Positions 1-64,000 of a stretch of 64,000 nucleotides of DNA are shown here, piece by piece. The translations under genes were made by a program, and so were the position numbers. Numbering within the stretch: the stretch's first letter is position 1; each line of letters begins with the position of its first letter. This stretch comes from Vibrio japonicus (GTDB lineage Bacteria > Pseudomonadota > Gammaproteobacteria > Enterobacterales > Vibrionaceae): positions 248,001 through 312,000 of the forward strand of contig NZ_CP102096.1 of the NCBI RefSeq assembly GCF_024582835.1, read 5' to 3'. The notes beneath the pieces were generated by a model. That model did not search any database. It was not told the DNA's origin and saw nothing but the letters and a program-made list of their open reading frames with translations.

Positions 1-152
1 GCGAGAGGTAGGTATATCTCTTCCACTTCTTCCATGGTTAGGCTCTCGTTGACCCCTTGAAGCTCGGTCAGATCCTCTTCGGACAATGTCATAGGCACAG
101 AATTTCGTAGCTCTGACCACTGCTGACGAGTAAAAGAGAGAAAAGGTGTCAT
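1..152 (-). CDS. coaA: Pantothenate kinase, N-terminal part (cut by window edge)
   Basis: CoaA phosphorylates pantothenate in the first committed step of coenzyme A synthesis. Only the first ~50 codons lie in the window. They read [16 protein letters not shown] and continue with [10 protein letters not shown], closely matching the N terminus of E. coli CoaA (MTPYLQF... and VPMTLSEDEI). I chose the ATG at 152 because AGGAAG sits about 6 bases upstream. An in-frame ATG at 167 has no such site. The gene is divergent from the tRNA-tufB operon, the same neighbourhood as in E. coli. The Walker motif lies beyond the edge, so the call rests on N-terminal similarity and context. Confidence 0.88.
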
Positions 153-317
153 AGTCTTCCTAACCATTTTTTTAGAGAGAAGCTGCGAAAATACAACAAC
201 AAGCGGCGAATGCAAATGACAAGCTCGAGTTAAAGTCGTTTTTATTGATTAAATTGTGTGAATTTTCATCAAATAAACGAAAAGTTAATAAAAAGGCGTT
301 TTTTTTGGATTTTACTC

Positions 318-346
318 TTGCAAGCCAGAAAATCATTCAATAGAAT
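318..346 (+). promoter_or_regulatory. Promoter of the thrU-tyrU-glyT-thrT-tufB operon
   Basis: TTGCAA (318-323) and TAGAAT (341-346) are separated by 17 bases and followed by a GC-rich stretch (GCGC), the discriminator type expected for stringently controlled stable-RNA promoters. An A/T-rich tract with long A and T runs lies just upstream. Transcription would start about 7-10 bases before the first tRNA at 360. Confidence 0.75.
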
Positions 347-359
347 GCGCACCACTTAT

Positions 360-435
<76 letters not shown>

Positions 436-471
436 TTCTTTCCTTTAGTAGCTAGAATGGCTTAAAAATTT

Positions 472-556
<85 letters not shown>

Positions 557-591
557 TATTCTTTAGGAAATAGCTCACAGAGTTACGTGTT

Positions 592-666
<75 letters not shown>

Positions 667-678
667 CTCATTTAGAGT

Positions 679-754
<76 letters not shown>

Positions 755-891
755 GCTCTCAAGCGAAGATTTCCTTTTGATACTTTCTTCTAACTAAACT
801 ACGTTTAGTGTTTGAAAGATAAGTTTAACACCAATACTTTTGGTTGCGTGGCTATCAAAGCCACCTAAATCCGTACCTAGAGGGACAACTT

Positions 892-2076
892 ATGTCTAAA
901 GCAAAATTTGAACGTGTAAAACCGCACGTAAACGTTGGTACTATCGGCCACGTTGACCACGGTAAAACAACTCTAACAGCAGCTATCTGTACTACTCTTG
1001 CTAAAGTATACGGTGGTGAAGCGAAAGACTTCGCATCTATCGATAACGCTCCAGAAGAGCGTGAGCGCGGTATCACAATCTCTACTTCTCACGTAGAGTA
1101 CGACACTCCAACTCGCCACTACGCACACGTAGACTGCCCAGGACACGCTGACTATGTTAAAAACATGATCACTGGTGCTGCGCAAATGGACGGTGGTATC
1201 CTAGTTGTTGCTGCAACAGATGGCCCAATGCCTCAAACTCGTGAGCACATCCTACTAGGCCGTCAGGTTGGTATCCCATACATCATCGTATTCATGAACA
1301 AATGTGACATGGTTGACGATGAAGAGCTACTAGAACTAGTAGAAATGGAAGTTCGTGAACTTCTTTCTGAATACGACTTCCCAGGTGATGACCTACCAGT
1401 TATCCAAGGTTCTGCACTAGGCGCACTAAACGGCGAAGAGCAGTGGGAAGCTAAGATCGTAGAACTAGCAGAAGCACTAGACAACTACATCCCAGAGCCA
1501 GAGCGTGCAGTAGACATGCCGTTCCTAATGCCAATCGAAGACGTATTCTCAATCCAAGGTCGTGGTACAGTAGTAACTGGTCGTATCGAGCGTGGTATCC
1601 TAAACGTAGGTGACGAAGTTGCTATCGTAGGTATCAAAGAGACTACTACTACAACATGTACTGGTGTTGAAATGTTCCGTAAGCTTCTAGACGAAGGCCG
1701 TGCAGGTGAGAACGTTGGTGCACTTCTACGTGGTACTAAGCGTGACGAAGTTGAACGTGGTCAAGTACTAGCTAAGCCTGGTTCAATCACTCCACATACT
1801 AAGTTCGAGTCAGAAGTATACGTACTGTCTAAAGATGAAGGTGGTCGTCACACTCCATTCTTCAAAGGCTACCGTCCACAGTTCTACTTCCGTACAACTG
1901 ACGTAACTGGTAACATCGAGCTACCAGAAGGCGTAGAAATGGTAATGCCAGGCGACAACATCAAGATGACTGTTGAGCTAATCGCACCAATCGCGATGGA
2001 TGAAGGTCTACGTTTCGCGATCCGTGAAGGCGGCCGTACAGTAGGTGCTGGTGTTGTTGCTAAGATCTTCGATTAA
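892..2076 (+). CDS. tufB: Elongation factor Tu, first copy
   Basis: EF-Tu carries aminoacyl-tRNA to the ribosome as a GTP complex. The 394-residue protein starts [20 protein letters not shown] and has the P loop GHVDHGKT, the DxxG motif DCPGH and the NKCD guanine-specificity motif, followed by domains 2 and 3 ending in [10 protein letters not shown]. The ATG at 892 matches the universal N terminus. An in-frame upstream codon at 844 would add 16 non-family residues. It is cotranscribed with four tRNAs. The protein is identical to the second copy at 50.4 kb, and the DNA differs at only about nine positions, all silent. That suggests ongoing gene conversion. Confidence 0.98.
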
Positions 2077-2142
2077 TTCTTAGAATTACTAGAAGAGTTC
2101 TGAAAAATCTTTGAATAAGATTTGACGAGACACTAGCAAAAA

Positions 2143-2165
2143 GGGCATCATTTGATGCCCTTTTT
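2143..2165 (+). terminator. Intrinsic terminator after tufB
   Basis: GGGCATCA, TT, TGATGCCC hairpin followed by five T, about 70 bases after the tuf stop codon. It ends the tRNA-tufB transcript. Confidence 0.9.
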
Positions 2166-2352
2166 CTGCACTAAATATAATGTTTGCTGGTTTGTTAGAC
2201 AAGTGAGCATTAAAGCAGGATTTTTTGGTTGAGGACGGGCGTCTCAATCAATAAAAGAGTACGACAGTCAGTTTTTGGCTGCCGTTTATGGATTTGCCCT
2301 GCAACAGCGGGGTTGTTGTCGTCTATATTAAGACTTGTGACAGGTTGGTTTT

Positions 2353-2733
2353 ATGAAAGCAAATAATGCTGAAACTCCTGAAAGCTCAAATGGCGCAGAT
2401 ATCTTTAAGTGGATTGTCACTTTCGTTCTGCTAGCTGCCGCTGTTGTGGGTAATTACCTGTATGGTGAAATGTCTGTAGTGGTTCGAGCTGCAGGTGTTG
2501 TTGTTTTGATTGCTGCTGCACTTGGTGTTGCTGCAACGACAACTAAGGGTAAAGCGTCGATCAGTTTTGCTAAAGAATCTCGTATGGAAGTTCGCAAAGT
2601 AGTTTGGCCAACGCGTCAAGAAACTATGCAAACAACTCTGATTGTTTTAGCTGTAAGTATTGTAATGGCTCTAGTGCTATGGGGAATTGACGGCATCATG
2701 GTTCGTCTAGTTGCTCTAGCTACTGGGGTATAG
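2353..2733 (+). CDS. secE: Preprotein translocase subunit SecE
   Basis: SecE clamps SecY in the inner-membrane Sec channel. The protein has 126 residues, the length of the three-helix gammaproteobacterial form. Hydrophobic segments lie at about 20-38, 41-60 and 97-122. The conserved SecE signature is seen near residues 78-92, with VRKVVWPTRQET before the last helix. It is followed 13 bases later by nusG, the universal secE-nusG pair. The 276 bases upstream hold the tufB terminator and two imperfect hairpins near 2230-2290 but no other gene. Confidence 0.97.
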   Translation: MKANNAETPESSNGADIFKWIVTFVLLAAAVVGNYLYGEMSVVVRAAGVVVLIAAALGVAATTTKGKASISFAKESRMEVRKVVWPTRQETMQTTLIVLAVSIVMALVLWGIDGIMVRLVALATGV

Positions 2734-2746
2734 AGGGTTGTAATTC

Positions 2747-3295
2747 ATGAGTGAAGCTCCTAAAAAACGCTGGTATGTGGTTCAAGCCTTCTCTGGATTT
2801 GAAGGTCGTGTAGCTCAATCTCTTCGCGAGCATATCAAAATGCATGGCATGGAAGAGCTATTTGGTGAAGTATTAGTCCCAACTGAAGAAGTTGTGGAAA
2901 TGCGCGCAGGACAACGTCGTAAGTCTGAGCGTAAATTCTTCCCAGGTTACGTCCTTGTTCAGATGATCATGAACGATGAATCATGGCACCTAGTACGCAG
3001 TGTGCCGCGTGTCATGGGCTTCATTGGTGGTACCTCTGACCGTCCTGCTCCTATCACGGATAAAGAAGCTGACGCTATTCTTAATCGTCTTGAGAAAGCG
3101 AGTGAAGCACCTCGTCCACGTACTATGTACGAAGCGGGTGAAGTGGTACGTGTGACTGACGGTCCATTTGCTGACTTCAACGGTACTGTTGAAGAAGTGG
3201 ATTACGAGAAGAGCCGCCTGAAAGTGTCTGTATCGATCTTTGGTCGTGCAACACCAGTTGAGCTTGAGTTTGGTCAGGTTGAAAAACTTGACTAA
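2747..3295 (+). CDS. nusG: Transcription elongation and antitermination factor NusG
   Basis: NusG binds the beta-prime clamp of RNA polymerase and links it to Rho or to ribosomal protein S10. The 182-residue protein has the NGN domain at the N terminus ([12 protein letters not shown]) with the motif KFFPGYVLV near residues 63-71. A C-terminal KOW domain covers residues 125-180 ([16 protein letters not shown]). The start has a GAGGG ribosome site. It forms an operon with secE, and transcription is expected to end in the hairpin at 3323-3356. Confidence 0.98.
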
Positions 3296-3314
3296 AAAAA
3301 CACCTTTTTAAGGG

Positions 3315-3356
3315 TTGTCTAAGGCGCGAATTATGACTATAATTTCGCGCCTTTTT
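3315..3356 (+). promoter_or_regulatory. Combined terminator of secE-nusG and promoter of rplKA
   Basis: TTGTCT (3315-3320), a 17-base spacer and TATAAT (3338-3343) form a strong sigma-70 promoter for rplK. The same bases make a hairpin, GGCGCGAA (3323-3330) with TTCGCGCC (3344-3351), followed by TTTTT. The hairpin can end read-through from nusG, while the -10 box lies in its loop and 3' arm. A near copy sits in front of rplJ at 4580-4617. Confidence 0.7.
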
Positions 3357-3440
3357 GCTTCTGGTGAAGTAAAAAGTTTTTTACGTAAACGGGGAGCTGA
3401 TCGAGTGATTAGCGTCTGAACCCAAAACTTAGGAATTATC
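3357..3440 (+). promoter_or_regulatory. Possible L1-binding leader of rplKA
   Basis: This is the untranslated leader between the rplK promoter and its start codon. In E. coli, free L1 represses this operon by binding the leader. I see a region with short pairing elements ending in GCGTCTGAACCC before the ribosome site AGGAA. I did not fold it against the rRNA L1 site, so the role is inferred from position and family knowledge. Confidence 0.35.
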
Positions 3441-3869
3441 ATGGCTAAGAAAGTTGAAGCTTACATCAAGCTGCAAGTTGCTGCTGGTATGGCGAACCCA
3501 AGTCCACCAGTTGGTCCTGCTCTAGGTCAGCATGGTGTTAACATCATGGAATTCTGTAAAGCGTTTAACGCGAAAACAGAATCTATGGAGAAAGGTCTAC
3601 CAACTCCAGTTGTTATCACTGTATACAGTGACCGTTCTTTCACATTCGTAACTAAGACTCCACCTGCTGCTGTTCTTCTAAAGAAAGCTGCTGGCGTTAA
3701 GTCTGGTTCAGGTCGTCCAAACACTGAAAAAGTGGGTACTGTAACTGACGCTCAAATCCAAGAAATCGCAGAAACTAAAGCTGCTGATATGACTGGTGCT
3801 GACATCGAAGCGATGAAACGCTCAATCGCTGGTACTGCTCGTTCAATGGGCCTAGTGGTAGAGGGTTAA
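3441..3869 (+). CDS. rplK: 50S ribosomal protein L11
   Basis: L11 forms the GTPase-associated centre of the large subunit with 23S rRNA and is needed for RelA activation. The 142 residues start [20 protein letters not shown], with the conserved proline-rich linker [20 protein letters not shown] and the C-terminal rRNA-binding domain with [17 protein letters not shown] precedes the ATG. rplA follows after 4 bases, as in the L11 operon of E. coli. Confidence 0.98.
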
Positions 3870-3873
3870 GATC

Positions 3874-4575
3874 ATGGCAAAACTAACTAAGCGCATGCGC
3901 GTAATCCGCGAAAAAGTTGACGTAACTAAAGAATACGAAATCAACGAAGCTGTAGCTCTTCTTCAAGAACTAGCGACTGCTAAATTCGTTGAGTCTGTAG
4001 ACGTTGCTGTTAACCTTGGCATCGATGCTCGTAAATCTGACCAGAACGTACGTGGTGCAACTGTACTACCTCACGGTACTGGCCGCGAAATCCGCGTTGC
4101 AGTGTTCACTCAAGGTGCAAACGCTGAAGCAGCTAAAGAAGCTGGCGCAGATCTTGTTGGTATGGAAGATCTTGCTGAGCAAGTGAAGAAAGGCGAAATG
4201 AACTTCGACGTAGTTGTTGCTTCTCCAGATGCAATGCGCGTTGTAGGTCAACTAGGTACTATCCTAGGTCCTCGCGGTCTAATGCCAAACCCTAAAGTTG
4301 GTACTGTAACTCCTAACGTTGCTGAAGCAGTTAAGAACGCTAAAGCTGGTCAGGTTCGTTACCGTAACGACAAGAACGGCATCATCCACACTACTATCGG
4401 TAAAGCTAACTTCTCTGCAGAGCAGATCAAAGAGAACCTAGAATCACTTCTAGTTGCTCTTAAGAAAGCTAAGCCATCTTCAGCGAAAGGTACTTTCCTG
4501 AAGAAAGTAAGCATCTCTACTACTATGGGTGCTGGTGTTGCTGTTGATCAGGGTAGCCTGAACACTCAAGCATAA
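3874..4575 (+). CDS. rplA: 50S ribosomal protein L1
   Basis: L1 forms the mobile L1 stalk that helps release E-site tRNA, and it acts as translational repressor of its own operon. The protein has 233 residues (E. coli 234). Conserved parts include [19 protein letters not shown] in the N-terminal domain and [14 protein letters not shown] at about residues 129-142. It is tightly coupled to rplK (4 bases). The stop codon is followed within 5 bases by the rplJ promoter element. Confidence 0.98.
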
Positions 4576-4579
4576 TTAT

Positions 4580-4617
4580 TTGCTTAGGCGCGAAATTAGT
4601 GTATAATTCTGCGCCTA
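4580..4617 (+). promoter_or_regulatory. rplJ promoter overlapping a hairpin
   Basis: TTGCTT (4580-4585), a 16-base spacer and TATAAT (4602-4607). The inverted repeat TAGGCGC (4585-4591) and GCGCCTA (4611-4617) surrounds the -10 box, as in the rplK element at 3315-3356. Here no T run follows, so read-through from rplKA into rplJL is likely. It corresponds in position to the E. coli L10 promoter. Confidence 0.65.
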
Positions 4618-4679
4618 ATATTTGTGGTTGGGGCTGAACTTTGGTTCATTAAATTCGTTTAGAATTTGTTGTGAATTAT

Positions 4680-4850
4680 GACCCAGTCTCCGTCCAAGAC
4701 CGTAGGTGTCTGAATTTGTTTTGCAAGTACAGACTTAATCCTCCTACGTAGATGGTGCCCGAACTGACAGAAAGCTCTATGTAAATAGTTACCTTTCTTC
4801 TGGGAAGCACCTCAATAGCTCTCACTGTTGTGATAATAGTGAGTGGTGTA
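4680..4850 (+). promoter_or_regulatory. L10 leader: autoregulatory site of the rplJL mRNA
   Basis: The 258-base leader between the promoter and rplJ contains blocks close to the E. coli L10 leader: GACCGTAGGTGTC near 4699-4711, and CTTAATCCTCCTACGTAGATGG about 40 bases further on. In E. coli the L10-L12 complex binds a kink-turn here and blocks rplJ translation. A further hairpin, TCACT with AGTGA around 4822-4843, lies close to the ribosome site. Recognised from conserved sequence blocks, not from folding. Confidence 0.75.
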
Positions 4851-4874
4851 ACGACAACCAGGAGTAAATCCAAG

Positions 4875-5363
4875 ATGGCTTTAAACCTTCAAGACAAAAA
4901 AGCAATTGTTGCTGAAGTCAACGAAGCTGCCAGTGGTGCACTTTCTGCAGTTGTAGCTGATTCTCGTGGCGTTGAAGTAAGCGCAATGACTTCACTACGT
5001 AAGCAAGCTCGTGAAGCTGGCGTTTACGTACGAGTTGTTCGTAACACTCTAATGCGTCGTGCGGTTGAAGGTACTGACTACGAATGTCTAACAGAGACAT
5101 TCACTGGTCCTACTCTAATCGCGTTCTCTAACGAGCACCCAGGTGCTGCAGCACGTCTTTTCAAAGACTTCGCTAAAGAGAACAAAAACTTCGAGATCAA
5201 AGCTGCTGCATTTGAAGGCGCGCTAGCTGACGCTGAAGTACTAGCGACACTACCAACTTACGACGAAGCAATTGCACGCCTAATGATGTGCATGAAAGAA
5301 GCTTCTGCTGGCAAGCTGGTTCGTACAATCGCTGCTATCCGCGATCAAAAAGAAGCGGCTTAA
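4875..5363 (+). CDS. rplJ: 50S ribosomal protein L10
   Basis: L10 anchors the L7/L12 stalk to 23S rRNA. The 162-residue protein starts [20 protein letters not shown] and has the family motif [17 protein letters not shown] at about residues 54-70. The C-terminal helix, ending around [16 protein letters not shown], binds L12 dimers. I chose the ATG at 4875, preceded by AGGAGT, because the frame open from GTG 4830 adds 15 residues that are not in the family and overlap the regulatory leader. It is followed by rplL after 60 bases. Confidence 0.98.
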
Positions 5364-5423
5364 TAAGCCTTGCTTTTTACTGGTTGCTTAATAAACTTAT
5401 TGTTGACTTAAAAGAGAATTGTT

Positions 5424-5792
5424 ATGTCTATTACTAACGAGCAAATCCTAGACGCAGTTGCAGAAATGTCTGTAATGCAAGTTGTTGAACTAATCGAAGC
5501 AATGGAAGAGAAATTCGGTGTTTCTGCTGCTGCTGCTGTTGTAGCTGGCGGCGCTGCTGGCGGCGAAGCTGCTGCTGAGCAAACTGAATTTGACGTAATC
5601 CTAGAATCTGCTGGCGGTAACAAAGTTGCTGTAATCAAAGCAGTACGTGGCGCAACTGGCCTAGGTCTTAAAGAAGCTAAAGCTCTAGTAGACGGCGCTC
5701 CTGCACCTCTTAAAGAAGGCGTAGAGAAAGACGAAGCTGAAGCTCTTAAAGCTCAGCTAGAAGAAGCTGGTGCAAGTGTTACTGTTAAGTAA
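5424..5792 (+). CDS. rplL: 50S ribosomal protein L7/L12
   Basis: L12 forms the flexible multi-copy stalk that recruits translation GTPases. The 122 residues contain the N-terminal dimerisation domain (1-33), an Ala/Gly-rich hinge (about 34-53, [16 protein letters not shown]) and the globular C-terminal domain with [17 protein letters not shown], the factor-binding helix. AGAGAATTGTT precedes the ATG. The high L12:L10 ratio is expected to arise from stronger translation of this cistron. Confidence 0.98.
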
Positions 5793-5824
5793 TTATTGCA
5801 TAGTTTCTTAGCCTAACGGCTAAT

Positions 5825-5855
5825 GGCTGGTGGTTTTTTAACCACCGGCCTTTTT
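5825..5855 (+). terminator. Attenuator between rplL and rpoB
   Basis: GGCTGGTGGTT pairs with AACCACCGGCC and is followed by TTTTT, 33 bases after the rplL stop. In E. coli a partial terminator at this point lowers rpoBC transcription relative to rplJL. The hairpin here has the same position and presumably the same role. Confidence 0.85.
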
Positions 5856-6022
5856 GCGCTGTAGGGCTTAGGTGAATTTTCCGCTGTTTAGTCACCTATG
5901 TTCTAGCAAAAAACGTTTCATTACACCTTAATGAAACGTCACTACAGTTAAACAGTTGTTTAGTCACTGTCTCACACTACCCGAGACAGTTTGGGTCACT
6001 TATCAGCGAGCTGAGGAACCCC

Positions 6023-10051
<4,029 letters not shown>

Positions 10052-10157
10052 TCTCTTTTTCTCTTGACTAAGGTTAAGAGAATGAAAAGCGATTATCTGG
10101 TAGAAAGGTGCTCACTTTTGCGGGTGAGCCCCTTTTAACTCCTTACAGGAGCTGATT

Positions 10158-14360
<4,203 letters not shown>

Positions 14361-14393
14361 TCCTTCCAGAGAGTAATCGTAGAAATGATAAAA

Positions 14394-14415
14394 GGCACCT
14401 TCGGGTGCCTTTTTT
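14394..14415 (+). terminator. Intrinsic terminator after rpoC
   Basis: GGCACC, TTCG tetraloop, GGTGCC, then six T, 33 bases after the rpoC stop codon. Confidence 0.93.
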
Positions 14416-14605
14416 ATTATGAGGGCAAAATATGAGAGTCGTTAGAGCTAAGTGGGCCTAAGTTATTTCGGTTACTTCAGGCGCTGAAAATGCAGCACTA
14501 CACAGACGTTATAGTGAAAAAGAGTCGTATTGAGCGCTAAACGGATTTAATAAACGCGATTAAACGTCTCTATGTTTTTATATACCTGGGCTTATACACC
14601 TAGGT

Positions 14606-15094
14606 TTATGCACCAGGTGGTACCGCAAGGCTATTTGCAATTAGTTGGATCAATCCATCTTCTACTTCAAAACGCGCTTCGATGATTTCACCTATTACCG
14701 ATAGGTCTTCATCGAATGTATCAAGATCGTCATCTTCAGCGACATCTGCGTAGCGGTCTGTGAAGTTGAGTAGCGGTTCTGTCGTTAGAACAATTTGTGC
14801 GTATGTTTGATTAATTTCGTCGGTTGCTTCAAAACCAGTTGCATGCCATTTATCTATGACCATGTCGTAGATTTTAAAATGCCCTTCAGAGATATAATCA
14901 ACAAGATGCTGACAAAAAACTTGAAGTTCTTGTGGTGTAGGAAGAGTAGATAGAGATTCTTTCGCAGTTGAAGGTCTTAACGCTGCGAGTTTGCAATATT
15001 CGACAATGAGCGATTGTCTGGTTTCTAACCAATGATCGATGACTTCGCTAGAGCCACCCCACTGTTCTTGAGTTTGTTTGAATTTATTTAGCAT
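14606..15094 (-). CDS. rsd: Regulator of sigma D (Rsd/AlgQ family)
   Basis: Rsd binds free sigma-70 and shifts RNA polymerase toward alternative sigma factors in stationary phase. The protein is 162 residues from the second Met, starting MLNKFKQTQEQWGGSSEVID. Conserved Rsd features are HWLETRQSLIVEYCKLAALRP, LVDYISEGHFKIYD and the C-terminal IGEIIEARFEVEDGLI. I preferred the ATG at 15094 because GAGGG is 7 bases upstream, while it is only 1 base from the ATG at 15100. It is divergent from nudC, as in E. coli rsd-nudC-hemE. Positions 15114-15132 in the shared upstream region hold the inverted repeat GATCAC-N7-GTGATC. Confidence 0.9.
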   Translation of the reverse strand: MLNKFKQTQEQWGGSSEVIDHWLETRQSLIVEYCKLAALRPSTAKESLSTLPTPQELQVFCQHLVDYISEGHFKIYDMVIDKWHATGFEATDEINQTYAQIVLTTEPLLNFTDRYADVAEDDDLDTFDEDLSVIGEIIEARFEVEDGLIQLIANSLAVPPGA

Positions 15095-15280
15095 GACCAT
15101 GCCCTCATGATCGGATCACAACTCCGGTGATCGTTATGCCTTGCGTCAGCAAAGCTCTTCTAGAGGTACAACCTCTTGTCCTTACTAGAATTTATAGCCA
15201 GAAAATTGCCTTACTACAAACTCTGGTATGAAATTAGATTGCCAGTAAAATGGATGAACTGCAAGCAAAGAGGAAGGGTA

Positions 15281-16060
15281 ATGTTAAAGAATAGTGACAC
15301 AAACCGTACGGAAGATGCTTATTGGTGTGTCGTGTCAGGAAGCGATATCTGGTTGGTGGATCATCAGTTACCTTGTGGTGTGGCACAGCAATATTCTCTA
15401 CCAGAAGAGAAGGCGATTTTCATTGGTGAATATGAAAAGAGACCTGTTTACTGGTTGAATGCCGTCGACGTTGAACACGACCTTGCTTTGGTTTCATTGA
15501 GAGAGTGTCTGATGTTTCCCGAGGCCTTATTCTTACTCATGAGCAAAGCGGTACAGTTTGGCCACATGACCCAATCGATGCGTTTTTGCCCGATATGTGG
15601 TGGTCGCAATCATCTCAATCACAACCAACTGGCAATGCAATGTGGAGATTGCCGCACGCTCCATTATCCAAGAATTTTCCCGTGTATCATTGTTGCGGTG
15701 CGTAAAGGGAAAGAAATTCTGTTGGCCCAGCATCCAAGACACAGAAACGGAATGTACACAGTGATCGCTGGCTTTTTAGAAGTTGGGGAAACATTAGAGC
15801 AATGTGTGGCGCGCGAAGTAAAAGAAGAAACGGGTATTGAGGTGAAAAATATTCAGTATTTTGGCAGCCAACCTTGGGCTTTTCCTTCCAGTATGATGAT
15901 GGGCTTTTTAGCGGAATATGAATCGGGCTTATTGAAGCCAGATTACAGTGAGTTAGCTGACGCCAAATGGTTTGCCGCTAATGAGATCCCTCCCGTAGCG
16001 CCAGTGGGCACTATTGCGCGTGCTTTGATTGAAGAAACACTGGCCAGTATTGAAGCTTAG
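15281..16060 (+). CDS. nudC: NAD(H) pyrophosphatase / NAD-capped RNA decapping enzyme
   Basis: NudC hydrolyses NADH and removes NAD caps from RNA 5' ends. The 259-residue protein has four zinc-ligand cysteines, CPIC at 103-106 and CGDC at 121-124. The Nudix box [20 protein letters not shown] starts at residue 164, and the NADH-specific motif SQPWAFPSS lies near 195-203. The ATG at 15281 has a strong AGGAAGGG site. The frame is open from TTG 15176 but that extension is not in the family. It sits between rsd and hemE, the E. coli order. Confidence 0.94.
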
Positions 16061-16086
16061 GCTACTGAACTATAGATAAAAAAGAT

Positions 16087-16157
16087 AAAAAAAACCCTCC
16101 GAGAGGGAGGGGGTAAGTAAGATGTCGTTATGAGATGCTGAACACTTAAGTGCTCAG
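16087..16157 (-). ncRNA. Candidate small RNA between nudC and hemE
   Basis: On the minus strand the intergenic region contains an ordered set of small-RNA signals. There is a promoter-like stretch around 16159-16190 with TTGCTT and TTATAA or TACAAT. A 20-base hairpin follows, CTGAGCACTT with AAGTGTTCAG (16157-16138, one G-U pair). Then come about 27 unpaired bases ending TTACTTACCCCC, then an intrinsic terminator, CCCTCC-loop-GGAGGG with eight T (16111-16087). No minus-strand gene lies upstream that this could terminate. The predicted RNA is about 71 bases. I do not recognise it as Qrr, RyhB, Spot 42, VrrA or VqmR. Inference from signals only. Confidence 0.5.
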
Positions 16158-16339
16158 TTTTATAATTGTAGTTTTCGCTAGCAAGCAAATTTTTAACATC
16201 GTTACTCATTGGGTGCAAATTAAGCACTGATTTTATAGTTAATAAGTTGATCTAGGTTGCAAAGCACACAGCTTTTGAAAGGAAAACGATGTTAGAATAG
16301 CGGCCACTAAAAGTGAGTCTTAAGAATCGGAAGAACGGA

Positions 16340-17407
16340 ATGACTGAATTAAAAAATGATCGTTACCTGCGTGCGTTGTTGAAAGAGCCTGTCGATTACA
16401 CTCCTGTATGGATGATGCGTCAGGCAGGTCGATACCTACCAGAATATCGTGAAACTCGTGCACAAGCAGGGGACTTTATGTCACTTTGCCGTAATGCAGA
16501 GTTGGCTTCTGAAGTAACATTGCAGCCATTACGTCGTTTCCCATTAGATGCAGCGATTCTTTTCTCTGACATCCTTACCATTCCAGATGCAATGGGGCTT
16601 GGTCTTCGTTTTTCAGCCGGTGAAGGTCCAGTTTTTGACAAGCCAATCACCTGTAAAGCGGACGTTGATAAAATCGGTTTGCCAGACCCTGAAGGCGAAC
16701 TGCAATATGTGATGAATGCAGTACGTCAGATTCGTAAAGATCTAAACGGTGACGTGCCACTGATCGGTTTCTCAGGTAGCCCATGGACACTTGCTACATA
16801 CATGGTTGAAGGTGGTAGCTCGAAAGCGTTCACTAAGATCAAGAAGATGATGTACGCAGAACCACAAACGTTACATCTACTACTTGATAAGCTTGCTGAT
16901 AGCGTGATTGAGTACCTCAATGCGCAGATCAAAGCAGGTGCACAATCTGTGATGGTATTTGACACTTGGGGTGGCGTATTGACTCCGCGTGACTACAACC
17001 TGTTCTCGCTACAATACATGCACAAAATCGTTGATGGTCTGATTCGTGAAAACGAAGGTCGTCGTGTACCAGTGACGCTATTCACTAAGAACGGTGGCAT
17101 GTGGTTAGAGCAAATCGCGGCTACTGGCTGTGATGCGGTTGGTCTTGACTGGACTATCAATATCGCTGACGCGAAAGCACGCATCGGTGATAAAGTGGCG
17201 CTACAAGGCAACATGGATCCATCAATGCTGTACGCTCAGCCTGAGCGTATCCGTGAAGAGGTGGCAACCATTCTTGAAGGCTTTGGTGAAGGGAATACAG
17301 GACATGTCTTTAACCTTGGCCACGGTATTCACTTGGATGTTCCGCCAGAAAATGCCGGTGTATTTGTAGATGCGGTACATGAATTGTCTAAGCCGTACCA
17401 CAAGTAA
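16340..17407 (+). CDS. hemE: Uroporphyrinogen decarboxylase
   Basis: HemE decarboxylates the four acetate side chains of uroporphyrinogen III to give coproporphyrinogen III in haem synthesis. The 355-residue protein starts [20 protein letters not shown] and contains the signatures [16 protein letters not shown] (about 22-37) and [17 protein letters not shown]. The ATG at 16340 matches the E. coli start and has GGAAGAACGGA upstream; the frame is open from 16313. A terminator follows, so it appears to be transcribed alone or from nudC. Confidence 0.97.
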
Positions 17408-17424
17408 TCAAATAAACTAATGAA

Positions 17425-17452
17425 AGCGCCTGATATGACCAGGCGCTTTTTT
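17425..17452 (+). terminator. Intrinsic terminator after hemE
   Basis: AGCGCCTG and CAGGCGCT arms flank a 7-base loop and are followed by a T run, 18 bases after the hemE stop. Confidence 0.9.
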
Positions 17453-17513
17453 GTTTCGGGTTACACTAGCCGCTATACTGACAAAGAGTTATGGAAGAGG
17501 GTATGGAAAACGA

Positions 17514-18149
17514 ATGAAGACACGCGACAGAATAGTGCTTGCTGCTCTAGATCTTTTTAATCAACATGGTGAGCGTAATATCACGACCAATCATATCGCG
17601 GCACACATTGATATTAGTCCGGGAAACCTTTATTACCATTTCCGCAATAAGCAGGAGATTGTTCGAGAGATTTTCTCCCTGTATTCCAACGAGCTATTGG
17701 AACGTTTCACACCCGTTCAAGGTCAGCAAGAAAGTTTAGTATTGCTAAAACACTATTTAGATTCCATTTTTACCTTGATGTGGAAATATCGTTTTTTCTA
17801 TTCCAATCTGCCAGAAATACTCCAGCGAGATGATCATCTGCACGAAGACTACATCCAAGTTCAAGAAAAGCTACAGGCAAACCTGATTAATATCATGCGC
17901 GCGTTTGTTAAGCTTGAATTGCTGGATGTAAAAGAAGATGAGCTGAAGTCACTTGTCACGACTTTACATTTGATTGCTTCAAGTTGGCTCGGGTATCAGG
18001 CGGCTATGTCACAAAAAGCGCAAGTTACAGAGCAAGTCATTCATCGAGGAATGCTTCAAATGATAGCGGTCGTCAAACCTAAAGCAACCGAGCAAGGGTT
18101 GGAGCAATTACAACTTCTCGAAGATGGCGTTAAAGCAATTCATGCTTAG
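17514..18149 (+). CDS. TetR/AcrR family transcriptional regulator
   Basis: A 211-residue DNA-binding regulator. The N-terminal TetR helix-turn-helix is clear at about residues 5-50: DRIVLAALDLFNQHGERNIT, then AHIDISPGNLYYHFRNKQEI. The C-terminal part is helical and does not identify a ligand. I chose ATG 17514 because the TetR domain normally begins a few residues after the start. The frame is open from 17451, but that part overlaps the hemE terminator. A 8-codon reading frame (ATG 17491) ends in TGA overlapping this ATG, which may allow coupling. No target can be named; it stands alone between hemE and the DHH gene. Confidence 0.85.
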   Translation: MKTRDRIVLAALDLFNQHGERNITTNHIAAHIDISPGNLYYHFRNKQEIVREIFSLYSNELLERFTPVQGQQESLVLLKHYLDSIFTLMWKYRFFYSNLPEILQRDDHLHEDYIQVQEKLQANLINIMRAFVKLELLDVKEDELKSLVTTLHLIASSWLGYQAAMSQKAQVTEQVIHRGMLQMIAVVKPKATEQGLEQLQLLEDGVKAIHA

Positions 18150-18224
18150 TCATAACTAATTAAAAATTGTTTGTCGATATCTAACCCATTAAAGTACATA
18201 GAGTTATTTTAATGGGTTTTCTTT

Positions 18225-19181
18225 ATGCACTACGACGTTTTTAACGGTGATGCTGACGGCATTATCGCTCTACTCCAACTACGTCTGGCTGAGCCAAAAG
18301 ACTCTACGTTAGTCACTGGCGTCAAACGAGACATTCAATTACTGGAAAAACTCAAGCTTCACGCTGGGGATACCATCACTGCTTTAGACATCTCAATGGA
18401 AAAGAACATGGGTGGTCTGAAAGTGGCTTTAGAATCTGGTGTGAGCGTCTTTTATGCCGATCATCACAAAGCCGGTGATGTGCCAACGAGTGATCTGCTT
18501 GATGCACATATCGATTTAGATGCCAATACGTGTACAGCGCTTATTATTGATCAGCTATTAAATGGACGATTCCACCATTGGGCAATTACCGCAGCCTATG
18601 GAGATAATCTTATTGCCAAAGCAGATGAATTAGCCGATCAAGCTGGCTTGACTTCAGAGCAGAAATCTCAGCTTAAAGAGCTTGGTACTTTGATTAATTA
18701 TAATGGGTACGGGGCACATATTACTGATCTCCACTTCGACCCAGCGACACTGTTTAATGAGCTTTTGGCCTATGATGATCCCTTTGCTGTGATAGCGGAT
18801 AAATCGTCACCATACCATGTATTAAAGATGGCCTATCAGGAAGATATGGCTAAAGCGCTTGCGGTTAATGCAAAGTATCAAAGTCGATATTTAGGTGTCT
18901 TTGAGCTACCGGATGAAGCGTATTCGCGCCGAATTAGTGGTGTTTACGGAAATTTACTTGCCAATCAGTCACCGGATTCCGCACACGCTGTCCTCACGGA
19001 AAATACAGATGGGACATATACGGTATCTTTACGGGCACCTTTAAGTAATAAGCAAGGAGCTGGGGATATTTGTTCTCAGTTTGCAACAGGTGGTGGAAGG
19101 GCCGCTGCCGCAGGAATTAATGCACTCGATAAATCGGAATTGGATACACTCATTAACTCGATTGAAAGTTACTACCGATAG
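18225..19181 (+). CDS. DHH-family phosphoesterase
   Basis: A 318-residue member of the DHH/DHHA1 phosphoesterase superfamily, which includes oligonucleotide, cyclic-dinucleotide and pyrophosphate hydrolases. The N-terminal metal motif is NGDADG at residues 7-12, the DHH motif is YADHHKAG at about 77-84, and the C-terminal DHHA1 glycine-rich motif is seen in ATGGGRAAAAG near 287-297. These are the expected metal and substrate sites, so the protein is probably active. Substrate is unknown; it lacks the CBS or DHHA2 domains that would point to inorganic pyrophosphatase or exopolyphosphatase. It converges on envC. Confidence 0.8.
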   Translation: MHYDVFNGDADGIIALLQLRLAEPKDSTLVTGVKRDIQLLEKLKLHAGDTITALDISMEKNMGGLKVALESGVSVFYADHHKAGDVPTSDLLDAHIDLDANTCTALIIDQLLNGRFHHWAITAAYGDNLIAKADELADQAGLTSEQKSQLKELGTLINYNGYGAHITDLHFDPATLFNELLAYDDPFAVIADKSSPYHVLKMAYQEDMAKALAVNAKYQSRYLGVFELPDEAYSRRISGVYGNLLANQSPDSAHAVLTENTDGTYTVSLRAPLSNKQGAGDICSQFATGGGRAAAAGINALDKSELDTLINSIESYYR

Positions 19182-19258
19182 TGAAGCTGAACGGTCATGG
19201 ATTACAGATGTTTAAAGCCTCTGTAATCTGAGTGGAGATATGGCAGATATAGAGTGTA

Positions 19259-20395
19259 CTAACGTGTTAACCAATGGGTCGGGTTTTGAGTTTTACTGTT
19301 ACGACGAATCTCAAAGTACAGCGATGGTCTAGATTGCCCGCCAGTGTCACCCGCAAGCGCGATGGTTTCGCTCGCTTTGACTTTATCGCCTTCTTTCTTT
19401 AGTAGGCTTTGGTTAAATCCATAAAGCGTCATATCGCCTTTACCGTGATCAAGTAAGACAACTAGCCCGTAGCCTCGTAGGTAATCCGCAAATACGACCG
19501 TACCGGAATAGACTGCTTTAACGGGTTGGCCGTAATTGGCGTTAATCACCATGCCTTTCCAGCTAAGTTGGCCAGTTTGGCGAGAGCCATAGCTGTGAAT
19601 AACACTGCCCTTTAGTGGCCAAGGCAACTTACCTTTACGCTTTGCAATGCCATCCATCAGAACTGCATTACGCTTGGCTGCTTTAGCAATCTCAGCTTTC
19701 AGTCGCGTCTCATTTCGCTGTAATTCAGATAGGTACACACTATCGTTAGAGATGCTCTTCTTGATGGTGCTAACTGTATTCTTACGCTCAGACTGCGCTT
19801 TTGTTAGTTGATTACGTTGTTCCGTTTGTGATTCAAGCAGCTGTGAAATTTGTGCTTTTTCGGCGTTAAGTTGTGAACGGCTATCTGCCAACTCTTTGGC
19901 TGTACTTTCTAATTCCTTGATGGTTTGCGCCCGTTGCTTGGCCAAATGTTGGAAGTACTGACTGATACGATCTTCTTCAACACCTTGATTCAGGATGTTA
20001 GAGGCGTCTTTCGAACGCTGGGTAACATAGTAGGTTTGAAGCAGTTCAGACAACTTGTCGCTTTGCGCTTTTTTCTCTTTCTCTAAGTGAGAGACTTTAT
20101 TTTCTAGAGCTGCGATATTGCTGTTGGTTTTACTTAGCGACGTCTTGGTCTCTTTAATCTCTTTTTCTAAACGAACAATACCCACTTCCTGCTCTTTTAG
20201 GTTCTTTTGTAGAGAGTCCAGCTGTTTTTTCTGCGAGTTTAGAGATTTCTTTTGACGAGATATTTCACTAGATACGCCCTTTAGTTCAGATTGAGACGCA
20301 GACCATGCGGGAAAGGTCAGCGTAGTTGCAACAGCTAAAACAAGTGCAGATAACTTAGAGGTAGCCCACAGTTGTGCGCGTTGTCGTGTTGCCAT
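19259..20395 (-). CDS. envC: Murein hydrolase activator EnvC
   Basis: EnvC is a periplasmic coiled-coil protein that, under FtsEX control, activates the amidases AmiA and AmiB at the division septum. The 378-residue form has a signal peptide (cleavage near AWSA, residues 30-33), a long coiled coil at about 35-240, and a C-terminal LytM/M23 domain (265-375). The LytM catalytic residues are replaced: the HxxxD region reads WKGMV and the HxH region reads YFEIRR. That is the degenerate state known for EnvC. ATG 20395 is preferred to the in-frame TTG 20407. It lies downstream of gpmI as in E. coli; amiB is in this window at 33.9 kb. Confidence 0.92.
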   Translation of the reverse strand: MATRQRAQLWATSKLSALVLAVATTLTFPAWSASQSELKGVSSEISRQKKSLNSQKKQLDSLQKNLKEQEVGIVRLEKEIKETKTSLSKTNSNIAALENKVSHLEKEKKAQSDKLSELLQTYYVTQRSKDASNILNQGVEEDRISQYFQHLAKQRAQTIKELESTAKELADSRSQLNAEKAQISQLLESQTEQRNQLTKAQSERKNTVSTIKKSISNDSVYLSELQRNETRLKAEIAKAAKRNAVLMDGIAKRKGKLPWPLKGSVIHSYGSRQTGQLSWKGMVINANYGQPVKAVYSGTVVFADYLRGYGLVVLLDHGKGDMTLYGFNQSLLKKEGDKVKASETIALAGDTGGQSRPSLYFEIRRNSKTQNPTHWLTR

Positions 20396-20495
20396 TCGCG
20401 AATTCAATCCTGAAGTTTTGAGGGGAAGCCAGTATACCCAAACACTTTCGTAAGAAGAAAGGGGAATATTGAAACTTGTTGAATGAGATAATACA

Positions 20496-20521
20496 AAAGC
20501 CCGAACTCAGGTCCGGGCTTT
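20496..20521 (-). terminator. Terminator between gpmI and envC
   Basis: AAAGCCCG and CGGGCTTT arms flank a 10-base loop. On the minus strand the second arm runs into four T. It would end or attenuate the gpmI transcript before envC. Confidence 0.75.
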
Positions 20522-20546
20522 GATTCATCTTCACTTTGTGAATGAC

Positions 20547-22076
20547 TTAAACGAGCACGTCACCAGTCATCTCTGCTGGGATTTCTAAACCAGATAGAGT
20601 CAGCATGGTTGGTGCTAGGTCAGACAGTTTGCCGCCTTCTTTGAACTTAACGGCTTTATCGCCTACGTAAATGAGCGGCACTGGTAGACTTGTGTGAGCG
20701 GTATGAGTACCGCCAGTGACAGGGTCAACCATCATTTCTGCGTTACCGTGGTCTGCGGTGATCAGCATTTGACCGCCCACTTCTTTAATCGCTTCAACCA
20801 CTTTACCTACGCTTGCATCAAGCGCTTCAATTGCTTGCTCTGCTGCTTCGTAAACGCCAGTGTGGCCAACCATGTCAGCATTCGGGTAGTTACAAATGAT
20901 CGTGTCGTACTTACCAGACTTGATTGCTGCAACCATTTTCTCAGTCAGTTCTTCTGAGCTCATTTCTGGTTGTAGGTCGTAAGTGGCTACTTTTGGTGAG
21001 GCAACAAGTTGACGCTCTTCACCATCAAACTCTGTTTCAACACCACCGTTGAAGAAGAACGTAACGTGCGCGTATTTCTCTGTTTCAGAGATACGTAGCT
21101 GAGTTTGACCTTGCTTAGATAACCACTCACCGTACGTGTTCTCTAGTGATGCTGGTGGGAAAGCAGTAGATAGTGGAATATCGGCTGCGTATTGAGTCAG
21201 CATAACAAAGTTAACCGCTGGGAATGCTGCGCGTTCAAAACCGTTGAAACCAGGAACGAATGCACGTGTGATTTGACGAGCACGGTCAGCACGGTAGTTC
21301 ATGAAGATCACCGCATCGCCGTCTGCCATTGCTGCATCTTCTTGACCTTCAGTTTTGATCGCTGTTGCTTTTACGAATTCGTCGTTTTCTTCACGAGCGT
21401 AAGCCGCCTCGAGACCAGCAACTGCAGAGTCGTAAGTAAATTCTGCTTTACCTTGAGTTAATAGATCGTAAGCAACTTGAACACGTTCCCAGTTGTTGTC
21501 ACGATCCATTGCGTAGTAACGGCCAACCAGCGATGCGATACGACCTTTACCTAGTTTTGCGAATAGCTCATCAAAACGTTTTAGTGAGTTTTCTGCGCTA
21601 CGTGGTGGAGTGTCACGGCCGTCTAGGAAGCAGTGTAGGTAGATTTTTTCTGCGCCACGTGCTGCTGCCATTTCAACTGCAGCGTAGATGTGGTCTTCGT
21701 GAGAGTGGACGCCACCTGGAGACATCAGACCCATAAGGTGTACCGCTTTGCCTGCTTTTACTGCAGAGTCGATAGCGTCAACAAGTGCAGGCGTTTCCGC
21801 GAACTCACCGTCAGCGATAGACTTAGTGATACGAGTTAGGTCTTGATATACGACACGACCAGCACCGATGTTTGTATGGCCAACCTCAGAGTTACCCATC
21901 TGACCATCAGGAAGACCAACGTCCATACCTGAAGCTGAGATTAGAGTGTTTGGGTTGTTTGCAAGCAGTGCATCCATTACCGGCGTTTTTGCGTTTGCAA
22001 TCGCGTTGCTCGCTGTGTCTTCACGGTGGCCGTAACCGTCAAGAATAACTAAAGCCAATGGCTTCTTTGCTGACAT
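20547..22076 (-). CDS. gpmI: 2,3-bisphosphoglycerate-independent phosphoglycerate mutase
   Basis: GpmI interconverts 3- and 2-phosphoglycerate in glycolysis through a phosphoserine intermediate and manganese. The 509-residue protein starts [20 protein letters not shown]. Metal-binding Asp13 is in LVILDGYG, and the catalytic serine is Ser63 in [17 protein letters not shown]. The C-terminal metal motif [11 protein letters not shown] is near residue 440. GAGGACATCACT lies before the ATG. About 250 bases upstream of the start hold no gene. Confidence 0.97.
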
Positions 22077-22326
22077 AGTGATGTCCTCGTCAAATTTTAA
22101 AGTAACTTTGGAAACAAAATTAGCGTAATTTTACTACATTTTTTAACCAAAACTGTAGGTCAAGATCAAATATTGTTTGTGATGTGGCGTTGTTATCTTT
22201 CACTTTAACCGCTTTTCACCCTGAGTGGTGACGTTGCTCCATACGCCGTTATTACGCTCTATTCTCTCTATTTCATCGTAAATTAAAAATCGTATTTATC
22301 TATCGTTGTCATTGTAGATGAGGCGA

Positions 22327-23214
22327 TTAACTAACCAAAATCCCAGTGCCAGTTACTGCGACAAGCGCACCCATCCAAGCGTAACGATTGGGCCTTCGTT
22401 TGGTGTAAACCCAAAGTATAGGTAATAGCATGATCGGAGTGGTTGAAGAAAGCAGTGCCACCATCCCAACATTTCCGTCACGTAGTGCATACAGGATTAA
22501 AGTCATACCGACCGCCATTGCGAGGAAGCCATTGACTGCGGTGATGGAAAAGATCTTCATTGTCATTGGCTGGGTCGCACGGGCAATCTTGACTCCTGAG
22601 ATAAATAGAACGGAGTGTGCGGCGAACGCGGTCATCATACGTACTGCGGACGCAGCCACAGGGTCTATGTCGGTTTGCATGATGGGCTTTGCAATGATGC
22701 CGCCCATAGCCTGACATAGTGCGGCGAGTAAACCTAAACCGACGCCCACCCAGACATTGCCTTTGATCGATTCGAGTTGGTTGCTCGCCTGACCTCTACG
22801 GCCAAAGAAAATGGCGGTGAGGACGCCAGAGAAGACCAGAGTGGAGCCTAGCAATTCCAGTGATGTCATGTTCTCGCTAAACAGAAAGTAGCCCAATATA
22901 GCGGAGAACACCGCGTGACAGGAAAAGAGCAAGCCTGCTTGACGAGGCCCCATGCGATTTAAGCAGGCGAATAGTGCGGTATCACCGATAAAGATACCGA
23001 TTAGTCCTGACAGTGCCATCGCAGATATAGCGGTAGTTTCGACGCTAGACCAACCGCCGGTTATTAGTGCCATGGTGCCGAGAATGACGGAAGTACAGCC
23101 CATACGCCAGCGGCTATAAGCGAACGTTCCTAAATGTTGTGCGGGGGCCACAGAGAGTATGCTGGCGACAGCCCACAGAAAGGCAGCCGCCAAAGCCAGC
23201 CATTCGTATCCCAT
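22327..23214 (-). CDS. DMT-family (EamA) membrane transporter
   Basis: A 295-residue inner-membrane protein with about ten hydrophobic segments, arranged as two EamA repeats (residues about 1-130 and 155-293), the layout of drug/metabolite transporters. The repeat signature is visible in FSAILGYFLFSENMTSLELLGSTLVFSGV near residue 105, where a conserved Glu follows the helix. Substrate cannot be read from sequence. AAGGACGAATCGAC precedes the ATG. It lies 74 bases after the chemoreceptor gene on the same strand but has no obvious functional tie to it. Confidence 0.85.
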   Translation of the reverse strand: MGYEWLALAAAFLWAVASILSVAPAQHLGTFAYSRWRMGCTSVILGTMALITGGWSSVETTAISAMALSGLIGIFIGDTALFACLNRMGPRQAGLLFSCHAVFSAILGYFLFSENMTSLELLGSTLVFSGVLTAIFFGRRGQASNQLESIKGNVWVGVGLGLLAALCQAMGGIIAKPIMQTDIDPVAASAVRMMTAFAAHSVLFISGVKIARATQPMTMKIFSITAVNGFLAMAVGMTLILYALRDGNVGMVALLSSTTPIMLLPILWVYTKRRPNRYAWMGALVAVTGTGILVS

Positions 23215-23287
23215 GTCGATTCGTCCTTGAGGGAGGGTGGATATTAATGGCTGTTAATATGCATCAAATTATTGGTTATACAAAGCG

Positions 23288-25168
23288 TTAAACTCTAAAG
23301 CGCTCCACTTCTTGGCGAACAGTGTTCGCGGAATCGAACATGTTGGTCGCGCTTTCACTACTGCGTGTTGCTTGGTCCGCGAGAATATCAGACGCATCTT
23401 TAATCCCTTGCGTGTTTCTGCTGATGTCTTCGCTGACCGCTCGTTGCTCTTCCGCTGCGCTGGCAATTTGCAGAGCCATACCGTTGATTTCATTGATTGC
23501 TGCGGTGATGGTATTAAGGCTCTCCGACGCTTGCTGTGCGTAATCAACACTGGTATCGGCTAACGTGGTACTTGCTTCCATACTGTGCACTGCGAGTTTG
23601 GTATTCCCTTGCAGCGTTTCGATCATATGGCGTATCTCTTCCGTTGAACCATGTGTGCGCTGGCTCAGCACTCGAACTTCGTCTGCCACAACAGCAAAAC
23701 CGCGTCCTTGTTCACCGGCTCTTGCGGCTTCAATGGCTGCGTTAAGCGCAAGTAGGTTGGTTTGCTCGGCAATGCCTTGGATCGTCGAAAGGATCTGGTT
23801 GATGCTTTGCGTATTGTTTTCCAGTTCAGAAATGATACTTGAGGCATCACCCACTTGTTCTGCAAGACTGATAATGGCTTGGCGGTTTTTCTCAATCACT
23901 TGCTGGCCGTCTTCACAAGCTGCCGATGACTCTTGCGATGCGTTGGCAGTCAGTTCGGCATGGCTAGCGACTTCTGCCGCCGTTGCTGACATTTCATGGA
24001 TAGCGGTAGCAATTTGGTTCACGTCATTTTGCTGTGCTTCAACTTGCAGTGATGACTCCTGAGATAATTGATTAGCGGCTTCTGCTTGTACTGCCAGTTT
24101 TTGGCTGTGTTGAATGATATCGCCAAGCATCTTCTGCATCTGAGCCAAGAATTGATTGACGTGTTGCGCGAGTTCGCCAATCTCATCTTTTCTGCGGATT
24201 TCAATTCGCTGAGTTAGGTCGCCTTCGCCTTCTGATAGCTCAGAGAGTGCGTCAGACAGCGTTTGCAGAGGCATGAGTAGGCGCGTTACAACGTATGTGC
24301 TGATAGAAGCAATCACGATGTACAACAGAATCGAAGCAATCGCGGTAAATTGAATCTGTTCCGTCACGGACGAGAAGGCGAGTTCTTTGTCTACCACGAT
24401 ACCCAGCGACCAATCGGTTGATGGTACGTTAGTGACAAAGATCAGCTTGTCGCCTTGTTTTGGCCAGGTGATGGTAGAGATACCTGCGGTGCTGATCAAT
24501 TGTCTGACTTTATCCTCTGAAAGTGCAGGATTTAGGTCAGTTAATGGTTTTTGGCTGAGTTTTTCATCCTTGTAGGCGACGATATTGTTGTTTCCATCAA
24601 CCAAGAATGAGAATCCATCGTTGTCGAGTGTAACGTGCAGGACTTCTTCAATGATGTTACTTACCGTTAGGTCGGCGGCGAGTACCCCATTTTTGTGACC
24701 ACTGAAAGCTTTGGCAAAACTGATCACGATACTGCCGTCGAAGTCCTGATACGGTTCAGTAATGATTAACCCAGGCGCAGCTTTTGCGTCGATATACCAA
24801 GGTCGGCTGCGAGGATCATAATCCGTTGGCCAATCTTCGGTCTTATCACCATAGGCGATCGATCCATCTTCAAATCCCGCGTATACGGATAGAAATGCCC
24901 CCGCGCGTTTTGTCAGTAGCATTTCCCGGTCGGCATCTGTCGCCTCTAAAATGGCTTTTTCGTTGGCGAGCATCATGTCACTACGTATGTCTAACCAATC
25001 GGAGATGTAACGAGACGTCGCGTGACTGACATTTTCCATTTCACTATTGAGTGCGGAGGTTGTTTCTTGCTTCAACTGGCTGACAGAAATCCAGGCTTGG
25101 ACACCACTAACAACAGCAATAATGACAGCAATAGCAATTTGTATTTTTAGTTTTATTGTATTTTTCAT
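23288..25168 (-). CDS. Methyl-accepting chemotaxis protein with double-Cache sensor
   Basis: A 626-residue transmembrane chemoreceptor. Segments in order are TM1 (about 7-28), a periplasmic dCache-type ligand domain (about 35-275) with the typical [11 protein letters not shown] motif, TM2 (about 280-303), HAMP (about 304-357), and a cytoplasmic signalling domain. The hairpin tip is [20 protein letters not shown] near 467-487. Cache receptors of this type often sense amino or organic acids, but the ligand here is unknown. GGAAGGGAAGACA precedes the ATG. The neighbours are two transporters, none from the chemotaxis core. Confidence 0.93.
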
Positions 25169-25425
25169 TGTCTTCCCTTCCGTACTTAGACAACAAACGA
25201 AGGTGAGGTTTAGACCTAAATATGCTTTACCTAATGCTTTAGATTTGGAAAAAGGCAGATGATCTAATGGGGAATAATTAAATTTACAGCCAGATGTTAT
25301 ACAAAACTAACCGTCATATGTTTGATCTAACTAGAAGTTTGATTAGTGAATACTTTGTCAGTATTACCTATTGTTGATTTTGTGATGCCTTGCCTGTATT
25401 TCAAGGCAAGGCGTAAGCTGCGCTG

Positions 25426-26841
25426 TTAGGTCAACAATAATGCCGCTGAATAGACAATGATTAAGCCGATAAGACCGAGAATGACTCCTGTTTTGGCCAT
25501 ATCGCGGCTTTCTATTAATCCGGTCGAGTAAGCCAGTGAGTTTGGCGGAGTAGAGACTGGCAAAATCATCCCTAATGAGGCAGAGAAAGCGACAACAACC
25601 AGTAATCCTTGCAGTCCACCCACGGAAGATAAGCTGTCCATTGACGCACCGATCGCAGCCGCAATTGGCATTAACAGGTTTGCAGTGGCGGTGTTCGACA
25701 TAAAGTTAGCCATGAGCCAGCAGACGATCGACAGAGTCACAACGACAGCGACTGGTGAGAGGGATTCATAATTGATGGCATGCGCGAGTGCAGCCGCTAG
25801 ACCTGTTTTTTCCAACCCAATACCAATGGCTATTCCCCCCGCAACGAGCCACAAAACATCCCAGTTGATCTGTTTCAGTTCATTTTTGCCCATAATTCCG
25901 GTTAGCGTAAAAACGGCAAGCGGAATTATCGATACCACATAAGTGTTCATGCCATGCAAACTGGTCGTCATCCATAGCAATATGGTGGCGGCGAACGTGA
26001 CGTAAACGACTATCGCACGCCAATTTTTTTGAAACTGCCCATCGAGTTTTAATTGCATGGTTTGCTGCGAGGATGGGAATAATTTTTGAAGTAAAAACCA
26101 TGCAATAGTGAGTTGGATAATCACAAATGGAAGCCCCATCATCATCCAGCTCAAGAAGCTAATGCTGTTTTCACCCGTTAAATACTGCAGCGCAATGGCA
26201 TTCGGTGGCGTACCAATTGGCGTGGCAATGCCGCCAGTATTAGCCGCTATCGGAATACATAAAACGAGGGCTTTTATTCCTAAGTCGCCTTTAGGCGCAG
26301 AAGCCACAATCGGCCCTAGCAAAGCCAGCATCATCACGGTTGTTGCTGTATTAGACATAAACATCGAAAACACAGAGGTAATTAGCATGAGGCCTAGCAT
26401 GATAAATTTGGGTTGCTGGCCAAATGGTTTTAACAAAACTCTGGCGAGGTTGTTGTCTAACTCATATTTTGATGCAGCAATCGCTAAAGCAAAGCCGCCC
26501 ATAAATAGAATGATGATTGGTGAGGAAAAGGCACTGAATATGTCGGTATAGTTCATTAATACACCGAGATCATGCCCAGCTGGTGGATGACGGAATAAAT
26601 GTAGCCCCTTATCGGAGATCATGATCAGCTCAAGAGCAATGATCAAAATGGAGGTCGCAAAGACTGGGACGGGTTCTAAAACCCAGAGCAGGGCGGCTAA
26701 TAAAAATATAGCCAGTAATCGGTGCTGGATTGTGGTGAGGTTATCAATCGGGATGGCATCGATGGGCATAAACAGGACACTCAGTGGTATCCCAAAGCAA
26801 ATCAATAGCTTGACCAATATGCTGTGGTCTAATTTGGTCAT
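25426..26841 (-). CDS. DASS-family sodium/dicarboxylate or anion symporter
   Basis: A 471-residue membrane protein of the SLC13/DASS family. Both Ser-Asn-Thr signature motifs that bind sodium and substrate in this fold are present: MSNTATTVM at 162-170 and MSNTATANL at 381-389, placed symmetrically in the inverted repeats. Family members carry succinate, malate, citrate or sulfate. The motif TPIGTPPNAIALQ near 207-219 fits carboxylate transporters like VcINDY, but specificity is an inference. AAGGTTAAAAATGT precedes the ATG. No two-component regulator is adjacent. An 8-bp inverted repeat without a T run lies after the stop (25388-25412). Confidence 0.88.
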   Translation of the reverse strand: MTKLDHSILVKLLICFGIPLSVLFMPIDAIPIDNLTTIQHRLLAIFLLAALLWVLEPVPVFATSILIIALELIMISDKGLHLFRHPPAGHDLGVLMNYTDIFSAFSSPIIILFMGGFALAIAASKYELDNNLARVLLKPFGQQPKFIMLGLMLITSVFSMFMSNTATTVMMLALLGPIVASAPKGDLGIKALVLCIPIAANTGGIATPIGTPPNAIALQYLTGENSISFLSWMMMGLPFVIIQLTIAWFLLQKLFPSSQQTMQLKLDGQFQKNWRAIVVYVTFAATILLWMTTSLHGMNTYVVSIIPLAVFTLTGIMGKNELKQINWDVLWLVAGGIAIGIGLEKTGLAAALAHAINYESLSPVAVVVTLSIVCWLMANFMSNTATANLLMPIAAAIGASMDSLSSVGGLQGLLVVVAFSASLGMILPVSTPPNSLAYSTGLIESRDMAKTGVILGLIGLIIVYSAALLLT

Positions 26842-26964
26842 ACATTTTTAACCTTAAAGCGGAAATCTGCGCTCAAGAATAATTAATAATCAAATTAGGG
26901 TCTTAGACTGAGGTTTGAGTTTTGAAAACTCGTAAAGAAATGTTGCAAATGTATTGTTTTTGGT

Positions 26965-26994
26965 CAAAAAAAGCCTTGGCTAAACCAAGGCTTT
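26965..26994 (-). terminator. Terminator after psd
   Basis: AAAGCCTTGG and CCAAGGCTTT arms with a 5-base loop. On the minus strand it is followed by a run of seven T and lies 11 bases after the psd stop. Confidence 0.9.
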
Positions 26995-27005
26995 ATGATG
27001 AAAAA

Positions 27006-27869
27006 TTATTTTTCGTTTAAGTGGGCGTAAGCGGTTCCCATTACGGTTGTCGCGCCATTTTGCATCGATTCATCAAAGCTGATGGCGTCTTTCGCAAACA
27101 GGTTAATAACCGTTGAGCCTAATTTGAATCGGCCCATTTCTTCGCCTTTCTTAAGAACAACGGCTTTGTCACCTTCAGCTGGGTAATCCCACTTGTAAAC
27201 CGTGTTGCCACGAGGTGGTGTCACCGTACCTGCCCATACTTGTTCAATACTTCCAACAATGGTCGCACCAACTAGCACTTGAGCCATAGGGCCAAAATCG
27301 GTATCGAAAATACATACCACTCGTTCGTTTCGAGCGAATAGGTTTGGCACATTCTCTGCTGTTAAAGGATTCACAGAAAACAGATCGCCAGGAACGTAGA
27401 TCATCTGACGTAGAACACCATCGCAAGGCATATGAACACGGTGATAATCACGTGGTGATAAGTAAAGCGTTGCAAACTCACCATCTTTGAATTCTTCAGC
27501 GAGTTTCGAATCACCACCCAATAGCTCTTGAGCGGTAAAGTCGTGGCCTTTTGCTTGAATCAGTTTGCCATCTTTGATAGGCCCAAACTGACTAACACAT
27601 GCGTCTGCTGGGTGTGTGATAACAGAATCAGCTTCAGCAATTGGACGTGCGCCTTCTTCGAGTTCTCGAACAAAAAACTCGTTGAAAGAAGTAAAGTGTT
27701 TAGGATCGGAGTGCTTAGCCTCGTCCATGTTCACGTTGTATCGTTTGATGAACCAGCGAATGACCGCTGTTGTCAGACCGCCAGCTTTGGCTGACGCCAG
27801 TTTACCCATTAAACGGGTTAACCCGTGTTGTGGGATCCAGTATTGCAGTCCAACTTTAATCTTATCCAT
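27006..27869 (-). CDS. psd: Phosphatidylserine decarboxylase proenzyme
   Basis: Psd makes phosphatidylethanolamine at the inner membrane and processes itself to create a pyruvoyl group. The 287-residue protein has the cleavage motif LGST near residues 250-253, the conserved [16 protein letters not shown] block, and [13 protein letters not shown]. The motif sits about 35 residues before the end, giving the small alpha subunit. I chose [13 protein letters not shown] as the start because it aligns with E. coli MLNSFKLSLQYILP. An ATG 9 bases upstream (27878) is also possible, and the ribosome site is weak for both. It lies downstream of rsgA, as in E. coli rsgA-psd. Confidence 0.95.
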
Positions 27870-27981
27870 TGTTTTCATTTCTAATGTTAACTGTATTTTG
27901 CTGACTTCTTTGGGCGCGAGATACTACTCAAATTCCGCCCAAAAGTCAGTATCAATTGATTACGATATATGCAAGAAGCTG

Positions 27982-29037
27982 TTACAGATCGGCTTTTTTA
28001 TTGCGAGAGTACTGGCGGTTGGCTTTCATCTCCGCCATGCTTTCAAGAATTCGATGATAATTCTCGAAACGCGTTTCACTGACTTCACCTTTTTCCACTG
28101 CTTCAACTAAGATGCATCCTGGATCATCTAAGTGCTTGCAGTCGCGGAACTTGCAGCCACCTAAGTAAGGTTGGAATTCAATAAATGCTTTGGTGATTTC
28201 CTCAGGCTCTAAATGCCATAAGCCAAACTCACGTACTCCTGGAGAGTCAATTAAATCGCCACCAGAAGGGATATGGTACAAACGTGAAGCCGTTGTTGTG
28301 TGTTGCCCAAGCCCAGAGTTTTCCGAGACAGCACCTTCTTCAATATCAAAGCCAGGCATTAACGCATTAACCAGACTTGATTTACCTACGCCTGATTGGC
28401 CAACAAAGATATTGATTCTGTTTCGAAGCTCGTCTTCTAGCGTTGAAATGCCTTCCCCCGTTTCTTTACTGACTAGCAAAACCTTATAGCCAATACGCTC
28501 GTATTCATTTAGCCAGTCTTTATAGATTTCGAGCTGTTCTTTGTCGAGCAGGTCGATTTTGTTTAAAACAAGCAACGGGGAAATTTTCAGAGTTTCTGCG
28601 GCAACTAAATATCGGTCAATGATATTGAGTGACAATTCAGGTAGTACCGATGAAACGATGATCATCTGGTCGACATTCGCTGCGACAGGTTTAAGGCCAT
28701 CGTAGTAATCTGGGCGTGTGAGTACAGAGGTTCGAGGTTCTACCGCTTCTACTACGCCGTTTATTCCTTCCATAGATTCCAAACCCGGACGCCAGATAAC
28801 TTGGTCACCAGAAACCAGAGTTTCAATACCACGTCGAAGGTTACAGCGATGAATTTCTCCGCTTTCTTGATCTTCAATATCGGCATGCTGCCCAAAGCGA
28901 GTGATCACTAGTCCTTTCTTCGCGCTGCCAAGCATAGATTCATCCCATTGAATGGACTCTTCTTTTTTTAGCTTGCGCTTCTGGTTGCTGCGTACTCGTC
29001 TTACTTGACCTTTGGTAAGCTTTTTTTTCTTTGCCAC
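27982..29037 (-). CDS. rsgA: Ribosome small-subunit-dependent GTPase RsgA
   Basis: RsgA is a circularly permuted GTPase that checks late 30S maturation. In the 351 residues the NKID (G4) motif at 159-162 comes before the P loop GQSGVGKSS at 213-221, confirming the permutation. An N-terminal OB domain follows a Lys/Arg-rich tail ([16 protein letters not shown]). The C-terminal zinc site includes [16 protein letters not shown]. Translation starts at GTG. The gene is divergent from orn (111 bases apart) and upstream of psd, the E. coli arrangement. Confidence 0.97.
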
Positions 29038-29148
29038 AATTGTCTACTTAACTGTTTATCATCGTTTGGGGTCCATTAGATCGCTATCTAGTGGATTGGA
29101 ATTTGGGTATAGTACCCTTTTTATCATAAAACCAATAGGCAACGATTT

Positions 29149-29694
29149 ATGTCCTTTAGCGATCAAAATTTAATTTGGATTGATTTGGAGATGACAGGAT
29201 TAGATCCGGAAACTCACAAAATTATCGAAATCGCGACTATCGTTACCGATAGTGAATTGAATATTTTAGCTGAAGGTCCGGTACTTGCGATACACCAACC
29301 TGAAGCTGAATTAGAGAAAATGGATGAGTGGTGCACCACCACGCACACAGGTAGTGGATTGGTCGAGCGTATTCGCTCAAGTAACATTAATGAGCAAGAA
29401 GCGATTCGTCAGACCATTGAGTTTTTAGAAAAGTGGGTCCCTAAAGGCAAATCACCAATCTGTGGCAACAGTATCGGCCAAGATCGACGCTTTTTGTACA
29501 AACACATGCCAGAACTGGAAGAGTACTTCCACTATCGTTACGTTGATGTAAGTACGCTTAAAGAGTTAACTCGTCGTTGGAAGCCAGAAGTGCTGGATGG
29601 CTTTACGAAAACGGGCAGTCACTTAGCACTGGATGATATTCGAGAGTCTATCGCTGAGTTGAAATACTACCGCCAAACTATTTTCAGTATCTAA
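29149..29694 (+). CDS. orn: Oligoribonuclease
   Basis: Orn degrades dinucleotides such as pGpG to mononucleotides, finishing RNA and cyclic-di-GMP breakdown. The 181-residue DEDDh exonuclease has Asp12 and Glu14 in [10 protein letters not shown], the central Asp in [11 protein letters not shown], and His/Asp in SHLALDDI near 158-162. AGGCAACGATTT precedes the ATG. It is directly upstream of the tRNA-Gly array, like E. coli orn-glyVXY. Confidence 0.97.
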
Positions 29695-29812
29695 TTTCTT
29701 AGGTATTTTCCATTTGGGGGCGGATAAAGTGCAGATTTAGAATAATAAATCGCCTAATTTGTGTGCTTTTTCATCAAACAGAAAAAAAACGACTTTTTTT
29801 TGCATGAAGGAC

Positions 29813-29840
29813 TTGCATCACAAAATAAAGCTCTTATAAT
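29813..29840 (+). promoter_or_regulatory. Promoter of the tRNA-Gly/tRNA-fMet array
   Basis: TTGCAT (29813-29818), a 16-base spacer and TATAAT (29835-29840), followed by CGCAGCC. A and T runs lie just upstream. TTGTGTG followed by TTTTTCATCAAA at 29759-29779 repeats an element found upstream of the tufB tRNA operon promoter (254-273). Confidence 0.75.
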
Positions 29841-29872
29841 TCGCAGCCCTGAACGACGGAAACGTTGTTAAA

Positions 29873-29948
29873 GCGACACTAGCTCAGTTGGTAGAGCGCA
29901 ACCTTGCCAAGGTTGAGGTCACGAGTTCGAACCTCGTGTGTCGCTCCA
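29873..29948 (+). tRNA. tRNA-Gly (GCC), array copy 1, intact
   Basis: 76 bases, acceptor GCGACAC paired with GTGTCGC, anticodon loop TTGCCAA, T arm ACGAG-TTCGAAC-CTCGT, encoded CCA. Confidence 0.96.
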
Positions 29949-29987
29949 ATTTGATAGCCTTCATCGTGCTTAACGGTGAAATACGGA

Positions 29988-30064
<77 letters not shown>

Positions 30065-30082
30065 ATTCTCTTACGAGAATAT

Positions 30083-30158
30083 GCGACACTAGCTCAGTTG
30101 GTAGAGCGCAACCTTGCCAAGGTTGAGGTCACGAGTTCGAACCTCGTGTGTCGCTCCA
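30083..30158 (+). tRNA. tRNA-Gly (GCC), array copy 2, intact
   Basis: Identical in sequence to copy 1. The spacer before it carries the small hairpin ATTCTC-TTAC-GAGAAT. Confidence 0.96.
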
Positions 30159-30197
30159 ATTTGATAGCTCTCATCGTGCTTAACGGTGAAACACGGA

Positions 30198-30274
<77 letters not shown>

Positions 30275-30292
30275 ATTCTCTTATGAGAATAT

Positions 30293-30368
30293 GCGACACT
30301 AGCTCAGTTGGTAGAGCGCAACCTTGCCAAGGTTGAGGTCACGAGTTCGAACCTCGTGTGTCGCTCCA
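30293..30368 (+). tRNA. tRNA-Gly (GCC), array copy 3, intact
   Basis: Identical to copies 1 and 2, with complete T arm and encoded CCA. Confidence 0.96.
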
Positions 30369-30406
30369 ATTTGATAGCCTTCATCGTGCTTAACGGTGAA
30401 TACGGA

Positions 30407-30483
<77 letters not shown>

Positions 30484-30501
30484 ATTCTCTTACGAGAATA
30501 T

Positions 30502-30591
30502 GCGACACTAGCTCAGTTGGTAGAGCGCAACCTTGCTAAGGTTGAGGTCACGCCTGTTTTTTATAAATAGGGAACCTCGTGTGTCGCTCCA
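30502..30591 (+). pseudogene. Degenerate tRNA-Gly-like unit, array copy 4
   Basis: 90 bases. The acceptor and D arms and the CCA end are intact. The 5' T-stem strand and T loop are replaced by an A/T-rich segment running from GCCTGTTTT to AATAGGGAACC, so no normal T arm can form. The anticodon loop is TTGCTAA, i.e. GCT, which would read serine codons. Probably not a working glycine tRNA. Confidence 0.75.
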
Positions 30592-30630
30592 ATTTGATAG
30601 CTCTCATCGTGCTTAACGATGAAACACGGA

Positions 30631-30707
<77 letters not shown>

Positions 30708-30725
30708 ATTCTCTTATGAGAGTAT

Positions 30726-30815
30726 GCGACACTAGCTCAGTTGGTAGAGCACAACCTTACCAAGGTTGAGGTCACGCCTTTTTTTTATGAATAGGGAACC
30801 TCATGTGTCGCTCCA
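30726..30815 (+). pseudogene. Degenerate tRNA-Gly-like unit, array copy 5
   Basis: 90 bases with the same T-arm replacement as copy 4 (here GCC followed by eight T, then ATGAATAGGG). The anticodon loop is TTACCAA (ACC). CTCATG replaces CTCGTG in the 3' T strand. CCA is still present. Confidence 0.75.
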
Positions 30816-30853
30816 ATTTGATAGCCTTCATCGTGCTTAACGGTGAATACGGA

Positions 30854-30930
<77 letters not shown>

Positions 30931-30948
30931 ATTCTCTTATGAGAATAT

Positions 30949-31038
30949 GCGACACTAGCTCAGTTGGTAGAGCGCAACCTTACCAAGGTTGAGGTCACAC
31001 CTTTTTGTTATGAATAGGGAACCTCGTGTGTCGTTCCA
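30949..31038 (+). pseudogene. Degenerate tRNA-Gly-like unit, array copy 6
   Basis: 90 bases with the T-arm replacement (ACACCTTTTTGTTATGAATAG), anticodon ACC, and a G1-U72 acceptor end (GTGTCGT before TCCA). Confidence 0.75.
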
Positions 31039-31077
31039 ATTTGATAGCCTTCATCGTGCTTAACGGTGAAATACGGA

Positions 31078-31154
<77 letters not shown>

Positions 31155-31172
31155 ATTCTCTTATGAGAATAT

Positions 31173-31248
31173 GCGACACTAGCTCAGTTGGTAGAGCGCA
31201 ACCTTGCCAAGGTTGAGGTCACGAGTTCGAACCTCGTGTGTCGCTCCA
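31173..31248 (+). tRNA. tRNA-Gly (GCC), array copy 7, intact
   Basis: Identical to copy 1, with intact T arm and CCA, although it follows three damaged units. Confidence 0.96.
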
Positions 31249-31285
31249 ATTTGATAGCTCTCATTGTGCTTAACGATGAAAAAAT

Positions 31286-31361
31286 GCGACACTAGCTCAG
31301 TTGGTAGAGCGCAACCTTGCCAAGGTTGAGGTCACGAGTTCGAACCTCGTGTGTCGCTCCA
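31286..31361 (+). tRNA. tRNA-Gly (GCC), array copy 8, intact
   Basis: Identical to copy 1. It is preceded by the Gly-type spacer with the perfect hairpin arms TCAT(C/T)G and CGATGA. Confidence 0.96.
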
Positions 31362-31397
31362 ATTTGATAGCTCTCATCGTGCTTAACGATGAAAAAT

Positions 31398-31473
31398 GCG
31401 ACACTAGCTCAGTTGGTAGAGCGCAACCTTGCCAAGGTTGAGGTCACGAGTTCGAACCTCGTGTGTCGCTCCA
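31398..31473 (+). tRNA. tRNA-Gly (GCC), array copy 9, intact
   Basis: Identical to copy 1; last intact unit of the array. Confidence 0.96.
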
Positions 31474-31508
31474 ATTTGATAGCCTTCATCGTGCTTAACG
31501 TTGAAAAA

Positions 31509-31595
31509 TCGACACTAGCTCCGTTTATAGAGCGCAATCTTACCAAGGTTGAGGTCACGCCTTTTTGTTATAAATAGGGAACCTCGTGTGTCGCT
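31509..31595 (+). pseudogene. Degenerate tRNA-Gly-like unit, array copy 10 (end of array)
   Basis: The most decayed unit. The first base of the acceptor is lost (TCGACAC), the D loop reads CCGTTTATAG with no GG, the anticodon is ACC, the shared T-arm replacement is present, and the 3' end is TATAAA instead of TCCA. Confidence 0.8.
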
Positions 31596-31701
31596 ATAAA
31601 CTCTTCTTCAAATGATAAACACATTTGAAATTGGTCACCATGATATGACCGCCGCTCTTTACTCTAATGCTGAGAAGCATCAACCCAAAATTAAAATAAG
31701 T

Positions 31702-31727
31702 CCTCCTGTTTTCAGGTGGGCGTTTTT
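31702..31727 (+). terminator. Likely terminator of the tRNA array
   Basis: CCTCCTG-TTTT-CAGGTGGG hairpin with one mismatch, followed by CGTTTTT, about 105 bases after the last tRNA-like unit. Confidence 0.65.
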
Positions 31728-31765
31728 ATGTCTCTAGTATCTGACCTGAACGGGATGTGATCACG

Positions 31766-32107
31766 TGTGAATAGGTGATGGCGAACTAATGTGAGCTAGG
31801 TATTCATATGACAATCAACAGACTTATCCACAAAATTATGTTTGTGGATAACTTGGTGGGTAACCTGATTTTACCCACTGTATAAAGTCATAATAAAAAG
31901 ATCTTTTGGTAATTTACCGCTTTGTTTTTGGTAGAGAGTTGATTTTAAGTTGTTGTTTTTATTGTGGTTCCATCTTTTATTGTAAGTGTAAAATGGCGTC
32001 TTTAACGATCGTTAAGTGATTGTTTATTGATCCTAGTCATTTGTTATCGATGTGATTAACTTCTTTATCTACACCAAAACAAGCCACCTTGCCGATTTTT
32101 TTCCACA
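31766..32107. promoter_or_regulatory. Cluster of DnaA boxes, candidate datA-like locus
   Basis: The 563-base gene-free stretch 31596-32158 contains two perfect DnaA boxes facing each other, TTATCCACA at 31824-31832 and TGTGGATAA at 31843-31851, inside an 11-bp inverted repeat. A third consensus-type box is TTTTCCACA at 32099-32107. One-mismatch boxes are at 31766-31774 (TGTGAATAG, minus) and 32065-32073 (TTATCTACA). A second perfect inverted repeat, GTGGGTAA with TTACCCAC, lies at 31856-31878. In E. coli the DnaA-titrating locus datA lies between glyVXY and queG, exactly this position. Function is inferred from boxes plus synteny; I found no clear IHF site. Confidence 0.55.
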
Positions 32108-32158
32108 TTTTCATTTTTAGAGCTGAATCATGCTTTGTAACGCTATTTCAGGCAGGGT

Positions 32159-33277
32159 TTATGCATCTCTAGGTAATCCCTTTTGGACAATCCTAATTAG
32201 CCGTTGATGGCTGTTTGAAAGAGCCTGCTGTGGAAGCTGAGAGTGTTGCTGATCAATTGCCCATTGAATATGCGCGTCCAATACGTCACTTAGCCCTTTC
32301 CTTGATTCTAAAGCGTCAATAATCGCTTGCGAGTAGGGGGCATTGCCCATAGCAACTGATAGGTTTCTCATCCATTGGATATGACCGATGCGCCTGATTG
32401 CGGAACCTTCCATATTTTTTAAAAATGTGTCTTCTTCCCAAAGAAATAATTCTACTAAATCTGGATGTTTAAGAGCATTTCTACGATGGAAGTCATCCTG
32501 CTCTGTCAGCTCTGAAAAACGATTCCATGGGCAAACCAATTGGCAGTCGTCGCATCCGTATATCCGGTTCCCCAGCGCTTTACGAAACTCTTCTGGGATA
32601 ACACCATCATATTCAATGGTGAGATATGAAATACAGCGTCTTGCGTCTACAACACCATCTTCTACAATGGCTTGAGTTGGGCAAGATGTGATGCAAGCTT
32701 TGCATTTACCACAGTCGCCTTGGTGAGCGTCGTCGACAGGTAGAGGCAGATCAATCAGTAACTCACCTAAGAAAAACCAAGAACCGCACTCTTTATCTAA
32801 AATAAGTGAGTGTTTCCCTGTCCAGCCTAATCCTGCTTTTTGCGCTAATGGACGCTCTAAAATGGGAGCGGAATCCACAAATGGTCGGTAACCAAATTTT
32901 CCGACCTCTTGTTCAATTTTTTGACCGAGTTTCTTTAATTGGTTTCTTACTAGCTTGTGGTAATCCCTACCCAACGCGTAGCGGCTAATATACGCTTGAG
33001 TCGCATTCGACAGATTAGAGGCAAATTGTGCTTCAGGAGGTAAATAGTCCATCCGAGCACTAATGACACGCACGGTGCCGGGTAAGAGTTCGTTGGGGCG
33101 AGCACGCATCATTCCATGACGTGCCATCCAGTCCATTTCTCCATGGTAGCCTGCGTCTAGCCATTTTTGTAAAGCACCTTCATGCTCGCTTAGGTCTACA
33201 TCGCAGATCCCAACTTTTTGGAATCCAAGCTCTTGGGCCCAAACTTTGATCTTGTTTGCAAGCTCTTGGTAGTTCAT
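32159..33277 (-). CDS. queG: Epoxyqueuosine reductase
   Basis: QueG reduces epoxyqueuosine to queuosine in tRNA using cobalamin and two [4Fe-4S] clusters. The 372-residue form starts MNYQELANKIKVWAQELGFQ, aligned with E. coli LNQLAQKIKQWGLELGFQ. It has the RPFVDSAPILERPLA block and two cluster motifs, CGKCKACITSCP and CDDCQLVCPWN. The C terminus IRIVQKGLPRDA is typical. The frame is open to 33352, but those extra residues are not conserved. It is divergent from tsaE. The nnr gene that sits between these two in E. coli is absent. Confidence 0.95.
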   Translation of the reverse strand: MNYQELANKIKVWAQELGFQKVGICDVDLSEHEGALQKWLDAGYHGEMDWMARHGMMRARPNELLPGTVRVISARMDYLPPEAQFASNLSNATQAYISRYALGRDYHKLVRNQLKKLGQKIEQEVGKFGYRPFVDSAPILERPLAQKAGLGWTGKHSLILDKECGSWFFLGELLIDLPLPVDDAHQGDCGKCKACITSCPTQAIVEDGVVDARRCISYLTIEYDGVIPEEFRKALGNRIYGCDDCQLVCPWNRFSELTEQDDFHRRNALKHPDLVELFLWEEDTFLKNMEGSAIRRIGHIQWMRNLSVAMGNAPYSQAIIDALESRKGLSDVLDAHIQWAIDQQHSQLPQQALSNSHQRLIRIVQKGLPRDA

Positions 33278-33477
33278 GCTGGCTGCTCTGGTGAAATGGG
33301 TGGCGGATCTTAACGGATCTTTTGGCAGGGATCTAGCCAATAAAATCGACAATATCGTAAAGAAATTGCTGTTTTTGGCTTTTACTTACACAACAGATCT
33401 TGTCTCTCAATTCCAACCCAGTTTACTATTCCTGTTCTTTTGAGTTTTATATAGTCACAGATTAGAGATTGATCTTC

Positions 33478-33942
33478 ATGAGCACGAAACAATTTGCCCT
33501 TAAAGATGAGCAAGCAACGATTCAGTTAGGCAAGGCGCTAGCGCATCTATGCTCGCAGCAGACCACAATTTATCTACATGGAGATCTAGGTGCAGGGAAA
33601 ACGACATTCAGCCGAGGCTTTGTACGCGCCCTTGGGCATCAAGGCAATGTCAAAAGCCCAACTTATACGTTAGTTGAACCTTATCAATTATCGCAGTGGC
33701 AGGTTTATCACTTTGACTTGTACCGCTTGGCTGATCCAGAAGAGCTAGAGTTCATGGGAATTCGTGATTACTTTACTCCTGATGCTATTTGTTTGGTTGA
33801 GTGGCCAGAAAAAGGCGAGGGGTTGCTACCGTCTGCGGATTTGGATATTGAATTACGTTATAACGGTGAGGAGCGAACTGCTCAACTTACCGCAAACAAT
33901 GAGTATGGTTCTCAATTACTTGAACAGTTGGAGTTATGGTAA
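33478..33942 (+). CDS. tsaE: tRNA threonylcarbamoyladenosine synthesis ATPase TsaE
   Basis: TsaE is the ATPase that works with TsaB and TsaD to make t6A37 in ANN-decoding tRNAs. The 154-residue protein has the Walker A motif [13 protein letters not shown], then [34 protein letters not shown] and the LVEWPEKG motif. I start at [14 protein letters not shown] (33478); another ATG-type codon lies 9 bases upstream. The last 7 bases overlap amiB, showing translational coupling. It heads the tsaE-amiB-mutL-miaA-hfq-hflXKC superoperon. Confidence 0.95.
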
Positions 33943-35663
33943 TCAGTAAACTGTCGCGAGCTGCTTTTGTTACTTTTCTTTTAGCTCTCTCATTTATGCC
34001 GACATTGGTTTCTGCGAATGCGTTGGAAGGCATTCGCGTTTGGCCTTCGCCTGATGAAACGCGAGTGGTTATAGATTTAGAGTCCGAAGCTGACTACAGC
34101 TATTTTACGCTGAGTAGCCCAGAGCGTTTGGTCGTGGATCTAAAAAAGACCACATTGAACACTAAGCTGCCACTTAATGTTGGAGAAAGTCCAATATTAA
34201 AGAAGATTCGAAAAAGCTCTCCGCCTGAGAAGACAACTTATCGACTTGTTTTCGAAATTAAGAAGCCAGTGACTTCTCAGATCTTTAAGTTAGCACCGAC
34301 ACCAGGTGGGCAGTACGGCCATCGTTTAGTCATTGATTTACCACATGGATCAAGTCAATCGGATGCAACGGTGCCAGAAGTATCATTTTCAAAAACTTCG
34401 GTAAGCCGTGATATCTCACAGTTTTTGGGAAGCGCTGAGATTGTTGTTGCGATTGATGCTGGCCATGGTGGTGAAGACCCGGGTTCTATTGGGCCTACGC
34501 GCAAGTACGAAAAGCATGCGACTTTGGCAATCTCTAAGAAAATAGCAGACCAGATTAATGCTGTTCCTGGAATGAAAGCGGTACTGACGCGCCGAAGCGA
34601 CTATTTTGTTAATTTGAATAAGCGCTCAGAAATCGCGCGCAAGAACAAAGCGCATTTATTGGTTTCTATTCACGCAGACGCTTTTCATTCGCCGAAACCA
34701 AAAGGTGGCTCGGTGTTTGTCTTAAATACGCGACGTGCCAATACCGAAATTGGTCGCTGGGTGGAAAACCACGAAGCTCAATCTCAATTGCTGGGTGGTG
34801 CTGGTGAAGTGTTGGCAAAGAACAACAACGATAAAAACATCAGTCAAACGCTCTTAGATCTTCAATTTAGCCACTCACAAAAAGAGGGCTATAAAGTTGC
34901 GAGTAAGATCCTAAGAGAAATGAGCCGCGCTGGTGTCCATCTGCATAAAGCGGAGCCAGTCAATGCAAGTTTAGCTGTGCTTAAGTCTCCTGATATTCCA
35001 TCCGTATTAGTGGAAACGGGTTTTATATCAAACCCAACAGAAGAAAAATTGCTTTTCCAACGTGGACACCAAGACAAGTTGGCGCGCGCACTTTCAAAAG
35101 CGATTGTCCAATATTTTGAGGCAAACCCACCTGAAGGGACGTTGTTTGCTAATCGAGGGAAAGCGATTAAGCACAAAGTTTCAAGAGGTGAATCCTTATC
35201 GGTGCTGGCTAATCAATACGGAACAACAACAAAAGCGATCATTCAAGCAAACGGTCTGAAGAATAGCAGTATTGCTGTCGGCCAAGTGCTGACAATTCCT
35301 GGTGCGAATGCTCATGTGGCTGTCTCTAAACCCGTAAACATGGTTGAGACTAAAACCGTGGTGCATAAAGTTCAGCAAGGTGACTATCTAGGAAAGATCG
35401 CCGCAAATTACAAAGTGTCCGTTGCTGATATTAAGCGAGAAAATAAACTTGAATCAGACACGTTGAAACTTGGTCAGAAACTCAATATCACTGTCCGTCA
35501 ACAAAAGGAACAGCCATCGCGTAAGCACAAAGTCGCGCAAGGTGAATTCCTAGGTAAGATAGCCAGCAAGTATGACATTAGTGTAAGTAGTCTTCGGAAG
35601 GCTAATAACCTTCATTCCGATACTTTATCGGTTGGACAAGTTTTGATTATCCCAACCCAGTAA
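33936..35663 (+). CDS. amiB: N-acetylmuramoyl-L-alanine amidase AmiB with three LysM repeats
   Basis: AmiB is a periplasmic zinc amidase that splits septal peptidoglycan and is activated by EnvC (also in this window). Order: signal peptide (1-27, ending LVSA), AMIN domain (about 28-135), Amidase_3 domain (about 168-392) with [11 protein letters not shown] at 174-184, VSIHADAF and the [10 protein letters not shown] block, then three LysM repeats. The repeats start near [20 protein letters not shown] and [10 protein letters not shown], at about residues 412-575. The E. coli AmiB has no LysM tail. It overlaps tsaE by 7 bases and ends 14 bases before mutL. Confidence 0.96.
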
Positions 35664-35676
35664 AGTGAATGGCAGC

Positions 35677-37641
35677 ATGACAATTAAGATTTTGCCAGCG
35701 CGACTGGCTAACCAAATTGCAGCCGGAGAGGTTGTTGAAAGACCTGCTTCAGTTGTCAAAGAATTGGTTGAGAATAGCCTAGACTCAGGTGCCACCCGTA
35801 TCGATATCGATATAGAAAAAGGGGGCGCTAAGCTCATTCGCGTTAGAGATAACGGCAAAGGTATTGTTAAAGATGAACTTGGTTTAGCGTTAAGTCGTCA
35901 TGCAACGTCGAAAATTCATACTTTAGATGATCTCGAAGCGATTATTAGCCTTGGCTTTCGTGGCGAAGCGCTCGCAAGTATCAGCTCTGTTTCTCGTTTG
36001 ACCATAACCTCTCGTCCGGCGACCCAAGATCAAGCGTGGTCGGCGTATAGTGAAGGTAGGGATATGGCGGTTAAGCTACAGCCTACAGCACACCCTATCG
36101 GCACGTCGGTTGAAGTATTAGATCTGTTCTTTAATACCCCAGCGAGGCGTAAGTTCTTAAGGACGGAAAAGACAGAGTTTACCCATATAGACGAACTGCT
36201 AAAGCGCATTGCGTTAAGCCGCTTCGATGTCACGATTAACCTTCGACACAATGGTAAATTGGTGAAGCAGTATCGAGCCGCGAAAACCGAGGCTCAATGC
36301 GAGAAACGAATCGCATCCGTTTGTGGTAATAATTTTGTCAGGAATATGCTTAAGATCGAACTTGAGCATCAAGGCTTAAAGTTACATGGTTGGATAACGA
36401 CACCTGAAGGCGCGAGGCAGCAGAGCGATTTACAGTATTGCTATGTCAACGGCCGAATGATGAGAGACAAATTGATCAACCATGCGATTCGTCAAAGTTA
36501 CGAATCGAGTTTAAGGCCAGATCAATTTGCTACTTATGTACTTTTTATAGAGCTTGATCCCCATCAGGTTGACGTCAATGTCCATCCTGCTAAGCACGAA
36601 GTTCGATTCCATCAAGCCCGCCTTGTTCATGACTTTATCTATCAGGCACTGAGTGACGGTTTAGCGCAAAGTGCTCACATCGATAAGCCCAGTGTCAACC
36701 AGTCCGCCTTTTACACTGAACCTGGCGAGCAGAAGCCAGCAGAGGAAGAAAGGTCTGAAGCGGAAGCCAAAGAGTCCGTTGTTCCACAGCGAGTGTATGA
36801 AGCGATCGAGCAAACCCCAAGTTATCCAGGAAAGCTGGAGCAAGAGGATAGGCTGACTTCGTACTCAGGAGCGGAGCTTAGAGAAACGCCTCGCAGGAGT
36901 GATTGGACCGAGTCACGCTCTACTGCCCAGTCAAAGAATAAAGAACGGTATAGCGAGCCAGCACCCAGCCAGCAAGAAGTGAATGCGTACAAAAAGTTAC
37001 TGCAAACCCCAAGTTTTGAGTCGAGAGACGACTCAGACCCTGTTTCTACGGTTAATGATTCCGAACAAGTCGTAGAAACATTAGGCAAAGCGATTTGTGT
37101 GGTTCAGGGGCAATACTTAATGATGGCGGATAAAAATGGTGCCCGACTTGTTTCGTTATTGAAAGCGGAGTGGCTGAGAACGCTAGCTCAGTTGTCCCCA
37201 CAAGAAGGCAGCCTGAAATCACAACCTTTGCTGGTTCCGCTGTCACTGAAATTGGACGACAAGCAGCTATCAGTGGTGCAGGCGCAACAATCATCGCTAA
37301 TGGCTTTAGGTATAGAGCTTAAACCGCGCTCAAATAACGCTATTATGGTGATGGGTGTTCCTCAGCCTCTTAGGCAGCAAAATCTGCAGCAAATAATCCC
37401 AGATCTGTTATCTTACGCCGCTTCAAACTTATCGGACGAAGTGAACTTTTCACGTCAACAGCTATCACATTGGTTAGCCGAGCATGTGGCACAGGTGAAA
37501 AGTGACTACACTTTGTCGGAAGCTATTCAAATCATCGCAGAAGTTGAGCTGTTATGGCAGGGACGATTGCCTCTACAAGATAAGACCTTTGTAAGAGCCG
37601 TCGACTTCACGGCAACAATCGCAGCACTGAAACAAATATGA
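35677..37641 (+). CDS. mutL: DNA mismatch repair protein MutL
   Basis: MutL links mismatch recognition by MutS to MutH and UvrD. The 654-residue protein has the GHKL ATPase domain with [26 protein letters not shown], and [16 protein letters not shown]. The transducer domain contains [14 protein letters not shown] and [15 protein letters not shown] variable Glu/Ser-rich linker (about 340-455) joins it to the C-terminal dimerisation domain. No endonuclease metal motif of the DQHAx2Ex4E type is seen, as expected in a MutH organism. Start chosen at [13 protein letters not shown] (35677); the frame is open from 35665. The stop overlaps the miaA start (ATGA). Confidence 0.97.
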
Positions 37642-38585
37642 AAAAAGAATTACCTTTGGCTCTATTTCTCATGGGGCCTACAGCATCAGGAAAAACAGAA
37701 CTCGCTATTCGATTGCGTCAGAAATATCCGGTAGAAATTATTTCTGTAGACTCTGCATTGATCTACAAAGGGATGGATATCGGCACCGCGAAGCCCGATG
37801 CCCAGGAACAAGCGTTAGCGCCTCATCGACTGATCGACATTCTCGATCCTAGTGAAGCCTATTCAGCCGCTGACTTTCGTCGTGATGCGCTGGCTGAAAT
37901 GAACAGGATCGCTGAAGAGGGTAAAATCCCGTTATTAGTTGGCGGTACGATGCTGTATTACAAGGCGTTACTGGAAGGCTTGTCACCACTACCTGCTGCA
38001 AACCCTGAAGTGCGTCAGCAAATTGAGCAAGAAGCATTGACTCAAGGCTGGGACGTGCTGCACGATCAGTTAAAAGTGATTGATCCAGTGTCAGCTGAAA
38101 GAATTCACCCGAATGATCCACAAAGATTGTCTAGGGCATTGGAAGTTTATCGAATTTCGGGTAAAACATTGACTGAGTTGACTCAAACGAAAGGCGAATC
38201 TTTACCCTTTAGAGTCAAGCAGTTTGCTATAGCTCCCAAGGAAAGGGCTGAACTCCACCGTCGTATAGAACTTCGTTTCGAAAAAATGATGGAAGCAGGA
38301 TTTGAAGAAGAGATGAAGACGCTATACGCGCGAACTGATCTTCATCCAGACTTACCCTCGATTCGTTGTGTTGGTTATCGACAGATGTGGGACTATTTGG
38401 ATGGTAATTGCACAATAGAAGACGCTATTTTCAAAGGTGTTTGTGCAACCCGCCAATTGGCCAAGCGACAAATTACCTGGTTACGCAGCTGGGATAATTT
38501 AACTTGGTTAGATAGTGAAAACATTGACGAGGCGTTAGAAACTGTTTCGAATGCGATAGCATCGGAAGGTTTTAGCCGTGTATAA
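37638..38585 (+). CDS. miaA: tRNA dimethylallyltransferase
   Basis: MiaA adds the isopentenyl group to A37 of UNN-decoding tRNAs. The 315-residue protein has the P loop [11 protein letters not shown] at residues 13-23, the [16 protein letters not shown] motif, and [31 protein letters not shown] and [12 protein letters not shown]. The ATG overlaps the mutL stop by 4 bases, so the two are translationally coupled. Part of the hfq superoperon. Confidence 0.97.
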
Positions 38586-38629
38586 TGTGATCGCTTTTGC
38601 GTGAATGTGCCCTGTAAAGGATCTGTTAC

Positions 38630-38658
38630 TTGAAATTTCGATATAAAGTCGTCATAAC
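38630..38658 (+). promoter_or_regulatory. Probable hfq promoter
   Basis: TTGAAA (38630-38635), a 17-base spacer and CATAAC (38653-38658), in the 185-base gap between miaA and hfq. The -35 is embedded in CTTGAAA, which also resembles a sigma-32 -35 element; no clear matching heat-shock -10 is seen. Confidence 0.4.
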
Positions 38659-38737
38659 AGGTAATGACAGGGTGTTTTTTATTCGTTTAGCTCAGATGCA
38701 AAAGCCGCACCTTGATGCAGCACCACTAGCTAAATAA

Positions 38738-39037
<300 letters not shown>

Positions 39038-39081
39038 TTTTCTGAGACAAAACATCATTATATATTTAAGGAGTTGATTGC

Positions 39082-40371
39082 TTGTTTGACCGTTATGAAG
39101 CCGGTGAGCGAGCCGTACTTGTTCATATCAACTTCACGCAAGAAGGGGAGTGGGAAGATCTCAGCGAGTTCGAAATGCTGGTATCTTCAGCTGGCGTATC
39201 AACGTTACAAGTTGTAACCGGAAGCCGTCAGTCACCACACCCCAAATACTATGTCGGAGAGGGTAAAGCTCAAGAAATTGCGCAAGCTGTGCAATTAACT
39301 GATGCCGATATCGTGATTTTTAATCACTCCCTCTCTCCTGCCCAAGAACGTAACCTTGAAATGCTTTGTAAGTGTCGTGTGGTAGATCGTACAGGTCTGA
39401 TTCTCGATATCTTTGCTCAGCGCGCCCGTACTCACGAAGGTAAACTACAAGTTGAGTTAGCTCAGCTTCGTCATATATCTACCCGACTGATCCGAGGCTG
39501 GACGCACCTTGAAAGACAAAAAGGTGGTATTGGTTTACGTGGTCCAGGTGAAACTCAGTTAGAAACTGACCGACGCTTATTGCGTGACCGTATTAAAGCT
39601 ATTTTGCGCCGTTTAGAAAAAGTCGCAAAACAGCGGGAACAAGGTCGCCGTGCTAGAAGTCGAGCGGAAATCCCGACGCTTTCCTTAGTTGGCTATACCA
39701 ACGCGGGGAAATCTACATTGTTCAACCGAATCACTGAAGCGGGGGTATACGCCGCTGACCAGTTGTTTGCAACATTGGATCCTACTTTGCGTAAGATCGA
39801 GTTGGTCGATGTTGGTCCAGCAATCTTGGCTGATACCGTAGGATTTATTCGCCACTTACCGCATGATTTGGTTGCTGCATTTAAAGCAACTCTGAAAGAA
39901 ACGCAAGAAGCTGACATTTTGTTACATGTTGTTGATGCCAGTGATGAGCGTTTTCGTGAGAACATTCAAGCCGTTCATGATGTCTTAGCAGAGATTGACG
40001 CAGACGAAGTTCCTGCTTTGGTCGTTATGAATAAGATCGATAATCTCGATGGCCAGAACCCTCGTATTGAAAGAGATGACGAGGGAGTACCTCAGGCTGT
40101 TTGGATTTCAGCGATGGAAGGCGATGGTATTGAACTCTTGTTTGAAGCGCTCACTGAGCGTCTTGCAAGTCAAATGGTTCAGTATCAATTGCGAATTCCC
40201 CCACAACATCAGGGACGACTTCGCAGTATATTCTTCCAAATGAAATCTATTCAACAGGAAGAGTACGACCAGGAAGGTAACTTGTTGATAAATATTCGAA
40301 TGCAACAAGTAGATTGGTCTAGACTTGAAAAAAGAGAAGAGGCAGATTTACGTGGCTTTATAGTTACTTAA
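39082..40371 (+). CDS. hflX: Ribosome-rescue GTPase HflX
   Basis: HflX is a GTPase that splits stalled or heat-damaged 70S ribosomes. The 429-residue protein has the N-terminal HflX domain (PHPKYYVGEGKAQEIAQAV), the helical linker GPGETQLETDRRLLRDRI, and the GTPase domain with GYTNAGKSTL, DTVGFIRHLPHDLV and NKID. Translation starts at TTG, decided by the AAGGAG site 8 bases upstream and by alignment with E. coli MFDRYDAGEQAVLVH. No ATG or GTG alternative is near. Confidence 0.97.
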   Translation: MFDRYEAGERAVLVHINFTQEGEWEDLSEFEMLVSSAGVSTLQVVTGSRQSPHPKYYVGEGKAQEIAQAVQLTDADIVIFNHSLSPAQERNLEMLCKCRVVDRTGLILDIFAQRARTHEGKLQVELAQLRHISTRLIRGWTHLERQKGGIGLRGPGETQLETDRRLLRDRIKAILRRLEKVAKQREQGRRARSRAEIPTLSLVGYTNAGKSTLFNRITEAGVYAADQLFATLDPTLRKIELVDVGPAILADTVGFIRHLPHDLVAAFKATLKETQEADILLHVVDASDERFRENIQAVHDVLAEIDADEVPALVVMNKIDNLDGQNPRIERDDEGVPQAVWISAMEGDGIELLFEALTERLASQMVQYQLRIPPQHQGRLRSIFFQMKSIQQEEYDQEGNLLINIRMQQVDWSRLEKREEADLRGFIVT

Positions 40372-40416
40372 ATGACTGCTAAAGTATAACGTCATATCAA
40401 ATGATGGAGCTTTCTA

Positions 40417-41607
40417 ATGGCGTGGAATGAGCCTGGTAATAACAACGGCAACAATGGCCGCGATAATGACCCATGGGGCAACAATAATCGCGGTAACAAA
40501 GGTGGCCGTGATCAAGGACCGCCAGACTTAGACGAAGTCTTTAATAAACTGAGTCAGAAACTGGGTGGAAAGTTTGGTGGAAAAGGTGGTAAAGGTCCAT
40601 CGATAGGCGGGGGCAGTGCGCTAGGTATTGGTGTCATTGCAGCTATCGCCGTAGCGATTTGGTTCTTTGCAGGCTTTTACACCATCGGTGAAGCAGAACG
40701 TGGTGTAGTATTGCGATTAGGTAAATACGACAGAGTTGTCGATCCTGGTCTGAACTGGCGTCCTCGTTTTATTGATGAAGTGACACCTGTTAACGTGCAA
40801 GCAATTCGCTCTCTACGTTCTTCAGGTCTCATGCTGACAAAAGACGAAAACGTAGTAACAGTTGCTATGGATGTTCAGTACCGTGTTGCTGATCCATATA
40901 AATACTTATTCCGCGTCACAAATGCTGATGACAGTTTGCGTCAAGCGACTGACTCAGCACTACGTGCCGTAATCGGTGACTCTTTAATGGATAGCATCCT
41001 GACAAGTGGTCGTCAGCAGATTCGTCAAAGCACGCAAGAAACGTTAAATGAAATCATTGATGCGTACGATTTAGGTCTGGTCATTGTCGATGTGAACTTC
41101 CAGTCTGCACGTCCGCCAGAGCAAGTGAAAGATGCATTCGATGACGCAATTGCGGCTCGAGAAGATGAAGAGCGTTTCATCCGTGAAGCTGAAGCTTACA
41201 AGAACGAAATTCTTCCTAAAGCGACAGGTCGTGCGGAACGTTTGAAGAAAGAAGCGCAAGGTTATAACGAACGTGTTACTAACGAAGCGTTAGGTCAGGT
41301 AGCGCAGTTTGAGAAACTCCTGCCAGAGTATTTAGCAGCACCAGAGGTTACACGTAACCGTCTGTACCTAGATACAATGGAAGAGGTTTACACAAGTACT
41401 TCTAAAGTTCTTGTTGACTCTGACTCTAGCGGTAACCTGTTGTACTTGCCTATTGATAAATTGGCGGGTGCAGAAGGCCAGACACCAACTAAGCGTAAGA
41501 CACAGTCTTCGGCTGCTTACGATCAAATTGAGCTTGAATCGCAACGTACTGATACCAATACAGACGCTGACTCTCGTTCAACTGGTACACGTCAAGGGAG
41601 ATACTAA
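40417..41607 (+). CDS. hflK: FtsH protease modulator HflK
   Basis: HflK forms with HflC a large membrane cage around FtsH and limits its proteolysis. The 396 residues start with a Gly/Asn/Asp-rich cytoplasmic tail (1-66), then a single membrane anchor (about 70-90, GIGVIAAIAVAIWFFAGFYT). A periplasmic SPFH/band-7 domain (about 91-270) and a charged helical region follow. GATGGAGC precedes the ATG. hflC begins 2 bases after the stop. Confidence 0.97.
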   Translation: MAWNEPGNNNGNNGRDNDPWGNNNRGNKGGRDQGPPDLDEVFNKLSQKLGGKFGGKGGKGPSIGGGSALGIGVIAAIAVAIWFFAGFYTIGEAERGVVLRLGKYDRVVDPGLNWRPRFIDEVTPVNVQAIRSLRSSGLMLTKDENVVTVAMDVQYRVADPYKYLFRVTNADDSLRQATDSALRAVIGDSLMDSILTSGRQQIRQSTQETLNEIIDAYDLGLVIVDVNFQSARPPEQVKDAFDDAIAAREDEERFIREAEAYKNEILPKATGRAERLKKEAQGYNERVTNEALGQVAQFEKLLPEYLAAPEVTRNRLYLDTMEEVYTSTSKVLVDSDSSGNLLYLPIDKLAGAEGQTPTKRKTQSSAAYDQIELESQRTDTNTDADSRSTGTRQGRY

Positions 41608-41609
41608 GA

Positions 41610-42590
41610 ATGCGTAAGTTAATGATCCCTGTGTTAGTTGTTGCACTTGCACTAATGCTAATGTCGCTATTTGTGATCCCTGAAGGTGAGCGCGGCATCG
41701 TAATTCGATTCGGTCGAGTACTGAAAGATAACAATGATATCTCTCGTATTTACGAACCTGGTCTTCACTTCAAGATGCCTTTGTTCGACCGAGTGAAAAC
41801 GTTAGATGCACGTATTCAGACTATGGACGGCCGTTCTGACCGTTTCGTAACGTCTGAGAAAAAAGACGTGATCATCGATTCATACGTTAAATGGCGTATC
41901 GAAGACTTTGGCCAGTACTACCTTGCTACAGGCGGTGGTAATACGCTAACGGCAGAAGCACTACTTGAGCGTAAAGTAACAGACGTCCTACGTTCTGAAA
42001 TTGGTTCGCGTGAAATCAAGCAAATCGTTTCAGGCCCACGTAATGATGATGTATTACCTGATAGTTCAGATGCAGAAGTAGTAACGACTGAAGCAGCGAA
42101 ACAGGCGCTTGAAATTGATGGTCAGCGTGATGAAGTCATGCAAGAAGTTCTGAACGATACACGTGAAAGCGCAATGAAAGACTTAGGTGTCCGCATTGTT
42201 GACTTCCGTATGAAGAAGATCAACCTGCCGGATGAAATCAGTGAGTCTATCTACCGTCGTATGCGTGCTGAGCGTGAATCGGTAGCGCGTAAGCACCGTT
42301 CTCAAGGTCGTGAGAAAGCGGAAGTTATTCGTGCTCAAGCTGAACTGGAAGTCGCGACTATCCTAGCTGAAGCGGATAAAACAGCTCGTGTAACACGAGG
42401 TGAAGCAGATGCTCAAGCCGCTAAGATTTACTCTGAAGCGTATAATAAAGAGCCTGAGTTCTATAGCTTCTTACGTTCGTTAAAAGCGTACGAAAAATCA
42501 TTCAGCCAGAAAAGTGATATTTTGGTATTGGATCCTAAGAGTGAGTTCTTTAAGTACATGAACAACTCAGCAGGCACCGAAACGAAATAA
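41610..42590 (+). CDS. hflC: FtsH protease modulator HflC
   Basis: Partner of HflK. The 326-residue protein has an N-terminal anchor (residues 3-22, KLMIPVLVVALALMLMSLFV), a band-7/SPFH domain with IPEGERGIVIRFGRV, and a long helical region with RHR-type charged repeats. AGGGAGATACTAAGA is a strong ribosome site. A terminator follows the gene, though yjeT lies just beyond it. Confidence 0.97.
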   Translation: MRKLMIPVLVVALALMLMSLFVIPEGERGIVIRFGRVLKDNNDISRIYEPGLHFKMPLFDRVKTLDARIQTMDGRSDRFVTSEKKDVIIDSYVKWRIEDFGQYYLATGGGNTLTAEALLERKVTDVLRSEIGSREIKQIVSGPRNDDVLPDSSDAEVVTTEAAKQALEIDGQRDEVMQEVLNDTRESAMKDLGVRIVDFRMKKINLPDEISESIYRRMRAERESVARKHRSQGREKAEVIRAQAELEVATILAEADKTARVTRGEADAQAAKIYSEAYNKEPEFYSFLRSLKAYEKSFSQKSDILVLDPKSEFFKYMNNSAGTETK

Positions 42591-42608
42591 TTGCTCTTGT
42601 ATTATATA

Positions 42609-42637
42609 AAGGCTCCATTGTGGAGCCTTTATTTTTT
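42609..42637 (+). terminator. Terminator after hflC
   Basis: AAGGCTCCA-TTG-TGGAGCCTT hairpin followed by TATTTTTT, 19 bases after the hflC stop. Confidence 0.88.
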
Positions 42638-42648
42638 GGGACGAGAAT

Positions 42649-42834
42649 ATGTCTAATTCACTATGGTTGGCGCTTGGTCTATTACTCATCGCCGAAGGGC
42701 TTGGTCCGCTAATCGCACCTAACGGGTGGCGTAATATGGTGGCAGAGTTAAGTCGACAACCGGATAATCAGTTAAGAAGAATCGGCGGTTGTCTAGTTGT
42801 GACAGGTGCGGTAATAGCTTACGTATTTATTTAA
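42649..42834 (+). CDS. yjeT: YjeT-family small membrane protein (DUF2065)
   Basis: 61 residues with two hydrophobic helices (about 4-22 and 44-61) around a short polar loop with RNMVAELSRQPDNQLRRIG, the DUF2065 signature. GGACGAGAAT gives a good ribosome site. The same gene follows hflC in E. coli, but there purA comes next; here the minus-strand slyX gene follows. Function unknown. Confidence 0.88.
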   Translation: MSNSLWLALGLLLIAEGLGPLIAPNGWRNMVAELSRQPDNQLRRIGGCLVVTGAVIAYVFI

Positions 42835-42854
42835 ACCCGTTCACCGCACTCTGC

Positions 42855-43082
42855 TTAGTAGTGGGGCGGGGGTGTTTCTTCTGAAGGGTCAGCCAAATTG
42901 GACGAATCCATGTTTTTTACCTTGCCCACCACATATTTCATCTGATCTTGCATCTTAGTAATCAATAACTGCTGCTGACTTAATGCGTCGTTGAGAGAAT
43001 CAATGGTTTGCTCTTGAAACGCGAGCTGACACTCTAAGTCGTTGATGCGGTTTTCCAGTTGTTCAATGTGTTTTTCGGTCAT
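42855..43082 (-). CDS. slyX: SlyX family protein
   Basis: A 75-residue coiled-coil protein of unknown function. The heptad-rich segment LENRINDLECQLAFQEQTID through QLLITKMQDQMK is typical, as is the C-terminal PPPHY. It is encoded 16 bases downstream of the WD40 lipoprotein gene on the same strand and close to fkpA, matching the E. coli slyX-fkpA neighbourhood. Confidence 0.93.
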   Translation of the reverse strand: MTEKHIEQLENRINDLECQLAFQEQTIDSLNDALSQQQLLITKMQDQMKYVVGKVKNMDSSNLADPSEETPPPHY

Positions 43083-43098
43083 ATCAGGTCAACAGCCT

Positions 43099-44079
43099 CT
43101 AATAATCTACTTGCCAAGCCTGAGCGATTCCAGCTGATGTCGCAGAGATCACACGGTTTTGGCTGTCAAAAGCAGCATCATACACGACCGCACGTGGAGG
43201 GCGAGTATCTTTTAATGGTTCAGCCTCGAACCCATCAACCCGTTTACCGCTTTTTATCTCCCATACCATGATGCGGCTAGAAGGCGTGCCAGTGACCAAA
43301 TACTGCCCATCATCAGAAAATCGTGCGGTAGAAAAAATCAGTTGGCGAGAAAAACTTTTCAGCTCTGAAATCAATTCACCACTTTGTAAATCCCAAACCC
43401 TCGCTTGATTGCCACCATCAGAGGTGAAGGCATACCTACCATCCCGATGAAGGGCGACGCGATTGATGCGTTGCTCGTGCTCAAACTTCTTAAGGATTTG
43501 TCCGGTGTCGGTATCCCATAGATACGCAATGTAATCATTGCCACCAGAAAGTGCATAGCGCCCATTAGGGGAAATGGCCACTGAATTGACTTTTTCGTTG
43601 TGGGCGAGGAACTCTAAACGTCGCCCGGTGACTAAATGGACGTAAATCGTTTTACCATTAGATAACCCAAGCAATACTTGCTCACCATTGCTGGTGATAT
43701 CGACATCGCGTATCAGGCCGTCAGATATAGACCATAATCCTTTGGCTTGAGTCCATGCTAAATCCCACACAGCAAAGTTCAGTTGTGTTGCGGTGATAGC
43801 AAAGCGTCCATTGTCTGAGATACGAATGTGCGAAACGGTGTTAGCTTGTGGATCTTGTGCGCCAAGAGAGGCCAGTTTTTGGTTCGCGTAGAGATCCCAT
43901 AACACAAGTTGGTGTTCTTTGGAGTAAAGCAGTGCGAAGCGTGCATCTCGACTTAACGCGAAACTGGTGGAGCCTCCAGGCTCTAAGTTCCAGCGCTGCT
44001 CATCACTTGATGAGAAAAAGCAGCCATTTAACGCGGTGATGACAATCACAATGAGTAGAGAGTTATAAATTATTCGCAT
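43099..44079 (-). CDS. WD40-repeat lipoprotein
   Basis: A 326-residue protein starting MRIIYNSLLIVIVITALNGC. The hydrophobic segment ends in a lipobox (LNGC, Cys20), so it should be a membrane-anchored lipoprotein. The rest is a beta-propeller: repeated units such as ISPNGRYALSGGNDYIAYLW and LHRDGRYAFTSDGGNQARVW have the WD40 pattern. About six repeats can be counted. No enzymatic motif is seen; a scaffold or assembly role is only a guess. ATG 44079 is favoured over TTG 44088. It is upstream of slyX and divergent from fkpA. Confidence 0.82.
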   Translation of the reverse strand: MRIIYNSLLIVIVITALNGCFFSSSDEQRWNLEPGGSTSFALSRDARFALLYSKEHQLVLWDLYANQKLASLGAQDPQANTVSHIRISDNGRFAITATQLNFAVWDLAWTQAKGLWSISDGLIRDVDITSNGEQVLLGLSNGKTIYVHLVTGRRLEFLAHNEKVNSVAISPNGRYALSGGNDYIAYLWDTDTGQILKKFEHEQRINRVALHRDGRYAFTSDGGNQARVWDLQSGELISELKSFSRQLIFSTARFSDDGQYLVTGTPSSRIMVWEIKSGKRVDGFEAEPLKDTRPPRAVVYDAAFDSQNRVISATSAGIAQAWQVDY

Positions 44080-44211
44080 TAAGTCCAATTATCCACTTGG
44101 TTTACGTTTCATTCGCACGCATATTGGTTATATTGGTACAACATGCAAATGCACACCAGTCTTTCTTAAAGATTTGTGCACAAAGACAAAATGTCCAAAT
44201 TGGAGAGTTCA

Positions 44212-45000
44212 ATGAAATCATTTTTTAAAGTGTCACTGCTTGCTGCAACTGTTGCGCTAGCTGCAGGTTGCCAGAAAGAAGAAGAGCCTAAAACAGAAGC
44301 TGCTCCAGCTGCCGAAGTAGCGCAAGCTGAGACAGGTAAAGCGGTTCACTTTAAAACCGAAGATGACAAAGCTGCTTATGCAATCGGTGTATCTTTTGCC
44401 AACTACCTAAATACTAGCCTTGATAAGCCAAACGAAATTGGCATTACGCTGAATAAAGACCTTGTTCTTAAAGGTATTGAGCACGTATTTGCTGGTAACC
44501 CTGAACTAAATGAAGAAGAAACTCGTGCAGCTTTAGAAGCGCTAGATAAGCGTGTTGCGGAAACCATGCAAAAACAAGCAGCTGAAAAAGCAGAAGCGGC
44601 TAAGAAAGCTGGTGAAGAGTTCCGTGCTGAGTTTGAAAAGCAAGAAGGCGTGACGAAGACTGAGTCAGGCCTGCTTTACCAAGTGTTGACGCCTGCTGAA
44701 GGTGAGATGCCAAAAGAGACAGATACTGTACAGGTTCACTATAAAGGCACTCTGACAGATGGTACTCAGTTCGACAGTTCATATGACCGTGGTGAACCAG
44801 CGACATTCCCGTTAAACCGCGTGATCCCTGGTTGGACAGAAGGTGTTCAGCTAATGCCTGTAGGTTCTAAGTTTAAGTTTGTTATCCCGTCAGAACTTGC
44901 GTACGGTGAACAAGATACTCCAACAATTCCTGCAAACTCAACGTTGATCTTTGAAGTTGAACTACTGAAAATCGAAAGTGCAGAAGAGACTAAACAGTAA
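44212..45000 (+). CDS. fkpA: FKBP-type peptidyl-prolyl isomerase FkpA, lipoprotein form
   Basis: A periplasmic prolyl isomerase and chaperone. The 262-residue protein has an N-terminal helical dimerisation domain (about 45-140) and a C-terminal FKBP domain (about 150-258) with [20 protein letters not shown] and [12 protein letters not shown]. The leader [20 protein letters not shown] ends in a lipobox, unlike the soluble E. coli FkpA. TTGGAGAG precedes ATG 44212; an upstream in-frame start (44176) would add 12 residues ahead of the signal peptide. A terminator follows. Confidence 0.93.
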
Positions 45001-45024
45001 TTAGTGAAGTCATTTAAATCTATT

Positions 45025-45053
45025 AAGGCCTGGCTTATGTCAGGCCTTTTATT
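45025..45053 (+). terminator. Terminator after fkpA
   Basis: AAGGCCTG-8 base loop-CAGGCCTT followed by TTATTT, 24 bases after the fkpA stop. Confidence 0.87.
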
Positions 45054-45182
45054 TATCTGGAGCACAATAAGGTGTGAATTATTTGTCCTAAGTCACTAGA
45101 TGATGGCGTTAGCTAGATGTTCTCATCAAAATTTCTGATAAACTTACACCAATTTGTTGATTTTTCGCTCGAAGGCTTAAAC

Positions 45183-45905
45183 GTGACGACTACAGACACA
45201 GTAAACACGGATATGTTGCTCGAAATGGAATCTGTTAATGTGATGCCATTTAGTGAGCACGATAAAATAATTCTTAGGTCCTATGAAGCAGTAGTGGATG
45301 GTATCGCTAGCTTGATTGGCCCTTTTTGTGAAATTGTTCTTCACTCGTTAGAAGACCTTAACACCTCTGCGATCAAAATCGCCAATGGTGAAAACACAGG
45401 TCGTCAGGTCGGTTCTCCAATCACTGACATAGCGCTAAGAATGTTGAAAGACATCGAAGGCTCTGAGCGCAACTTTTCTCGTTCTTACTTTACTCGTGCA
45501 AAGGGTGGAGTACTGATGAAGTCGATTACCGTTGCGATTCGTAATGGGGAAAACCGCGTCATTGGTCTGCTGTGCGTTAACGTTAATTTAGATGCACCAT
45601 TCTCTCAGGTCCTGCAATCTTTTATGCCGACGGAAGAAGCGAAGCAAGCGGCGTCGTCAGTCAACTTTGCCAGTGACGTAGAAGAGCTGGTGGATCAAAC
45701 CGTTGAACGCACTATCGAAGAGATCAACGCGGACAAATCCGTATCTAACAATACGAAAAATCGCCAGATAGTGATGGAGCTGTATGACAAAGGTATCTTC
45801 GACATCAAGGACGCGATTAACCGAGTTGCCGATCGTTTAAATATTTCCAAACACACAGTCTATTTATATATTCGTCAACGCAAAACCGAGGATGAGGAAA
45901 GTTGA
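45183..45905 (+). CDS. yheO: YheO-family (PAS_6/HTH_22) transcriptional regulator
   Basis: A 240-residue regulator with an N-terminal PAS-like YheO domain (about 25-135, [40 protein letters not shown]) and a C-terminal helix-turn-helix with [14 protein letters not shown]. The fold is that of the DauR/YheO family; the ligand is unknown. The GTG at 45183 is preceded by GAAGG; the frame is open from 45117. The stop overlaps the start of tusD (TTGA), so it is the first gene of the yheO-tusDCB operon, as in E. coli. Confidence 0.9.
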
Positions 45906-46297
45906 GTCAGCTTACTTACACTCTAGTCGTCAACGGCTCAATATATGGCAGCCAGTCAGCGCGCAGTGCCTACCAGTTTGCTAAGGCCGTTATTGAAGAA
46001 GGTCACAAACTTGTGAGTGTCTTTTTTTATCAAGATGGCGTAACCAACGGGAGCGCGTTAAGCGTCCCTGCTAATGATGAGTTTGATCTTGGTAAAGCGT
46101 GGCAAGTGTTAGCACAAGAGCATCATGTACGGTTAGAGACGTGTGTTGCTGCCGCACTACGACGCGGTATCCTTAGTGAAGAGGAAGCGAATCAACATGG
46201 CTTAAGTCAGAGCAATCTAGCGAGTGAATTCGTTCAGGCTGGGCTCGGTAGTTTGGCAGAAGCGATGTTAACGCAAGACAGAGTGGTACAGTTTTGA
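45902..46297 (+). CDS. tusD: Sulfurtransferase TusD
   Basis: TusD receives sulfur from TusA within the TusBCD complex and passes it to TusE for 2-thiouridine synthesis at tRNA position 34. The 131-residue protein contains [20 protein letters not shown] and the active-site Cys in [13 protein letters not shown], and ends LTQDRVVQF. No ATG or GTG fits, so translation starts at TTG, which shares its last bases with the yheO stop. GAGGAAAG lies just upstream. tusC overlaps the end by 4 bases. Confidence 0.93.
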
Positions 46298-46650
46298 GTC
46301 AGCTAACCTATCTTTTTCGAAGTGCACCTCACAGTACATCTTCCGGTCGTGAAGGCATAGATGCGCTGTTAGCCGCGTCTGCGTATTGTGAGAATATTAC
46401 TGTGATTTTTATCGGTGATGGGGTTTATCAGCTACTGCATGGTCAGCAGCCCGAGTCCATTTTAAGTAAAGATTACGCACCTATGCTTAAGTTGTTCGAC
46501 TTGTACGATATTGAGCAGGTTTATGTATGCAAAGAATCTTTAGCATCAAGAGGACTGGCTCAAGCCGATTTAATTATCGAAGTAGAGTCTCTCGATATGG
46601 CTGGTGTGAAGAGTAAACTTCAGCACTCAGGTAAACTACTATCATTTTAA
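46294..46650 (+). CDS. tusC: Sulfur-relay protein TusC
   Basis: The middle subunit of TusBCD. The 118 residues contain [19 protein letters not shown] and [24 protein letters not shown] segments (here [16 protein letters not shown]), matching E. coli TusC. It also starts at TTG in the overlap TTGA with the tusD stop. The first four codons repeat those of tusD (TTG AGT CAG CT). tusB follows after 12 bases. Confidence 0.93.
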
Positions 46651-46662
46651 GGAACGCGGTAC

Positions 46663-46938
46663 ATGTTACATATCGTCAAATCCCCTCAAGCATTGTTGGA
46701 GCTAGGCGCAGTTGTTGATGAGCATGATGACGTTCTTTTGATTGAAGATGCTGTTTACGTTGCTAATCCGCAACATAAAGACTTTTTAAAAGTGAAAGGG
46801 ATGCGAGTATCAGTGCTCATAGCTGATTTAGAAGCTCGTGGAGTCATAAATCGAACCAGCCCTTCTGTCGCATTGGTCGATTATAATGGCTTTGTATCAT
46901 TAACTGCAAAGCATGAAACGTCACTCACTTGGAACTAG
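46663..46938 (+). CDS. tusB: Sulfur-relay protein TusB
   Basis: Third subunit of the TusBCD sulfur relay, 91 residues (E. coli 95). It begins MLHIVKSPQALLELGAVV and keeps the DDVLLIEDAVYVA block and a C-terminal region ending LTWN. AAGGAACGCGGTAC precedes the ATG. It is the last gene before the str operon promoter. Confidence 0.92.
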   Translation: MLHIVKSPQALLELGAVVDEHDDVLLIEDAVYVANPQHKDFLKVKGMRVSVLIADLEARGVINRTSPSVALVDYNGFVSLTAKHETSLTWN

Positions 46939-47006
46939 TTTCTCTAAGCGTTATTTCTTCTTTACGGATGAATTGCTCTATTGAACAAAAAAGATCCGTA
47001 TAATTC

Positions 47007-47066
47007 TTGACACACCTCTCACTGCTGCATAGAATTTTGCGTCCCTAACTGCAATGGCGGTTAGGG
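47007..47066 (+). promoter_or_regulatory. str operon promoter and leader hairpin
   Basis: A perfect -35 TTGACA (47007-47012), a 17-base spacer and TAGAAT (47030-47035) drive rpsL-rpsG-fusA-tufA. The leader then forms CCCTAAC with GTTAGGG (47043-47066). The same -10 sequence, TAGAAT, is used by the tufB tRNA operon. Confidence 0.85.
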
Positions 47067-47110
47067 CTAGATTTTTCACAAAGCTTACTTTCAAGTAAAT
47101 CAGGAGCTAG

Positions 47111-47488
<378 letters not shown>

Positions 47489-47585
47489 TGGATTCCGTTA
47501 AGTAAGGCCAAACACTAAATAATTTGTAATTTTGAAGAAACTGAAAAGTTTTGGATAACCTGAAGAAGACAACGGAGAATATTCC

Positions 47586-48056
47586 ATGCCACGTCGTCGC
47601 GTTATTGGTCAGCGTAAGATCCTTCCAGATCCAAAGTTCAAATCTGAACTGCTGGCAAAATTCGTTAACATCCTAATGGTTGACGGTAAAAAATCTACTG
47701 CAGAGAAAATCGTTTACACTGCACTAGACACAATGGCTGAGAAATCTGGTAAAGATCACTTAGCTGTATTTGAAGAAGCTCTTGAAAATGTTCGCCCAGC
47801 GGTAGAAGTTAAATCTCGCCGTGTAGGTGGTTCAACTTACCAAGTACCTGTAGAAGTACGTCCGGTTCGCCGTAACGCACTTGCTATGCGTTGGGTAGTT
47901 GAAGCTGCGCGTAAGCGTGGTGAAAAATCTATGGCTGCTCGCCTAGCTGCTGAAATGCTAGACGCGTCAGAAAACAAAGGTACAGCTGTTAAGAAACGTG
48001 AAGACGTTCACCGCATGGCTGAAGCGAACAAAGCGTTTGCTCATTACCGTTGGTAA
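47586..48056 (+). CDS. rpsG: 30S ribosomal protein S7
   Basis: S7 starts assembly of the small-subunit head and represses its own operon in E. coli. The 156 residues start [20 protein letters not shown] and include the conserved [20 protein letters not shown] and ALRW-like VEAARKR segments, ending AHYRW. The 97-base gap after rpsL is where S7 binds in E. coli. ACGGAGAATATTCC precedes the ATG. Confidence 0.99.
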
Positions 48057-48065
48057 TACCTTTTC

Positions 48066-48161
48066 AGTGCTGCGAGGTTCCTCGCAGCACTTCTTTAGTT
48101 CCTATGCCTATGCTAGGAACTATTGCTATATCTAGGGGATAGCATTTTTAGCTATAGCAAT
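48066..48161 (+). promoter_or_regulatory. Three consecutive hairpins between rpsG and fusA
   Basis: AGTGCTGCGAG with CTCGCAGCACT (48066-48091, perfect 11 bp, GTTC loop) is followed by TTCTTT, a weak terminator shape. Then come GTTCCTA with TAGGAAC (48098-48120) and ATTGCTATA with TATAGCAAT (48122-48161). They may attenuate or process the str mRNA; no experiment is implied by sequence alone. Confidence 0.55.
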
Positions 48162-48193
48162 AGTCCCTATCTCTAAGTTAAGAGGATTCAATC

Positions 48194-50293
48194 GTGGCTC
48201 GCAAAACTCCTATTGAGCGCTACCGTAACATCGGTATCTGTGCTCACGTAGATGCAGGTAAAACAACCACTACTGAACGTATTCTGTTCTACACTGGTCT
48301 ATCTCATAAAATCGGTGAAGTTCACGATGGCGCAGCAACCATGGACTGGATGGAGCAGGAGCAAGAGCGTGGTATCACTATCACATCCGCTGCGACTACA
48401 ACCTTCTGGCGTGGTATGGAAGCACAGTTCCAAGAGCACCGAGTAAACATCATTGATACCCCTGGACACGTTGACTTTACTATCGAAGTAGAGCGTTCTT
48501 TACGTGTACTTGATGGTGCTGTTGTTGTGTTCTGTGGCTCATCTGGTGTTGAACCTCAGTCTGAAACCGTTTGGCGTCAAGCCGACAAATACCACGTTCC
48601 ACGCATGGTGTTTGTCAATAAGATGGACCGTACTGGTGCTGATTTCCTACGCGTTGTAGAGCAAATTAAAAATCGTCTTGGTGCGAACCCTGTTCCAATC
48701 CAACTAAACGTTGGTGCTGAAGAGGACTTCCGTGGTGTTATTGACCTGATCAAGATGAAGATGATCAACTGGAATGATGCCGACCAAGGCATGTCGTTCA
48801 CATACGAAGACATTCCAGCTGACATGGTTGAACTTGCTGAAGAATGGCGCAACAACCTGATTGAGGCAGCGGCTGAAGCTAACGAAGAGCTGATGGATAA
48901 GTACCTTGAAGAAGGTGAACTATCAGAAACCGAGATCAAACAAGGCCTTCGTACTCGTACACTAAATAATGAAATCGTACTCGCAACGTGTGGTAGTGCG
49001 TTTAAGAACAAAGGTGTGCAAGCGGTACTGGACGCAGTAATTGAATTCTTGCCTTCGCCAGTCGATGTTCCTGCGATTAAAGGTGTGGATGACAGAGACA
49101 ATGAAGTTGAGCGTCATGCAGACGACAACGAACCGTTCTCTGCACTTGCATTTAAAATTGCGACGGACCCATTCGTGGGTACGCTGACTTTCATGCGCGT
49201 ATACTCGGGTGTAGTTAATACTGGTGATGCAGTTTACAACTCAGTAAAAGAGAAGAAAGAGCGTTTTGGCCGTATCGTACAGATGCACGCGAACAAGCGT
49301 GAAGAAGTCAAAGAAGTACGAGCGGGCGATATCGCAGCAGCAATTGGCCTGAAAGACGTAACGACAGGTGACACTCTATGTGATCAGAACCATAAAGTGA
49401 TTCTGGAGCGTATGGAATTCCCTGAACCAGTTATTCAGATTGCTGTAGAACCTCGTTCTAAGGCAGACCAAGAGAAAATGGGTATCGCGCTAGGTAAACT
49501 GGCGGCAGAAGATCCATCTTTCCGCGTAGAAACGGACGACGAGACAGGTCAAACTCTGATCTCTGGTATGGGTGAGCTTCACCTGGATATCATCGTTGAC
49601 CGTATGAAACGTGAATTCAGCGTTGATTGTAACGTTGGTAAACCTCAGGTTGCTTACCGTGAAACTATTCGCGGCAAAGCAGAAGTGGAAGGTAAATTTG
49701 TTCGTCAATCTGGTGGTCGTGGTCAATACGGTCATGTTTGGATCAAACTTGAGCCTTCTGAACCTGGTGCAGGTTTTGTCTTCGTTGATGAAATCGTTGG
49801 CGGTGCTGTTCCTAAGGAATACATCAGCTCGGTAGCGAAAGGTATCGAAGAACAAATGAATAGCGGTGTTCTGGCTGGTTACCCAGTATTAGACATCAAA
49901 GCGACATTGTTCGACGGTTCATACCACGATGTTGACTCTAGCGAAATGGCGTTTAAGATCGCCGGTTCGATGGCATTCAAGAAAGGTGCACTTGAAGCGC
50001 AGCCTGTTATTCTTGAGCCAATGATGAATGTTGAAGTAACGACACCTGAAGATTGGATGGGTGATGTCGTTGGTGACTTAAACCGTCGCCGTGGCATTAT
50101 CGAAGGTATGGATGAAGGTGTGGCTGGTATTAAGATCGTCCGCGCTCAAGTACCACTTTCTCAAATGTTTGGTTATGCAACAGACCTACGTTCTGCAACT
50201 CAAGGCCGTGCGTCGTACTCAATGGAATTCAACGAGTACGCAGAAGTGCCTAAGAACTTTGCAGATGCAATCATTGCAGAGCGTGGTTACTAA
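48194..50293 (+). CDS. fusA: Elongation factor G
   Basis: EF-G is the GTPase that drives translocation and, with RRF, ribosome recycling. The 699-residue protein starts [20 protein letters not shown]. It has [15 protein letters not shown], the RGITI switch I motif, DTPGHVDFT and [10 protein letters not shown], followed by domains II to V with GQYGHVWI and [10 protein letters not shown]. Translation starts at GTG with AGAGGATTCAATC upstream. A canonical EF-G; length and motifs give no sign of the EF-G2 paralogue. Confidence 0.98.
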
Positions 50294-50447
50294 TAAAATG
50301 TACTGATCTTCGAAAAGAGTGCTACTTTTTTTAAGATCAATACGTCCAAATATTGCGCTAACGAGCGTTGGCGCATAAAATAGCAAATTCTGGCGCGTCG
50401 AGATCAATAATGATCCCGTCGAATCATAACTAGGAAGGAACACGATT

Positions 50448-51632
50448 GTGTCTAAAGCAAAATTTGAACGTGTAAAACCACACGTAAACGTTGGTACTAT
50501 CGGCCACGTTGACCACGGTAAAACAACTCTAACAGCAGCTATCTGTACTACTCTTGCTAAAGTGTACGGCGGTGAAGCGAAAGACTTCGCATCTATCGAT
50601 AACGCTCCAGAAGAGCGTGAGCGCGGTATCACAATCTCTACTTCTCACGTAGAGTACGACACTCCAACTCGCCACTACGCACACGTAGACTGCCCAGGAC
50701 ACGCTGACTATGTTAAAAACATGATCACTGGTGCTGCGCAAATGGACGGTGGTATCCTAGTTGTTGCTGCAACAGATGGCCCAATGCCTCAAACTCGTGA
50801 GCACATCCTACTAGGCCGTCAGGTTGGTATCCCATACATCATCGTATTCATGAACAAATGTGACATGGTTGACGATGAAGAGCTACTAGAACTAGTAGAA
50901 ATGGAAGTTCGTGAACTTCTTTCTGAATACGACTTCCCAGGTGATGACCTACCAGTTATCCAAGGTTCTGCACTAGGCGCACTAAACGGCGAAGAGCAGT
51001 GGGAAGCTAAGATCGTAGAACTAGCAGAAGCACTAGACAACTACATCCCAGAGCCAGAGCGTGCAGTAGACATGCCGTTCCTAATGCCAATCGAAGACGT
51101 ATTCTCAATCCAAGGTCGTGGTACAGTAGTAACTGGTCGTATCGAGCGTGGTATCCTAAACGTAGGTGACGAAGTTGCTATCGTAGGTATCAAAGAGACT
51201 ACTACTACAACATGTACTGGTGTAGAGATGTTCCGTAAGCTTCTAGACGAAGGCCGTGCAGGTGAGAACGTTGGTGCACTTCTACGTGGTACTAAGCGTG
51301 ACGAAGTTGAACGTGGTCAAGTACTAGCTAAGCCTGGTTCAATCACTCCACACACTAAGTTCGAGTCAGAAGTATACGTACTGTCTAAAGATGAAGGTGG
51401 TCGTCACACTCCATTCTTCAAAGGCTACCGTCCACAGTTCTACTTCCGTACAACTGACGTAACTGGTAACATCGAGCTACCAGAAGGCGTAGAAATGGTA
51501 ATGCCAGGCGACAACATCAAGATGACTGTTGAGCTAATCGCACCAATCGCGATGGACGAAGGTCTACGTTTCGCGATCCGTGAAGGTGGCCGTACAGTAG
51601 GTGCTGGTGTTGTTGCTAAGATCTTCGATTAA
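50448..51632 (+). CDS. tufA: Elongation factor Tu, second copy
   Basis: Same 394-residue protein as the copy at 0.9 kb, here the last gene of the str operon. It differs at the start codon (GTG instead of ATG) and at about eight silent positions, e.g. GTT GAA to GTA GAG near 51223. AGGAAGGAACACGATT is a strong ribosome site. The fusA-tufA gap holds a hairpin, GCGCTAACG-AG-CGTTGGCGC (about 50355-50374). A strong terminator ends the operon. Confidence 0.98.
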
Positions 51633-51691
51633 TTCTTAACGAATTAAACGAAATCTTGCACTGTTCTTCTTTTTGAAGAAAGCGCATTTAG

Positions 51692-51719
51692 AAAAAGAGA
51701 AGCTTCGGCTTCTCTTTTT
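51692..51719 (+). terminator. Terminator of the str operon
   Basis: AAAAAGAGAAGC-TTCG-GCTTCTCTTTTT, a perfect 12-bp stem with a stable tetraloop. The 331 bases from tufA to bfd also hold a small hairpin (TTCTTC with GAAGAA near 51664-51680) and the operator-like repeat at 51906-51924, but no gene. Confidence 0.93.
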
Positions 51720-51905
51720 CGTATCTGGATTTTAATTTGGTTATAAGTCCCTTGGGTCTCTTTTTGTTTTTACCTTATGTAAGACAGTCACTTAAAACAC
51801 ATATTTTTGATCTCTTGTTTATTGCCTCCTAAGCCTCTGATTTCGTCACTTCCCACCAGAAATGATATAACTAAATATTCTTAATGACTCCCAATTACAA
51901 GTGGT

Positions 51906-51924
51906 AACAAGAACCATTCTTGTT
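51906..51924. promoter_or_regulatory. Operator-like inverted repeat upstream of bfd
   Basis: AACAAGAA-CCA-TTCTTGTT, a perfect 8-bp dyad with a 3-base centre, 40 bases before the bfd start. It does not match the Fur box. Position suggests a repressor or activator site; the protein is unknown. Confidence 0.4.
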
Positions 51925-51963
51925 TATATTGCTTTCTCTGGATTAACTTTATGGATCTTTAGT

Positions 51964-52152
51964 ATGTATATATGTCTTTGTCATGGTGTTTCTGATAAGA
52001 AAATTAAGAAGTTAGTAATGGATGAAGGCGTAACGGATATTAAAGGCATTAAAAAATGTACAGCACTAGGTAGTCAGTGCGGTAAGTGCATTAGACAGGC
52101 TAAAGCCATTTTAGTCGAAACTGGTTATATAGAATTAAAACAAGCCTGCTAA
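51964..52152 (+). CDS. bfd: Bacterioferritin-associated ferredoxin
   Basis: Bfd is a small [2Fe-2S] protein that passes electrons to bacterioferritin to release stored iron. The 62 residues carry the cluster ligands as Cys4, Cys6, Cys39 and Cys42 (MYICLCHG and GSQCGKC), the expected C-x-C-x32-C-x2-C spacing. The frame is open from 51901, but MYICLCHG is the conserved start. bfr follows after 73 bases, giving the usual bfd-bfr pair. The upstream dyad at 51906-51924 may regulate both. Confidence 0.94.
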
Positions 52153-52225
52153 TTATTCATTGGGCTTTTTGACACCTTCACATTTACTTCTAAAGTTAAA
52201 GGAAGTTAACGAGGAGGGTGTTGCC

Positions 52226-52711
52226 ATGAAAGGCGATCCAATAATAATCCAACATCTCAATAAAGTGCTCGGCAATGAGCTCATCGCGATCAATCAATAT
52301 TTCCTACACGCTAGAATGTACAAGGATTGGGGATTAAAGCATCTGGCAGACAAGGAATACCACGAATCCATTGATGAAATGAATCACGCCGATCATTTGA
52401 TCGAACGGATTCTCTTTTTAGAAGGTCTACCCAATTTACAAGACCTTGGTAAGTTGATGATAGGCGAAGATACGCAAGAGATGTTGGAGTGCGATCTGAA
52501 ACTGGAAATGGCAGCGATTCCGGATCTTAAAGCGGCCATCGCTTACTCTGAAGATATCCATGATTATGTTTCTCGAGATCTCTTCCAAGATATCCTTGGA
52601 GACGAAGAAGAGCATGTTGACTGGCTTGAAACACAACTCGGTCTGATTGAAATGACCGGTATTCAAAATTATCTACAAGCGCAGTATGTAGATGAAGATG
52701 ATGACGAATAA
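52226..52711 (+). CDS. bfr: Bacterioferritin
   Basis: A haem-containing 24-mer iron store. The 161-residue protein has the ferroxidase ligands Glu18, Glu51 and His54, and further ligands in [12 protein letters not shown] (Glu and His near 127-130). The haem ligand is Met52. I chose ATG 52226 ([12 protein letters not shown]), preceded by GAGGAGGG, over the in-frame start at 52160. It is a complete catalytic subunit. Next to bfd. Confidence 0.96.
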
Positions 52712-52859
52712 TCGGTTACCTTAGTGATTTTTTTTGTCAGTGTTAGGGCTTGAATCCGTAAGCCGTAATACTGACCCCCTCTCGATATTTCTCTTGCTTA
52801 AGCTGCTTTCTTTCTGTACTATTCGTGCTCCTTGAAACTCGGTCAATTTTCTTTAGTTC

Positions 52860-52920
52860 CTTGCTTCCTCTGGACGACCGGGCCATTTGTGGAAGCTGAA
52901 TAATCCGTAAGGAGCAACCC
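52860..52920 (+). promoter_or_regulatory. Candidate S6:S18-binding leader of the rpsF operon
   Basis: CTTCC (52864-52868) pairs with GGAAG (52891-52895) around TCTGGACGACCGGGCC, which contains the CCG element expected of the S6:S18 regulatory RNA found before rpsF in many bacteria. It lies 25 bases upstream of the rpsF start. Recognised by position and short motif, not by alignment. Confidence 0.5.
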
Positions 52921-53310
52921 ATGCGTCATTACGAAATCGTATTCATGGTGCACCCAGATCAAAGCGAGCAAGTTGCTGGCATGATCGAGCGTTACACTGG
53001 TTCTATCACTGAAGCTGGCGGTAAAATCCACCGTCTAGAAGACTGGGGTCGTCGTCAACTGGCTTACCCAATCAACAAGCTTCACAAAGCTCACTACGTT
53101 CTAATGAACGTTGAAGCTGACCAAGCTGTAATTGATGAGCTAGAAACTGCTTTCCGTTTCAACGATGCAGTTCTACGTAACATGATCATGCGTACTAAAG
53201 CAGCGATCACTGAGCAGTCTATCATGCTTAAGCAAAAAGAAGAGCGCGCTCCACGTCGTGAAGACCGTTCTGAAGCTAGAGCAGAAGCTAAATCAGAAGC
53301 TGCTGAGTAA
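52921..53310 (+). CDS. rpsF: 30S ribosomal protein S6
   Basis: S6 binds the central domain of 16S rRNA as a pair with S18. The 129 residues start [20 protein letters not shown] and include [19 protein letters not shown]. The C-terminal tail is rich in Glu, Arg and Ala, as in E. coli where it is glutamylated. GTAAGGAGCAACCC precedes the ATG. First gene of rpsF-priB-rpsR-rplI. Confidence 0.98.
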
Positions 53311-53318
53311 TTTAACTT

Positions 53319-53621
53319 ATGGCCAATCGAATGGAGTTAAGTGGCACTATTGCTAAACCTCCAATTCGAAGCAAAAGCCCTAGTGGAATAGAACACTGTC
53401 GATTTTGGTTAGAGCATCGCTCTACCGTGATTGAGGCTGAACTACCGAGACAAGTGTACTGTCGTATGCCTATCGTAGTTAGCGGGCAAAGGTCACAAGC
53501 ATTAACTCAGAATTTAGTACAAGGTAGTAGCATTAAGGTAAGTGGTTTTGTCGCTTATCAGACCGGCCGAAATGGTGTGGGAAAATTAGTGCTTCATGCC
53601 GACAACATTACTCAAATTTAA
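53319..53621 (+). CDS. priB: Primosomal replication protein N (PriB)
   Basis: PriB is a dimeric OB-fold protein that helps PriA reload DnaB at stalled forks. The 100 residues (E. coli 104) start [20 protein letters not shown] and include [16 protein letters not shown]. It lies between rpsF and rpsR, the standard place in beta- and gammaproteobacteria. The ribosome site is weak, so coupling to rpsF (8 bases away) is likely. Confidence 0.95.
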
Positions 53622-53634
53622 GATCAGGAGATAG

Positions 53635-53865
<231 letters not shown>

Positions 53866-53898
53866 TCGGTTCCGTTTATTAAGAAAGAGGATTAAGCA

Positions 53899-54351
53899 AT
53901 GCAAGTTATTCTACTTGATAAAATCGGTAACCTAGGTGGTCTTGGCGATACAGTTAACGTTAAATCTGGCTACGCTCGTAACTTCCTTATCCCACAGGGT
54001 AAAGCAGTTATGGCGACTAAAGGTAACGTTGAAATGTTCGAAACTCGTCGCGCTGAACTAGAAGCTAAAGTTGCTGAGCAACTAGCTGCTGCACAAGCTC
54101 GCGCTGAGCAAGTTAACGCTCTAGAAGCAGTTGTTCTTGCTTCTAAAGCTGGTGACGAAGGCAAACTATTCGGTTCTATCGGTACTCGTGACATCGCTGA
54201 CGCTATCACAGCGGCAGGCGTTGAAGTTGTTAAGAGCGAAGTTCGCCTTCCTGAAGGTGCTCTACGTAACACTGGTGAGTTCGAGATCAGCGTTCAACTT
54301 CACTCAGAAGTTTTCGCGACAGTTAACCTACAAGTTGTTGCTGCTGAGTAA
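53899..54351 (+). CDS. rplI: 50S ribosomal protein L9
   Basis: L9 extends from the base of the L1 stalk. The 150-residue protein has the N-terminal domain [20 protein letters not shown] with [17 protein letters not shown], a long connecting helix (about 40-75) and the C-terminal domain with [27 protein letters not shown] precedes the ATG. A strong terminator follows. Confidence 0.98.
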
Positions 54352-54372
54352 TTTCAGTATCAAGACGAATTT

Positions 54373-54402
54373 AAAAGCACCTGTTCTCAGGTGCTTTTTT
54401 TA
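54373..54402 (+). terminator. Terminator after rplI
   Basis: AAAAGCACCTG-TTCT-CAGGTGCTTTT hairpin with a long T run, 22 bases after the rplI stop. Confidence 0.92.
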
Positions 54403-54423
54403 TGTCTATCGTTTGGCGAAGTG

Positions 54424-55188
54424 TTAAAAGATAAAGAGTAGGTTAACGGAAAAGACACTGTCGGATTTAGACAATCCTTCTGGTACTTTATCGTGATATT
54501 GACGTGAATAGGTGAGCTTTAAGGCTATGTCATCAGTAATGTCATTAATCACACTGATATCACTATCCAATCTACTATTGCTGCTTCCAGAGACAAGCGT
54601 GAGAGACCCAGACACAGAAAGTCGCTCGACGACTTGCCACTTAGAGGATAGGTTTCCGCGAAAAATTGCTTCTCTCACAATCTCTGGAAAAATAATGTCA
54701 TCATCATCAATTTCATCTAAGTTAGGCTCTTGGTAGCGGTAACCCGGACCGAGTTCCACTTCTAGAATGAGGTCTTCTGTATTGGAAAGCTGGTAACCAA
54801 ATCCACCAGATACTGTGTAGTCTTTAAAGTAGGCAGTGTATAACGAGTCCACCCCCTTAAAGTTGGCATACAAGTACGTTTTAGGTCCTAACTTGTAGTC
54901 ACTTTGCAGTTTATATGTAGAGAGGCGCTTATCTTCTTCGCCATCTTTATAGAGCAAGTAGAATTTCCATTCGCCGCTAGTACGATGCTTGCCTGACGTA
55001 TAGTCCGCTGCGACTCTTGCATTCAAAGACTCAGTATCGGAGTTGCCACTGTGAGATTGGTAGCCAAACTCAATTTCACTGTTCAATGGCGAAGGGATAT
55101 CAAGATCTAAATTTGTCTGCTGTTCTTCTGCAGCGTAGCACAGAGTCGTTGTAAATAACCCTGCAGTAAGTAACCAAAACCTAGACAC
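54424..55188 (-). CDS. DUF481 family outer-membrane protein
   Basis: A 254-residue exported protein with a signal peptide (SRFWLLTAGLFTTTLCYA) and alternating amphipathic strands ending in Phe (VNLLFIF), the mark of an outer-membrane beta barrel. Segments such as EFGYQSHSGNSDTESLNAR and LGPKTYLYANFKGVDSLYTA fit the DUF481 (YdiY-like, salt-stress-associated) family. I chose GTG 55188, which has GAGGT 6 bases upstream; the frame extends to TTG 55200. No catalytic motif is seen. It converges on rplI and is divergent from dnaB. Confidence 0.8.
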   Translation of the reverse strand: MSRFWLLTAGLFTTTLCYAAEEQQTNLDLDIPSPLNSEIEFGYQSHSGNSDTESLNARVAADYTSGKHRTSGEWKFYLLYKDGEEDKRLSTYKLQSDYKLGPKTYLYANFKGVDSLYTAYFKDYTVSGGFGYQLSNTEDLILEVELGPGYRYQEPNLDEIDDDDIIFPEIVREAIFRGNLSSKWQVVERLSVSGSLTLVSGSSNSRLDSDISVINDITDDIALKLTYSRQYHDKVPEGLSKSDSVFSVNLLFIF

Positions 55189-55382
55189 CAATGACCTCAA
55201 TATATTCCCAGTGAACGCCGATATTAATGGGAAAGTGATAATGCTCCGTCAATGTTTAGTAAAATTTCTTAGTGAACGTGAAATCAATCTAACCTCAGTT
55301 GAGGTTATATAGTCACAAGACGTCGCTATCTTTTTCGTTATCGTTATAATGAGCGGTCAGAATCAAGTTGTAGAGCAATACC

Positions 55383-56795
55383 ATGGCCGAATCGAGAACA
55401 GACAATCGCACAAGAAAAATGACTGATGCACAAGTGGACGCAATCAAGGTTCCTCCGCATTCATTAGAAGCGGAACAGTCCGTCATTGGTGGTTTGCTGT
55501 TGGATAATGAACGTTGGGACACCGTTTCTGAACGGGTTGTTGCCAAAGATTTTTATAGCCGTCCTCATCGATTGATTTTCGAGGCGGTAAAATCGATTCT
55601 TGAAGCCAGTAAACCTCTCGATTTGATCACTCTTTCTGAATTCTTAGAGCAGAGAGAGCAGCTCAATGATGTGGGCGGTTTTGCCTACCTTGCCGACTTG
55701 GTTAAGAACACCCCAAGTGCTGCGAACATTAATGCCTATGCCGATATCGTTGCAGAGCGCGCGTTGGTACGCGAGCTTATTGGTGTTGCGAATGAAATTG
55801 CGGATGCGGGTTATGATCCACAAGGCCGTGGCTCTGAAGACTTGCTTGATTTAGCTGAGAGTAAAGTTTTCGCGATTGCTGAGTCTCGCACAAACGAGAA
55901 CGAAGGCCCTCAGAACGTTGACAACATACTTGAGAAAACGCTGGAACGTATAGAGCTACTTTATAAGTCTCCTCAGGATGGCGTAACCGGGGTAAATACT
56001 GGCTTTACGGATTTGAATAAAAAGACGGCGGGTTTACAGGGATCTGACCTCGTGATCGTTGCGGCGCGTCCATCGATGGGTAAAACCACATTTGCGATGA
56101 ACTTGTGTGAAAACGCGGCGATGGAACAAGAAAAGCCAGTCCTTATCTTCTCGCTAGAGATGCCCGCAGAACAGATCATGATGCGTATGTTGGCGTCGCT
56201 TTCACGTGTCGATCAAACCAAGATTCGAACGGGTCAATTGGATGATGAGGACTGGGCGCGTATTTCTTCTACCATGGGGATCCTGATGGAGAAGAAGAAC
56301 ATGTATATTGATGATAGTTCTGGTTTGACTCCAACAGAAGTTCGTTCCCGCGCTCGCCGTATTGCTCGTGAGCATGGCGGTCTGTCAATGATCATGGTCG
56401 ACTACCTTCAGTTGATGCGTGTTCCTGCTCTATCTGATAACCGTACACTGGAAATTGCAGAAATTTCTCGCTCTCTTAAGGCGTTAGCGAAAGAGCTTAA
56501 TGTGCCTGTTGTTGCGCTATCACAGCTAAACCGATCGCTTGAGCAACGTGCGGATAAACGCCCAGTAAACTCAGACCTTCGTGAATCGGGATCGATCGAG
56601 CAGGATGCCGACTTGATCATGTTTATCTATCGAGATGAAGTGTACAATCCCGACAGCTCTATGAAGGGCACCGCAGAAATTATACTTGGTAAGCAGCGTA
56701 ACGGCCCTATTGGCTCAGTACGCTTGACTTTCCAAGGACAATGGTCGCGTTTTGATAATTACGCTGGCCCAGCTTTTGATATGGATGATGAGTAA
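55383..56795 (+). CDS. dnaB: Replicative DNA helicase DnaB
   Basis: The hexameric fork helicase. Its 470 residues (E. coli 471) comprise an N-terminal collar domain (about 22-125, PHSLEAEQSVIGGLLLDNE), a linker and a RecA-like ATPase (about 195-455). The Walker A motif is ARPSMGKTTFAMN, the Walker B region is MIMVDYLQLM, and the arginine-rich motif is SDLRESGSIEQDADLIMFIY. No intein is present. alr follows after 3 bases, as in E. coli dnaB-alr. Confidence 0.98.
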   Translation: MAESRTDNRTRKMTDAQVDAIKVPPHSLEAEQSVIGGLLLDNERWDTVSERVVAKDFYSRPHRLIFEAVKSILEASKPLDLITLSEFLEQREQLNDVGGFAYLADLVKNTPSAANINAYADIVAERALVRELIGVANEIADAGYDPQGRGSEDLLDLAESKVFAIAESRTNENEGPQNVDNILEKTLERIELLYKSPQDGVTGVNTGFTDLNKKTAGLQGSDLVIVAARPSMGKTTFAMNLCENAAMEQEKPVLIFSLEMPAEQIMMRMLASLSRVDQTKIRTGQLDDEDWARISSTMGILMEKKNMYIDDSSGLTPTEVRSRARRIAREHGGLSMIMVDYLQLMRVPALSDNRTLEIAEISRSLKALAKELNVPVVALSQLNRSLEQRADKRPVNSDLRESGSIEQDADLIMFIYRDEVYNPDSSMKGTAEIILGKQRNGPIGSVRLTFQGQWSRFDNYAGPAFDMDDE

Positions 56796-56807
56796 CGCAT
56801 GAGTTAC

Positions 56808-57884
56808 ATGAAAGCAGCGACGGCACACGTTGATTTAAACGCGTTGCAACACAACCTAGAGCAGGTTAAAGCTCAAGCACCAAACAGCAAAGTTATGGCG
56901 ATTGTAAAAGCAAATGGTTATGGTCATGGCCTTGATCAAATTGCAAAACATGCTGACAGTGCAGACGCGTTTGGGGTAGCTCGAGTCGAAGAGGCAATCC
57001 GACTTCGAGCAAGTGGAGTTGTGAAGCCAATTCTGCTGCTTGAGGGGTTTTATGCTGAACAAGATCTGCCTGTATTGGTAGAAAATGATTTGCAGACAGC
57101 TGTGCATTGCGAAGAACAGCTTGAAGCGTTAGAAAATGCCAACTTGGAAACGCCACTCGTTGTTTGGGTCAAGATCGACAGTGGTATGCACCGCTTGGGT
57201 GTAAACCCAGAGCAGTATGCAGAATTTGTTTCCCGCTTAGAAGCCTGTCCAAACGTGGTTAAGCCACTACGTTTTATGAGTCACTTCGGTTATGCCGATG
57301 AGCTGGACAAAAACATCACTAATGAGCAAACCGAGCTTTTCCTATCTTTAACCAGAGAGTGTAAGGGTGAACGTTCGATTGCTGCATCTTCTGGCATTCT
57401 GGCTTGGCCAAATAGTCACCTCGATTGGGTACGTTCAGGCATTATTATGTACGGCGTTTCCCCTATTGGTGAAAAGCCAGCGCATGAGTTCGGATTTAAA
57501 CCTTTGATGACGCTAACATCTCCATTGATCGCGGTGCGTGATGTGAAAAAAGGCGATAGTGTTGGATATAGCGGTACTTGGACGAGTGACCGAGATACCA
57601 AAGTGGGTGTTATCGCTATCGGGTATGGTGATGGTTATCCGAGAACAGCGCCGTATGGTACACCAGTATTGGTCAATGGTCGCCGCGTGCCAATGGCTGG
57701 TCGTGTGTCTATGGACATGATGACAGTTGATTTAGGGCCAGATGCGACGGACAAAGTCGGTGATCTTGCTACGCTTTGGGGCGAAGGTTTACCTGTAGAA
57801 GAAGTGGCATCACATGTTGGTACGATAGCTTACGAGCTGGTGACCAAACTCACCTCTCGAGTCGAAGTCGAATACATTAAATAA
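56808..57884 (+). CDS. alr: Alanine racemase
   Basis: Alr makes D-alanine for peptidoglycan with PLP. The 358-residue form starts MKAATAHVDLNALQHNLEQV, aligned with E. coli MQAATVVINRRALRHNL. The PLP lysine is Lys34 in AIVKANGYGHG, and the second catalytic region includes VGYSGTW and GYGDGYPRTAP. The C terminus has GRVSMDMMTVDLG. An ATG 9 bases upstream (56799, MSYMK) is also possible. It is coupled to dnaB. Confidence 0.96.
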   Translation: MKAATAHVDLNALQHNLEQVKAQAPNSKVMAIVKANGYGHGLDQIAKHADSADAFGVARVEEAIRLRASGVVKPILLLEGFYAEQDLPVLVENDLQTAVHCEEQLEALENANLETPLVVWVKIDSGMHRLGVNPEQYAEFVSRLEACPNVVKPLRFMSHFGYADELDKNITNEQTELFLSLTRECKGERSIAASSGILAWPNSHLDWVRSGIIMYGVSPIGEKPAHEFGFKPLMTLTSPLIAVRDVKKGDSVGYSGTWTSDRDTKVGVIAIGYGDGYPRTAPYGTPVLVNGRRVPMAGRVSMDMMTVDLGPDATDKVGDLATLWGEGLPVEEVASHVGTIAYELVTKLTSRVEVEYIK

Positions 57885-57888
57885 TGGA

Positions 57889-57915
57889 AGCGGGCAGAAT
57901 CAGCCCGCTTTTTTA
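57889..57915. terminator. Bidirectional terminator between alr and yjbQ
   Basis: AGCGGGC-AGAATCA-GCCCGCT followed by TTTTT on the plus strand. The hairpin also lies at the end of the convergent yjbQ gene. Confidence 0.88.
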
Positions 57916-58332
57916 TTCTCCTTGCAAGGTGGCGATGAGTCTTCTGCTGCCACCAAAATCTCGGTGCTCGCCGAGGTAGATCCCTTGCCATGTTCCCAAA
58001 GCTAAACGCCCATTTGTGATCGGTATGGTCACACTGCATCCGAGTACGGAGGCTTTAATGTGGGCGGGCATGTCGTCGTCACCTTCATAGGTGTGCTGAT
58101 AATAAGGTGCACGCTCAGGCACAAAATGATTGAAGTGCGCTTCCATATCCTTGCGAACGGTCGGGTCGGCATTTTCATTAATAGTTAAACTGGCTGAGGT
58201 ATGCTGAATGAAAAGCTGTAATATTCCGACGGAATAATCCCGTATCTCAGGGATTTGTTGTTCTATTTCATCGGTAATAAGATGAAATCCGCGTGTTTTT
58301 GCCTTTAACTGAATCGTTTTTTGCGACCACAT
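57913..58332 (-). CDS. yjbQ: YjbQ family protein (UPF0047)
   Basis: A 139-residue protein of the conserved YjbQ/UPF0047 family, for which a thiamine-phosphate synthase side activity has been reported. Conserved parts are [20 protein letters not shown] and [20 protein letters not shown], with [19 protein letters not shown] near the end. The His, Asp and Glu residues of these blocks form the likely metal site. TAGGAGCCATT precedes the ATG. It lies between alr and pgi, as a convergent neighbour of alr. Confidence 0.9.
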
Positions 58333-58450
58333 AATGGCTCCTAAATGAGATTAGATGGCGGGCAACCGCTATTAATAATGAAGCCTCGCCTATGTTAAGG
58401 TATGATTTTATTTTCCATTGCAGCGTTTGTTTATCTTCGACGCAGGGAAC

Positions 58451-58489
58451 GTGACCTAACTCAAGGTGGGGGAGAGACTCCTAGGTCAT
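58451..58489. promoter_or_regulatory. Nested hairpin in the yjbQ-pgi intergenic region
   Basis: The 301-base gap 58333-58633 is otherwise featureless apart from promoter-like A/T stretches. TGACCTA (58452-58458) pairs with TAGGTCA (58482-58488). Inside it GGAG (58471-58474) pairs with CTCC (58478-58481) directly against the outer stem, leaving a 12-base bulge. It could be an RNA leader element of pgi or a DNA operator; function unknown. Confidence 0.3.
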
Positions 58490-58633
58490 AATGCGCCACT
58501 GAAAAAAAATTACAAACTCTTGTTTTGTGGCAATTTGCCCAAACATCTACTTATATTTTGCTAAATCGGGAATTCCACCAGTTTTCGCTAGACTGTATGG
58601 AATAAAACCTACTGTAACATCGGGATAAAGACC

Positions 58634-60286
58634 ATGTTGAAAAATATCAATCCAACGCAAACACAAGCTTGGAAAGCGCTAACGGCGCATTTCGAAACTG
58701 CACAAGATATGGATCTGAAAGAGCTATTTGCACAAGATGCAGCGCGTTTTGACAAGTACTCTGCACGCTTTGGCTCAGACATTCTCGTCGACTACTCGAA
58801 GAACTTAATCAACGAGGAAACTCTGAAGCACCTTTTCTCGCTCGCTAACGAAACTGAGTTAAAATCAGCCATCGAAGCAATGTTCAGTGGTGAAGCGATT
58901 AACCAAACTGAAGGCCGTGCAGTTCTTCATACTGCGTTGCGTAATCGTTCAAACAAACCAGTGATGGTTGACGGCGAAGACGTAATGCCAGCGGTTAATG
59001 CTGTTCTGGAAGAAATGAAATCGTTCACTGACCGTGTTATTGACGGCGAGTGGAAAGGTTACACGGGCAAAGCAATTACCGATATCGTAAACATCGGTAT
59101 TGGTGGTTCTGACCTTGGTCCTTACATGGTGACCGAGGCGTTAGCGCCATACAAAAACCACCTAAATCTACACTTTGTTTCTAACGTAGATGGGACACAC
59201 ATCGTTGAAACGTTGAAAAACGTAAACCCAGAAACAACGCTATTCCTTATTGCTTCTAAGACATTCACGACACAAGAAACCATGACAAACGCACACACTG
59301 CGCGTGATTGGTTCCTAGCGGAAGCGGGTGATGAAGCGCACGTAGCGAAGCACTTTGCTGCGCTTTCAACCAACGCGACAGCAGTTTCTGAATTTGGTAT
59401 CGACACTGACAACATGTTTGAGTTCTGGGACTGGGTAGGCGGTCGTTACTCTCTATGGTCTGCGATTGGCCTGTCTATTGCACTTGGTGTTGGTTTCGAC
59501 AACTTTGTTGCGTTGCTTGATGGTGCGCACGAGATGGATACGCACTTCGCATCCGCTGATCTAGAAAGCAACATTCCTGTGATTCTTGCGCTGATTGGCC
59601 TGTGGTACAACAACTTCCACGGCGCAGAATCAGAGGCTATCCTGCCTTACGACCAGTACATGCACCGTTTTGCTGCGTACTTCCAGCAAGGTAACATGGA
59701 ATCAAACGGTAAATACGTTGACCGTGACGGCAACGCAGTGACTTACCAGACGGGCCCAATTATTTGGGGCGAGCCGGGTACTAATGGTCAGCACGCGTTT
59801 TATCAGTTGATCCACCAAGGCACTAAGTTGATCCCATGTGACTTTATTGCGCCGGCAATCAGCCATAATCCATCAGGTGATCATCACCAGAAGCTAATGT
59901 CGAACTTCTTTGCACAAACTGAAGCGCTTGCCTTTGGTAAGGGTGAAGAGACGGTGAAAGACGAGCTCGTACAAGCAGGTAAGAGTGCTGAAGAAGTTGC
60001 GGCGATTGCACCATTTAAAGTATTTGAAGGTAACCGCCCAACCAACTCTATCTTGGTGAAGCAGATTACACCGCGTACATTAGGTAACTTGATTGCCATG
60101 TACGAGCACAAGATTTTTGCTCAAGGCGTCATCTGGAATATCTTTAGCTTCGATCAATGGGGCGTAGAATTAGGTAAGCAACTGGCTAACCAAATCTTAC
60201 CAGAACTTGCTGATGCGTCAGAAATCAGCTCCCATGATAGTTCTACAAACGGTCTGATTAACGCATTCAAAGCTTACAAAGCGTAA
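58634..60286 (+). CDS. pgi: Glucose-6-phosphate isomerase
   Basis: Pgi interconverts glucose-6-phosphate and fructose-6-phosphate. The 550-residue protein (E. coli 549) has both family signatures: [20 protein letters not shown] near residues 150-170, and [16 protein letters not shown] near 512-527. The active-site block [20 protein letters not shown] is intact. GGGATAAAGACC precedes the ATG. It is monocistronic, with a terminator 20 bases after the stop. Confidence 0.98.
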
Positions 60287-60305
60287 TCATCGTATACTTT
60301 AATAG

Positions 60306-60333
60306 AACGCCAGCGATTTGCTGGCGTTTTTTT
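60306..60333 (+). terminator. Terminator after pgi
   Basis: AACGCCAGC-5 base loop-GCTGGCGTT followed by five or more T. Confidence 0.93.
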
Positions 60334-60345
60334 GTTTGTAAGACT

Positions 60346-61242
60346 TCAAACCGTGTGATGCACACTGCTTTCAGCGTCGGTCTGAGCCGTAAACTTTTGC
60401 CCAAGCAATGCAACCAACTGATCGTAGTATTGCGTGTTGGGTTTATTGCCTAGCAGTTTACAAAGTTCATTCCCTGTCGGGCTAAAGCGATAGTAGCGTA
60501 ATCTTATGCCTTTACTATGTGCCTGTAGGGACAGCTGCTTGCCTTGATAAACGAGTGGAAGCGGAGAGTCGAGTTCGATCTCTCCCGATTCTAATTCTGT
60601 ACTGTGCATTAGGCCAAGTTCAAACATGACCAATAGGCTAGAGTAGGGCAGTTGAAAGTTAGCAACGTTAATATTGCTCGTTACGTTACGCTTTCCAAAC
60701 GTGAATATTCCACTTTGTGAACGATAGCCAATCAATACCTTGCGGCTGTTGTCCCCACCAAAGCTACACGCGAGAGATGACGCTCGCTGTAGGATCTGAG
60801 CTTCCTTTGGCGTCATGTCCCGTAAAACACTCAGAGCTTTCATGGAGGTCGCCCCAGGATTAGTGACCTCTCTTTTGAGAACCTGAGCCCATAAGCGTTG
60901 CATCGAAGGGTTGTGCACCTCTTGCGCCATATCGAAAAAGCGGTAAAGCCAGTCAGGATCGGGTTCTCCGGCGGTTTCGTCTTTGCAGGATTGATGAGTC
61001 AGTTTAAGGATGTTCTCTAAATTTTTTTGTCGTTGCTCTCTACGCTTTTTTTCTCGAGATAGCATTCTCTCAAAAGGTGAGCTTTGCGGGGATTGTGTTC
61101 TGAGTAAAGCATCTAAACCATGGTTTTCTGCAATGTTCAGTATGCGGCTGGCACTGTCTTTAATGTAGTGCGCTTTTTTGTCTTGCCTGCTTTGTGACGT
61201 TGGTTCATGGTCAATGACGACGGGCTTATTGCTCTCAGACAT
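60346..61242 (-). CDS. TIGR03899-like protein of unknown function
   Basis: A 298-residue soluble protein without signal peptide or membrane segments. A charged helical region (about 55-90, LSREKKRREQRQKNLENILK) is followed by a segment resembling DUF2806/TIGR03899: PDWLYRFFDMAQEVHNPSMQ, RLWAQVLKREVTNPG and SVLRDMTPKEAQIL near 100-155. The C-terminal half is mixed and ends in a short beta-rich part. I recognise the family, mainly known from Vibrionaceae and relatives, but no function. AAGGAAACAGG precedes the ATG. It converges on pgi. Confidence 0.7.
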   Translation of the reverse strand: MSESNKPVVIDHEPTSQSRQDKKAHYIKDSASRILNIAENHGLDALLRTQSPQSSPFERMLSREKKRREQRQKNLENILKLTHQSCKDETAGEPDPDWLYRFFDMAQEVHNPSMQRLWAQVLKREVTNPGATSMKALSVLRDMTPKEAQILQRASSLACSFGGDNSRKVLIGYRSQSGIFTFGKRNVTSNINVANFQLPYSSLLVMFELGLMHSTELESGEIELDSPLPLVYQGKQLSLQAHSKGIRLRYYRFSPTGNELCKLLGNKPNTQYYDQLVALLGQKFTAQTDAESSVHHTV

Positions 61243-61395
61243 CCTGTTTCCTTAGCCATCATAAATGAATAGCTACTGTACTCTTTATAAGCACAAGTCG
61301 CCATATAAAGAGTGTGAGGCCGATGTCAAAAAAATAGCGCTACCACAAATGATAACAAGTTGTTAAAATTGTTGGTGTGAAATTTGAGAGGGCTT

Positions 61396-61500
61396 ATGAA
61401 ATATTTCGGTGAGAATAAATTGAAAAAGCACCTATCAATCGCCTTGCTAATACTGATATACCTAGGAGTGCTAGGTTATTTGTCCAGATATCTAGCTTAA
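61396..61500 (+). CDS. Predicted 34-residue membrane peptide
   Basis: An ATG at 61396 with GAGAGGGCTT upstream opens a 34-codon frame ending TAA at 61500. The peptide has a basic start (MKYFGENKLKKH) and then one hydrophobic segment of about 17 residues (LSIALLILIYLGVLGYL), closing SRYLA. This is the typical layout of a single-pass small membrane protein. It lies alone between two minus-strand genes. No homologue comes to mind; support is the ribosome site, the clean topology and the otherwise empty 296-base gap. Confidence 0.5.
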   Translation: MKYFGENKLKKHLSIALLILIYLGVLGYLSRYLA

Positions 61501-61538
61501 TTTAGGTGATCGATAGGTTGCACTTTTGTTAACTTTAA

Positions 61539-62042
61539 TTAGTAGTCATCATATTCAGCGATGGCACTTCCTTCGATCACATATCCTGTTTCAGCCAAGT
61601 CATGTGAAATAGTTTCCGTTTTTAGAGTACCCACCACATAAATGACGTCCCAAAGCTGCTGAACAGGTGCGCCTTTGGGAAACTTCACGTAGATAATTTG
61701 ATTAGGTGGTGGTGGCGGTACATGGATACATGCTCCAAAATATGGCACGAGCAAAAACTCCGTGACAATATTCTCATTGCCTTCTAGGGGAATGACAAAG
61801 CCAGGAATTTTGACCGTACTGCCATTCAGTTCCTTCCGTACACTGCCAAGTTTAGATTGTACCATCACATCACCTGAGTGATTGATCGCTGGCATCCCTT
61901 GTTGATCAAACTGATTTCTCTCAGCCTCTGGAATTAAATCTATCCAATCGAGTGTGAGAACGTCTTCTTGGTTTGCGTAACTCGGCAAACTAAAGCTCAT
62001 CATTGCAATTAAAAACAGAAGTATGTGTTTTATCTTCATCAT
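61539..62042 (-). CDS. DUF3299 periplasmic protein, ZrgD-like
   Basis: A 167-residue exported protein with signal peptide MMKIKHILLFLIAMMSFSLP followed by SYA. The DUF3299 core is clear in STVKIPGFVIPLEGNENIVT, FLLVPYFGACIHVPPPPPNQ and GTLKTETISHDLAETGYVIE. The Cys and His before the proline run could bind metal. Its ATG directly follows the permease stop, so the two are coupled. From memory, the V. cholerae ZrgABCDE zinc-uptake locus has a similar ABC plus DUF3299 set; the zinc role here is an inference. Confidence 0.75.
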   Translation of the reverse strand: MMKIKHILLFLIAMMSFSLPSYANQEDVLTLDWIDLIPEAERNQFDQQGMPAINHSGDVMVQSKLGSVRKELNGSTVKIPGFVIPLEGNENIVTEFLLVPYFGACIHVPPPPPNQIIYVKFPKGAPVQQLWDVIYVVGTLKTETISHDLAETGYVIEGSAIAEYDDY

Positions 62043-63302
62043 TTATACCCGAATTGTCATACCGTCGCTTAGGGATTGTTTGTAGGCTCTAAAAGCTGGA
62101 ATAAACCCAATTACTGTACCTGCAAGCTGAACTAAACCAAGCAGAGAAAGTTCGTAATTGGATAACGTTATTGTGGACAGGTTAATACCATAATTTTGCT
62201 GAATTATAGGTGAAGCCAGTGCAAGGATTAAATAAAGTGCGAGCGTACCGACAACAATGCCAATGAAGGTCAAACTGCTCGCTTCCAAAATTAACAGTGA
62301 GAATACGTGTTTTGGTCTGGCTCCCATTGCTCGCAGAATTGCCATTTCACGGCGTCGTTCCTGCAAACTGGTGAGTAGGCTAGACAACATGCCAAGCAGT
62401 CCTGCAATGACGACAAACACGGAGACTGCCATCAACGCTTGTTCGGCCACAGACATCATACCCCAAAGCTCATGCAACGCGACGCCAGGTAAAATCGCGC
62501 TTAGTGGCTCTTTGTTATAGGTATTAATTTGTCGTTGTAACGCGAAGGTTTGGATTTTAGATTTTAGCCCTAGCATCATCGCAGTGATTTGTTTGGGTTC
62601 GAAGTCCATCGCCTTAAGCTGGTAGGCTTCGGGATTATTGCCAAGATTGGCACCAGATTCCCAGCCGACATGAATCGCTTCAATGGCTTCTAAAGAAACG
62701 TGTACTGTTTTGTCGACGGGTGTTCCTGTCGGAGCCAATATGCCCACCACCTTGAAAGGTAAGTTGTCGTGGCGGCTGAATCCTACGTCACTGATACCGT
62801 GAGCGATGATGATTTCACTGCCAATCTCATAGCCTAACTGCTTAGCAACATCAGCCCCGAGAACGGTTTCAAACAATCTATTAAATTCTTTGCCTTGTGA
62901 AAAAGCGAGATTCTGCTTTTGACCATATCGGTAATGTTCAAAGTAGCTATGGTTGGTTCCCATGACTCTAAAGCCTTTGTGGGAGTCCCCTAAAGAAATT
63001 GGAATAGCCCATTTTACCGCGCGATGCTGGCTAAATTCCTGATAGCTTTTCCAGTCTATGTTGTTGGTGGCGTTACCGATTCTAAATACGGAGTAGAGCA
63101 GTAAATTGACTTGTCCGGAACGACCCCCAACGATCAAATCTGTGCCGGAGATGGTGTTTGCGAAGCTGCTTTTCGCTTGGGTTCGTATACGCTCGACGCC
63201 AAGTAACAAGATCACAGAAATTGCCACGGTAAGGATCGATAAAATGGCGGTCACTTTACGGTTGCGTGCGCTTTTCCAAGCTAGGGATAACGTTGGCGTC
63301 AT
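62043..63302 (-). CDS. FtsX/MacB-type ABC transporter permease, ZrgC-like
   Basis: A 419-residue permease with four membrane segments in the MacB/FtsX layout: one near 17-37 (VTAILSILTVAISVILLLGV), then a large extracytoplasmic domain (about 40-280), then three near 290-315, 335-360 and 385-405. The cytoplasmic loop LQERRREMAILRAMGARPKH is the usual coupling site to the ATPase. The start overlaps the ATPase stop by 4 bases. Such permeases act in mechanotransmission or export of periplasmic clients rather than classical import. Substrate is unknown. Confidence 0.82.
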   Translation of the reverse strand: MTPTLSLAWKSARNRKVTAILSILTVAISVILLLGVERIRTQAKSSFANTISGTDLIVGGRSGQVNLLLYSVFRIGNATNNIDWKSYQEFSQHRAVKWAIPISLGDSHKGFRVMGTNHSYFEHYRYGQKQNLAFSQGKEFNRLFETVLGADVAKQLGYEIGSEIIIAHGISDVGFSRHDNLPFKVVGILAPTGTPVDKTVHVSLEAIEAIHVGWESGANLGNNPEAYQLKAMDFEPKQITAMMLGLKSKIQTFALQRQINTYNKEPLSAILPGVALHELWGMMSVAEQALMAVSVFVVIAGLLGMLSSLLTSLQERRREMAILRAMGARPKHVFSLLILEASSLTFIGIVVGTLALYLILALASPIIQQNYGINLSTITLSNYELSLLGLVQLAGTVIGFIPAFRAYKQSLSDGMTIRV

Positions 63303-64000
63303 TGTTTGCCTCCTGCTTGGTTGATCTCTCTCAGATCGACACTGCGATCAAACAGAGGCTCTAAGGTTGGATCGTGGCTAACAAATATCAGCGTAGAATT
63401 GGCGTGATTGACTTGATCTAGGAGTAGCTCAATAAATGCGGTCCGGTTGTCATAGTCCAGAGACGATGTGGGTTCATCAGCAATGATCAATTTTGGTTTG
63501 CCGATTAATGCACGCGCGGCCGCTACTCTCTGTTGTTGCCCGATACTGAGTTCTACGACAGGTTTGTTCATTAAAGATTCGGAGAGGTGAAGTTTATCGA
63601 GCAACGTTTTTGCTTGGTCTCGTAAGTCGCCTGAAACCTGTGAGCGTCGTTTCTTGGAAAATTGGCACGGAAGAATCACATTCTCAATGACGCTGAGATA
63701 AGGCAATAGGTTAAATTGCTGAAATATATAGCCAATATGGTCAGCTCGAAACTTATCTCTGTTGCTGCCAGATAAGTCCGAAAGGCTTTGGTTTAGTACT
63801 TTTACTTTTCCTTCTGTCGCTGTGTTGATACCGGTAAGAAGGCTGAGTAACGTTGATTTTCCACAACCACTAGGCCCTTTTACAAACAGGTGTTCACCCT
63901 GTTGGAATTGTAGATGAGGGATAGCAAGTGTCGGAGAGTCATTACCGGGCCAGGTAAACGCGACCTGGCTTAATTCGATAACAGGTGGTGGGTTATTGGT
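63299..64000 (-). CDS. ABC transporter ATP-binding protein, ZrgB-like (5' end outside window)
   Basis: The frame is open from the window edge at 64000 to the stop at 63299 (233 codons), so the start lies beyond the edge. Motifs in order are Walker A GPSGCGKST, Q loop FQQFNLLPYLSV, signature LSIGQQQR, Walker B LIIADEPTSSLD and H loop FVSHD. All are intact. It is of the MacB/LolD class that pairs with FtsX-type permeases. It overlaps the permease start by 4 bases. A shorter reading from the Met at 63706 would remove Walker A and is not credible. Confidence 0.9.
   Translation of the reverse strand, partial: TNNPPPVIELSQVAFTWPGNDSPTLAIPHLQFQQGEHLFVKGPSGCGKSTLLSLLTGINTATEGKVKVLNQSLSDLSGSNRDKFRADHIGYIFQQFNLLPYLSVIENVILPCQFSKKRRSQVSGDLRDQAKTLLDKLHLSESLMNKPVVELSIGQQQRVAAARALIGKPKLIIADEPTSSLDYDNRTAFIELLLDQVNHANSTLIFVSHDPTLEPLFDRSVDLREINQAGGKQ

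Follow-up and report, generated by a model that had tools for sequence, protein, structure and literature searches.

A candidate datA-type DnaA control element between tRNA-Gly genes and queG in the Vibrionaceae

The region at about positions 31812 to 32107 of the window (the whole 64,000-nucleotide stretch of the Vibrio japonicus genome that was analysed) is, as judged from its sequence, probably a DnaA-IHF nucleoprotein site and a control element of the datA type, the counterpart in the Vibrionaceae of Escherichia coli datA with an architecture of its own. It includes a pair of DnaA boxes that face each other near the 3' end of queG, and this pair was found in 127 of the 130 Vibrionaceae genomes examined, with its orientation kept and its spacing constant to within 1 bp.

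The element is flanked on one side by a tRNA array at 29873..31473 on the forward strand, in which ARAGORN calls six tRNA-Gly (gcc) and six tRNA-Met (cat) genes transcribed toward the element, and on the other by queG (32159..33295, reverse strand), which has its 3' end toward the element. From the last tRNA-like unit, which is degenerate, to the stop codon of queG there is neither a tRNA called by ARAGORN nor an open reading frame of at least 60 amino acids, which agrees with the gene-free gap described in an earlier sequence-only reading of this DNA. The tRNA array is followed by a terminator-like hairpin with an imperfect stem and a T run (31700..31727, forward strand), which was recognised by eye and does not appear in the output of a consensus terminator scan. 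Two further tRNA-Gly-like units, at 31010-31033 and 31555-31595, were not called by ARAGORN, and have CCTTTTTGTTATRAATAGGGAA in place of the T arm and TTACCAA as the anticodon loop. A hairpin-like sequence, TTAATGCTGAGAAGCATCA, is located at 31664-31683, after the last tRNA-like unit and ahead of the terminator-like stem, and shows about 0.84 identity across Vibrio.

The five DnaA boxes named in the sequence-only reading are all present, at 31824 (forward), 31843 (reverse), 32099 (forward), 31766 (reverse) and 32065 (forward), the last two being the one-mismatch boxes CTATTCACA and TTATCTACA, respectively. The facing pair consists of B1 (31824..31832, forward strand) and B2 (31843..31851, reverse strand), both of which are perfect TTATCCACA boxes separated by a 10-bp spacer, and the box at 32099..32107, here B4, is TTTTCCACA and points in the same direction as B1. 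Several further features had not been listed. A weak box, CAATCAACA, with three mismatches in the window, lies on the forward strand 3 bp before B1 (31812..31820), and a weak mirror box, TTACCCACC, with two mismatches, lies on the reverse strand 3 bp past B2 (31855..31863). An IHF-like site on the reverse strand at 31946..31958, AAACAACAACTTA, differs by one mismatch from WATCARNNNNTTR, and a reverse box-like sequence with one mismatch, TTAATCACA, here B3, is found at 32051..32059. GATC sites are found at 31900..31903 (+76 from B1; present in 65 of the 127 genomes with the pair, and in 48 of 51 of the genus Vibrio) and as a pair 22 bp apart (32007 and 32029) within a conserved block at 32004..32063 that runs into B3.

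Boxes matching TTATNCACA with up to one mismatch occur in the window at the density expected by chance (62 matches against 63.6 expected), and the weight of the argument therefore rests on the perfect facing pair at 31824/31843. In the genome of 4,235,444 bases, TTATCCACA was counted 47 times (23 on the forward and 24 on the reverse strand), which gives a frequency of about one per 90 kb, where once per 130 kb had been assumed for a perfect box. Facing pairs of TTATCCACA within 30 bp are expected about 0.004 times per genome, and the pattern TTATCCACA-N9/10-TGTGGRTAA has a single occurrence in this genome, which is the pair in question. The earlier claim that the inverted pair is unlikely to be accidental is thus upheld, and a chance cluster of boxes is ruled out by the genome-wide counts, the uniqueness of the pattern and the conservation of the pair across the family. 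The motif TTGATCYTNRTCAT has three exact occurrences in the genome, one of them in the element, and another 36 that differ by one mismatch.

Other groupings of DnaA boxes were observed in the same genome. A second perfect facing pair, with a 5-bp spacer, is located on chromosome 1 at C1:1749506-1749528 (TTATCCACA-5 bp-TGTGGATAA) and forms a DARS-like palindrome; such palindromes recur in many of the Vibrio genomes listed, and TTATCCAC-N6-TGTGGATAA of some kind is found in 61 of 61. A further cluster lies within C1:136500-139500 (positions 1369-1585 of that segment), where two perfect TTATCCACA boxes 178 bp apart are accompanied by one-mismatch boxes, and seems to occupy the gap between rpoH and glpE, the gene names being assigned by eye.

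To assess conservation, 150 Vibrionaceae genomes were searched, 147 of which gave a queG match, and 130 of these 147 gaps were examined. A pair was counted in the sequence that follows queG at its 3' end where each box had at most one mismatch and the two starts were 18 or 19 apart. By genus, the pair was present in 51 of 51 Vibrio, 13 of 13 of the group that includes Aliivibrio fischeri (g11), 40 of 41 of the group that includes Photobacterium (g8), 11 of 11 of the group that includes Enterovibrio (g3), all five of g10 and, in the other genera together, 7 of 9, and the three genomes without it are G129 (g8), G011 (g12) and G001 (g2). The distance between the starts is 19 in 110 genomes and 18 in 17. 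Both boxes are free of mismatches to TTWTNCACA in 76 of the 127 and both are TTATCCACA in 74, with the second box being TTATCCACA in 75 and TTACCCACA in 48. The pair lies 216-1077 bp from the queG stop (median 305) and in 112 of the 127 genomes has queG on one side and a called tRNA on the other, the sequence piece having no called tRNA in the remaining 15. All 32 named Vibrionaceae loci among the matches listed fit a looser anchor for the pair; these overlap with the set of 130 and were not counted again.

The alignment of the queG gap across the Vibrionaceae proposed in the sequence-only reading shows the pair to be conserved in orientation and, to within 1 bp, in spacing. Of its five boxes, the facing pair and the box at 32099 are conserved, but those at 31766 and 32065 are not, a box being found within 5 bp of these positions in only 2/50 and 1/50 other Vibrio genomes, respectively. 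Among 247 genomes drawn from the order, in which Vibrio and g11 are the only Vibrionaceae genera, the facing pattern with a spacer of 9-10 bp was found in 17/17 Vibrio, in the single g11 genome and in 1/229 genomes outside the family; the sole carrier of the latter kind, G204, has it within an oriC-like stretch. No perfect TTATCCACA was found between 350 bp before and 70 bp after the queG stop in seven non-enterobacterial loci outside the family (Shewanella 2, Psychromonas 2, Pseudoalteromonas, Bowmanella and Rheinheimera), which came from the 27 loci viewed among the 48 extra-family ones in a listing of at least 80 named loci.

The remaining parts of the element are conserved to differing degrees across the 127 genomes. 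The weak forward box, starting 12 bp before B1, has at most two mismatches in 82/127 and at most three in 124/127, against backgrounds of 1.9% and 8.6%, and the weak mirror box, starting 12 bp after B2, reaches the same thresholds in 53/127 and 115/127. An IHF-like match on the minus strand with at most one mismatch starts at +118 to +126 in 92/127 genomes, 13 of these being perfect. In the loci with enough sequence it is present in 90/125, whereas other 9-bp windows have a median of 2 loci and the next highest regions 15. It is found in 48/51 of the genus Vibrio, and the 35/127 genomes without a match at this threshold are mostly outside Vibrio, the site being present in 3/11 of g3, 0/2 of g6, 1/5 of g10 and 6/13 of g11. 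The reverse box B3, as TGTGNNTAA, occurs at +205 to +239 in 126/127, and the forward box B4 follows 47-48 bp after B3, also in 126/127, with 124 showing no mismatch to TTWTNCACA and two showing one. The GATC pair 22 bp apart is present in 66/127. It occurs in 51/51 Vibrio and 13/13 g11 and also in g4 and g9, and is absent from all 40 g8 genomes with the facing boxes. Among 51 Vibrio sequences, conservation peaks at 31814-31863, 31944-31963, 32004-32063, about 32094-32103 and the upstream hairpin-like 31664-31683, and is low in between.

The position of the element is shared with E. coli datA, the DDAH locus and a brake on replication, as had been claimed: the gap between glyVXY and queG has a tRNA-Gly (GCC) operon on one side and the 3' end of queG on the other. 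In E. coli K-12 (NC_000913.3), datA comprises a weak box TTGTAAACA, a 3-bp gap, TTATCCACA and an IHF site TAACCTATTGATA at +65; further on, TTATTCACA is found at +162, which is 97 beyond the start of the IHF site, and is faced 12 bp on by TCATCCACA, inside the end of queG. The distance from the origin is similar as well, being 10.3% of chromosome 1 from an oriC1 recognised by sequence inspection in V. japonicus, and 10.1% of the chromosome from oriC in E. coli. The essential core of E. coli datA is described as box 7, box 2, the IHF site and box 3, with all boxes in one direction (PMC5742627, in the passages available). In the Vibrionaceae element, the same order and direction of weak box (with its 3-bp gap), box 2, IHF site and box 3 are observed, with the weak box at 31812 corresponding to box 7, B1 to box 2, and B4 to box 3 by its order, direction and nearness to queG. 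As in E. coli, the high-affinity boxes 2 and 3 and the low-affinity box 7, which in the window is a weak box with three mismatches, all point one way. The search for an IHF site that had been suggested yielded a single IHF-like sequence between the boxes matching boxes 2 and 3, in the same orientation as that of E. coli datA, the likeness being one of sequence match with one mismatch in the window. A mapping of B1 onto box 3 of E. coli datA was rejected on the box order in the passages available from PMC5742627.

The spacings, however, differ from those of K-12, with 122 against 65 from box 2 to the IHF site and 153 against 97 from the IHF site to box 3, and the E. coli spacings are reported to be important in the portion of PMC4585315 available. 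Among the enterobacterial loci viewed whose IHF match is perfect, the IHF site starts 64-67 bp after TTATCCACA in 9/10, and at 46 in Proteus. Unlike E. coli datA, the Vibrio element has the extra facing box B2, 10 bp after box 2 and without a counterpart in E. coli, together with its weak mirror box; the conserved reverse box B3 in the Vibrionaceae and the GATC pair in the genus Vibrio are likewise additional. A blastn comparison with E. coli datA returned just 15/16 bases around box 2 (E 0.05), a motif also present at other DnaA boxes. The proposal of a Vibrio datA therefore holds for location, box order and direction, origin distance and the IHF-like site, but is borne out just partly, since two of the five boxes are unconserved, the E. 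coli spacings are not matched, the inverted pair is not a trait of E. coli datA and the function is a predicted one. We regard the datA-type reading as probable rather than firmer because these spacings differ, part of the family lacks the IHF-like site at the threshold used and facing boxes are a trait of DARS elements.

By analogy with E. coli we infer that DnaA and IHF would both bind to the element. At a distance from oriC1 of about 10% of the chromosome, the locus would be copied early after initiation. A bend introduced by IHF could then bring together B4 and, at the other end, B1 and its weak upstream partner, all of them forward boxes, and ATP-DnaA might form oligomers there and hydrolyse its ATP, by which re-initiation on chromosome 1 would be damped. 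At the B1 end, the facing B2 also has a weak mirror partner, so that two opposed pairs, four DnaA molecules in all, could start to assemble there. In the genus Vibrio, the GATC pair beside B3 could add control by Dam and SeqA. Read-through from the tRNA promoter has been reported to switch IHF binding at E. coli datA (PMC10950094, in the sections available), and gene order and direction would permit read-through from the tRNA operon to unload IHF here in the same manner.

A passive titration site, which would hold several DnaA molecules early in the cycle without promoting ATP hydrolysis, might equally be expected to have high-affinity boxes clustered near the origin, and the spacings that E. 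coli requires for hydrolysis are not kept. Such a site would not, however, need an IHF-like site, spacings and box directions that are fixed across the family, and we consider it improbable that titration is all that the element does.

The facing boxes are also what would be expected of a DARS-type element, in which such a pair drives the release of ADP from DnaA and raises the level of ATP-DnaA. Facing boxes are described as a trait of DARS (PMC5742627 and PMC8682772, in the passages available), and the core arrangement given in the available part of the former, a facing pair backed at 3 bp by a weak third box, is found in the Vibrionaceae element as it is in the E. coli DARS1 and DARS2 cores, whose sequences were compared here with a box assignment made in this analysis. 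The spacer, however, is 5 bp in these E. coli cores and 9-10 bp in all 127 of the elements, a difference of about half a helical turn, and the element lies beside neither uvrB nor mutH. V. japonicus moreover has cores of its own with 5-bp spacers, a DARS1-like one upstream of uvrB (C1:819046) and a DARS2-like one with one mismatch between rppH and mutH (C1:2248737), so that the DARS seats are already filled and the element sits at the seat of datA. Identity with DARS is ruled out by the spacer length and by these separate cores, and a DARS-type activity of the facing pair itself seems unlikely. For V. cholerae, DARS-like sites have been published before (PMC6090056; PMC8682772, legend of Figure 8; both in excerpt).

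A different DARS-like core, TTATCCACTGTTTTTGTGGATAA, with a 5-bp spacer, was observed on contig 2 (C2:62900-62922), which carries ori2-like repeats, next to a gene for an FtsX-like permease. A like core adjoins a homologous FtsX-like permease gene in 10/10 checked loci of that kind, and this DnaA-reactivation-like site on chromosome 2 deserves separate study.

It is far less probable that the element controls chromosome 2 in the manner of RctB or crtS sites, or that it is a SeqA/Dam site with DnaA boxes of secondary importance. The GATC pair 22 bp apart, present throughout Vibrio and g11 as given above, would suit such a role, as would the GATC within RctB iterons (PMC11711613, in the part available), and crtS is likewise a site on chromosome 1 tied to replication control. 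The element differs in location, with crtS placed between VC0764 and VC0765 in the published excerpt available, and the 40 g8 genomes with the facing boxes do not contain the GATC pair. The RctB motifs are not conserved, TGATCA being present in 33/127 and TTACGG in 2/127 elements, by which identity with an RctB or crtS site is set aside, although this motif test is not exhaustive, as three published RctB regions, crtS included, contain neither motif in the excerpts available.

With oriC1 of Vibrio the element shares DnaA boxes and GATC sites, and the oriC-like stretch of G204 contains a perfect facing pair as well. No AT-rich 13-mer series was recognised in the element, however, and blastn against the oriC1-like region of V. 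japonicus gave box-sized matches only, on which account a kinship of the GATC block with oriC, suggested by the letters of E. coli oriC, was set aside.

The least probable alternative is an RNA hairpin that would terminate or attenuate transcription of the tRNA operon or belong to a small RNA. A hairpin or terminator was named in the sequence-only reading as a possible refutation, and the hairpin would draw on arms that reach 11 bp in the window and on the position downstream of the tRNA array. However, none of the stem columns varies on both sides in the 127 genomes, the first base pair beyond the arms does not match in 106/127 (17% paired against 46% in shuffles), spacer positions pair no more than in shuffles, one genome has a C-A mismatch within the arms, no T run follows the pair, a terminator scan of 31300-32300 was empty, Rfam returned tRNA only plus one match far below its gathering score, and conservation extends 240 bp past the pair. 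A terminator or hairpin is ruled out by the missing covariation, the mispaired flanks, the terminator scan and the Rfam search, and nothing suggests a selected RNA hairpin. The bases that flank the facing boxes (31823 and 31852) are C/C in 47 and G/G in 42 of the 127 genomes, with pairing rarer than in shuffles, a pattern reminiscent of repeated inversion of the segment that the boxes enclose.

On a speculative reading that we hold to be unlikely, the element would be a two-way DnaA switch of the Vibrionaceae, in which a datA-like arm (forward boxes, IHF bend and ATP hydrolysis) is combined with the DARS-like facing pair and, in the genus Vibrio, with a GATC pair that would let Dam methylation and SeqA set its state after passage of the fork. 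Such a switch would time both the re-initiation of chromosome 1 and the schedule from crtS to chromosome 2, and would be unlike any E. coli element.

No recognisable description of datA in Vibrio was found in the open-licence literature searched, which leaves out the original datA papers (e.g., PMC3549119) and in which an earlier mention could therefore be missed. RctB sites on chromosome 2 have been likened to datA (PMC3937223 and PMC6090056, in the passages available). Since the IHF-like site and the directions of the boxes are conserved and the E. coli spacings are not, some 130 natural variants could be used to ask which geometry DnaA-ATP hydrolysis needs, and the facing pair raises the question of what role a head-to-head DnaA dimer may have at a site of hydrolysis. 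If the datA-type reading is true, there would be a brake on chromosome 1 that is unmentioned in the available portions of the Vibrio papers cited here, and control of DnaA of the datA type would predate the Enterobacteriaceae and extend to a two-chromosome family whose chromosome 2 awaits a site on chromosome 1.
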